NCBI GenBank assembly: GCA_001775715.1
Contig: MEYC01000040.1
Location: forward strand, 20,894-60,542
Direction of reading: 5' to 3'
Origin: Candidatus Aminicenantes bacterium RBG_16_66_30
GTDB taxonomy: Bacteria; Acidobacteriota; Aminicenantia; Aminicenantales; Saccharicenantaceae
Length of the DNA stretch: 39,649 bases
Made by a program: the position numbers and the translations under genes. A model generated the notes under the pieces. That model did no database searches, was not told where the DNA came from, and saw only the letters and a list, made by a program, of their open reading frames with translations. Shown here piece by piece: positions 1-39,649 of the stretch (position 1 is its first letter; every line of letters starts with the position of its first letter).

Positions 1-293
1 AAGGTCATGTGGGTCGATTCCATGTTGTAGATGTGGGAGCGCTCCTCGACGATGACCTCTTCGAGGATGTTGGTCCACATTTTTACGGCGATCGAATTGG
101 CCATCGTCCCGGACGGGCAGAAGAGAGCCGCTTCCTTGCCCATGGTCTCGGCGGCCAGGGCCTCGAGCCTCTGGACGGTCGGATCGTCCCCCAGGACGTC
201 GTCCCCGACCACGGCGTCGGCCATGGCCTTCCTCATCTTCTCCGTCGGTTTGGTGACCGTATCGCTTCGAAAATCTGAATATCCTATCGTCAT
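1..293 (-). CDS. ltaE: Low-specificity L-threonine aldolase, N-terminal part (runs off the left edge)
   Basis: Reading the minus strand from an ATG at 293 gives an open frame to the window edge that begins [16 protein letters not shown] and continues with [17 protein letters not shown] and [17 protein letters not shown]. The DFRSDTVT start, the GDDVxGDDPTVxxLE segment and the [10 protein letters not shown] segment are hallmarks of the PLP-dependent threonine aldolase family, which cleaves L-threonine or allo-threonine to glycine and acetaldehyde in the cytoplasm. About 97 residues of a protein usually near 340 residues are present; the PLP lysine lies outside the window. The start is supported by a GGAGG ribosome-binding site 7-8 nt upstream and a TATAAT box behind it. 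The gene is divergent from the PASTA gene, so it is a separate transcription unit. Confidence is high for the family; the exact substrate preference cannot be told from this fragment. Confidence 0.9.
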
Positions 294-313
294 GATTTTG
301 CCTCCAAAGACTG

Positions 314-319
314 ATTATA
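314..319 (-). promoter_or_regulatory. -10 box of the threonine aldolase gene
   Basis: On the minus strand a perfect TATAAT lies 20 nt before the ATG, followed by TCTTTGGAGG, which carries the ribosome-binding site. No good -35 hexamer is visible at 16-18 nt spacing; the region upstream is AT-rich compared with the rest of the window. Confidence 0.55.
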
Positions 320-384
320 TTTTAAAGCTATATAAAATGGCGATGATTTTCTTTGGCCCCTCTGCGGCGGCAACGGTCCGGCCG

Positions 385-411
385 TTTACTATGTTCGAAA
401 TCTATGATAAT
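385..411 (+). promoter_or_regulatory. Weak candidate promoter for the PASTA-rpe-bamD unit
   Basis: In the AT-rich divergent gap, TTTACT (385-390) and GATAAT (406-411), or the overlapping TATGAT (403-408), could serve as -35 and -10 elements; the 15-nt spacing of the first pair is short. There is no strong Shine-Dalgarno before the ATG at 447. The location is right for the first promoter of the long plus-strand block, but the match is poor. Confidence 0.3.
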
Positions 412-446
412 AATGGATGTTGAATCTCAAGTTGTGAGCATCGCAG

Positions 447-1163
447 ATGGCGAAGAAATTTCTCTTTAATGCGGCTCTCTCTTCGCTCCTCTTCCTTATC
501 CTCTTCTTCCTGAGCGCCATCATCTTTTCGCAGGTCCTGCTCAAGAGCGAAGTCGTCACCGTCCCGGACCTCGTCGGCAGGACGGTCGCCCAGGCCAGGG
601 CGGAACTCGCGAAAAAAGACCTGTCCCTCGCCCAGAAGGGCACCGAACCGAGCGATCGTTTGGAAAAAGGCCTCATCGCCCGGCAGGACCCGGCGGCGGG
701 CTCGAGGATCCGCACCACGACGGTCATCCAGGTCCTGACGAGCTCGGGGAGCGGTGTCGTCCCGGTCCCCGACCTCGCCTCCAAGACCTTGGACGAAGCG
801 CTGACCCTTCTCCAGGCGGTCGGCCTGACGAAAGGCAAGTTGACCCAAGTGCACACGCCGAGACTCCCCGCCGGTCGGATTCTGGCCCAGAAACCGGAGC
901 CGGGCACGGTCGTGGAACGCAATTTCCCGGTCGGACTCCTCCTCAGCCAGGGAGACATCGACGACCGTTACATCATGCCCGACCTCATCGGCCTCAGGGC
1001 GGACGGCGTCATCGGCCGGCTCAACGCCCTGGGCTTCAGGATCGCCGACATCCGCTACGTCTATTACCCGCAGGCTCCGGCCGGCATCATCGTCAAGCAG
1101 GACCCGACCAACGGCTTCCGCGTCCAGAAAAGGAACCGCATCTCGCTCGAGGTCAGCCGCTGA
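447..1163 (+). CDS. Membrane-anchored protein with three PASTA domains
   Basis: A 238-residue protein with a short basic N-terminus, one transmembrane segment at about residues 10-32, and three consecutive PASTA modules (about 36-102, 105-175 and 178-238) recognisable by repeated (V/M)PDL starts and the xxG.I..Q.P..G pattern. PASTA domains bind peptidoglycan stem peptides or beta-lactam-like ligands and normally sit at the C-terminus of PknB-type kinases or PBPs; here no kinase or transpeptidase domain is attached, so this is a stand-alone periplasmic PASTA protein. It overlaps the rpe start by one base (TGATG), so the two are translationally coupled. In related bacteria such a gene often lies between rsmB/fmt and rpe; here it heads the unit. 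Function in envelope sensing or cell-wall binding is inferred. Confidence 0.85.
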   Translation: MAKKFLFNAALSSLLFLILFFLSAIIFSQVLLKSEVVTVPDLVGRTVAQARAELAKKDLSLAQKGTEPSDRLEKGLIARQDPAAGSRIRTTTVIQVLTSSGSGVVPVPDLASKTLDEALTLLQAVGLTKGKLTQVHTPRLPAGRILAQKPEPGTVVERNFPVGLLLSQGDIDDRYIMPDLIGLRADGVIGRLNALGFRIADIRYVYYPQAPAGIIVKQDPTNGFRVQKRNRISLEVSR

Positions 1164-1825
1164 TGATCCGCATCGCCCCGTCCATCCTCTCCGCGGATTT
1201 TGCGAGGCTCGGCGAAGCGGTCCGGCTCGCCGAAAAGGCCGGGGCGGACCTCATCCACGTCGACATCATGGACGGGCACTTCGTGCCCAACCTGACCCTC
1301 GGCCCCCAGCTCGTCGCGGCCATCCGCCGCGAGACGCGTCTGCCCATCGACGTCCACCTCATGGTCGAGAAGCCCCGCGAGTTCATCCCGCTCTTCCATG
1401 AGGCCGGAGCCGACTGGATCTCCATACATGTCGAGGCGACGGCCCATCTCCACAAGGACCTGAGCCTGATCCGAAGCCTCGGCCGGAAGGCCGGGGTCGC
1501 CCTCAACCCGGCGACCCCCATCGAGACGCTGACGGAGGTCCTTCACGAGCTCGATTTCGTGCTCATCATGTCGGTCGATCCCGGCTGGGGCAGCCAGTCC
1601 TTCATTCCCTCCTGCCGGGAGAAGATCCGGAAGCTCCGCGATCGGATCCGCGCCGAGAAGCTCCGGATCCCCATCGAGGTCGACGGCGGGATCAAGCTCG
1701 ACAACGTCGAGGACATCATCCGGGACGGATGCGAGATCGTCGTCGCCGGATCGGCCGTCTATGACGCCCCCGACCCCGCCGAGGCCGTCCGGAAACTCCA
1801 AGCGATCGCCAGGAAAATGTCATGA
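1163..1825 (+). CDS. rpe: Ribulose-phosphate 3-epimerase
   Basis: A 220-residue TIM-barrel enzyme of the usual length. It converts D-ribulose 5-phosphate to D-xylulose 5-phosphate in the non-oxidative pentose phosphate pathway. Family signatures are all present: the N-terminal IAPSILSADF, the metal-binding HVDIMDGHFVPN (His32, Asp34), DVHLMV (His65), the phosphate-loop region and VDGGI near residue 174. The flexible loop that is normally MSVNPGFGGQ reads MSVDPGWGSQSF, a mild variation. The ATG overlaps the TGA of the PASTA gene, and the 3' end overlaps bamD by 4 nt (ATGA), so all three genes are coupled. I see no internal promoter. Confidence 0.96.
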   Translation: MIRIAPSILSADFARLGEAVRLAEKAGADLIHVDIMDGHFVPNLTLGPQLVAAIRRETRLPIDVHLMVEKPREFIPLFHEAGADWISIHVEATAHLHKDLSLIRSLGRKAGVALNPATPIETLTEVLHELDFVLIMSVDPGWGSQSFIPSCREKIRKLRDRIRAEKLRIPIEVDGGIKLDNVEDIIRDGCEIVVAGSAVYDAPDPAEAVRKLQAIARKMS

Positions 1826-2682
1826 CAAAAACCGCCGCCCCGAGGACCGCCGCTCTCCTTCTCCCCTTCCTCGTCCTCGTCGCCCTCGCGCCGGGATGCC
1901 GGAAACAGACCGTCTCGCTCTCGCCCGACATGGCCTCCTCCGACGAGGCCCTCTACAAGATCGGCGAAGCGGAGATCAAGAGGGACATCGAGAAGGGCAT
2001 CCTCTACCTCCGCCAGGTCATCGATTCGTTCCCCAAGAGCTTCTATGCCCAGCGGGCCAAGATCCTCATCGCCGACGCCTATTTCCGCAAGGGCGATGAG
2101 AGCAACATGATCCTGGCCGCGGCCGAGTACAGGGAGTTCATCCGGACTTACCCCTATTCCCCTTCGGCCGCCTACAGCCAGTACCAGATCGCCATGACCT
2201 TCTACAAGAAGATGCTGAAGCCCGGGCGCGATCCCTCCAAGACGATCCAGGCCCTCGCGGAGTTCAAGAAGGTCCTGGCCGATTACCCCGCCAGCGATCA
2301 GGCCAAGCCCGCCCAGGAGAGGATCAAGGATTGTGAAGCGCGCCTGGCGGCTCACAACGCCGAGATCGCCATCGGGTATCATCGTCGCAAGGCCTACCGG
2401 GCGGCTCTCAGCCGCCTGGCCGAGGTCATGACGACCTATCCGGACTACTCCGAGCTGTACGAGATCTATTATTATCTCGGCGACTGCCATTTCATGATGA
2501 GGCAATACGACCAGGCCGTCCCCTTCTTCACCAAGGTCGTCACCGATTATTCGGGGAAGAAGGTGGCCAAGCTGGCCGCGGGAAGGCTGGAGGAGATCGA
2601 GAAGTTGAAGGCCGAGGCGGCGAAGAAGGCGGCCGAGACCGAGAAGCTGAAGACCGCACCGGCGGCCCCGAAAAAGAAATGA
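1822..2682 (+). CDS. bamD: Outer membrane assembly lipoprotein BamD (YfiO family)
   Basis: A 286-residue lipoprotein: hydrophobic signal segment at about residues 10-24, then a lipobox-like LAPGC with the lipidated Cys at 26. The rest is a TPR-like helical repeat. Residues about 85-150 carry the BamD-typical run with YREFIRTYP, then YQIAMTFYKKML, then RDPSKT and LAEFKKVLADYP. BamD is the essential lipoprotein partner of BamA in the machine that folds outer-membrane beta-barrels, acting at the inner face of the outer membrane. A lysine/alanine-rich tail (about 255-286) is low complexity. It overlaps rpe by 4 nt. The downstream beta-barrel gene may be a client, but that is only a neighbourhood inference. 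Confidence 0.9.
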   Translation: MTKTAAPRTAALLLPFLVLVALAPGCRKQTVSLSPDMASSDEALYKIGEAEIKRDIEKGILYLRQVIDSFPKSFYAQRAKILIADAYFRKGDESNMILAAAEYREFIRTYPYSPSAAYSQYQIAMTFYKKMLKPGRDPSKTIQALAEFKKVLADYPASDQAKPAQERIKDCEARLAAHNAEIAIGYHRRKAYRAALSRLAEVMTTYPDYSELYEIYYYLGDCHFMMRQYDQAVPFFTKVVTDYSGKKVAKLAAGRLEEIEKLKAEAAKKAAETEKLKTAPAAPKKK

Positions 2683-2708
2683 CCCCGGCGCATCTGGGAG
2701 GCTCTTTC

Positions 2709-3485
2709 ATGAGAGATCGGAGCGGGCGGACGAGGGGGGCCTGCATCCTGGTGGTCCTGGCCCTCCTGGCCCCGAGAGGGGCGTCGGCCGCCGAGCCGAA
2801 CATCAAGTCCATCGCGGCCGGGTTGAGCTACGAGCACTTCTCGCGCTCGGTCGTTTGGCCCGGCGACGGCGCGGCCTCTAAGATCCTGGCCCATAGGGTC
2901 TCGGCCAGGGTCGATATCGGCCTGGCCGGCGGGCTCGTCGTCCGGCTCGACGCGGGCCTCTCCCTCAACGACTTCTCGGGCCTGACCTTCGACGCCCTGC
3001 CCGTCAGCCTGGAGCTCGACGGCGATCCGATCCGGGGATTCGCGCTCGGCGCGGAGGTCACGGCCCCGCTGAAAAGATTGGGGGCCTTTGAGATCGGCGC
3101 GGCGGGCCGGTTCGTCTATTCCTTCGGGATGTCCAAGTCCTGGCCGCTCGAGGGTTTCGCCGTCGAGGGCGAGGCGACGGGCCAGCCGAGCTGGATGGAG
3201 ATCTCCGCCGGCCCCCGGGTCGCTTACCTCTCGACCGGCCGGATCGTCCCCTACGTCGAGGTGAGCGCCCGCATGTTCTGGGCCGGCTTCCGGATGTCGG
3301 AGACCCTGGGCGATCTCGGCGGCGAAGAGACGAAGAACGTCCGGGGGGACTTCGCTGTTTCCGTCGCCCTCGGGGCCGACATCCGGGTGACCGACCGGAT
3401 CTCCGTCAAGGCCAAGGCGGGGATCATGCCCGCCGCCGGCGGGGCGGGCGCTATGGTGTCCATCGGCGCCCTGTACGGCTTCTGA
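2709..3485 (+). CDS. Predicted outer-membrane beta-barrel protein of unknown function
   Basis: I chose the ATG at 2709, not the in-frame ATG at 2679 that overlaps the bamD stop, because 2709 is preceded by GGGAGG at 9 nt and gives a proper signal peptide (basic start, ILVVLALLAP core, cleavage near GASA-AEP). The mature part of about 230 residues alternates hydrophobic and polar residues in short strands separated by Gly/Asp turns, and ends in a terminal phenylalanine, as expected for a small outer-membrane barrel (OmpW or porin-like size). No specific family is recognised. It follows bamD directly, so it may be co-transcribed. Function is unknown; the barrel call is moderate confidence. Confidence 0.7.
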   Translation: MRDRSGRTRGACILVVLALLAPRGASAAEPNIKSIAAGLSYEHFSRSVVWPGDGAASKILAHRVSARVDIGLAGGLVVRLDAGLSLNDFSGLTFDALPVSLELDGDPIRGFALGAEVTAPLKRLGAFEIGAAGRFVYSFGMSKSWPLEGFAVEGEATGQPSWMEISAGPRVAYLSTGRIVPYVEVSARMFWAGFRMSETLGDLGGEETKNVRGDFAVSVALGADIRVTDRISVKAKAGIMPAAGGAGAMVSIGALYGF

Positions 3486-3500
3486 GGCAAGGAGGGGATC

Positions 3501-4871
3501 ATGTCGCGAGCGATCGTGGGAAGGCCCGGGAAGATCCTGGCGGCCTTCGCCGTTCTCCTTCTCGCCGGCTTCGGCGCGAGCGGCGGCGGCGCCGTCCGGA
3601 TCGTTAAGCGGATCGGCCCTCTTGTCCAGCGCCCCGCCAGCAGCCTTCGCGTCGAGCGCCCGGCCGTCCGCCGCCGGGGCCCCCGCTATTCGGCCGACCG
3701 GGTCCTCGTCCGCTTCCGGCCGGAGATCAGCGCCGTTTACGCCGAAGGGCTGCTCCTATCCTACGGTTTCCCGTCCGTCCGCCGCATCCCGGCGATCGGC
3801 GTTTACAGCGTCCGCACGGCGCCGGGCGTCTCCGTCGTGGAGACCTTGGCCATGCTCCGCCGGAACGGCGACGTCGAAGCCGCCAGGCCCGACTACCGGG
3901 CCCGTCTCGCCGACGTCCCCAACGACACCTATTTCCAGAGCTACCAGTACAGCCTCCGCAACCGCGGCGGCACCCTCAACCTCGGCGGCGGCCAGGTCTA
4001 CACAATAACCGCCGGCGCCGATATCAAGGCCGTGGAGGCCTGGGACGTGGCCAAGGGCGACGCGGAGGTTGTCATCGCCGTGCTCGATACCGGCGTCGAT
4101 ATGATGCACCCCGACCTCGCGGCCAAGATCGTCTCTTCCGGGCGCGACTTCGCCAACGACGACGACGACGCGATCGATGACCACTGGCACGGGACCCACG
4201 TCGCGGGGATCGCCGCGGCCAGTACGGGCAACGGCGCCGGCATCGCCGGGGTCGCCTGGAGCTGCGGCATCCTGCCGGTCAAGGTCGTGGACGAGAACGG
4301 CGACGGCTACTACAGCTGGATCATCGACGGCATCATCTGGGCGACGGACCAGGGCGCCGATGTCATCAACATCAGCCTCGGCGGGGAGGTCCCCGACCCC
4401 TTCCTCGAGGACGCCTGCCAATACGCCCACGACCATGGGGTCGTCATCGCCGCCGCGGCCGGGAACGACGCCGGCGGCGTCCTCTACCCGGCCGCCTACG
4501 ATGACACCGTCCTGGCCGTGGCCGCGAGCGACTACAACGACGCGATCGCCTCCTTCTCGAACTTCGGGCCCGAGGTCGACGTGGCCGCGCCGGGCGTCTG
4601 GATCCTCAGCCCCGCGCCGCTGAACTATGTCGGGGCGGGCCAGCTCCCCTACATCTTCGGCTCGGGCACGTCGGCGGCCGCGCCCCACGTCGCCGGCCTG
4701 GCCGCCCTCATCCGCAGTGTCAAGCCCGACCTCACGGCCGGCGAGATCATGATGATCGTCCGCTACACGGCCGACGACATCAACCGGACGGCCTTCCCCG
4801 GCCGGGACGACCACGCCGGCTACGGCCGGATCAACATGCGGCGGGCCCTCGTCCCCTATATCCTCGACTAG
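3501..4871 (+). CDS. Secreted subtilisin-like serine protease (peptidase S8)
   Basis: A 456-residue preproenzyme with an AAGGAGGGG ribosome-binding site before the ATG. Order: signal peptide (about 1-30), propeptide of the fervidolysin/thermitase type (about 60-135, with RVLVRFRPE and the VEAARPDYRA end), and the S8 catalytic domain (about 170-450). The catalytic triad is visible: Asp196 in AVLDTGVD, His230 in HGTHVAG, Ser391 in GSGTSAAAPHVAG, with an AAAAGND segment carrying the oxyanion asparagine. It would degrade proteins outside the cytoplasm, probably for nutrition or protein turnover. No C-terminal sorting or PKD domain is seen. It lies 15 nt after the barrel gene and 12 nt before recN, so it is probably co-transcribed although functionally unrelated to recN. 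Confidence 0.93.
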   Translation: MSRAIVGRPGKILAAFAVLLLAGFGASGGGAVRIVKRIGPLVQRPASSLRVERPAVRRRGPRYSADRVLVRFRPEISAVYAEGLLLSYGFPSVRRIPAIGVYSVRTAPGVSVVETLAMLRRNGDVEAARPDYRARLADVPNDTYFQSYQYSLRNRGGTLNLGGGQVYTITAGADIKAVEAWDVAKGDAEVVIAVLDTGVDMMHPDLAAKIVSSGRDFANDDDDAIDDHWHGTHVAGIAAASTGNGAGIAGVAWSCGILPVKVVDENGDGYYSWIIDGIIWATDQGADVINISLGGEVPDPFLEDACQYAHDHGVVIAAAAGNDAGGVLYPAAYDDTVLAVAASDYNDAIASFSNFGPEVDVAAPGVWILSPAPLNYVGAGQLPYIFGSGTSAAAPHVAGLAALIRSVKPDLTAGEIMMIVRYTADDINRTAFPGRDDHAGYGRINMRRALVPYILD

Positions 4872-4883
4872 ATCCGTGATGAC

Positions 4884-6575
4884 ATGATCAAGTTCCTGAG
4901 GATCAGGAATTTGGCCACGATCGAGGCGCTCGAGATCCGCCTCGACGGGGGATTTTCCATCCTCACGGGCGAAACGGGGGCCGGCAAGTCCATCATCATC
5001 GACGCCATCCGCCTTCTCCTCGGCGACAAGGCCTCGCCGGACCTCGTCCGGACCGGGGCGAAGGAGGCCGTCGTCGAGGCCGTCTTCGACGTCGCCGGCC
5101 GGCCCGTCGAGCTCTCCGGCCTGCCCGAGCCGGAGGACGGCGAGCTCCTCGTCCAGCGCTCGGTCACGGACCAGGGGACGGGCAAGGCCTTCGTCAACGG
5201 CGCCCTCGTCCCGGTCCGCCGGCTTCGCGAGCTCGGCGGCCAGCTCATCGACATTTACGGCCAGAACGACCACGTCTTCCTTCTCCACCTCGAGAACCAT
5301 CTCGGCTACCTCGACGAGGCCCTCGACACCCCCGGCCTCGTCGGGGGCACGGCCCGGGCGGCCCAGGAGCTCCGCCGCCTCCTCCAGGAGAAGCGCGCCC
5401 TCGAGGCGAAGGAGCGCGAACGCGAGGACCGGCTGGACTTCCTCGCCTACCAGCTCAAGGAGATCGAGGCGGCCGGGCTCAAGCCCGGCGAGGACGGGGC
5501 CCTCCTCCGCGAGCGCGAGATCATCAAGAACGCCGAGCGGATCGCCGGGCTCGTCGACAGGGCCCTCGACCTGGCCTACCTCGGCGAAGACGCGCTGATC
5601 CCCCGGCTGGCCCGGCTCCGCTCCGTGCTGGCCGACCTCGCCGCCTACGACGAAAGCTTCGGGGAATTCGGCGCCGGGTTCCAGGACGCGTCCATCCTGC
5701 TCCAGGAAGCCGCCGATTCGCTCGTCCGGTTCAAGGACCGCCGGGCCGCCGCGCCGGAGGACCCCGAAGCCGTCGAAGAGCGGCTGAGCGTCATCGAGAA
5801 GCTCAAGCGCAAGCACGGCGGAACGGTCGAGTCCGTCATCGCCCGCGGCGAGGCCCTCCGGGCCGAGAGGGCCGGGCTCGAGACGGGGCGTGAGCGGCTC
5901 CAGGAGCTCGAGGCCCTCATCGAGAGCCGGTTCAAAGAATACGCCGGGCTCGCCGCCCGACTCGGCGCGGCGCGGAAAAAGACAGCGGAGAAGCTGGCCC
6001 GGACGATCGAGAAGGAGATCGCCCTCCTCGGCATGACCAAGGCCCGCTTCGAGGTCCGGCTGGCGGAGGTCCGTCCGTCGCTCGATGATCCGGGCACGGT
6101 CCGCGACCAGGGGACGGAGGACGCGGAGTTCCTCCTCTCGCCCAATCCCGGCGAGGAGCTGCGACCCCTCCGGAGGATCGCGTCGGGCGGGGAGCTGTCG
6201 CGGATGATGCTGGCCCTCAAGTCCGCGGGCCAGGACACGGGGAGCCGAAAGACGCTTATCTTCGACGAGATCGACGCGGGGATCGGCGGCAAGACGGCGG
6301 AGTTCATCGCCCGAAAGCTCGGCCGGCTCGCGACACGTCACCAGGTCATCTGTATCACCCACCTGCCTCAGATCGCGTCGGCCGCCGCCCACCACTTCCA
6401 CGTCGATAAGCGCGTCGAGAACAAGCGGACCTATACCGGCGCGCGGAAGCTCGAACATAAAGACCGTGTCGAAGAGATCGCCCGCCTCATCGTTGGGAGC
6501 CGCCTGACCGATGCCTCCAGGCAGATCGCGCGCGAGATGCTCGACGCCGGCCTCGAAAAAGGAAGGACCCCATGA
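4884..6575 (+). CDS. recN: DNA repair ATPase RecN
   Basis: A 563-residue SMC-like ATPase of normal RecN length. The N-terminus reads MIKFLRIRNLATIEALEI, followed by Walker A GETGAGKS near residues 29-37, a central coiled-coil rich in Glu/Arg/Ala (about 150-380), the ABC signature ASGGELSRMML near 432 and Walker B TLIFDEIDAGIGG near 457, then the CITHLPQIA segment. RecN acts early in double-strand break repair by tethering DNA and supporting RecA. Only a weak ribosome-binding site precedes the ATG, which lies 12 nt after the protease stop, so translation may depend on upstream ribosomes. It overlaps the next gene by 4 nt (ATGA). Confidence 0.96.
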   Translation: MIKFLRIRNLATIEALEIRLDGGFSILTGETGAGKSIIIDAIRLLLGDKASPDLVRTGAKEAVVEAVFDVAGRPVELSGLPEPEDGELLVQRSVTDQGTGKAFVNGALVPVRRLRELGGQLIDIYGQNDHVFLLHLENHLGYLDEALDTPGLVGGTARAAQELRRLLQEKRALEAKEREREDRLDFLAYQLKEIEAAGLKPGEDGALLREREIIKNAERIAGLVDRALDLAYLGEDALIPRLARLRSVLADLAAYDESFGEFGAGFQDASILLQEAADSLVRFKDRRAAAPEDPEAVEERLSVIEKLKRKHGGTVESVIARGEALRAERAGLETGRERLQELEALIESRFKEYAGLAARLGAARKKTAEKLARTIEKEIALLGMTKARFEVRLAEVRPSLDDPGTVRDQGTEDAEFLLSPNPGEELRPLRRIASGGELSRMMLALKSAGQDTGSRKTLIFDEIDAGIGGKTAEFIARKLGRLATRHQVICITHLPQIASAAAHHFHVDKRVENKRTYTGARKLEHKDRVEEIARLIVGSRLTDASRQIAREMLDAGLEKGRTP

Positions 6576-7006
6576 GCAAGCCCGACCTGGCCGTCTGCCT
6601 GTTCCGCCAAGGCTTCAGCTGTTCCCAGGCCGTCGCCGCGGCCTTCGCGCCCGATCTCGGTCTCGACCGAGACACCGCCCTGCGCGTCTCCCAGCCGTTC
6701 GGCGGCGGCATCGCCCGGAGGGCCGACTGGTGCGGCGCGCTCACCGGGGCCTTCCTGGTCATCGGGCTCAAGTACGGCCGCGTCCGGGCCGAGGACGCCG
6801 CCGCCCGGGACAGGACTTACGCCCTCGTCAACGAGTTCATCGGACGCTTCACGGCCCGCACCGGCCATGTCAAGTGCCTGGACCTGCTCGGATGCGACAT
6901 CGGGACGCCCGAAGGGATGAAGCAGGCCGAAGCCCGGAAGCTCCATCAGACGAAGTGCGAGGATTTCGTCCGGGACGCGGCCGCGCTCCTCGAAGAGCTT
7001 TTATGA
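6572..7006 (+). CDS. C_GCAxxG_C_C family protein (probable redox or metal protein)
   Basis: A 144-residue protein with the cysteine pattern that names this family: Cys17 in GFSCSQAV, Cys54 in DWCGALTGA, Cys102 and Cys108 in CLDLLGC, and Cys129 in KCEDFV. The glycine-rich PFGGGI segment before Cys54 is also typical. Members are small, often encoded near redox or tRNA-modification genes, and are suspected to bind a metal or Fe-S cluster, but no member has a settled role to my knowledge. It is locked between recN and miaB by overlaps at both ends (ATGA with recN, ATGA with miaB), so it is made from the same message. A link to the Fe-S enzyme MiaB is a guess from position. Confidence 0.85.
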   Translation: MSKPDLAVCLFRQGFSCSQAVAAAFAPDLGLDRDTALRVSQPFGGGIARRADWCGALTGAFLVIGLKYGRVRAEDAAARDRTYALVNEFIGRFTARTGHVKCLDLLGCDIGTPEGMKQAEARKLHQTKCEDFVRDAAALLEELL

Positions 7007-8322
7007 CCGTTTCGCTCTGCGGCCGCAAGGTCTTTGTCCGGACCTTCGGCTGCCAGATGAACGAGAACGACTCCGAGCACATCGCCGGCGTCCTGCTCCG
7101 GGCCGGGGCCGTCCGGACGGACCGCCCCGAGTCGGCCGACGTCGTCATCGTCAACACGTGCGCCGTCCGCCGGAAATCCGAGGAGAAGCTCTACTCGTAC
7201 CTCGGCCGGCTCTCCCGCCTCAAGAGGAAGCGGCCGTTCGTCCTGGGCGTCGCCGGGTGCGTCGCCCAGGTCCGGAAGGCCGATCTCCTGACGAAGCTCC
7301 CGTTCGTCGACGTCGTCGTCGGCCCGGACGGATATCCCGACCTCCCCGAGCTCGTCGTCCGGGCCGCCGAGGCGCCCGAGGTCCGGACCGAGCTCGGCCC
7401 GGTCTGGCGCGAGATCGGGGCCGAAGCGACGGCCCGGGAGAATCCCTGGAGCGCCTTCGTCCCGGTCATGGAGGGGTGCGACAACTATTGCGCCTACTGC
7501 ATCGTCCCGTTCAGCCGCGGCCGGGAGAAGTTCCGGCCCCTCGCGAACATCCTGGCCGAAGTCCGCGCCGCCGCGGCGGCCGGCGCCCTGGAGATCCAGC
7601 TCCTGGGACAGAACGTAAACGCCTACCGCGATCCGGGATCGGGCCTCGGCTTCGCCGGGCTGCTCGACGCGGTCGCGGCCGTTCCCGGACCCGCATGGAT
7701 CCGCTTCATCACCTCCCATCCCAAGAGCTTCGGCGACGACATCGTCCGGGCGATGGCCGCGAGCCCGAAGGTCTGCCGCGCCCTCCACCTGCCCCTGCAG
7801 TCCGGCTCGACGCCCGTTCTCGGGCGAATGAACCGGGGTTATACCTGCGAGGGGTATCTCGGCCTGGTCGCCCGGCTGAAGGAGAGCGTTCCCGGGACCC
7901 TCCTGACGACGGACATCATCGTCGGTTTCCCCGGCGAGACGGAAGACGATTTCCAGAGGACGTGCGACGTCCTCCGCGAGGTCCGCTACGCCGGCATCTT
8001 CTCGTTCCGTTACTCGCCCCGCCCCCTGACCGCGGCGGCCGACATCCCCGACGATATCCCCCTCGAGGTCAAGCGGCGCCGACTGGTCGAGCTCCAGGCC
8101 CTCCAAAAGACGATCCAGGTCGAGGCGAACCGCGCGTTCGTCGGGCGCGACCTCCGCGTCCTCGCCACCGGGCCGAGCCCCAAAGGCGCGGGCCGATTCT
8201 CCGGGCGGACGGAGGGGAACCTCGTCGTCAACTTCGATGCCCCCACCGATCCGACCGGGCGCTTCCTCACGGTCCGCATCACCGGCTCCGGACCGTATAG
8301 CCTTCACGGGACCGCCGTCTGA
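7003..8322 (+). CDS. miaB: tRNA-2-methylthio-N6-isopentenyladenosine(37) methylthiotransferase MiaB
   Basis: The ATG at 7003 overlaps the preceding stop and begins MTVSLCGRKVFVRTFGCQMN, giving 439 residues; the same frame is open further upstream but that stretch is antisense-like filler. MiaB adds the methylthio group to i6A37 of tRNAs reading UNN codons. The auxiliary-cluster cysteines are Cys17 (GCQMN), Cys53 (NTCAV) and Cys86 (GCVAQ). The radical SAM triad is Cys159-xxx-Cys163-xx-Cys166 (CDNYCAYC). LLGQNVNAY, HLPLQSGS and TDIIVGFPGET follow, and a TRAM domain lies at about 375-435. It ends the first plus-strand block; a 13-bp palindrome begins 3 nt after its stop. Confidence 0.95.
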   Translation: MTVSLCGRKVFVRTFGCQMNENDSEHIAGVLLRAGAVRTDRPESADVVIVNTCAVRRKSEEKLYSYLGRLSRLKRKRPFVLGVAGCVAQVRKADLLTKLPFVDVVVGPDGYPDLPELVVRAAEAPEVRTELGPVWREIGAEATARENPWSAFVPVMEGCDNYCAYCIVPFSRGREKFRPLANILAEVRAAAAAGALEIQLLGQNVNAYRDPGSGLGFAGLLDAVAAVPGPAWIRFITSHPKSFGDDIVRAMAASPKVCRALHLPLQSGSTPVLGRMNRGYTCEGYLGLVARLKESVPGTLLTTDIIVGFPGETEDDFQRTCDVLREVRYAGIFSFRYSPRPLTAAADIPDDIPLEVKRRRLVELQALQKTIQVEANRAFVGRDLRVLATGPSPKGAGRFSGRTEGNLVVNFDAPTDPTGRFLTVRITGSGPYSLHGTAV

Positions 8323-8324
8323 GA

Positions 8325-8337
8325 GGGGACGGTCCCC
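8325..8337. repeat. Short palindrome GGGGAC-G-GTCCCC after miaB
   Basis: A perfect 6-bp inverted repeat around one base, starting 3 nt after the miaB stop and 9 nt before the nusA -35 box. The same GGGAC-N-GTCCC core occurs twice after fmt, and its outer half matches the ends of the longer palindromes at 29956-30186. It could be a member of a dispersed palindromic repeat family or a weak terminator; there is no T-tract. Confidence 0.6.
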
Positions 8338-8345
8338 GAGGTGCG

Positions 8346-8374
8346 TTGCCTTTTTGCCTGGATTCCGATATAAT
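8346..8374 (+). promoter_or_regulatory. Sigma70-type promoter of the nusA-infB operon
   Basis: TTGCCT (8346-8351), a 17-nt spacer and a perfect TATAAT (8369-8374), with the nusA ATG about 43 nt further on. The predicted leader of about 35 nt holds no recognisable riboswitch. The Shine-Dalgarno before nusA is weak. Confidence 0.75.
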
Positions 8375-8416
8375 CAGCGGCCTTGAGCCCCCTGACCCGG
8401 GAATTGAGAACTGCGG

Positions 8417-9454
8417 ATGAAAGTCAACGTCTGGAATACGATCCTGCAGCTCAGCAAAGAGCGCAGCGTCGAGCCTCGCGTCATCATCCAGGCGATCGAG
8501 GAATCCCTCCGGGTCGCGTCGGCTAAGTTCTTCTCCCAGAGCGAGAAGGTCCAGGTCCTGTTCAAGCCCGAAAAGGGCGAGCTCCGCGTCTATGTCGTCA
8601 AGCGGGCGACCGAGAGCCCCAAGAATCCGGCCGAAGAGGTCTCCCTCGCCGAGGCCCGGACGGTCCGCCCCGACGTCAAGGAGGGCGATGCGATCGAGAT
8701 CGACCTCCCCTCCGACACCCTGGGCCGCATCGCCGCCCAGGCCGCGAAGCAGGTCATCTTCCAGAAGGTCCGCGACGCCGAACAGGAGAAGATCTACAGC
8801 GAATTCGCCCCCCGCATCGGCGAGATCGTCACGGGCGTCGTCCGCAGGATCGAGGACAGCGTCATCGTCCTCGAGGTCAACCGGATCGAGGTCGCGTTCC
8901 CGCTCCGGGAGAAGCTTCCCTACGAGGAACACCGGCGCGGAGACCTGGTCAAGGCCGTCATCACCCAGGTCTTCCGGGGGACCCAGGGAGCTCAGGTCAT
9001 CGTGTCGAGGTCCTCGCCGCGTTTCCTGGCCCGGCTCCTGGAGACCGAGATCCCCGAGATCGCCAACAAGACGATCGAGATCAAGGACATCGTCCGGCAG
9101 CCCGGCGATCGGGCCAAGGTCGCCGTCGCCAGCCGGGAGCGCGACATCGACCCTGTCGGCGCCTGCATCGGCGTCAAGGGGAACAGGGTCCTGGCCATCT
9201 CCAAGGAGCTGCAGGGCGAGAAGGTCGACATCATCGCCTGGTCGCCCGACCTGGTCACATACGCCAAGGCCTCCCTCAGTCCGGCCAAGGTCGATCGGCT
9301 GGAGCTCGTCAGCCGCGCCGAAAAAGCGATGCTGGCCATCGTCCCCGGGGACCAGCTCTCGCTGGCCATCGGAAAGAAGGGCATCAACGTCAAGCTGGCC
9401 TCCCGCCTCGTCGGCTGGAAAATCTCCATCAAACAAGAAGACGCGCATGAGTGA
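8417..9454 (+). CDS. nusA: Transcription termination/antitermination factor NusA
   Basis: A 345-residue protein beginning MKVNVWNTILQLSKER with the NusA N-terminal RNA polymerase-binding domain (about 1-125), an S1 domain (about 130-200, from GEIVTGVVRRIE) and two KH modules (about 205-340) with GACIGVKGNRV and AIGKKGINVKLASR. The acidic C-terminal repeats of enterobacterial NusA are absent, so this is the short form seen in most phyla. NusA modulates pausing, intrinsic termination and antitermination. It is first in its operon, directly behind a good promoter; the usual upstream gene rimP is missing. Its 3' end overlaps infB by 8 nt. Confidence 0.95.
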   Translation: MKVNVWNTILQLSKERSVEPRVIIQAIEESLRVASAKFFSQSEKVQVLFKPEKGELRVYVVKRATESPKNPAEEVSLAEARTVRPDVKEGDAIEIDLPSDTLGRIAAQAAKQVIFQKVRDAEQEKIYSEFAPRIGEIVTGVVRRIEDSVIVLEVNRIEVAFPLREKLPYEEHRRGDLVKAVITQVFRGTQGAQVIVSRSSPRFLARLLETEIPEIANKTIEIKDIVRQPGDRAKVAVASRERDIDPVGACIGVKGNRVLAISKELQGEKVDIIAWSPDLVTYAKASLSPAKVDRLELVSRAEKAMLAIVPGDQLSLAIGKKGINVKLASRLVGWKISIKQEDAHE

Positions 9455-11909
9455 AACAATCAAGAAACCCCTCGACAAGAAGCCTGTAAAGGCCGAGCCT
9501 CCGAGGGCCGCCGCGCCTAAGCCCGCGGCCGTCAAGCCGGAACCCCCGAGGCCCGCCCTGGCCCCGAGGGCCATGGTCCCGGCCAAGTCCTGGATGACGC
9601 AGGCCCCGGGCGCCGCCAGGCCCACGGCGGCGAAGCCCGGCACACCCGTTCCGGCCAAACCGGCCACGCCGCCGCCCGCCCCTCCGAAGCCGGCCGTAGC
9701 CCCGAGGCCCATGGTCCCGGCCAAGTCCTCGATGACGCAGGCCCCGGCCGGCGCCAAGCCGGCGGCGGCGAAGCCCACCACGCCCGTTCCGGCCAAGCCG
9801 GTGACGCCTCCGGCCGCCGCTCCGAAGCCGACGACCCCGACCGCGGCGCCCTCCAGGCCCGCGGCGCCGGCGGTCAAGCCGGGGGCTCCTTCCCCCGCTC
9901 CCCGGCCGGCCGTGGGGCCCCAGCCGGGCGCGGCGAAACCGGGCCAGGCTCCGGCTGCTCAGCCGAGACCCGGCGGACCGGGACGTGCCGCCGCCCCCGC
10001 CCCGATCCCCGCTAGGCCTGCGGTCCCCCCGAGGCCCGCGGCGCCGCAGCAGGCCCCGGGAAGATCCGCCTTCCCGCCGAGGCCGGCCGCGCCTCCCCAA
10101 CCGCATAGGCCGACCCCGCCGCCGGCGCCGCCCAAGCCGACGCCCCCTCCCGCTCCGCCCAAGCCGCGGGTCACGATCCAGCTCCGTGAAGGCCTGCTCC
10201 TGAAGGAGGCCGCCGAGGCCATGAAGGTCCGGCCCAAGGACCTTCTCGAAGAGCTGGCCGCCCGGGGATTCGGCGCGGACCTCAACGACTTCGTCGACGA
10301 GGAGACCGCCGCGGCCATCGCCAAGGCGACGCACTTCGACGCCGAGGTCATCTCTCTCGACCAGGCCATGCGCCAACGGGCCGAGGCCGGCCAAGCCGAC
10401 CTCGAGCCGCGCCCGCCCGTCGTCACCATCATGGGCCACGTCGACCACGGCAAGACGACCCTGCTCGACGCCATCCGGTCCTCGCACCTCGTCGACAAGG
10501 AGTCCGGCGGCATCACGCAGCACATCGGAGCCTACCGCGTCGCCGTCAAGAATCGCTTCATCACCTTCATCGACACGCCCGGCCATGAAGCGTTCACCCA
10601 GCTCCGCTCGCGCGGCGCCAAGGCCACGGACATCGTCGTCCTGGTCGTCGCCGCCGACGACGGGATCATGCCCCAGACCAAGGAGGCCATCGATCACGCC
10701 CGGGCGGCCAACGTGCCCATCATCGTGGCCATCAACAAGATCGACAAGCCCGAGGCCAACGTCGAGCGCGTCAAGCAGCAGCTGGCCAAGGAGAACCTCC
10801 TCGTCGAGGACTGGGGCGGCAAGACGATCAGCGTCGAGGTCTCGGCCCGCGAGAAGAAGAACGTCGGCGACCTGCTCGAGATGATCCTCCTCCTCAGCGA
10901 TATCCTCGAGATCAAGGCCAATCCCAAGGTGCCGGCCCAGGGCGTCGTCCTCGAGGCCCGGCTCGACAGCCAGAAAGGACCGATTGCCACCGTCATCGTC
11001 CAGCAGGGCACTCTCGAACAGGGCCAGGCCTTCGTCTCCGGCCTGACCATGGGCAAGGTCCGGGCCATGTTCGACGAGCACGGCAAGGTCCTCAAGAGCG
11101 CCAGGCCCTCCATGCCCGTGGAGATCATGGGCTTCGCGGACGTGCCCGTCGCCGGCGATCCCTTCCAGGTCATGGACGATCCCGAGGCCGCCAAGAACGT
11201 CGTCGCGTCCCGGAGATCGCGCATCAAGGGGAAGGAGGCGCCGCGCGCGATCGGCGTCACGCTCGACGAGCTGTTCAAGAAGATCGAGGGCGGCCAGGCC
11301 AAGGAGCTCAACCTCGTCGTCAAGGGCGACGTCCAGGGTTCGGTCGAGGTCCTCTCGGACGTCCTGCCGCAGCTCGCCACCGAGAAGGTCAAGATCAAGA
11401 TCGTCCATGCCGCGACGGGGAACATCGCCGAGGCCGACGTCCTCCTGGCCTCGGCCTCGAAGGCGATCGTCATCGGCTACAACCTCAAGCCGAGCCCGAA
11501 GACCCTCGAGCTGGCCAAGAAGGAGGGCGTGGAGATCCGGTCCTACAAGATCATCTACGAGCTCACCGACGACATCAAGAAGGCCGTCATCGGCCTCCTC
11601 GAGCCGGTCATCAAGGAGTCGTTCCAGGGTCGCGCGGAGGTCCGCAAGGTCTTCCAGATCCCCAAGGTCGGGGCGATCGCGGGCTGCATCGTCCAGGACG
11701 GCCGGATCGTCCGCAACGCCGAGGCCCGGGTCCTGCGCGGCCGCGAGGTCATCCACCAGGGCCGCATCTCGTCCCTCAAGCACCTCAAGGAGAACGTCAC
11801 CGAGGTCAAAAAGGACTACGAGTGCGGCCTCGGCGTCGGCGGCTTCAGCGATTTCCAGCCGGGCGACACGATCGAGACGTTCATCCGCGAGAAGGTCCAG
11901 GCCGTCTAG
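9447..11909 (+). CDS. infB: Translation initiation factor IF-2
   Basis: The ATG at 9447 lies 8 nt inside the end of nusA and begins [15 protein letters not shown], giving 820 residues; the frame is open upstream but overlaps nusA. Residues 1 to about 240 are a Pro/Ala/Lys-rich disordered arm that contains two copies of a 46-residue unit. An IF2_N module follows (about 241-305, [18 protein letters not shown]). The GTPase domain has G1 GHVDHGKT (330-337), G3 DTPGHEAF and G4 NKID (430-433), followed by domains II-IV. IF-2 places initiator fMet-tRNA in the ribosomal P site. The usual intervening gene ylxR is missing between nusA and infB. Confidence 0.97.
9561..9747 (+). repeat. Direct repeat with 138-bp period inside infB
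   Basis: A 49-bp stretch starting at 9561 recurs at 9699 with about 47 of 49 bases identical. It encodes the APR(A/P)MVPAKS(W/S)MTQAP motif twice, exactly 46 codons apart, within the disordered arm of IF-2. This looks like a recent in-frame duplication. Confidence 0.85.
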
Positions 11910-11926
11910 CGGCGCGGGAGGTTCCC

Positions 11927-12205
11927 ATGATCGTCGGCGTCCTGACGCTCGACCTGTTCTTTCCCCACGCCCGCTCGCTCAAGGACAAGCGGCGCGTCCT
12001 CCACGGCTTCAAGGACCGGCTCCGCCGCCAGAACGTCGCCGTGGCCGAGATCGAGTTCCAGGACAAGTGGCAGCGGTCCCGGCTGGGGATCGTCACGCTC
12101 AACAGTCACCAGGCTCTCGTCGACGAGGTCCTCGGCCGCGTCCTCGCCGACGCCGGCGGGCTCCTCGAGGCGGAGGTCTCCGGCCGGGAGATCCGCTATG
12201 TCTGA
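11927..12205 (+). CDS. ylxP: YlxP-like protein (DUF503)
   Basis: A 92-residue protein starting MIVGVLTLDLFFPHARSLKDKR, the standard opening of the DUF503/YlxP family (short beta strand, SLKxKR helix). GGGAGG precedes the ATG at a good distance. The family is almost always encoded between infB and rbfA and is thought to help ribosome assembly or initiation, with no settled biochemical role. The conserved order infB-ylxP-rbfA is kept here. The end overlaps rbfA by 8 nt. The longer frame beginning at 11822 lies inside infB and was rejected. Confidence 0.9.
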   Translation: MIVGVLTLDLFFPHARSLKDKRRVLHGFKDRLRRQNVAVAEIEFQDKWQRSRLGIVTLNSHQALVDEVLGRVLADAGGLLEAEVSGREIRYV

Positions 12206-12551
12206 CAAGGGCATCCGGCCGCTCCGCGTGGCCGAGCTCGTCCAGGCCGAGCTCAGCCGGATCCTCATCCGGGATTTCCAGGACGACGGCACGGGCCTCC
12301 TGACCGTCACCCGGGTCGAGATGACCCCTGATCTGCTCTCGGCCCGGGTCTTTTTCAGCGTCTTCGGGGCCGGGGACGCCGGGGCCCTCCTCGACCGCAT
12401 CGAGCGGAGCAAGGCCCGCATCCGGCGGGCGCTTGCCTCGCGGGTTAAGTTGAAGTATAATCCCCAGCTATTTTTCGCCCTGGATCCGGGACCGGACCAT
12501 CTGGCGAGGATCGACAAGCTGATCGAGGAGTCCAAGAAGCATGGCCGCTGA
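12198..12551 (+). CDS. rbfA: 30S ribosome-binding factor A
   Basis: A 117-residue KH-like protein of normal RbfA length. It begins MSDKGIRPLRVAELVQAELSR, matching the RbfA pattern R..RV.E.iq.els.il, and has the LLTVTRVEMTPDLLSARVFFSV central segment and the KYNPQLFFALD end strand. RbfA binds the 30S subunit and assists late maturation of the 5' end of 16S rRNA, important for cold growth. It overlaps ylxP at its start and nrnA at its end (11 nt), so the operon is tightly coupled. Confidence 0.93.
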   Translation: MSDKGIRPLRVAELVQAELSRILIRDFQDDGTGLLTVTRVEMTPDLLSARVFFSVFGAGDAGALLDRIERSKARIRRALASRVKLKYNPQLFFALDPGPDHLARIDKLIEESKKHGR

Positions 12552-13539
12552 TCCGAGAGCGCTCATCGCCGCCAGGCTCAGGGCGTCGAAGCGGATCGCC
12601 ATCACCTCGCACCTCCGCCCGGACGGCGACTCCCTCTGCACGGCCCTGGCCCTCTCCGAGATGAGCCGGCTCCTCGGCGCCGACACCGCCATCATCAATC
12701 ACGATCCGACCCCCCTGCCATTCTCCGGCTTCCCCGAGCTGGCCGGCGTCCGCATCGGCCAGATCCGGGCCGGGGATTTCGACACGGTCGTCCTGCTCGA
12801 ATGCGCCGACGTCTCCCGGTCGGGGCAGGAAGGCCTCGCGGGGGCCTTCAAGATCAATATCGACCACCACTACTCGAACACGCCCTACGCCGACATCAAC
12901 TGGATCGACCCCGAGGCGCCGGCGGTCGGCGAGATGGTCTTCGATCTCAGCCGCTTCCTCGGCGTCGCGCCGACGCCCGGGATCGCCGAGTGCCTCTACT
13001 GCGCCATCGTCTCCGACACCGGCTCGTTCCAGTTCTCCAACACGACGCCCCGGGCCCTGGCCGCCGCGACCGAGCTGGCCCGGCTCGGGGCCTGCCCCAT
13101 CCGCGTCACCGAGAAGCTCTACAACAACAACCGGCCGGAGAAGGTCCTGCTCCTCGGACGCGTCCTCTCGACCCTGACCATGAACGGCAAGGGGACGATC
13201 GCTGTGATCAGCATGTTCCAGAAGGACACCGCGTCGCTCCGCCTCAAGGAGGTCGACACGGAGGACATGACGACGCTGGCCCGGTCCATCCAAGGCGTCG
13301 AGATGGTCATGTTCTTCAAGGAGATGGGTCCCGAGACCTTCCGGGTCAGCCTGCGGTCGAAGGGCAGCGCGAACGCCGCCCGGGTCGCCGAGCATTTCGG
13401 CGGCGGCGGCCACGTCCACGCGTCGGGATTCACCGTGCACGGCCCCTACGAGAAGCTCGTCCGCGAGGTCCCCGCGATCGTCGAAAACCTCCTCGAAAGC
13501 GCGCCGCGCGACCCCTCCTCCGGACCGGCCGGCCGATAA
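12541..13539 (+). CDS. nrnA: DHH/DHHA1 phosphoesterase, NrnA-like (oligoribonuclease / pAp phosphatase)
   Basis: A 332-residue cytoplasmic DHH-family protein. Motif I is SHLRPDGDSL (His24, Asp28, Asp30), motif III is IDHH (Asp108-His110), and the DHHA1 domain ends with the substrate-binding FGGGGHVHASGF loop at about 282-295. NrnA degrades nanoRNAs (2-5 nt) and dephosphorylates pAp in bacteria that lack Orn. Motif II, which in Bacillus NrnA carries an aspartate (DTA-type), reads LLECADVSR with Glu87 in that place; acidobacterial relatives appear to share an ECxD form, so this is probably a lineage variant. The place between rbfA and truB is the conserved one. Confidence 0.9.
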   Translation: MAADPRALIAARLRASKRIAITSHLRPDGDSLCTALALSEMSRLLGADTAIINHDPTPLPFSGFPELAGVRIGQIRAGDFDTVVLLECADVSRSGQEGLAGAFKINIDHHYSNTPYADINWIDPEAPAVGEMVFDLSRFLGVAPTPGIAECLYCAIVSDTGSFQFSNTTPRALAAATELARLGACPIRVTEKLYNNNRPEKVLLLGRVLSTLTMNGKGTIAVISMFQKDTASLRLKEVDTEDMTTLARSIQGVEMVMFFKEMGPETFRVSLRSKGSANAARVAEHFGGGGHVHASGFTVHGPYEKLVREVPAIVENLLESAPRDPSSGPAGR

Positions 13540-13553
13540 CCGGAGCGATCCGG

Positions 13554-14456
13554 ATGGTCCGCGACGGCCTCCTCGTCATCGACAAGCCGGCGGGCCCGAC
13601 CTCCCACGACGTCGTCCAGAGGGTCCGCCGGGCCCTGGGCACGCGGCGGGTCGGGCACGGCGGGACGCTCGATCCCGACGCGACGGGCGTCCTCCTCGTG
13701 GCCGTGGGCCGGGCGACGCGGTTCTTCCCCTTCCTCTCCAAGGAGGCGAAATCCTACGACGGACGCATCCGCCTCGGCTTCGCCACCGACACCTACGACG
13801 CGTCGGGACGGCCGGCCGCGGAGGAGTGTTTCGACCTGCCGGACACCGGCCGGCTCGAGGCCGCCATGAAGGCCTTCGAGGGGCCGATCCTGCAGGCGCC
13901 GCCGCGTTTCTCGGCGAAGAAGATCGGCGGGAGCCCGGTCTACAAGCTGGCCCGGGCCGGCGCGGAATTCACGCTCGAGCCGGCGGCCATCACCGTCTTC
14001 CGCTTCGGCCTTCGGGCCTTCCGGCCGCCCTTCCTCGAATTCGAGGCGGAGTGCTCGTCCGGGACCTATGTCCGGTCGCTCGCGCACGACCTTGGGCGGG
14101 TCCTCGGCTGCGGGGCCCATCTCGATACGCTCCGGCGGACCTCGGTCGGCCCCTACCGCCTGTCCGACGCCGTCCCCCTGGCCGTCCTGGAAGAGGAAGC
14201 GGCCGGCGGCGAAGGCGGCCGGCGCGTCATCCCTGTCGAAGATCTCCTCCCCGATGCCCCGTCCGTCATCGTCCGCCTCGAGGCGGAGGCGAGGGTCATG
14301 AACGGATCGCCCCTGGGACCGGCCCACCTCGAGACCTCTCCGATCCCCGGGGACGCGCCCCTTGTCCGGCTTTTCTCGGGAACGGGCCGTCTTATGGCCC
14401 TGGCCCGCCCCAGTCCCGACGGCTCCGGGCTCCACCCGTTCCTGGTCCTGTCCTGA
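13554..14456 (+). CDS. truB: tRNA pseudouridine(55) synthase TruB
   Basis: The ATG at 13554 begins MVRDGLLVIDKPAGPTSHDVV, the typical TruB opening, and gives 300 residues; upstream sequence in this frame belongs to nrnA. The catalytic aspartate is Asp40 in GGTLDPDATG. The SGTYVRSLAHDLG motif lies near 175-187, and a C-terminal PUA-like extension is present. TruB isomerises U55 in the T-loop of most tRNAs and also acts as a tRNA folding chaperone. It is the last gene of the nusA operon; 58 nt separate it from the DUF507 pair, which has its own promoter. No terminator hairpin with a T-tract is seen. Confidence 0.95.
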   Translation: MVRDGLLVIDKPAGPTSHDVVQRVRRALGTRRVGHGGTLDPDATGVLLVAVGRATRFFPFLSKEAKSYDGRIRLGFATDTYDASGRPAAEECFDLPDTGRLEAAMKAFEGPILQAPPRFSAKKIGGSPVYKLARAGAEFTLEPAAITVFRFGLRAFRPPFLEFEAECSSGTYVRSLAHDLGRVLGCGAHLDTLRRTSVGPYRLSDAVPLAVLEEEAAGGEGGRRVIPVEDLLPDAPSVIVRLEAEARVMNGSPLGPAHLETSPIPGDAPLVRLFSGTGRLMALARPSPDGSGLHPFLVLS

Positions 14457-14475
14457 ACCGGCCTCGAGATCGGCC

Positions 14476-14505
14476 TTGAAATCAGACCGGGGGTCATGGT
14501 ATTGT
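14476..14505 (+). promoter_or_regulatory. Candidate promoter of the DUF507 pair
   Basis: TTGAAA (14476-14481), an 18-nt spacer and TATTGT (14500-14505). The predicted transcription start falls only a few bases before the ATG at 14515, so the message would be almost leaderless. There is no clear Shine-Dalgarno in the 9 nt between the -10 box and the ATG. Confidence 0.5.
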
Positions 14506-14514
14506 ATCGGGGTT

Positions 14515-14793
14515 ATGCGGCTGAACAGGAACCAGATCGAGCACCTCGCATCGATCATCTTGCGCAACCTGGGCAAGGAAGGCAAGATCATCGTCGAGGA
14601 CAGACCCCGTCTGCTCGAAGAGGTGACGGTGCTGCTCATCGAGGAGTTCCAGAAGGAGGACCGCCTCGACCAGGAGGTCCGCGAGCTCCTCAGCAAGCAC
14701 ATGGAGAAGATCCGCAAGGACAACATCGAGTATCAGCAGATGTTCAAGCTCATCAAGGCCCGGCTGGCGCGGGAAAAAGGGATCGTCCTGTGA
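14515..14793 (+). CDS. DUF507 family protein, first copy
   Basis: The ATG at 14515 begins MRLNRNQIEHLASIILRNL and gives 92 residues, almost entirely helical and highly charged, with a (I/V)(D/E)EFQKEDRLDQEV(R)ELL centre. This matches the DUF507 family, whose members are about 90 residues per unit and often occur as two adjacent genes or one fused gene. No biochemical function is known to me. The gene is followed by a second DUF507 that overlaps it (GTGA). In-frame sequence upstream to 14362 lies inside truB and is rejected. A structural or nucleic-acid role could be imagined from the charge, but there is no direct evidence. Confidence 0.85.
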   Translation: MRLNRNQIEHLASIILRNLGKEGKIIVEDRPRLLEEVTVLLIEEFQKEDRLDQEVRELLSKHMEKIRKDNIEYQQMFKLIKARLAREKGIVL

Positions 14794-15080
14794 GCGGCCG
14801 GCTGTCCCGGGAGAAGATCAACTACCTGTCCCGGCAGGTCCTCAGCGTCCTCGAAAGCGACGACAAGGTCGATCTGCTGGACGATCCGAACGAGGTCCGC
14901 CTCGTCATCGTCAAGTCCATCGAAGAGGAGATGAAGCTCTACGAGTCCCTCGACAAGAAGGCCATCGACAAGATCCAGTCCCAGAAGAAGGCCATCGAGG
15001 AAGGCTCGCGGGAGTGGGAGATCCTCTACCGCAAGTACTATAACGACGAGCTGGCCAAGCTCGGAAAACTCTCCGACTAG
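14790..15080 (+). CDS. DUF507 family protein, second copy
   Basis: The start is a GTG at 14790 that overlaps the stop of the first copy. The 96-residue product begins VSGRLSREKINYLSRQVLSVL and is clearly a paralogue of its neighbour: the same R(L/N)xxxxIxxLxxxIL opening, a short acidic turn, a central SIEEEM/LIEEFQ helix and a lysine-rich second helix. It differs in ending with EWEILYRKYYNDELAKL, the usual DUF507 C-terminus. The coupling suggests equal amounts of the two proteins, perhaps a heterodimer; this is inference. No transcription terminator of the T-tract type follows on the plus strand. Confidence 0.85.
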   Translation: MSGRLSREKINYLSRQVLSVLESDDKVDLLDDPNEVRLVIVKSIEEEMKLYESLDKKAIDKIQSQKKAIEEGSREWEILYRKYYNDELAKLGKLSD

Positions 15081-15370
15081 ACCTCCCTAGGTCGTTCGAA
15101 CCCTCCACTGTCCGCGGATTTCCCCTGCGCTCGCGCCTCCCGACTCGGGGCGTACCGCTCCGTCGGGTCGCGGGCTTGGCCCGGCGAGCCAAGCCCGCTC
15201 GGATCCGGGCCTCGCTCTGGAAAAGGGAAAGCCCTTTTCCATCCGTGCCCGCTTCGGCCCTTCTACGCCCTCCTCCGGGCATCGCCCCTGCGTGCTCATC
15301 GCTCGCGCAGCGAAAGCCTCGATCTTACGGCTTAGATGACAAGAAACGGCACCGGTCTATCGGAGAGAAC
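15081..15370. repeat. Hairpin-rich intergenic region without a gene
   Basis: These 290 bases show no convincing coding frame. They hold a perfect 11-bp hairpin (15170-15198, arm GCGGGCTTGGC, 7-nt loop), a 10-bp hairpin (15218-15241, arm TGGAAAAGGG), and weaker dyads at 15300-15335. The 19-mer at 15240-15258 matches 30052-30070 in the OPT-def gap at 18 of 19 positions. Near the left end the minus strand reads GAGGGTTCGAAC, which resembles the 5' half of a tRNA T-arm, but the rest of a tRNA is absent. I read it as dispersed-repeat or decayed DNA. Confidence 0.5.
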
Positions 15371-15402
15371 AAAAAAGGGCCGGAGACCCGTGTCTCCGGC
15401 CC
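15371..15402 (-). terminator. Rho-independent terminator of the PKD/beta-barrel gene
   Basis: On the minus strand an 11-bp perfect stem (arm GGGCCGGAGAC), a 4-nt loop and six T residues follow the stop codon by 27 nt. This is one of the two best terminators in the window. Confidence 0.93.
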
Positions 15403-15429
15403 GTGTGAGCCGTTGTCGAGGGGCGCGGC

Positions 15430-16917
15430 TTAGAACAGGAAGCGGAAGCCGACGCCGGTCTTGTAGTTCTGATTGAAGTCCCGGCCGATCGGGAGGCGGA
15501 ACTCGAAGAACAGCTGGCCCTTGCTCGTCCACTTGTCGAAGACCTCGAAGCCCATCTGGACGGGCAGGTCGAGGCCGAACTTGTGGTCGTCCGTAAGGAC
15601 GAGCGGATCGTTGCTCTGGGTCTTCGAGCTGACGCCGAGGCCCACGCCGGCGAAAAAGCTGTCGAAGTGGCCGTTGATGAGGGCGTCGCCGGTGAAGACG
15701 AGCTTCCAAGGGCTGCCCGCGAACGGGATACCGCCGCCGGCGCTCAGAGTGAAGCTCCACTTGTCCGGGGTGATCCAGGAGAACAGGCCGGCCCGCAGGA
15801 AGCCGTAGAGGGCCGTGCTGCCGCCGTAGAGGCCGAGCCCGCCGCCGACGGTCCAGAAGAGCTTCTTCTGGGTGACCTCGAAGGTCAGCCGGCAGGGATC
15901 GGAGGCCGGAGACTGGGCGCCGTCGTTGTCGAAGACGGTCGTGCTGATCGTGTAGGTCCCGGGCTTGGTGAAGACCTTCTCCCAGGTCCAGGGCTTGCGC
16001 GTCGTCACGCAGGTGTCGATGACGTTGCCCTGGGCATCGAGGAGCTCGAAGACGACCTTGCTGATCTGGCCGTCCGGGTCGCTCGATCCGGAAGCGTCAA
16101 AGGTGATCGGCCGGCCGACGTAGTCCTCGCAAGGCATGCAGGACGTCCAGAGCTTGCAGATCGGCGGGAAGTTGATGGACACCTTGGCGGCGCAGGGATT
16201 GGTCGTGGGCACGCCTTCCATGTTGACGGCCCCGCCCTTGAAAGAATATTCGCCGGGCTTGTCGAACTTGGTCTGCCACTTGGGCGACTGGGGCGTCAGC
16301 TCCTGCGTGGCCACCTTCTGGCCCTGGGCGTCGGTGATCTCCACGGTCATCGACCGGGCGTACTGGGTCCCGCTCATGTCGACCGTGATCGGATCGTTGA
16401 CATTGGCCCTCGTCGGCGTGACGACCAGGCTGCACACGGCCGGCGGGACGAGGTCGACGACCTTGTTGCCGAGGGCGATGTTGCCGCAGCCCTTGGGGAT
16501 GATGAACTGGTACTGCTTCCAGTCCTTCTTGACCGGGACGATGAACACCGGGAGGGGCTCCTTGCCGGCCCACTCGATGTTCCGCGCGACCTTGACTTGA
16601 TCGCGCGCCTTGAAGAGCATCCAGGGGAAGGTCTCTCCGACGGGCACGGTCGTGTCCATCCACTCGGCCGTCTTCATCTGTTCCATGAAGGGCTCATAGA
16701 GCTCGGGGGCCCCGGCCAGGTCGAACCCGGCCTTGATGTCGGCGGAGTTGGCGTCGAAGAGGCCCTTCATCGTCGCCGGGGTCGGCTCCTGGCCCTTGAT
16801 GGTGCAAAACGTATAGAGACCGATCCTCTTGAGCTTGGTGGTCTGGGCATAAGACATCGCCGTCAGCGCGACCAGCGCCAACACGACGAAGATGACGATA
16901 AACTTGCGCGATCTCAT
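15430..16917 (-). CDS. Secreted PKD-domain protein with C-terminal beta-barrel-like region, function unknown
   Basis: A 495-residue exported protein. A signal peptide covers about 1-24 (basic start, VIFVVLALVALTAM core, cleavage near SYA-Q). Residues about 25-160 form an unrecognised domain. Ig-like strands follow at about 160-250. A PKD domain at about 265-350 carries FDASGSSDPDGQI and KPGTYTI. The last 140 residues are Gly/aromatic-rich alternating strands ending GVGFRFLF, with the terminal Phe typical of outer-membrane barrels. It probably sits in the outer membrane with the PKD module on one side. Expression signals are strong: TTGACA-17-TATATA promoter, GGAGGAGG ribosome-binding site and a clean terminator, so it is a one-gene unit and may be abundant. 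No homologue with a known role is recognised. Confidence 0.8.
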   Translation of the reverse strand: MRSRKFIVIFVVLALVALTAMSYAQTTKLKRIGLYTFCTIKGQEPTPATMKGLFDANSADIKAGFDLAGAPELYEPFMEQMKTAEWMDTTVPVGETFPWMLFKARDQVKVARNIEWAGKEPLPVFIVPVKKDWKQYQFIIPKGCGNIALGNKVVDLVPPAVCSLVVTPTRANVNDPITVDMSGTQYARSMTVEITDAQGQKVATQELTPQSPKWQTKFDKPGEYSFKGGAVNMEGVPTTNPCAAKVSINFPPICKLWTSCMPCEDYVGRPITFDASGSSDPDGQISKVVFELLDAQGNVIDTCVTTRKPWTWEKVFTKPGTYTISTTVFDNDGAQSPASDPCRLTFEVTQKKLFWTVGGGLGLYGGSTALYGFLRAGLFSWITPDKWSFTLSAGGGIPFAGSPWKLVFTGDALINGHFDSFFAGVGLGVSSKTQSNDPLVLTDDHKFGLDLPVQMGFEVFDKWTSKGQLFFEFRLPIGRDFNQNYKTGVGFRFLF

Positions 16918-16966
16918 ATAAATCCTCCTCCGTTTGTTAGGTATGGATAAACAACTTGCATGAAAT

Positions 16967-16995
16967 TATATAGTCAACCCGGGGGGATTTGTCAA
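16967..16995 (-). promoter_or_regulatory. Strong promoter of the PKD/beta-barrel gene
   Basis: Minus-strand TTGACA (16990-16995), a 17-nt spacer and TATATA (16967-16972); a TATAAT is present two bases further. The TGA inside the TTGACA is the stop codon of the upstream amidotransferase gene. GGAGGAGG lies just before the ATG. Confidence 0.8.
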
Positions 16996-17717
16996 GGAAA
17001 ATCAGGGCTATCCCCCTGGGATCCCCGATCCGCCAGGAAGGCCCTGACGATCCGGCGGATGAGGCCGGAGTCCCGGGGCGCCTGGGCCAGGGCCGCCAGG
17101 AGGACATTCCGACCCTTGAAGCCGCGGTCGACGAGGTCTCGGAGGTTCTTGAACCCCGTCGGGATGTCGATCTCCGGGTGGCACTGCAGGCCCCAGACCG
17201 GCTTGTCCCCGAAACGGAAGGCCTGGATGGGACAGGCGTCGCTCGAGGCCAGGACCTCGAACCCGGCCGGCAGGTCGCAGACCTCGTCATAGTGGATCGA
17301 AAAGGTGAAGGCCGTCGTCCCAACCGGGCCGAGGAGATCGCTCGACCGGTCCATGCGGATGGAGATCCAGCCGATCTCGGGGGCGGCCGCGCGACGGACA
17401 TGAGCTTCGCCGGCCAGAGCGTACGCGAGGAGCTGGTGCCCCCAGCAGCTGCCCAGGACGGCAGCCCCCCGGACGACCGCCTCGCGGAGAATTTCCGCCT
17501 CGGTCAGGGCCCACGGTTCGCGATCGACGATGGACGATTCGGACCCCGTCAGGATGATATGGCTGAACCCGGCGGGGTCGGGGAATTCCCCGTCCCGGGC
17601 GACGAACGCCCTCCAGGGCGCGTTGAGATACCGGCTCCAGTGCTCGACGGGGCGATAGATCGTGGGGTCGATGGAATTGTCGACGATGGCGACGATCGGC
17701 CGGCGGGGGTCCGTCAT
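16992..17717 (-). CDS. Class I glutamine amidotransferase-like protein (GMP synthase glutaminase-like)
   Basis: The chosen ATG at 17717 begins MTDPRRPIVAIVDNSIDP and gives 241 residues. The nucleophile is Cys91 in LGSCWGHQLLA, and the His-Glu pair is His180/Glu182 in QCHPEID, so the full triad is present. HIILTGSESSI near residues 53-63 matches the oxyanion region. This group (stand-alone GATase1, COG0518-like) includes gamma-glutamyl hydrolase-like and GMP synthase-like enzymes; the substrate is not evident, and no synthetase partner is adjacent. A minus-strand TATAAT ends only 7 nt before the ATG, so the message may be leaderless. It lies divergent from the ACT-domain gene and ends inside the -35 box of the next gene. 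Confidence 0.85.
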   Translation of the reverse strand: MTDPRRPIVAIVDNSIDPTIYRPVEHWSRYLNAPWRAFVARDGEFPDPAGFSHIILTGSESSIVDREPWALTEAEILREAVVRGAAVLGSCWGHQLLAYALAGEAHVRRAAAPEIGWISIRMDRSSDLLGPVGTTAFTFSIHYDEVCDLPAGFEVLASSDACPIQAFRFGDKPVWGLQCHPEIDIPTGFKNLRDLVDRGFKGRNVLLAALAQAPRDSGLIRRIVRAFLADRGSQGDSPDFP

Positions 17718-17724
17718 GCCCCCC

Positions 17725-17752
17725 ATTATAAGGGGCGGCGGAGAAAAGACAA
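17725..17752 (-). promoter_or_regulatory. Promoter of the amidotransferase-like gene, suggesting a leaderless message
   Basis: Minus strand TTGTCT (17747-17752), a 16-nt spacer and a perfect TATAAT (17725-17730), ending 7 nt before the ATG at 17717. The start point would fall at or beside the start codon; the bases between are all G followed by one C. Confidence 0.6.
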
Positions 17753-17759
17753 GGACGCC

Positions 17760-17789
17760 TTGTCCGACGCCGCCGGATTCTGGTATAAT
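17760..17789 (+). promoter_or_regulatory. Promoter of the ACT-domain gene
   Basis: TTGTCC (17760-17765), an 18-nt spacer and TATAAT (17784-17789) preceded by TGG, which makes an extended -10. GAGGAG at 17803-17808 is the ribosome-binding site. Confidence 0.7.
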
Positions 17790-17815
17790 CCCCCTCCGCC
17801 ACGAGGAGCACGAAC

Positions 17816-18211
17816 GTGACACATGTAAACGAAGATACCGAACTGACCGTCACGACGCCCGACGAGCCCGGCATCTTCGGACGCGTCCTGGGAACATTGG
17901 CCAACGCCGGCGTCAACGTCAAGGCGATCTACGCCTACTCGGAGGAGGGCCAGGGCCATTTCCACCTGCTCACGTCAGACGCCAAGAAGGCCGAGACCGC
18001 CCTCCGGACCCTGGGCTACAAGGTCAAATCGAAGAAGGTCGTCACCGTGCTCGTCACCGACCGGATCGGCGCGGGGGCCGAGATCGGGGCCCTGCTCGGC
18101 AACGCGGCCATCGACATCCGCTACTCCTACGGGTCATCCTCGGGCGAAGGCAAAACGCTCCTCATCTTCCATACGAGCAACACCCGCAAGGCCCTCGACA
18201 CCCTTAAATAG
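17816..18211 (+). CDS. ACT-domain protein (tandem ACT-like regulator)
   Basis: A 131-residue protein starting at GTG, supported by GAGGAG 7 nt upstream. Residues about 9-70 form an ACT domain (LTVTTPDEPGIFGRVLGTLANAGVNVKA), and about 75-130 a second, shorter repeat starting VVTVLVTDRIGAGAEIGALLGNAAIDI. ACT domains bind small ligands, usually amino acids. No catalytic domain is fused and no amino-acid pathway gene is nearby, so it may be a free regulatory protein. It is transcribed from an extended -10 promoter and divergent from the amidotransferase gene. Ligand unknown. Confidence 0.82.
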   Translation: MTHVNEDTELTVTTPDEPGIFGRVLGTLANAGVNVKAIYAYSEEGQGHFHLLTSDAKKAETALRTLGYKVKSKKVVTVLVTDRIGAGAEIGALLGNAAIDIRYSYGSSSGEGKTLLIFHTSNTRKALDTLK

Positions 18212-18227
18212 GTTTAGGGAAATCCCG

Positions 18228-18256
18228 TTGACAAGACCCCGGAGTTGTCATAAAAT
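18228..18256 (+). promoter_or_regulatory. Strong promoter of the exbD-like gene
   Basis: Perfect TTGACA (18228-18233), a 17-nt spacer and TAAAAT (18251-18256), followed by AAGGAGG (18277-18283) 5 nt before the ATG. These are among the closest matches to consensus in the window. Confidence 0.82.
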
Positions 18257-18288
18257 ACTCGCCTTAGAGTTGTATCAAGGAGGCCACC

Positions 18289-18678
18289 ATGGCAAATGCC
18301 GAGCCTAACGTCGTTCCGCTCTGCGACGTGCTTCTCGTCCTTCTCATCATCTTCATGGTCATCACGCCCCTCGTTCAGAAAGGCATAGATGTCAAGCTGC
18401 CCGAGACCTCCGATTCGACGAGCGGCGGCGGACAGCCCACGGGCCTCATCGTCCTCACTCTGCAGGCTGCGGACGCCGTCGAGATCAACGGCATCAAGTA
18501 CGAGCTCCGCGGGCTCCTCGAAGAGCTCCGGCGCCTCTACAGCGCCCGCCAGGACAAGACCATCTTCATCCGCGCCCTGGCCAAGCTCCCCTTCGCCAAG
18601 GTCATGGAAGTCATCGACATCGCCCGCGGCGCCGGCGTCGAGACGCTCGCCCTGATCCCCGAATACATCGAGAACTGA
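18289..18678 (+). CDS. exbD: ExbD/TolR-family biopolymer transport protein, without an ExbB partner
   Basis: A 129-residue protein with only about 10 residues before the single transmembrane helix: PNVVPLCDVLLVLLIIFMV, where Asp13 matches the proton-channel aspartate of ExbD/TolR/MotB. A periplasmic domain (about 35-129) follows, with the TIFIRALAKLPFAKVMEVIDIARGAGV segment typical of the family. ExbD works with ExbB to harness the proton motive force for TonB or Tol systems. No exbB, tolQ or tonB lies in the window, and the gene has its own strong promoter and ribosome-binding site, so the partner must be elsewhere. The family is certain; whether it serves TonB, Tol or gliding-like machinery is not. 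Confidence 0.9.
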   Translation: MANAEPNVVPLCDVLLVLLIIFMVITPLVQKGIDVKLPETSDSTSGGGQPTGLIVLTLQAADAVEINGIKYELRGLLEELRRLYSARQDKTIFIRALAKLPFAKVMEVIDIARGAGVETLALIPEYIEN

Positions 18679-18687
18679 CCTTTTCCC

Positions 18688-18726
18688 GCGGCCCGGGCGG
18701 GATCCCCTCGGGGGAGGCCCGGCCGC
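18688..18726. terminator. GC-rich hairpin between convergent exbD and acyl-CoA dehydrogenase genes
   Basis: GCGGCCCGGGC and GCCCGGCCGC pair with one bulge, with CCCC/GGGG nested inside. There is no T-tract on the plus strand after it, though TTTT precedes it. Its place between converging genes suits a bidirectional terminator; this is tentative. Confidence 0.4.
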
Positions 18727-18757
18727 GTTCCCCGAACTCGCGGGCGAGGCCCGCCGT

Positions 18758-19912
18758 CTAGCGGCTCCGGATGGGGCCGATCACGTCCCGGGCGATGACC
18801 AGCCGCTGGATCTCGTTCGTCCCCTCGTAGATCTGGAGGAGCTTGGCGTCCCGGACGAGCTTCTCGATCGGATAATCCTTCATGTAGCCGTAGCCGCCAA
18901 AGATCTGCAGCGCTTCGAGGGCGTTCCGCATGGCCACGTCCGAGCCCAGGCACTTGGCCATGGCCGATTCTTTCCTGTTGGGCTTGCCCTTGTCCATGAG
19001 CCAGGCGGCCCGCCAGACGACGAGCCGGGCCGCTTCGACGTCCATGGCCATCTGGGCCAGCTTGAAGGCCGTGGCCTGGAACGTCGCGATGGGCTTGCCG
19101 AACTGGATCCGCGTCTTGGAGTATTCGACGGCGTGCTCGAGGGCCGCCCGGGCGATCCCGACGCCGGCCGCCCCGACTGCGGCCCGGGTCTTGTCGAACG
19201 TCCGCATGGCGACGATGAAACCGAGGCCTTCGCGGCCGAGGAGGTTCGCCGCCGGGATGCGGACGTCCTCGAAGAAAAGCTCCGTGGTGTTCGAGGCCCG
19301 GTGGCCGAACTTGTCCTCGACCTTGCCGACGGTCACTCCGGGGGTCCCGCGCGGCACGACGAAGACGCTCAGGCCCCGCGGCCCCTTCTCCGGAGCCGAG
19401 TTGGCGAAGACGACATAGAGGCTGGCCACGCCGCCGTTGGTGATGAAGCACTTGGAGCCGTTGATGACGTAGTCCGAGCCGTCCTTGCGGGCCGTCGTCC
19501 GGATGGCCGACGTGTCCGAGCCGGCCTCGCGCTCCGTCAAAGCGTAGGAGGCGAAGGCCATCTCCTTGAGGAAGGGCGAGAAGAACCGCTTCTTCTGTTC
19601 GTCCGTGCCGAAGAGGAGGATGGGCGTGAAGGCCAGCGAATTGGCCATCATCGTCGTGTACAGGCCGGCGCATCCCCAAGCGAGCTCTTCGCTGACGATG
19701 GCCAGGTCGAGGTCGCCGAGGCCGACGCCCCCGTGCTCGGCCGGGATCGTGCAGGTCAGGAAGCCGACCTCGAAGGCCTTGCGCATGACATCCTCGGGGA
19801 ACGTGTGTCCCAGGTCATAGGCCGCGGCCTTGGGCCTCATCTCGCCCGCGGCGAAGTCGTGGGCCATCTCCTGGAGGGCGATCTGGTCTTCGGTCAGCTG
19901 GAATTCGATCAC
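18758..19912 (-). CDS. Acyl-CoA dehydrogenase
   Basis: A 384-residue FAD enzyme of standard length that oxidises acyl-CoA to trans-2-enoyl-CoA. The start is a GTG at 19912 with GGGGAGA upstream. Visible motifs: YALTEREAGSDTSAI (flavin and acyl binding, about 122-136), YVINGSKCFITNGG, TRAAVGAAGVGIARAA, RIQFGKPIATFQ, LQIFGGYGYMKDYP and the catalytic Glu363 in IYEGTNEIQRL. Glu at this site places it with the short/medium-chain or butyryl-CoA dehydrogenases, not isovaleryl-CoA dehydrogenase. No ETF or thiolase genes are adjacent. It has its own promoter, with the -35 box overlapping the stop of the radical SAM gene upstream, so it is probably independent of the mre operon. Confidence 0.95.
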   Translation of the reverse strand: MIEFQLTEDQIALQEMAHDFAAGEMRPKAAAYDLGHTFPEDVMRKAFEVGFLTCTIPAEHGGVGLGDLDLAIVSEELAWGCAGLYTTMMANSLAFTPILLFGTDEQKKRFFSPFLKEMAFASYALTEREAGSDTSAIRTTARKDGSDYVINGSKCFITNGGVASLYVVFANSAPEKGPRGLSVFVVPRGTPGVTVGKVEDKFGHRASNTTELFFEDVRIPAANLLGREGLGFIVAMRTFDKTRAAVGAAGVGIARAALEHAVEYSKTRIQFGKPIATFQATAFKLAQMAMDVEAARLVVWRAAWLMDKGKPNRKESAMAKCLGSDVAMRNALEALQIFGGYGYMKDYPIEKLVRDAKLLQIYEGTNEIQRLVIARDVIGPIRSR

Positions 19913-19945
19913 GGATCATTCTCCCCTGGACGAAAATCCTGCCGC

Positions 19946-19974
19946 AGTGTACCGGAATGGGCGGACCCTGTCAA
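19946..19974 (-). promoter_or_regulatory. Promoter of the acyl-CoA dehydrogenase gene
   Basis: Minus-strand TTGACA (19969-19974), a 17-nt spacer and TACACT (19946-19951). The TGA within TTGACA is the stop codon of the upstream radical SAM gene, the same arrangement as at 16990-16995. Confidence 0.7.
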
Positions 19975-22463
19975 TTCCGCAGGACGACCCGATCGCGGCG
20001 GACGAGGAAGGCGGGCGCCTCGACGCCGAAGACGGCCTGGACGATGTCCTGGACGCGGGCGCCCTTCGTCGGCAGAGGCGGCAAGGTCAGGATGAGGCGC
20101 CGGCCGCGCAAAGCGAAGTCCGGGGACGGGGCGCCGGCCGGCGCGGCCTTGAAGCTCCCGAGCGCGGCCCGGAGGCCGGCCGCGGTCCGGGCCGGGCCCG
20201 CGTCGGCGCTTTTCCAGTCGACCGAATAAACGAGCCCCTCCATCGCGTTGGCGAGCGAAGGCGCCCCGGCCGGAAGCTGTTCGAGGCTCGAGAACCTGAC
20301 GCCCGGCGGAAGGCTCCGGTTGATCCGCCGCAGGAACTCGGCCGCCTCGATCCGCCGGCCGGAACGGAACTCGAGGACTTCGCGCCGGGCCTCCATGCCG
20401 AGCGGCAGGGCCGGGCCGTAAGCGAAGTCCATCTTGGGATGGAAGCCCTGGGTCTTGCGGACCTCGATCCCGGCCCTACGGAAGGCCCGCTGGATGACGT
20501 GGATAAGGTCGATGTGGGAGAGATAACGGGCCTTTCCCCTCTTCGAATAGACCGCCCGGTATCTCAGGATCCCGTCGGCCGTCTCGCCGGCCGGACCGGC
20601 CGGGAGCGGCGGCGGCGCGATCGCCGCCGGGCGGGCCCGCCTCTTCCAGGAGCGGGTATCGCATCCCTGGCATTCGGCGCAGGAGCGTTCGAGGCAGCCC
20701 GGCGTCCGCTCGCCGCGAAGGGCGGCCGCGAGCTCCCTGGCGAGAAGGCTCTTCTTGAGGCCGGTTGCGAGGGGGTCCCACGGGAGCGGCGCGTCGAGAG
20801 GAAGGGGCTTGAGGTAATCCCGGGGATCGATCCCGGCGGCCGCGAAGGCGTCTTTCCAGGCCCCCGTGTCGAGCTTGTCGTCCCAACCGTCGAACCGGGC
20901 TCCCCTCTTCCAGGCGTCGACGAGGACCGGACCGAGCCGCCGGTCGCCGCGTGAGAAGACGGCCTCGAGAACGGAGGTGGCCAGCGGGTGCGTCTTGACC
21001 TCGACGCTCCGGAAGCGGCGGAGCTCGGACCGGATGAAGGCCTGTTTATCCGCGAGCACGGCCTCGTCGTCCATGCCCAGCCACTGGAAGGGCGTGTGCG
21101 GCTTCGGAATGAAAGAGGACACGCTGACATGGATGCGCGGGGCGGACCCGAGGATGGACCGGCCGAGCTCGACGGTCGAGCGGACGAGATCGACGATCCC
21201 GGCCAGGTCCTCGGCGGTCTCCGTCGGGAGTCCGACCATGAAGTAGAGCTTGACGAGCTTCCAGCCGCCCTCGAAGGCGAAGGTCAGGGCGTCCCGGATC
21301 TCGTGGTCATCGAGCTTCTTGTCGATCACGGCCCGGAGGCGCTCCGTCCCCGCTTCGGGGACGAGGGTGAAGCCGGTCTTACGGACCTTGAGGATGTTCT
21401 CCACGAGGTCGCGCGACAGCCGCCCAGGACGCAGCGACGAGAGCGACAGGGAGATCTTCTCCCGGGCCAGGTCTTCCATGAGCGCGCCGACGATCCTCTC
21501 GAGGTCGGGATGGTCGCCGACGGAGAGGGCCGAAAGCGAGGCGTCCTCGTAGCCCGTCTGCCGGAGGCTCCGCAGGGCCGTCCGGCGGACGAAGCCGGGG
21601 TCCTTCGGGCGATGCGGGAAATAGAGGCTCGAGGCCTGGCAGAAGCGGCAGGACTGGGGACAGCCGCGGGCGGCTTCGAGGGCCACGCGGTCGAAGACGA
21701 CGCGCAGGCTGGGGACGACGATCTTCTCCGGAAAGAACGACCGGGAGAAATCCTTGACGAGCCGCTTGTGGACCGTCGCCGGCGCGCCGGGCCCGGGCCG
21801 GGGGACGACGAGCGGCGAGCCCGTCCCGGCCTCGACGCGATAGAGCGAGGGCACGTATACGCCGTCGATCCGGGCGAGCTCGCGGAGGGCGTCCCGCCGC
21901 GGCACGCGGCGCTCGCGGAGGCCGGAGACGGCCTTGACGATCTCGGGGAAGCCCTCCTCCCCGTCGCCGAGGAAGACGAGGTCGAAGAGATCGGCCACGG
22001 GCTCGGGATTGAAGGCCGCGGGCCCGCCGGCGATGACCCAGGGATCGTCCTCTCCCCTCTCGGCCGACGTCAGGGGGATGCCGCCGAGGTCGAGCATCGT
22101 CAGGACGTTCGAATCGTTGAGCTCGTAGAGCAGCGAGAACCCGACGATGTCGAAGGCGCGGAGCGGGATCCCGTTCTCGAGCGAGGCGAGGGGGATCCCG
22201 GCGGCCCGGAGCTCCCGCTCGAGGTCCGGCCAGGGCGCGAAGACCCTCTCGGCGAGCACGCTCCGGTCCCGGTTGAGCAGGGCGTACAGGATCTTCTGGC
22301 CGAGATAGGACATGCCGATCTCGTAGACGTCGGGGAAGGCCAGGGCGACCTTGGTCCGGACGCGGGCCGGGTCCTTGCGGATCTCGTTCCACTCGCCGCC
22401 GACATACCGCCCCGGCTTCTCGACGCGGGCGAGGACGCGGGCGAGCGGCCCTTTCTCAGACAT
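19971..22463 (-). CDS. Radical SAM protein fused to a DUF2344 domain (TIGR03960 + TIGR03936 type)
   Basis: An 830-residue fusion. The first 600 residues are a B12-binding-like/radical SAM protein of the TIGR03960 type: KVALAFPDVYEIGMSYLG near the N-terminus, WVIAGGPAAFNPEPVADL, the cluster Cys268-xxx-Cys272-xx-Cys275 (GCPQSCRFC), TLVPEAGTERLR and KLYFMVGLPTET. A Cys-rich linker (about 605-625, CLERSCAECQGC) leads to a DUF2344 domain (about 650-830) opening with YRAVYSKRGKARYLSHIDL. In many bacteria these are encoded upstream of ribonuclease G and rplU; the reaction is unknown, with a suspected link to rRNA or ribosome biology. It is the last gene of the mre operon and overlaps rodA by 8 nt; no rng follows here. 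Confidence 0.9.
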   Translation of the reverse strand: MSEKGPLARVLARVEKPGRYVGGEWNEIRKDPARVRTKVALAFPDVYEIGMSYLGQKILYALLNRDRSVLAERVFAPWPDLERELRAAGIPLASLENGIPLRAFDIVGFSLLYELNDSNVLTMLDLGGIPLTSAERGEDDPWVIAGGPAAFNPEPVADLFDLVFLGDGEEGFPEIVKAVSGLRERRVPRRDALRELARIDGVYVPSLYRVEAGTGSPLVVPRPGPGAPATVHKRLVKDFSRSFFPEKIVVPSLRVVFDRVALEAARGCPQSCRFCQASSLYFPHRPKDPGFVRRTALRSLRQTGYEDASLSALSVGDHPDLERIVGALMEDLAREKISLSLSSLRPGRLSRDLVENILKVRKTGFTLVPEAGTERLRAVIDKKLDDHEIRDALTFAFEGGWKLVKLYFMVGLPTETAEDLAGIVDLVRSTVELGRSILGSAPRIHVSVSSFIPKPHTPFQWLGMDDEAVLADKQAFIRSELRRFRSVEVKTHPLATSVLEAVFSRGDRRLGPVLVDAWKRGARFDGWDDKLDTGAWKDAFAAAGIDPRDYLKPLPLDAPLPWDPLATGLKKSLLARELAAALRGERTPGCLERSCAECQGCDTRSWKRRARPAAIAPPPLPAGPAGETADGILRYRAVYSKRGKARYLSHIDLIHVIQRAFRRAGIEVRKTQGFHPKMDFAYGPALPLGMEARREVLEFRSGRRIEAAEFLRRINRSLPPGVRFSSLEQLPAGAPSLANAMEGLVYSVDWKSADAGPARTAAGLRAALGSFKAAPAGAPSPDFALRGRRLILTLPPLPTKGARVQDIVQAVFGVEAPAFLVRRDRVVLRN

Positions 22464-23550
22464 TGGCGAAGCGTCTCATCTTCACGTTGAGCACGAGCCC
22501 GCAGGCGACGAAGCTCGTGAGCAGGGACGAACCGCCGTAGCTCAGGAAGGGCAGAGTGATGCCCACGACGGGGAAGAGGCCGATGATCATGAGGATGTTG
22601 ACCAGGAACTGGAAGGCGATGAGCAGGGAGGCCGTGAAGATGATGTAGACGCCGGCCCTATCGCGGGCCTTGGCCACTGAGAGGAACATCCGGGCCAGGA
22701 GGGCGAGATAGAGGGCGGCGACAATGAGGACGCCCAGGAATCCGGCCTCCTCGCCGATGACGGAGAAGATAAAGTCGGTGTGCCGGGCCGGCAGGAACCG
22801 CAGCTGGCTTTGGGTGCCTTTCATGAAACCCGCCCCGGCGAAGCCGCCCGACCCGATGGCGATCTTGGACTGGATGACCTGGTAGCCCGATCCCCGCGGG
22901 TCTCCCTGGGGATTGAGGAGCGTCGTCACCCGCCGCTTCTGGTAATCCTTGAGGACGAGGCTCCAGCCGCCGACGCCGGCCAGCAGGGCGGCGACGATGA
23001 AGAGGGCGATCGTCTTCCTCCGCAGCCCGGCCAGGATGAACGCGCCGCCGACGATGGCCGCGAACGTCATGGCCGTCCCCAGATCGGGCTGAAGGACGAT
23101 CAGGAAGAGCGGCACGCCGGCCACGACGAGGGCCCAGAAGGTGGTCGAGGCGGTCAGGTAGGCGCCCTTATACTCGGCGAAGAACCGGGCGAAGACGAGG
23201 ATCATGACGATCTTGGCCAGCTCCGACGGCTGGAGCCGCACCAGCCCCAAGGTGATCCAGCTCTTCGTCCCGGCCACGAGCCGGGCGAAGACAAGGGTCG
23301 CCGCGAGGACGGCCACGATCAGGCCGTAGAAATAGACCGAAAGCGAGACGAAGAACTTGTAGTCGATGGCCACGACGAAGACGAGGACGGCGAGGGAGAT
23401 CCCGAGCCAGATGAGCTGGCGGACGTGGTAGTTGCCGGCCAGGAAATGGGACGAGCTGTAGATGAAGAAGACGCCGATGAGCGCCTGCAGGATGACCAGG
23501 GCGAGGATGACCCAGTCGATCTCCTGGACGAGCCGGCGGTCGATCATCAT
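22456..23550 (-). CDS. rodA: Peptidoglycan glycosyltransferase RodA (SEDS family)
   Basis: The ATG at 23550 overlaps the mrdA stop (ATGA) and begins MMIDRRLVQEIDWVILALV, giving 364 residues; the open frame further upstream lies inside mrdA. Ten or so hydrophobic helices are visible. SEDS signatures: GTKSWITLGLVRLQPSELAKI, LQPDLGTAMTF, and the C-terminal FPVVGITLPFLSYGGSSLL. RodA polymerises lipid II into glycan strands and works with PBP2 in the elongation complex. Gene order mrdA-rodA is the conserved one, with stoichiometry likely set by overlap. Confidence 0.96.
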   Translation of the reverse strand: MMIDRRLVQEIDWVILALVILQALIGVFFIYSSSHFLAGNYHVRQLIWLGISLAVLVFVVAIDYKFFVSLSVYFYGLIVAVLAATLVFARLVAGTKSWITLGLVRLQPSELAKIVMILVFARFFAEYKGAYLTASTTFWALVVAGVPLFLIVLQPDLGTAMTFAAIVGGAFILAGLRRKTIALFIVAALLAGVGGWSLVLKDYQKRRVTTLLNPQGDPRGSGYQVIQSKIAIGSGGFAGAGFMKGTQSQLRFLPARHTDFIFSVIGEEAGFLGVLIVAALYLALLARMFLSVAKARDRAGVYIIFTASLLIAFQFLVNILMIIGLFPVVGITLPFLSYGGSSLLTSFVACGLVLNVKMRRFANV

Positions 23551-25355
23551 CTCTTTTCGAGCTCCAGGAACTTCTCGAAGATCCGTCGGGCCACCGGGGC
23601 CGCCGTCGCCCCGCCTCCCCCGCCGAACTCGACGAGGACCGTGACCACGATGCGAGGATGCTCGCGGGGGGCGAACCCGGAGAACCAGGAATGGGTCTTG
23701 ACCTCGCGGCCGGCCCGGGCCAGCCGCTCGGCGCTTTCCCGGCTCATGACCTGGGTCGAGCCCGTCTTGGCGCACACGTCCAGCCCCTCGACGCGCGCCC
23801 CCTGTCCCGTGCCGCCGTCGTTGGCCGATTTCCACATCCCCGCGATGATCCGCTCGAAGAACGCCTCTTTGAACGGGTTCGCCGGAGCGGCCGGCGGCGC
23901 GGCGGCGCCGCTCTCCGGCTCCGGTCTGAGAAGCCGGGGCAGGGGGACGCTCTTCCCCCTCAGGGCGATCCGGGCCGTCATCGCCGCGACCTGCAGCGGG
24001 GTCACCTGGAGCTGTCCCTGGCCGATGGCGACCGAGATCGTCTCCCCGGGATACCAGGGCTCCCCGAGGACCTTCCTCTTCCAGCCCGAGGTCGGGACGA
24101 GACCCTCCTTCTCGCCGGCGAGATCGATGCCGGTCTTGGCGCCCAGGCCCATCCTCGCCGCGGCCTTGGCGATCTCGTCGATGTCCATGCGCCGCCCGAG
24201 CTGGTAGAAAAAGATGTTGCAGGAGTTCTTGATCGCGTCCGTGAGGTTCATGGCGCCGTGCCCGGGAGCGAACCAGCAGTGGCGGACGGCGCCGTAGATC
24301 TCCGTCGCGCCGGAACAGTAGACGCTCGTCGCTTCCGTGATGGTCCCGGCATCGAGGCCGGCGAGGCTCATGACGAGCTTGAACAGGGAGCCCGGCGCGT
24401 AGAGACCACGGATGGCCCTGTTCTCGAGCGGCGACAGGGGATCGTTGATCAGGCCGAGCCATTCGGTCGGCGTGAACCGGGTGATGAACCGGTTCGGATC
24501 GAAGGTCGGAGAGCTGGCCAAGGCCAGGACCTCGCCCGAATTCGGGTCGAGGGCGACGACCACGCCCTCCCGGCCCGCGAGGGCCTCTTCGGCCAGGGAT
24601 TGGAGCCGGTGGTCGATCGTCAGGTCGATCCTCCCGCCCTGCACCGGATATTGGTGCGCCTGGGCGCCCTGCACGCGCCCCAGGCTGTCGACGACCTCGA
24701 CGACCGATCCATCCTCGCCCCGCAGGATGTCGTCGTACTGCTTTTCGACGCCGCTCCGGCCGACCATCTCGCCGGCCCTCAGCCGCGACGGCGTCCCGGC
24801 CCGGACCTCTTCGGGGGTCCTCTCCTGGAGGTAGCCGAGGACATGGGCGGCCAGGCTCTCCTTGGGGTAGAACCGCTGGGGCTCCGATTCGACGACGAGC
24901 TCGGGGAACTCGCGCCGGCGGCTCTCGATCGGGATGATGGCGTCGCGGTCGAGGCCGTCGGCGACGACGATGGGCTCGAACAGGGGCAAGTCCTTGTGGA
25001 ACTCGACGCGCGCCCGGAGCGTGGGCTCGTCGAGTCCGAGGAGCCGGCTGATCTCCGCGAACGAGGCGTCTTCGTCTTTGACGTTCTCGCGGACGAGGGA
25101 GACCTTAAAGGAGGCCCGGTTGTCGGCAAGTATCTCGCCGGTCCGGTCGTAGATGAGCCCGCGCGGAGCGGCCAGCACGCGGACGCGCGTCCGGTTGGCC
25201 TCGGCGAGGCGGGCGTACTTAACGTGTTCCAGGACCTGGACCTTCCAATAGTAGCCGACGACGAGGACGGTCAGGGCGAGGAAGATCCAGAAGACCGTGC
25301 CGGCCCGGCGCCGGACGAGCGTCAGGTCCTCGTAGATCCTCTCTTCCGGCATCAT
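23547..25355 (-). CDS. mrdA: Penicillin-binding protein 2 (elongation-specific DD-transpeptidase)
   Basis: The ATG at 25355 overlaps the mreD stop and gives 602 residues (a second ATG follows directly). A transmembrane anchor lies at about 20-40; the PBP dimerisation domain has PRGLIYDRTGEILADN near 65-80. Transpeptidase motifs are Ser323 in APGSLFK (Lys326), SCN in KNSCNIFFY near 378, and KTG in CAKTGSTQ near 534. It cross-links peptidoglycan during side-wall growth, paired with RodA. A proline/alanine-rich insert (about 485-500) sits before the KTG segment. The frame is open upstream of 25355 but lies within mreD. Confidence 0.96.
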   Translation of the reverse strand: MMPEERIYEDLTLVRRRAGTVFWIFLALTVLVVGYYWKVQVLEHVKYARLAEANRTRVRVLAAPRGLIYDRTGEILADNRASFKVSLVRENVKDEDASFAEISRLLGLDEPTLRARVEFHKDLPLFEPIVVADGLDRDAIIPIESRRREFPELVVESEPQRFYPKESLAAHVLGYLQERTPEEVRAGTPSRLRAGEMVGRSGVEKQYDDILRGEDGSVVEVVDSLGRVQGAQAHQYPVQGGRIDLTIDHRLQSLAEEALAGREGVVVALDPNSGEVLALASSPTFDPNRFITRFTPTEWLGLINDPLSPLENRAIRGLYAPGSLFKLVMSLAGLDAGTITEATSVYCSGATEIYGAVRHCWFAPGHGAMNLTDAIKNSCNIFFYQLGRRMDIDEIAKAAARMGLGAKTGIDLAGEKEGLVPTSGWKRKVLGEPWYPGETISVAIGQGQLQVTPLQVAAMTARIALRGKSVPLPRLLRPEPESGAAAPPAAPANPFKEAFFERIIAGMWKSANDGGTGQGARVEGLDVCAKTGSTQVMSRESAERLARAGREVKTHSWFSGFAPREHPRIVVTVLVEFGGGGGATAAPVARRIFEKFLELEKR

Positions 25356-25855
25356 AGGCCTCGGGAGCGCCGGGCGCGGACGCGCCGCTCGACGGTGAAG
25401 AGAAGGCTCCCCAGGACCGCGGTGACCACGGGCTGGAGGAGGATAAGGCCGCCGTGCCAGTTCACCGACGCCAACCGGACGATCGCGGTGATGAGGACCC
25501 AGAGGGCCATCTCGAGCACGGACATGACCAGCATGAACAGGGCGTTCCGGCCGAACGCCGAGACGTCGATCCTCCGGGAGATGAACCCGGTCCAGAATCC
25601 AAGAAGGGTCTTGGTCAGTCCGGCGACGCCGAAGACCCCGAGCGAGAACGCGTCCTGGGTCAGGCCGCACAGGGTCCCCAGGAGGGCCCCGAAGACCTCG
25701 CCCCGGCGGACGGAGAAATAGAGGACGACGATGGAGAAGGCGTTGAAGACGACGAGGAGCTCCGGCCCGGCGCTTCCGGCCACGGAATAGACGACGACGG
25801 CCGCGAGGGTCCCGAGCAGGGCCCGCAGGCCGTCCCCGGCGACGGTCTCCCTCAT
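25352..25855 (-). CDS. mreD: Rod shape-determining protein MreD
   Basis: A 167-residue integral membrane protein with about five hydrophobic segments and the family-typical RRGEVFGALLGTLCGLTQDAF stretch (about 50-72). MreD links MreC and the elongation machinery in the inner membrane. Sequence conservation of the family is low, so placement between mreC and mrdA is a major part of the evidence. Both ends overlap neighbours by 4 nt. A basic tail (RRVRARRSRG) is cytoplasmic. Confidence 0.9.
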   Translation of the reverse strand: MRETVAGDGLRALLGTLAAVVVYSVAGSAGPELLVVFNAFSIVVLYFSVRRGEVFGALLGTLCGLTQDAFSLGVFGVAGLTKTLLGFWTGFISRRIDVSAFGRNALFMLVMSVLEMALWVLITAIVRLASVNWHGGLILLQPVVTAVLGSLLFTVERRVRARRSRGL

Positions 25856-26691
25856 CGCACGCCTCCGGGCTCTCCGGTCAGGACGGCGACGACATCGAGC
25901 GTATTGAACCGGAAGTCGGGCTCGACGAGGATACGGCGGAAGATCGGCGAGGCCTCGTCCTTCTCGATGCTATAGATGCGGCCGACGCGCAGGCCGGCCG
26001 GGTAGATCCGGTCGGTACCCGTCGTCAGGAGCTCCTCGCCCGTCCGCCCCCCTGAGGCACTGGCCAGGACGTAGCGGAGCTCGCAGAGCGGGCCCGACCG
26101 GCCGGCCAGGGAGCCCGTCAGCCGGTCGACGGAGGAGACGACGCCGACGCTGCTGTCCTTGTCCGTGATGAGCTGGACGACGGCCTCCTTGAGGCTGACC
26201 GAGCCGAGGGTCCGGCCGAGGAGGGCGCCGGTCATGTCGCAGACGGCCATGTCCTTGCGGACGCCGTCGAGGCTGCCCCTGTCGATGACGATGGACTGGT
26301 GGGGATTGGCGCTGTCGATCCCGATGACGCGGGCCGGGACGATCGTGCCGCGGAACTCGGCCAGGAGGGCCCGGAGATCGGTCTCCGATCGGCAGAGCCG
26401 GAGACGGTCCTCGAGGAACCGGAGGTCCTGACGGAGGAAGAAAGCGTCCCTCTTGAGCCTCTCGTTCTCGCGACGGACCCCGCGCAGGTCGAAGTAATTG
26501 CGCCAGGCCGAGCCGATCGCCCGGACGGTCCCGGACGCCAGACGCTGGACGGGCGAGAACACGAAGAAGATGCCCCGTTCGAACAGCGACTTTTCGGCGC
26601 CCTGGGGCACTTGGATGGAGATGAGGAGGACGTGGAAGGCCAAGAGCCCGGCGAGGACGAGGGCGCTTCTTCGCTTCTCCCAGAGGGCCAT
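25852..26691 (-). CDS. mreC: Rod shape-determining protein MreC
   Basis: A 279-residue protein with one N-terminal membrane helix (about 10-28), a coiled-coil (about 70-105, RRENERLKRDAFFLRQDLRF) and the periplasmic beta domain with ARVIGIDSANPHQSIVIDRGSLDGVRKDMAV. These are the standard MreC elements. It scaffolds PBP2 in the periplasm. GAGAGG precedes the ATG, 29 nt after mreB. Confidence 0.95.
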   Translation of the reverse strand: MALWEKRRSALVLAGLLAFHVLLISIQVPQGAEKSLFERGIFFVFSPVQRLASGTVRAIGSAWRNYFDLRGVRRENERLKRDAFFLRQDLRFLEDRLRLCRSETDLRALLAEFRGTIVPARVIGIDSANPHQSIVIDRGSLDGVRKDMAVCDMTGALLGRTLGSVSLKEAVVQLITDKDSSVGVVSSVDRLTGSLAGRSGPLCELRYVLASASGGRTGEELLTTGTDRIYPAGLRVGRIYSIEKDEASPIFRRILVEPDFRFNTLDVVAVLTGEPGGVR

Positions 26692-26720
26692 GGAACCTCT
26701 CGCGCGCCGCGGCTGGTCCC

Positions 26721-27752
26721 TCAGATGAGGGAGATCTTCTTGAGCAGGTCGAGGTCGTCGAGCATCTTCCCGGCCCCGAGGACGACGGTCGTCAGGGGGT
26801 CCTCGGTGATGAAGACGGGCAGCTGCGTCTCCTCGCGGATGCGCTTGTCCAGATTCTTGAGGAGCGCCCCGCCGCCGGTCAGGATGATGCCTCGGTCGAT
26901 GATGTCCGCCGAGAGCTCGGGCGGCGTCCGCTCGAGGGCGATGCGGATGGCGTTGACGATGGCGGCCACGGTCTCCTCGATGGCCTCGCGGATCTCCTGG
27001 TCGTCGACGACGATCGTCCGCGGGATGCCCTCGCGGAGGTCCCGGCCCTTGATCTCCATCGTGATCGGCTCGTCGAGGGGGTAGGCCGACCCGATCTGCA
27101 TCTTGACGATCTCGGCGGTCCGCTCGCCGATGAGAAGGTTGTACTTCTTCTTGAGGTAGTGGATGACGGCGTCGTCCATCTCGTTCCCGGCAACGCGGAT
27201 GCTGTGGTTGAAGACGATGCCGTCGAGGGAGATGACGGCGATGTCGGTCGTCCCGCCGCCGATGTCGACGATCATGTTCCCGGTCGGCTCGGAGATGGGC
27301 AGGTCGGCGCCGATCGCGGCCGACATGGGCTGCTCGATGAGATAGACCTCCGAGGCCTTGGCCCGCATGGCCACGTCCTTGACGGCCCGCCGCTCGACCT
27401 GCGTGATCCCGGTCGGGATGCCGATGACGATCCGGGGCCGGAGGAGGAAGCCGCGGTTGTTCATGGCCTTCTTGATGAAGTAGTCGAGCATCTTCTCGGC
27501 GATCTCGAAGTCGGCGATGACGCCGTCGCGCATGGGCTTGATGGCGATGACGCTCGCCGGCGTCTTGCCGAGCATCTCCTTGGCCCGCGAGCCGACGGCC
27601 TCGACCTTGCCGGTCGCCTTGTTGATGACGACGATCGACGGCTCCTGGACGATGATGCCCTTGCCCTTGAGGAAGACGAGGGTGTTGGCCGTGCCCAAGT
27701 CGATGGCCAGATCGCAGAAAAGCCTATCTTTCAACCAGCTGATAACGCTCAT
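26721..27752 (-). CDS. mreB: Rod shape-determining actin homologue MreB
   Basis: The ATG at 27752 begins MSVISWLKDRLFCDLAIDLGTANTLV and gives 343 residues; the frame upstream to 27863 is intergenic and lacks a ribosome-binding site, while GAGAGAGG precedes 27752. Actin-fold motifs: phosphate-1 DLGTANT, IPTGITQVERRAV, phosphate-2 DIGGGTTDIAV, and the adenosine motif GIILTGGGALL. MreB filaments position cell-wall synthesis along the membrane. It is the first gene of the operon mreB-mreC-mreD-mrdA-rodA-radical SAM, divergent from the OPT transporter. Confidence 0.97.
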   Translation of the reverse strand: MSVISWLKDRLFCDLAIDLGTANTLVFLKGKGIIVQEPSIVVINKATGKVEAVGSRAKEMLGKTPASVIAIKPMRDGVIADFEIAEKMLDYFIKKAMNNRGFLLRPRIVIGIPTGITQVERRAVKDVAMRAKASEVYLIEQPMSAAIGADLPISEPTGNMIVDIGGGTTDIAVISLDGIVFNHSIRVAGNEMDDAVIHYLKKKYNLLIGERTAEIVKMQIGSAYPLDEPITMEIKGRDLREGIPRTIVVDDQEIREAIEETVAAIVNAIRIALERTPPELSADIIDRGIILTGGGALLKNLDKRIREETQLPVFITEDPLTTVVLGAGKMLDDLDLLKKISLI

Positions 27753-27777
27753 GATGCCTCTCTCTCGGTCCGGGGCC

Positions 27778-27806
27778 TTTTTAACACAATTCCCGCCCCG
27801 ACGCAA
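27778..27806 (-). promoter_or_regulatory. Candidate promoter of the mre operon
   Basis: Minus-strand TTGCGT (27801-27806), a 17-nt spacer and TAAAAA (27778-27783). The spacing is right, the hexamers are moderate matches. It lies 26 nt before the mreB ATG. Confidence 0.4.
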
Positions 27807-27832
27807 ATGGGGGGCGGGGCGCCGGGAGCGGC

Positions 27833-27862
27833 TTGACTTTGCGTCCGGACTTCCCATATACA
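27833..27862 (+). promoter_or_regulatory. Candidate promoter of the OPT transporter gene
   Basis: TTGACT (27833-27838) with TATACA (27857-27862) at 18-nt spacing; TACAAT (27859-27864) overlaps at 20 nt. AAAGGAG (27891-27897) lies before the start codon. Confidence 0.55.
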
Positions 27863-27902
27863 ATTAGTCGCCTAAGTCGATTTCCCGCGGAAAGGAGCGA
27901 GC

Positions 27903-29948
27903 TTGAGCCATCAACCCTACGTTCCCGAAAAGACGGAGATGAAGGAGTTCACCCTCCGGGCCATCCTCATCGGCCTGGTCCTGACGGTCATCCTCGGCGC
28001 GGCCAATGCCTACCTCGGATTGAGGGCCGGCATGACCATCGCCGCGACCTATCCGGCGGCCGTCATCGGCATGGCCGTGCTGCGGATCATGAAGGGCTCG
28101 ATCCTCGAGGAGAACATCGCCCGGACCATCGGATCGATCGGCGAGTCGATCGCCGCCGGGGCCATCTTCACCATCCCGGCCTTCGTCATCGCCGGCGTCT
28201 GGTCCAACTTCAACACCTTCGACGCTTACATCAAGTCGACGGCCCTGATGTTCGTCGGCGGCCTCCTCGGCATCCTGTTCGTCACCTTCCTCCGCCGGGT
28301 CATGGTCTCCGATCCCGACCTCGTCTTCCCCGAGTCCGTCGCCGCGGCCGAGATCCACAAGGCCGGCCAGAAGGGCAGCCAGGGCTCGCGGTTCCTCTTC
28401 CAGGCCATGGGCCTGGGCGCGCTCCTCTACTCCCTCGGCGTCGTCCAGATCTTCTCCGCCAGCAAGGACTTCCTCCTCAAGGTCGGGAAGATCGGATCGA
28501 GCTTCGTCCGGCTCGGCGCGGCCAAGGACGCCCCGACGATCGGCGCCGGCGGCACCGTGGCCGTCTCCGGACCGGGCATCTATCCCGCGTACATCGGCGT
28601 CGGCTACATCATCGGGCCGCGCCTCGCGTCGCTCAACTTCGCCGGCGGCGTCCTGGCCTGGGGCCTGTTCGCGCCGCTCCTGATGTTCTTCCTGGGGCCC
28701 GATCTCATCCCGACGTTCTACGGTCCGGGCGTGGCCGCGGCAGACGTCAGCTGGCCCGACATGGTCACCAACGTCTGGAAGTTCATCATCCGGCCGATCG
28801 CCGTCGGCGGCATGCTCGTCGGCGCCGGTTTCACCCTCTACCGGATGCGCAAGAACCTCGGCGCAGGTCTCAAGCGCTCGCTCGGCGACGTCAAGAAGGC
28901 CGCCGGCCAGGCCGAGACGGCCTCCCGCATCGAGAAGGACCTCAACATCAAGGTCGTCCTGTTCGGCCTTCTCGTGACGTTCGTCCTGATGGTCTTCGTC
29001 TACAAGATCTTCGCCGGGACCTGGCCGCCGGCCATCCTGGCGGCCGCGGTCATGGCCGTCGCGGGGTTCTTCTTCGCCGCGGTCTCGGGCAACCTCGTCG
29101 GCACGATCGGGTCTTCGAACAACCCCATCTCCGGCCTGACCCTCTCGACCCTGATCATCGCCGCCCTCCTGATGGTCCTCGTCGGCGCGACCGGGATGAG
29201 CGGCGTCTCGGCCGTGCTCGGCGTGGCGGCGGTCGTCTGCGTCTCCTCGGCCGTCGCCGGCGAGATGCTCCAGGACCTCAAGGTCGGCCACATCCTCGGC
29301 GGCACGCCTTACAAGATGCAGATCGGCAACATCTTCGGCATTCTCGTCGCCTCGATGGTCATGTATTTCCCGCTGATGCTCCTCCACGGCGCCTTCACCT
29401 TCGGCAGCAAGGACCTGGCCGCGCCCCAGGCCGGCCTGATGGCCGCCCTGTCCCAGGGCATCGTCGGCGGCGAGATGGCCTGGCCGCTCGTCATCGTCGG
29501 CATGCTCATGGGCTTCGCCTTCATCCTCGTCCAGGTCAAGTCGCCCATGCTCGTCGCCGTCGGCATGTACCTGCCGCTCGAGACGACGTTCGCCATCTTC
29601 GTCGGCGGCATGATCAAGGGCCTCGTCGACAAGGCCATGGCCAAGAGGAAGTTCAACGCCGCCCAGACCGCCCGGGCGACCAACGTCGGCATCCTCCTCG
29701 CGGCCGGCCTGATCGCGGGCGAAGGATTGATGGGCCTGCTCAAGGCGGCCTGGAAGTTCTTCTTCCTCCAAAACATCATCTCCTTCGACATCCCGGTCAT
29801 CTTCAAGGGCGGCAAGTATTTCGGCGTCGTCGACCTCTATGTCGGCGGTCTGGCCGTGCTCGTCCTGATCGGGCTCTATCTCATCCGGGTCCCGCTCAAG
29901 AACGCGGGAGCCGCGGACGAGCCGCCTCCGCCCTCTGCGGTCATATAG
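27903..29948 (+). CDS. OPT family oligopeptide transporter
   Basis: A 681-residue polytopic membrane protein with about 14-16 hydrophobic segments. The start is a TTG at 27903, chosen because AAAGGAG sits 5 nt upstream; the next ATG is 12 codons in. The opening FTLRAILIGLVLTVILGAANAYLGLRAGMT and NPISGLTLSTLIIAALLMV match the bacterial OPT family (TIGR00733 type), which imports peptides or metal chelates by proton symport. A charged loop at about residues 320-345 separates the two halves. No binding protein or peptidase is adjacent. It is divergent from mreB and followed by a repeat-rich gap with no gene. Substrate is unknown. Confidence 0.93.
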   Translation: MSHQPYVPEKTEMKEFTLRAILIGLVLTVILGAANAYLGLRAGMTIAATYPAAVIGMAVLRIMKGSILEENIARTIGSIGESIAAGAIFTIPAFVIAGVWSNFNTFDAYIKSTALMFVGGLLGILFVTFLRRVMVSDPDLVFPESVAAAEIHKAGQKGSQGSRFLFQAMGLGALLYSLGVVQIFSASKDFLLKVGKIGSSFVRLGAAKDAPTIGAGGTVAVSGPGIYPAYIGVGYIIGPRLASLNFAGGVLAWGLFAPLLMFFLGPDLIPTFYGPGVAAADVSWPDMVTNVWKFIIRPIAVGGMLVGAGFTLYRMRKNLGAGLKRSLGDVKKAAGQAETASRIEKDLNIKVVLFGLLVTFVLMVFVYKIFAGTWPPAILAAAVMAVAGFFFAAVSGNLVGTIGSSNNPISGLTLSTLIIAALLMVLVGATGMSGVSAVLGVAAVVCVSSAVAGEMLQDLKVGHILGGTPYKMQIGNIFGILVASMVMYFPLMLLHGAFTFGSKDLAAPQAGLMAALSQGIVGGEMAWPLVIVGMLMGFAFILVQVKSPMLVAVGMYLPLETTFAIFVGGMIKGLVDKAMAKRKFNAAQTARATNVGILLAAGLIAGEGLMGLLKAAWKFFFLQNIISFDIPVIFKGGKYFGVVDLYVGGLAVLVLIGLYLIRVPLKNAGAADEPPPPSAVI

Positions 29949-29955
29949 GATCCAG

Positions 29956-29985
29956 GAGGACATGTACCCGCGGGTACGTGTCCCC
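29956..29985 (+). repeat. GGACATGTACCC palindrome, copy 1
   Basis: Arms GGACATGTACCC and GGGTACGTGTCC pair over 12 bp with one G-U type wobble in the plus-strand RNA. It starts 8 nt after the OPT stop and is followed by CTTTT, so it could also act as a terminator for the transporter gene. Confidence 0.8.
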
Positions 29986-30001
29986 GCTCTTTTGTGAAGA
30001 T

Positions 30002-30030
30002 GGGGACATGTACCTTTGGTACGTGTCCCC
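30002..30030 (+). repeat. GGGGACATGTACC palindrome, copy 2
   Basis: Arms GGGGACATGTACC and GGTACGTGTCCCC around a 3-nt TTT centre, 29 bp in all. The single non-Watson-Crick pair is a G-U wobble on the plus strand, at the same place as in copy 1. Confidence 0.85.
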
Positions 30031-30157
30031 GGTTTGTATGTCCCCGGTCTTCATCCGTGCCCGCTCCGGCGGGGAGCGGACTCTGGGGAGCGACCATCAG
30101 AAGTGCTGCGGAGCAACTCGGAGCGGCACTTCTGGTAAGCATCTAACAGCGATTTTG

Positions 30158-30186
30158 GGGGACACGTACCCAAGGTACATGTCCCC
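30158..30186 (-). repeat. GGGGACATGTACC palindrome, copy 3 (inverted)
   Basis: Its reverse complement equals copy 2 at 28 of 29 positions, the one change lying in the loop. The wobble pair is therefore a G-U on the minus strand, which fixes its orientation opposite to copies 1 and 2. Confidence 0.85.
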
Positions 30187-30254
30187 TCTTCACCCCTGCG
30201 CGGGGCGTTTCCTGCCGTGAGCCTCTCCGCTATCATAAGAACCGCCGGGAAAGT

Positions 30255-30288
30255 GGCTTTGCAAAGCCGACTCGGTTTCGGCTAGAAT
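30255..30288 (+). promoter_or_regulatory. def-fmt promoter with a palindrome over the -35 region
   Basis: TTGCAA (30259-30264), an 18-nt spacer and TAGAAT (30283-30288). The -35 box lies inside a perfect 14-bp palindrome GGCTTTGCAAAGCC (30255-30268), which could be an operator. AGGAAAG (30296-30302) precedes the def ATG. Confidence 0.5.
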
Positions 30289-30306
30289 GAAATCCAGGAA
30301 AGATCA

Positions 30307-30822
30307 ATGGCCTTACGAGAGATCCTCATCATTGGCCACCCGATCCTGACCGAGAAGGCCGAGCCGGTCGCCGTCATCGACGAGGAGATCGTCCGCTTGG
30401 CCCGGGACATGGTCGAGACCGTCCACGCCGCCCCGGGCCTCGGTCTGGCCGCCCCCCAGGTCGGCGCCGGGAAAAGGATCATCGTCGTCGACCTCTCGGT
30501 CGGCCAGGACACGGAGGCGCTCCATGTCCTCGTCAATCCGGAGATCGCGGCCAAGGAAGGCGAATCCGTCTGCGAAGAAGGCTGCCTCTCGGTCCCTGAG
30601 GTCCGGGAGAAGGTCGCCCGGCCTTACCGGGTCAAGGTCCGCGGCCTCGACCTCGAGGGCCGCCCCGTCGAGGTCGAGGGCGAGGACCTTCTCGCCCGGG
30701 TCCTCTGCCACGAGATCGACCACCTCGACGGCATCCTCTTCGTCGAGAAGCTCTCGGCGCTGAAGCGGGCCCTCATCAAGAAAAAGTTCAAGAAAGCCGC
30801 CGCGGACGCGAAGAAGGCATGA
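30307..30822 (+). CDS. def: Peptide deformylase
   Basis: A 171-residue metalloenzyme with all three motifs: GLGLAAPQVG (44-53), EEGCLSVPE (90-98, metal ligand Cys93) and HEIDHLDG (His135, Glu136 catalytic, His139). It removes the formyl group from the N-terminal methionine of nascent proteins. The lysine-rich tail (about 155-171) is slightly longer than average. It overlaps fmt by 4 nt (ATGA), the classic def-fmt pair, which in many relatives is followed by rsmB and the PASTA-rpe genes found at the other end of this window. Confidence 0.96.
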   Translation: MALREILIIGHPILTEKAEPVAVIDEEIVRLARDMVETVHAAPGLGLAAPQVGAGKRIIVVDLSVGQDTEALHVLVNPEIAAKEGESVCEEGCLSVPEVREKVARPYRVKVRGLDLEGRPVEVEGEDLLARVLCHEIDHLDGILFVEKLSALKRALIKKKFKKAAADAKKA

Positions 30823-31775
30823 AGACCGTCTTTTTCGGGAGCCCGGCGGCGGCCCTCCCCGCCCTCGAAGCGTTGCTCGCCGCCGGCCATACGGTTGAGC
30901 TTGTCGTCACCCAGCCGGACAAGCCGGCCGGGCGCGGCCGCCGGCTCGTCCCCTCGGCCGTTAAAACCTTCGCCGCGGAACGGCGGATCCCCGTCGTCAC
31001 GCCGGCGAAGATCCGGACGGACGAGGATGCCCGGGAGAGGATCGTCGCGGCCGGGCCCGACATCAACGTCGTCGTCGCCTACGGACAGATCATCCCCCAC
31101 GCTGTCCACTTCTTTCCCCCGCACCATTCCATGAACGTCCATTTCTCGCTTTTGCCGAAATACCGCGGCGCGGCCCCGGTCCAATGGACCGTCCTCAACG
31201 GGGATGCCGAGTCAGGCGTAACGATCATCGAGCTCAGCGACCGGATGGACGAGGGCGATATCCTGGCCCGGGAGCGCGTCTTCCTCGCTCCGCGGGAAAC
31301 GGCTTCGGCCCTCGAGGCCCGGCTGGCCGGCATCGGCGCCCGCCTTCTCGTCTCGACCCTCGCCCGCATCGACGGCATCCCCCGCATCAAGCAAGACGAC
31401 AGCCTGGCCACCCTCGCTCCGAAGATCCGCAAGGAGGATGGGCGCATCGTCTGGTTCGAAACGGCCGCCGCCATCGATCGGAGGGTCCTCGCCTTGGCCG
31501 ACCGTCCGGGCGTCTTCACCATATTCCGGGGAAAAAGGCTCAACATCGTCCGCGGGCACCCTGTAGTGACCGCCGGGGCCGTTCCCTCCTCTCCCGGGCC
31601 TGGGCCCGGGCCCGGCACGATCCTGGCCGTCGGCAAGGCCGGCCTCGCCGTCGCCTGCGGCGCCGGCACCGCCTATGTCGTAGAGGAGCTGCAGCCGGAG
31701 GGCAAAGGGACGATGTCCGCTCACGCCTTCTCGCTCGGGACAGAGTTCGCCCCGGGCGATTCATTCGGGGAATGA
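30819..31775 (+). CDS. fmt: Methionyl-tRNA formyltransferase
   Basis: A 318-residue enzyme. The formyl-transfer domain (1 to about 190) starts MKTVFFGSPAAALPALEAL and has the catalytic MNVHFSLLPKYRGAAPVQW segment and the DRMDEGDIL aspartate. The C-terminal tRNA-binding domain (about 205-318) is present, with KIRKEDGRIVWF near its start; the family's usual NPWPGAYT-like motif reads DRPGVFTIFRGKRL. It formylates Met-tRNAfMet for initiation. A run of Pro/Gly (about 253-262) forms a flexible insert. Two GGGACAGTCCC palindromes follow within 30 nt of the stop. rsmB, the usual next gene, is not here. Confidence 0.95.
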   Translation: MKTVFFGSPAAALPALEALLAAGHTVELVVTQPDKPAGRGRRLVPSAVKTFAAERRIPVVTPAKIRTDEDARERIVAAGPDINVVVAYGQIIPHAVHFFPPHHSMNVHFSLLPKYRGAAPVQWTVLNGDAESGVTIIELSDRMDEGDILARERVFLAPRETASALEARLAGIGARLLVSTLARIDGIPRIKQDDSLATLAPKIRKEDGRIVWFETAAAIDRRVLALADRPGVFTIFRGKRLNIVRGHPVVTAGAVPSSPGPGPGPGTILAVGKAGLAVACGAGTAYVVEELQPEGKGTMSAHAFSLGTEFAPGDSFGE

Positions 31776-31778
31776 AGA

Positions 31779-31805
31779 GGGACAGTCCCCCCCGGGGACA
31801 GTCCC
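31779..31805. repeat. Two GGGACAGTCCC palindromes between convergent fmt and M23 peptidase genes
   Basis: GGGACAGTCCC occurs at 31779-31789 and 31795-31805, and the two together form a larger near-perfect inverted repeat. The core matches the palindrome after miaB. A role as a bidirectional terminator or as a short REP-type element is possible. Confidence 0.65.
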
Positions 31806-31824
31806 GTAGACAGGGGCGGGAGGG

Positions 31825-32748
31825 CTACTCTTCGAGCAGGTAATTGCGGGGGTCGACGCGCCGGCCGTCCCGCAGGACTTCATAGTGGACGTGGGGGCCG
31901 GCGGCCTTGCCCGTTTGGCCGATGTAGCCGATGATGTCCCGCCTCTTGACCTTCTGCCCCGCCTTGACGGCGAAGTTGCTCATATGGCCGTAGACGGTCG
32001 TGAAGCCGTTGCCGTGGCTGATGGTGACGTTCTTGCCGAGGTATTTATCGGTCTGGACTTTGATGACGATGCCGTCCGCCGTGGCCATGATGGGATTGCC
32101 GATGTTGGTCGAGATATCGACGCCGTAGTGCATCGTCCAGGCCCCCGTGAAGGGGTCGTTCCGATGGCCGAAAACGGAGCTCATCCAGCCGACGACCGGC
32201 ATGATCGACGGCGTCGAGGCCAGCCGGAGGCTGTCGCTCTCGAAGAAGCTCAGAAGACTGCTAAGGTTGGACTCGATGCTCAGGGCCTTCTGGCTCAAGC
32301 TCTGGATCGTCCCCGGCGTGATGATCTGGGGGCCGCTCGGAAGGGGGGCCTGGCCGGGGTCGGTCTCGGCCTCGGGCTCCTGCTTGTCGGGTTCGCCCCC
32401 GCCGATCCCGGCCGGGGCGGTCAGGACCTCGGGCGACTTCAGCCCGGCCATGACATTGAGCTTCTTGGTGTAGGTCTCGAAATGGGCGATGGTCGACTGG
32501 AGCTCGCTGATGGACCTCTCGTACTTGGCGATCGCCACTCTCTGTTCAACCGTCTCCGCCTTGAGGGCCCTGTAGCGGCCGCGGATGACGTTCATCCGGA
32601 CGTAGTCGACCAGGACGGCCGCCAGGACCAGACCCAGGGCCACCCCGGCGACGGCCAGCGCCTTCAGGGCCCGCCGGGTGAAGCATAGAGTTTTCGTGCT
32701 CGTCTTCGTGTGCGGGACGATGATGACCGAGAGGTGTTGTTTAGACAT
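31825..32748 (-). CDS. M23 family peptidoglycan metallopeptidase (LytM/DipM-like)
   Basis: A 307-residue protein with a cytoplasmic N-terminus, one membrane helix (about 30-50), a coiled-coil (about 55-95), a low-complexity Pro/Glu linker (about 110-145) and a C-terminal LytM domain (about 185-305). Zinc-site motifs are intact: HRNDPFTGAWTMHYGVDIS with the HxxxD pair, VYGHMSNF and GPHVHYEV. It would cleave peptide cross-bridges in peptidoglycan or activate amidases. The end PRNYLLEE is typical. It has its own promoter and is convergent with fmt. Confidence 0.93.
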   Translation of the reverse strand: MSKQHLSVIIVPHTKTSTKTLCFTRRALKALAVAGVALGLVLAAVLVDYVRMNVIRGRYRALKAETVEQRVAIAKYERSISELQSTIAHFETYTKKLNVMAGLKSPEVLTAPAGIGGGEPDKQEPEAETDPGQAPLPSGPQIITPGTIQSLSQKALSIESNLSSLLSFFESDSLRLASTPSIMPVVGWMSSVFGHRNDPFTGAWTMHYGVDISTNIGNPIMATADGIVIKVQTDKYLGKNVTISHGNGFTTVYGHMSNFAVKAGQKVKRRDIIGYIGQTGKAAGPHVHYEVLRDGRRVDPRNYLLEE

Positions 32749-32760
32749 TGGTTCACGCCT

Positions 32761-32790
32761 CTTTTACCACATATGCCAAAAAAGTGTCAA
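32761..32790 (-). promoter_or_regulatory. Candidate promoter of the M23 peptidase gene
   Basis: Minus-strand TTGACA (32785-32790), an 18-nt spacer and TAAAAG (32761-32766), about 12 nt before the ATG. The -10 box is a moderate match. Upstream toward the SDR gene the sequence GCGTTTTTC occurs twice. Confidence 0.5.
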
Positions 32791-32840
32791 GACTTTTCAG
32801 GGGGAAAAACGCTTCACCCCCGTTGGCTAGCCGAAAAACG

Positions 32841-33602
32841 CTATCCTCCGCAGAGGACCGACCCCCCGTTGACGTCGAGGATCTCCCCGGTCACGTGCCG
32901 GGCCAGGTCGGAGGCCAGGAAGAGGATGGGGCCGGCGATGTCCTCCGGCGGCGGGATCCGCCGCAAGGGGATCGTCAGACGGACCTTCTCCTTGAAGGCG
33001 GGATCGCTGAAGCTCGGCGCGCTCATATCGGTGTCCACCCAGCCGGGGGCGACCGCGTTGACCCGGATCCCGTAGGGGGCCAGCTCCACGGCCAGGGACT
33101 TGGTCAGGGCGTGGAGGGCGCCCTTGCTGGCCGCGTAATGGGAGTGGAGGGCCTCCCCGCGGACGCCGGCCGTCGAGGTGACGTTGATGATCGAGCCCCG
33201 GCCGTGCTCCTTCATGGACGGGACGACGGCGTTCGTGGCGTAAAAGACCCCGTCGACGTTGACGGCGATCGTCTCCCGGTAGGCGGCCTCGTCCATCCGG
33301 CCCATCTCGAGATAGGTCCAGATGCCGGCGTTGTTGACCAAGGTGTCGATCTCGCCCCACTTGTCGAGGATGTCCACGGTCATGCGCTCGATCTCGGCCC
33401 GGGAGGACATCTCCGCCTTGTAGGCGAGGGCGCGGCGGCCGAGGCGTTCCACATCCTTGATTACGTCCGCGGCCGCCTTTTGGTTGCGGGCGTAGCTGAT
33501 GGCGACGTCCGCCCCGGCCTGGGCGAAGAGCAAGGCCGCCGCCCGGCCGATCCCCCGCGACCCGCCCGTGATCAGGACTTTATGGCCCTCGAGCCGGATC
33601 AT
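32841..33602 (-). CDS. Short-chain dehydrogenase/reductase (FabG-like)
   Basis: A 253-residue classical SDR. TGGSRGIG (about 12-19) binds the nucleotide, NNAG (about 90-93) is conserved, and the catalytic Ser/Tyr/Lys lie in INVTSTAG and HYAASKGAL. VAPGWVDTDM and the NGGSVLCGG end are typical of the FabG branch. Absence of an acidic residue after the second strand (SYARN) favours NADPH. It overlaps the acnB stop by 4 nt, so it is translationally coupled to aconitase, an uncommon pairing. A role in fatty-acid synthesis is not supported by neighbours; the substrate is unknown. Confidence 0.93.
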   Translation of the reverse strand: MIRLEGHKVLITGGSRGIGRAAALLFAQAGADVAISYARNQKAAADVIKDVERLGRRALAYKAEMSSRAEIERMTVDILDKWGEIDTLVNNAGIWTYLEMGRMDEAAYRETIAVNVDGVFYATNAVVPSMKEHGRGSIINVTSTAGVRGEALHSHYAASKGALHALTKSLAVELAPYGIRVNAVAPGWVDTDMSAPSFSDPAFKEKVRLTIPLRRIPPPEDIAGPILFLASDLARHVTGEILDVNGGSVLCGG

Positions 33603-36142
33603 CGGACGTATCCCAGGCTGAAGTCGCCCATCTTATGGAACTCGAGGGTGCGGTAGATCTCGTCGGCCTTGGGCAGGATCCGCTCCTTCATGACGGCCAT
33701 GTATTCTTCGACCGTGGGGATGCGGCCCTTGAGGGCGGTCAAGGCGGCCAGCTCCGACGAGCCGAGGTAGACGCGCGTGTTGTCGCCGAGCCGATGATCG
33801 AAATTGCGCGTCGACGTGGCGAAGACTGTCGTCCCGGGGGCGACGCGGGCCTGGTTGCCCATGCAGAGGGAACAGCCGGGCATCTCGGTCCGGCCCCCGG
33901 ATCCCACGAAGATGGCGTAGAATCCCTCCCGCATGAGCTGGGCGGCGTCCATCTTGGTCGGCGGTGTGATCCAGACCCTGGCCGAGGGGAGCCCCGCCTT
34001 GTCGAGAATGCGGCCGGCGGCCCGGAATTGCCCGATGTTGGTCATGCACGACCCGACGAAGACCTCCTGCACGGGGTCCCCGGAGATGGCCGAGAGCGGC
34101 CGGACGTCGTCAGGATCATTGGGGCAGGCGACCAGCGGTTCGGTGACGGCCGCCAAGTCGATCTCCAGGACGGCTTTGTACTCGGCGTGCGGATCGCGTT
34201 TGAGCAGGACGGGGTCGGCCAGCCAGGCCTTGCAGGCGGCGATCCGCCGGCGGAGGGTGTCGGCGCTCTGGTAGCCCTCTTCGATCATCTTCTCCATGAG
34301 GGCGACGTTGCTCTTGAGGTACTCGGCGACCCGCTCCGCCTTGAGCGAGATGACGCAGGCGGCGGCCGACCGCTCGGCCGAGGCGTCGGTCAGCTCGTAG
34401 GCCTGGTCCCCGGTGAGGTCCTCGAGGCCCTCGATCTCGAGGACGCAGCCGTTGAAAATGTTCTTCTTCCCTTTCTTTTGGACGGTCAGGAGCCCCTTCT
34501 GGATGGCGAAGTACGGGATGGCGTTGACGGCGTCGCGGAGGGTGATGCCGGCATTCAGCTTCCCGGTGAACCGGACGAGGACGGACTCGGGCATATCGAG
34601 GGGCATGAAGCCCAGCGCGCCGGCGAAGGCGACCAGGCCCGACCCGGCCGGGAAAGAGATTCCGATCGGGAAGCGGGTGTGGGAATCGCCGCCCGTGCCG
34701 ACCGTGTCGGGAAGGACAAGGCGGTTGAGCCAGGAGTGGATGACGCCGTCCCCGGGCCGGAGCGAGACGCCCTTGCGGGCGACCATGAACGGCGGCAGGG
34801 TCTTGTGGACCTTGACGTCGGTCGGCTTGGGGTAAGCGGCCGTGTGGCAGAACGACTGCATGAAAAGGTCGGCCTGGAACTCGAGGCAAGCCAGCTCCTT
34901 GAGCTCGTCGGCGGTCATGGGCCCCGTCGTGTCCTGGGAGCCGACGGTCGTCATGCGCGGCTCGCAGGCGGTGCCGGGGAGGACGCCGGCGACGCCGCAG
35001 GCCCGGCCGACGATCTTCTGGGCTTGCGTGTAGCCCTGGTCCGGCATCGGCCGGGGGTTTTTGACGGTTGTGAAGAAACCGGCCTCGCCGAGGCCGAGGG
35101 CCTTGCGGGCCCTGGCCGTGAGCTGCCGGCCGATGATGAGATTGAGCCGGCCGCCGGCCCTAAATTCGTCCTTGAGCGTCGCCGGCTTGACCTCGAGGGG
35201 GGAGATCACGGCGCCGGACGCGTCGCGGACGACGCCCGCCCGGAAGTCCAGGGTGATGACGTCCCCCGTCTTCATCTTCGTCACGTCGGCTATGAGAGGC
35301 AAGCCGCCGGAATCCTCGGTCGTGTTGAAGAAGATCGGGGCGATCAGGCCGCCGATGACGACGCCGGCCCGCCGCTTGTTGGGGATGAAGGGGATGTCCT
35401 CGCCGATGTGCCACATGAGCGAGTTGCAGGCGGATTTGCGGCTCGAGCCCGTGCCGACGACGTCGCCGACGAAGGCCACCCGGTGCCCCTCCCCGCGGAA
35501 CGTCTTCATGACCTCGTTGCCGCCGGGGAAGCGGGTCTGGCCCATGGATTGGGCGTGGAGGGGGATGTCGGGGCGGGTCGGCGCGTGACCGGCCGGGGAG
35601 AAATCGTCCGTGTTGATCTCGCCGTCGACCTTGAAGACCTTGAGGACCAGCGTCTCCGGCAGGGCGGGCCGGGTCAGGAACCACTCCCCCGCCGCCCACG
35701 ATCCCAGAACGGACTCGGCGAAGGGGTTCGTCGCGGACATCTTGACGATCGTCTCGAAGTGGCCGTAGACGAGGACGATCTTCTTCAGGGCCTCGGCCGC
35801 GACGGCGGCGACGGCCCCGTCGGTGAGGCCCTCGACGAGCGGCTCGACATTGTACCCACCGAGCATCGTTCCGAGGAGCCGGACCGCGTCCTCGCGGGTG
35901 ATCGCCGGCGAAGAGGCCTTGCCCTTGGCCACGGCGGCCAGCCAGTCGGCCTTGACCTTGGCCGCCGGGTCGACGCCCGGCGCGACCCGGTTCTCGAGGA
36001 GGCCGCGGAGAAGCGTCCCCGTCTCGCGGTCGGCCGACGCGAGGCCCTGGCAGACCTCCTCGACCTCCGCCGGAGTCAGCGGGAGCGGCGGCAGGCCGGC
36101 CTTGGCCCGCTCCCTCTCCTGATCATGGTATGAATCCAACAT
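33599..36142 (-). CDS. acnB: Aconitate hydratase B
   Basis: An 847-residue protein of the AcnB architecture: HEAT-like N-terminal domain (1 to about 160), the swivel domain early in the chain (KVDGEINTDDFSPAGHA, then GTGSSRKSACNSLMW), and the catalytic core. The [4Fe-4S] ligands are Cys699 (GSCMTNIG), Cys757 and Cys760 (CSLCMGNQ), with spacing close to E. coli AcnB. It interconverts citrate and isocitrate in the TCA cycle and may act on 2-methylisocitrate. AGGAG precedes the ATG. The promoter is strong and the message is predicted to begin with a GC hairpin. Divergent mdh shares the intergenic region. Confidence 0.96.
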   Translation of the reverse strand: MLDSYHDQERERAKAGLPPLPLTPAEVEEVCQGLASADRETGTLLRGLLENRVAPGVDPAAKVKADWLAAVAKGKASSPAITREDAVRLLGTMLGGYNVEPLVEGLTDGAVAAVAAEALKKIVLVYGHFETIVKMSATNPFAESVLGSWAAGEWFLTRPALPETLVLKVFKVDGEINTDDFSPAGHAPTRPDIPLHAQSMGQTRFPGGNEVMKTFRGEGHRVAFVGDVVGTGSSRKSACNSLMWHIGEDIPFIPNKRRAGVVIGGLIAPIFFNTTEDSGGLPLIADVTKMKTGDVITLDFRAGVVRDASGAVISPLEVKPATLKDEFRAGGRLNLIIGRQLTARARKALGLGEAGFFTTVKNPRPMPDQGYTQAQKIVGRACGVAGVLPGTACEPRMTTVGSQDTTGPMTADELKELACLEFQADLFMQSFCHTAAYPKPTDVKVHKTLPPFMVARKGVSLRPGDGVIHSWLNRLVLPDTVGTGGDSHTRFPIGISFPAGSGLVAFAGALGFMPLDMPESVLVRFTGKLNAGITLRDAVNAIPYFAIQKGLLTVQKKGKKNIFNGCVLEIEGLEDLTGDQAYELTDASAERSAAACVISLKAERVAEYLKSNVALMEKMIEEGYQSADTLRRRIAACKAWLADPVLLKRDPHAEYKAVLEIDLAAVTEPLVACPNDPDDVRPLSAISGDPVQEVFVGSCMTNIGQFRAAGRILDKAGLPSARVWITPPTKMDAAQLMREGFYAIFVGSGGRTEMPGCSLCMGNQARVAPGTTVFATSTRNFDHRLGDNTRVYLGSSELAALTALKGRIPTVEEYMAVMKERILPKADEIYRTLEFHKMGDFSLGYVR

Positions 36143-36166
36143 GGAGCATCTCCTGGTGTGCGATTT

Positions 36167-36185
36167 GGGCGCCGATCCGGCGCCC
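36167..36185 (-). promoter_or_regulatory. GC hairpin at the predicted 5' end of the acnB message
   Basis: An 8-bp perfect stem (arm GGGCGCCG) with a 3-nt loop starts within a few bases of the predicted transcription start and lies 25 nt before the ATG. It could protect the RNA 5' end or be an operator for a dimeric regulator. Confidence 0.55.
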
Positions 36186-36189
36186 CCTA

Positions 36190-36218
36190 GATATAGGATT
36201 TTTGGGGATCTTTGTCAA
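36190..36218 (-). promoter_or_regulatory. Strong promoter of acnB
   Basis: Minus-strand TTGACA (36213-36218), a 17-nt spacer and TATATC (36190-36195). Confidence 0.78.
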
Positions 36219-36238
36219 AGCTCAACGAGACGAAGCTA

Positions 36239-36267
36239 TTGCTTTTCGGACCGAATCCGGTTAGAAT
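36239..36267 (+). promoter_or_regulatory. Promoter of mdh
   Basis: TTGCTT (36239-36244), a 17-nt spacer and TAGAAT (36262-36267); AAGGAG lies before the ATG. The acnB -35 box ends only 21 bp away, so the two promoters are back to back. Confidence 0.6.
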
Positions 36268-36311
36268 TCCGAAGCAGTTTTTTTACCCCGAAAACTTAAG
36301 GAGAACACGAC

Positions 36312-37244
36312 ATGCGCAAGAAGATCGCTCTCGTCGGCGGCGGGCAGATCGGCCAGATCCTGGCCATGCTCGCGGCCCAAAAGGAGCTGGGGGACATCGT
36401 CATCCTGGATATTCCCGAGCTCGAGAACCCGGCCAAGGGCAAGGCCCTTGACCTCATGGAGATGGCCCCCCACGGCAACTATGACGCCAGCATCACCGGC
36501 ACATCCGACTACAAGGACATCGCCGGCGCCGACGTCGTCATCATCACGGCCGGCAGACCCCGCCAGGCCGGCATGACCCGCGAAGACCTCCTGGCCGTCA
36601 ATCTCGATATCATCAAGCAGGTCGCGGCGGGAATCAAGGAGAATGCGCCCAAGGCGTTCTGCATCGTCGTCACCAATCCGCTCGACGCCATGGTCTACGC
36701 CTTCTCCAAGCTGACCGGCTTCCCCCGCCACCAGGTCGTCGGCATGGCCGGGACGCTGGACACCGCCCGCTGGCGCGCCTTCGTCGCCATGGAGCTCGGC
36801 GTGTCGGTCAGCGACGTCGCCGGAACGGTCCTCGGCGGCCACGGCCCGGACATGGTCCCCTTGCCCCGGCTGACCACCGTCGGCGGCGTGCCGCTGACCG
36901 ATCTCGCCACCAAGGAGCAGATCGAGAAGCTGGCCACCCGGACCCGCGAGGCGGGGACCGAGATCGTCAAGCTCTTCGGCAAGGGCTCCGCGTTCTTCAG
37001 CCCGGCCTGGAGCGCCATCGTCATCGCCGAGTCCTACCTCAAGGACAAGCACCGCATCCTCCCCTGCGCGGCCCTCTGCCAGGGCGAGTACGGCGTCCAG
37101 GGCCTGTTCATCGGCGTTCCCGTCATGATCTCGGCCAAGGGCATGGAGAAGATCTACGAGATCAAGCTCAACGACGAAGAAAAGGCCATGCTCTCCAAGA
37201 CCGTCGGCGTCGTCCAGAAGACCGTCGAGGAGACCAAGCTCTAA
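36312..37244 (+). CDS. mdh: Malate dehydrogenase (LDH-like type)
   Basis: A 310-residue NAD-dependent enzyme. The Rossmann loop reads ALVGGGQIGQILA (about 6-18) and Asp33 in ILDI selects NAD. The substrate loop GRPRQAGMTREDLL carries arginines at the positions that mark malate (not lactate) specificity, and VVTNPLDAM, the arginine in LDTARWRAF and the catalytic His177 in GGHGPDMVPL are all present. It oxidises malate to oxaloacetate in the TCA cycle. It is a one-gene unit with a promoter and an excellent terminator, and is divergent from acnB. Confidence 0.95.
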   Translation: MRKKIALVGGGQIGQILAMLAAQKELGDIVILDIPELENPAKGKALDLMEMAPHGNYDASITGTSDYKDIAGADVVIITAGRPRQAGMTREDLLAVNLDIIKQVAAGIKENAPKAFCIVVTNPLDAMVYAFSKLTGFPRHQVVGMAGTLDTARWRAFVAMELGVSVSDVAGTVLGGHGPDMVPLPRLTTVGGVPLTDLATKEQIEKLATRTREAGTEIVKLFGKGSAFFSPAWSAIVIAESYLKDKHRILPCAALCQGEYGVQGLFIGVPVMISAKGMEKIYEIKLNDEEKAMLSKTVGVVQKTVEETKL

Positions 37245-37268
37245 GACCGGCCCTTCCATCGGATCACC

Positions 37269-37305
37269 GGCCGGAGGCGGCCTCGCCGTCTCCGGCCTCT
37301 TTTTT
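37269..37305 (+). terminator. Rho-independent terminator of mdh
   Basis: GGCCGGAG and CTCCGGCC pair, the stem continuing inward to about 13 bp with one G-U, followed by TC and six T residues. It begins 25 nt after the stop codon. Confidence 0.92.
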
Positions 37306-37309
37306 GCCC

Positions 37310-37338
37310 TTTATCTTTTCCGGGTCCGGGGCTATAAT
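37310..37338 (+). promoter_or_regulatory. Promoter of the KimA-like transporter gene
   Basis: A perfect TATAAT (37333-37338) with a modest TTTATC (37310-37315) at 17 nt. The predicted leader is about 62 nt, ending with AGGAAG before the ATG; it is too short for a ydaO-type c-di-AMP riboswitch. Confidence 0.6.
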
Positions 37339-37406
37339 AGCCGCCAGCCGAAAGACCCCCCAAAGAGCCCTCGAATACCGGAACACCCCAGCAGGAAGAC
37401 CTCGAT

Positions 37407-39377
37407 ATGAACCAAGACAACGGCACGCTTGGAGACAAGCTCAAGCGGACGCTGATCGGCAAGCCGCGCGACATTAAAGACCCCTCGCTCTTTCACAAGA
37501 TCGCCCTGATCCCCATTCTCGCCTGGATCGGCCTCGGCGCCGACGGCCTGTCCTCCGCCTCCTACGGACCGGAGGAGGCCTTCAAGGTCCTGGGCCAGCA
37601 CACCTACCTCGCCCTGGCCCTGGCCGTGGCCACGGCCCTGACCGTCTTCATCATCTCCTACGCCTACTCGCGGATCATCGAGTACTTCCCGTCCGGCGGA
37701 GGCGGCTACATCGTCGCGACGCATACGCTCGGCGAGAAGGCCGGCGTCCTGTCCGGGAGCGCCCTGCTCGTCGACTATATGCTGACGATCACGGTCTCCA
37801 TCGTCGCCTGCGGCGACGCGATCTTCAGCTTCTTCCCGGCCTCGGCCCAACCGTTCAAGACCCCGTTCGAGGTCCTGGCCATCGTCTTTCTCGTCGTCAT
37901 CAACCTCCGCGGCATCAAGGAGTCCGTGACGCTTCTCGCTCCGATCTTCGTCGTCTTCATCCTGACCCACGCCCTCCTCATCGGCTACGGCGTCCTCAAG
38001 CACATCCCCGAGATCGGGGCGGTGGCCGCGGACGTCCGGACCGGATTCCAAGGGGGCCTCGCGACGCTCGGCCTGGGCGGCATGGCCCTTCTCTTCCTCC
38101 GGGCCTTCTCCATGGGCGGCGGAACGTACACGGGCATCGAGGCCGTTTCGAACGGCCTGCAGATCCTCCGCGAACCCCGGGTCCACAACGGCAAGAAGAC
38201 CATGGTGTACATGTCCGTCTCCCTCGCCCTGACGGCCGGCGGCATCCTCGTCTGCTATCTCCTCCTCGGCGTCAGCCCGGTCGCGGGAAAGACCCTCAAC
38301 GCCGTGCTCGCCGGCAAGGTCTTCGGCGGCTGGAGCTTCGGCGGCCTCCTGGCCATCGTCACCATCTTCACGGAGGGGGCCATCCTTCTCGTCGCCGCCC
38401 AAGCCGGCTTCGTCGACGGTCCCCGGGTCATGGCCAACATGGCCGTCGACTACTGGTTCCCCCATCGCTTCGCCTCGCTCTCCGACCGCCTGACCATGCA
38501 GAACGGCGTCCTGCTCATGGGCGGCGCGGCGATCGCGCTTCTCCTCTACTCGCGCGGCCGCATAACGATGCTCATCGTCATGTACTCGATCAATGTCTTC
38601 CTGACCTTCTCTCTGTCGCAGCTGGGCATGTCCCGCTTCTTCATCAAGAACCGGCGGAAGGACCCGCTCTGGAAGAGGCACCTGCCCGTCCATCTCATCG
38701 GCCTGGCCGTCTGCCTGGCCATCCTGACCGTGACCGTCCTCGAGAAATTCTCGCACGGCGGCTGGCTGACCATCGTCCTCACCTCCGTCGTCGTCATCCT
38801 CTGCTACCTCATCAAGGGCCACTACAATCGTGTCCGCAGGGGCGTCCGGGAGCTCGACGACATGCTCGTGGCCATCCCCCACAAAGGCACATACAACGCC
38901 GAGCCGGCCGATCCCAAGGAGATGACGGCCATCCAGCTCGTCAGCGGCTATTCCGGCTTCGGCGTCCATACCTTCCTGTCCATCATCCGCGGCTTCCCCG
39001 GCCTCTACAAGAACTTTGTCTTCGTCTCGGTGGCCGAGGTCGATGCCGGGGCCTTCCGGGAGACGGAATCCGTCGGCCGGCTGACCCAGGCGGCCAAGGA
39101 CTCCCTCAAGAAATACGTCGAGATGGCCCGCAAGCTCGGCTTCCCGGCCGAGTCGCGCCTCGATACCGGCATCGACGTCGTCGAGACGGCTTCGGCCCTG
39201 TGCGAGCGCGTCGTCCGCGAGTTCCCCCGATCGACCGTCTTCGCCGGACAAACCGTCTTCCGCCGGCCCGGCCTCGTCAACCGTATCCTCCACAACGAGA
39301 CGGCCTTCGCCATCCAGCAGGAGCTGCGCTGGAAGGGCATCACGACGGTCATTTTGCCCATCCGGATCAATATCTGA
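37407..39377 (+). CDS. APC-superfamily permease, KimA/YdaO-like (probable potassium or amino-acid importer)
   Basis: A 656-residue protein with about 12 transmembrane helices (about 30-475) and a soluble C-terminal domain of about 180 residues. LGADGLSSASYGPEEAF, the SYAYSRIIEYFPSGGGGYIVA helix and GSALLVDYMLTITVSI are typical of the KimA branch, whose Bacillus member is a high-affinity K+/H+ symporter controlled by c-di-AMP. The soluble tail resembles the dimerising cytosolic domain of KimA. No diadenylate cyclase gene is in the window, so c-di-AMP control is unproven. It has its own promoter after the mdh terminator. An amino-acid substrate cannot be excluded. Confidence 0.82.
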   Translation: MNQDNGTLGDKLKRTLIGKPRDIKDPSLFHKIALIPILAWIGLGADGLSSASYGPEEAFKVLGQHTYLALALAVATALTVFIISYAYSRIIEYFPSGGGGYIVATHTLGEKAGVLSGSALLVDYMLTITVSIVACGDAIFSFFPASAQPFKTPFEVLAIVFLVVINLRGIKESVTLLAPIFVVFILTHALLIGYGVLKHIPEIGAVAADVRTGFQGGLATLGLGGMALLFLRAFSMGGGTYTGIEAVSNGLQILREPRVHNGKKTMVYMSVSLALTAGGILVCYLLLGVSPVAGKTLNAVLAGKVFGGWSFGGLLAIVTIFTEGAILLVAAQAGFVDGPRVMANMAVDYWFPHRFASLSDRLTMQNGVLLMGGAAIALLLYSRGRITMLIVMYSINVFLTFSLSQLGMSRFFIKNRRKDPLWKRHLPVHLIGLAVCLAILTVTVLEKFSHGGWLTIVLTSVVVILCYLIKGHYNRVRRGVRELDDMLVAIPHKGTYNAEPADPKEMTAIQLVSGYSGFGVHTFLSIIRGFPGLYKNFVFVSVAEVDAGAFRETESVGRLTQAAKDSLKKYVEMARKLGFPAESRLDTGIDVVETASALCERVVREFPRSTVFAGQTVFRRPGLVNRILHNETAFAIQQELRWKGITTVILPIRINI

Positions 39378-39383
39378 GTGCGA

Positions 39384-39412
39384 TTGACAAATCGCCGGCG
39401 TACGGATATTAA
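39384..39412 (+). promoter_or_regulatory. Strong promoter of the right-edge lipoprotein gene
   Basis: Perfect TTGACA (39384-39389), a 17-nt spacer and TATTAA (39407-39412). The leader of about 75 nt contains an 18-codon frame (39428-39484) without a good ribosome-binding site. Confidence 0.72.
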
Positions 39413-39494
39413 AGGGCGGGCGCCAACATGGCCTTCTACGTCACCGGGAAGCCGGACCGGACGGGAAGCCCTCATCGCGCGTAGGGAGTCGTCC

Positions 39495-39649
39495 ATGACA
39501 GGAAAACGATTCGCGGCCGCGACCGCCGCGGGCTTCATCATCCTCGCGGCGGGAGCGTCCTGCCGCCCCCCCCGATCGACCTCGTCCGACGCCCGGGTCG
39601 AAGAGCGGACCGAGGTCATCCGGACCTACCCCTTCTCCGACCCCGACCC
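39495..39649 (+). CDS. Putative lipoprotein, N-terminal part (runs off the right edge)
   Basis: The ATG at 39495 follows TAGGGAG by 6 nt and begins MTGKRFAAATAAGFIILAAG, a basic start with a hydrophobic core and a lipobox-like GASC (Cys23). About 51 residues are present; the mature start is Arg/Pro/Ser-rich and then acidic (DARVEERTEVIRTYPFSDPDP). The family cannot be named from so little. High-GC codon use continues into it. Confidence is moderate that this is a real exported protein, supported by the strong promoter. Confidence 0.65.
   Translation, partial: MTGKRFAAATAAGFIILAAGASCRPPRSTSSDARVEERTEVIRTYPFSDPD

Follow-up and report, generated by a model that had tools for sequence, protein, structure and literature searches.

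The window, by which we mean the whole stretch of DNA analysed here (39,649 nt), comes from a draft Aminicenantes MAG of 2.08 Mb in 130 contigs (73% complete; G000 below). Three palindromes lie in it between an OPT-family transporter gene and the peptide deformylase gene def, both on the plus strand (Table 1). An earlier note, made from the sequence alone, had described these palindromes as having common arms, which our analysis confirmed, and copy 3 is the reverse complement of copy 2 at 28 of 29 bases. A T-G pair at stem pair 8 gives each copy a direction, with copies 1 and 2 directed to the right and copy 3 to the left, as the note had read them. Its statement that every copy keeps exactly one non-pair at the same place held for the T-G pair itself (three of three copies) and not for the full 13-bp arms, since pair 2 of copy 1 is a further mismatch, A opposite C.

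Table 1 Features of the window and transposase genes of sister species.
Feature	Position	Strand	Remarks
OPT-family transporter gene, upstream of palindromes	27903..29948	+	Pfam PF03169, E 2.7e-83
Hairpin copy 1, GAGGACATGTACC[CGCG]GGTACGTGTCCCC, then GCTCTTTT	29956..29985	+	8 bp past OPT stop
Hairpin copy 2, GGGGACATGTACC[TTT]GGTACGTGTCCCC	30002..30030	+	
Hairpin copy 3 (inverted), minus-strand GGGGACATGTACC[TTG]GGTACGTGTCCCC	30158..30186	-	
Peptide deformylase gene (def), downstream of palindromes	30307..30822	+	Pfam PF01327, E 3.1e-51
5'-truncated long-form branched repeat	30052..30207	+	carries copy 3, and copy 2 at broken tip
Internal hairpin of long-form repeat, CAGAAGTGCTGC...GCGGCACTTCTG	30098..30134	.	
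Full-length branched repeat, tip GGAAAAGGGAAAGCCCTTTTCC	15126..15309	+	no GGGGACA hairpin; model match E 3.5e-22
203-aa Y1 protein gene, same genus	G009:C4:715325-715933		hairpin at both ends
203-aa Y1 protein gene	G011:C131:29316-29924		78% identical to G009's; hairpin at both ends
203-aa Y1 protein gene	G004:C17:213031-213639		76% identical to G009's; hairpin just upstream

The genome contains about 60–70 small DNA hairpins of one scattered family, as counted by pattern searches, and the three palindromes are among them. A genome-wide count of the 13-mer arm, the check proposed in the earlier note, returned 59 exact copies in 2.08 Mb, compared to 0 for a reversed control, and the palindromes are therefore not chance occurrences. 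With both wobble bases left free, which gives the unbiased count, 56 hairpins were found versus 0 controls: 50 listed (49 T-G, 1 C-G) and 6 from a looser set (5 T-G, 1 T-A), for a total of 54 T-G, 1 C-G and 1 T-A. The looser set was collected around exact arm matches and contains 73 hairpins (T-G in 71). Loops are far more variable than arms: 1.7% of arm bases are off consensus, and 21 different triplets occur as three-base loops in 59 copies, with CTT and TCG favoured in G000 and TCC in the sister genome G005. Free-standing copies differ in loops and flanks, unlike fresh duplicates from one parent, and the genomes compared showed neither direct excision nor a clean empty-site junction. Another 63 hairpins were found in G009.

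Gene calls from a purpose-made simple codon-usage caller placed 63 of the 73 hairpins between genes, although the fetched loci were 88% coding. Where a gene ends towards a hairpin, the distance to the stop codon was ≤30 bp in 26 of 44 cases. Orientation relative to these stops was unbiased (16/26, p 0.33), a result that speaks against an RNA hairpin as the reason for keeping the wobble, and an RNA-level explanation was rejected accordingly. Seventeen neighbour pairs were separated by no more than 80 bp (9 +/-, 3 -/+ and 5 ++), a small sample in which the lean towards converging +/- orientation is suggestive. The motif TTCTT occurred within the first 10 nt 3' of a hairpin 15 times, compared to 0.5 expected. 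Hairpins of a second type, longer at ~40 nt, occur in G000 at C3:15749, C25:2725 and C78:6980 and in other genera (L050 and L051; G045 and G041); they end in GGGGACATG and CGTGTCCCC and contain an additional inner stem (for example, GATTC...GAATC).

The T-G pair makes the two strands unequal: one forms 13 continuous pairs while the other has a C-A mismatch, with DNA folding energies of -11.8 kcal/mol (13 pairs) versus -9.9 (C-A gap). Among the matches listed, the wobble was present in all 25 copies from G005, and 13 of 50 copies from G009 had a perfect C-G at this place. These perfect variants were always C-G and never T-A among the matches listed, and the constant side is therefore GTGTCCCC (GGGGACAC in reverse). 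The earlier note had taken the conserved mismatch as a sign of selection for a recognised strand; our results do not support selection on the mismatch itself, as about a quarter of the listed G009 copies are perfect C-G, and descent within one recent subfamily would explain the conserved mismatch equally well. In our preferred reading, the wobble is a variant that has become nearly fixed in one arm and is not obligatory. In Escherichia coli, one strand alone is active and an unpaired bulge is required (PMC8266576); by analogy, the enzyme could make use of the strand difference in the present hairpins. GC skew of the sampled G009 segments was too noisy to orient replication strands.

A search of the G000 contigs with Pfam PF01797 and with the sister protein found no Y1 transposase, and none was detected in G005 (96% complete, 45 arm copies). 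The RAYT gene flanked by the same hairpin that the earlier note had anticipated is thus missing from these contigs of the host genome, and a Y1/HUH gene of this description is present in three sister species, all of the same genus (Table 1), the G009 gene being on contig JAGNLW010000001.1. A decayed hairpin copy lies ~620 bp downstream of the G004 gene, and the G008 transposase is truncated, with the first ~62 residues kept and adjoining a hairpin. The sister-species protein is 203–204 aa long and matches Pfam Y1_Tnp alone (E 5.9e-9), with no HTH. It scores 59.7 bits against NCBIfam REP_Tyr_transpos, under its cutoff of 80, and weakly matches E. coli TnpA_REP (PDB 4er8; E 0.0028).

More distant transposases adjoin palindromes with other inner arms. 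A 61% identical transposase in G006 has the palindrome GGGGACACACAC on both sides, and eight genomes of genus g4 (transposases 53–57% identical) have GGGGACACCTGCAGGTGTCCCC-like palindromes; an outer GGGGACA is common to the palindromes of related transposases. On the tree (35 rows), hairpin type requires 4 changes, compared to 12.8 when shuffled (0 of 200 as low), a fit that ties the inner arm of a hairpin to the lineage of its transposase.

Family f2 (L227 = G054:C122, L064 and L065) has GGGGACAYGTAC units in tandem, direct, within inverted repeats around the transposase. G054 was considered as a carrier of the same hairpin on account of the same 12-mer and a 55%-identical transposase, and was rejected because its TIR units are in tandem and form no closed hairpin. 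Horizontal transfer to the distant genome G050 was likewise rejected: G050:C227 (L318) is almost identical to the G011:C131 (L107) contig, with an N gap, and the presence of this hairpin and transposase contig in G050 is probably due to mis-binning. Near-identical stretches were also shared by G000:C14 (L272) and G011:C80 (L282). In both pairs of MAGs the other genes are much less alike; both the G050/G011 and the G000/G011 stretches probably reflect cross-contamination of bins. Short N-terminal RAYT fragments (~40 codons) were observed at G020:C7:342550 and 340761 and on G024:C91 and C69, near or apart from full genes, and are possibly deletion derivatives.

Copies 2 and 3 are 127 bp apart because a branched repeat carries both, and they do not form a simple REPIN. 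The REPIN-like layout proposed in the earlier note is weakened to this extent, as the three-copy arrangement is partly due to this second repeat. The copy at 30052..30207 is without the left half of the branched repeat and shares 92–96% identity with parts of the copies on contigs C93, C95 and C60. The stems of a complete scaffold (~160–175 nt) covary and comprise one at the base, one in a side hairpin and one at the tip, GGGC...GCCC. Folding of one copy gave z -8.1 and, in 14 scaffold sequences with tips replaced by TTTT, 9 of the 27 predicted pairs have changes on both sides. Matches to a model of the repeat were spread over 15 of 21 genera (27 of 60 Aminicenantes genomes, with up to 23 per genome), while a comparison of 17 loci and the window to Rfam gave no gathering-score match, with sub-threshold chance hits alone. 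In G000, copies are found on contigs C7, C81, C127, C6, C86, C89, C82, C75, C90 and others.

The tip of the branched repeat varies. In other genera it is a short CTCTCCTC...GAGGA.CC loop; in this species it is often GAAGAT-hairpin-ATCTTC, with a GGGACTGTCCC hairpin in other copies. At least nine G000 copies carry the tip hairpin and the long form carries one more; hairpin families including GGGGACATGTACC and GGGACTGTCCC are found in the same tip of different copies. A further hairpin family, AAAGAGGGACTGTCCCC...GGGACTGTCCCTCTTT, is found in other copies and species at the same tip or intergenic position (G000 C93, L270, and C95, L043; G011:C95, L284; and the G010 OPT-def interval, L293). One tentative and rather doubtful reading takes the branched repeat for a structured mobile element or RNA not described before, with the apical tip as a preferred single-strand landing site for hairpins; if true, hairpin tips would steer RAYT-type insertion. 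With its interchangeable tip, the branched repeat is a more unusual lead than the hairpin family.

The OPT-def interval ranges from 23 to 477 nt among genomes, with and without repeats: 23 nt in G005, 51 in G008, 81 in G010 (with a GGGACTGTCCC hairpin), 173 in G009 and 358 in G000. Among the genomes compared, copies 2 and 3 are specific to G000. At the place orthologous to that of copy 1, directly past the OPT stop, a hairpin is found in G009, G003, G012 and G002, with some paired changes (for example, GTGCC/GGCAC in G003). Copy 1 could accordingly be a 3'-end hairpin of long standing that was kept at this locus. It scores as terminator-like, with GCTCTTTT directly 3', and could have an additional role as a terminator or 3'-end hairpin.

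We consider it likely that the palindromes belong to a miniature, non-coding, dispersed hairpin family that serves a RAYT/TIRYT-type Y1 (HUH tyrosine) transposase as its cognate substrate; recognition, cutting, movement and strand choice are attributed to this enzyme by inference. Dispersal, arm conservation, intergenic placement, the transposase gene beside the hairpin in sister species and the fit of hairpin type to transposase lineage were all observed and favour this reading, as do the TTCTT excess, the unequal strand folding and the varied OPT-def interval. The missing transposase in G000 and G005, the differing loops and flanks of free-standing copies, the lack of excision or clean empty sites, the non-obligatory wobble and its unbiased orientation near stops weigh against it. 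In the proposed mechanism, one strand would fold into the hairpin when it becomes single-stranded, for example in replication, and the transposase would read the constant GGGGACAC/GTGTCCCC end together with the lineage-specific inner arm. It would then cut beside the hairpin, where the CT-containing TTCTT is often on the 3' side, and move it. The family persists in G000, possibly without its transposase, and copies 2 and 3 would have arrived in, or been carried inside, the larger structured repeat. Transposase-linked hairpin repeats are thereby extended to a deep uncultured phylum, where naturally occurring transposase-hairpin pairs share a constant outer GGGGACA and differ in the inner arm according to the transposase. 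Such pairs could test how the enzyme reads its substrate and whether the wobble marks the strand.

The placement of hairpins near stop codons (26 of 44 within 30 bp) could also mean that they are mainly host-useful 3'-end elements, either terminators or mRNA-stabilising, that were spread or kept by selection and have an incidental link to the transposase. The terminator-like score of copy 1, followed by GCTCTTTT, is in line with this, as is the post-OPT hairpin kept in four sister genomes despite sequence change, including paired changes. However, a fully paired RNA with a T-rich tail would come from one orientation only, yet orientation near stops is unbiased, and hairpins beside the transposase gene and the match between hairpin type and tree would be left unexplained; we therefore regard this account as unlikely.

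Two further readings are less probable still. Arms that are far better conserved than loops and flanks would suit the binding site of a DNA-binding protein, such as a regulator or nucleoid protein, and not a mobile element, but copies cluster at stop codons and not at gene starts, no linked regulator gene was seen and the inner arm varies with the transposase lineage, making this explanation very improbable. Similarly little credence is given to the hairpins being passive cargo of the branched repeat as the real mobile unit. While G000 has branched-repeat copies with tip hairpins and copies 2 and 3 are of the branched-repeat-borne kind, most hairpins are free-standing with unrelated flanks, no branched repeat was detected in G009 despite its 63 hairpins and many branched repeats are without a hairpin. 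For the family at large, the cargo reading is mostly refuted; for copies 2 and 3 it can still hold.

The earlier note had likened the layout of the palindromes to that of REP/BIME/REPIN elements moved by RAYTs. What stands of this is that the hairpins are dispersed and mostly intergenic, that a Y1/HUH (RAYT-type) gene adjoins them in three sister species and, as a suggestion from a small sample, that close pairs lean towards +/- (9/17 within 80 bp). Known REPs are tagged at the foot by GTAG/GTGG (or CGTC) (PMC3733652, PMC6006769). GT[AG]G occurred within 6 nt of the 5' foot in 0 of 73 hairpins, and canonical REP membership therefore fails; a CGTC/TGTC/CCTC tag was likewise absent there (0 of 73), and both canonical GTAG REPs and CGTC REPs were rejected. 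Compared to REP/BIME/REPIN elements with RAYTs (the GTAG class of E. coli and Pseudomonas), the present family is likewise one of small intergenic palindromes with a strand-asymmetric stem, a suggestive lean towards inverted pairs and a cognate Y1 transposase flanked by the repeat, and in both the repeats can persist with the transposase missing. It differs in the GT[AG]G-free foot, in the nearly free loop and in its irregularity, a single T-G pair where that class has a two-base mismatch bulge. The end hairpins of IS200/IS605 are also single-strand hairpins with asymmetric stem irregularities that are read by a Y1 transposase, whereas here there are tens of gene-free copies and the nearest protein family is RAYT (NF047646).

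By motif, the hairpins fit the GGGGWSAS TIR/TIRtron repeats of TIRYT transposases. The right arm in reverse is GGGGACAC, which adjoins the transposase genes in G009, G011 and G004, and the left arm GGGGACAT departs from GGGGWSAS at the wobble base. TIRs with this motif flank a Y1 tyrosine transposase gene, and some of them are self-complementary, with copies dispersed over the genome and arranged in dimers or clusters; Acidobacteria are among the hosts (PMC3733652, Di Nocera et al. 2013). The family described here differs in that each repeat forms an entire short hairpin (~29 nt), with the T-G pair nearly fixed, and in its host, which belongs to Aminicenantes. Most TIRYTs fall in TnpA_Y1 subclass 2.1 (PMC6006769), whose proteins are long and have a C-terminal HTH, while the Aminicenantes transposase is shorter (~203 aa) and Pfam gives no HTH. 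The literature searched contained no report of this hairpin family from this phylum. It is a real RAYT/TIRYT-linked hairpin family, and probably a new lineage within a known kind of miniature mobile repeat.
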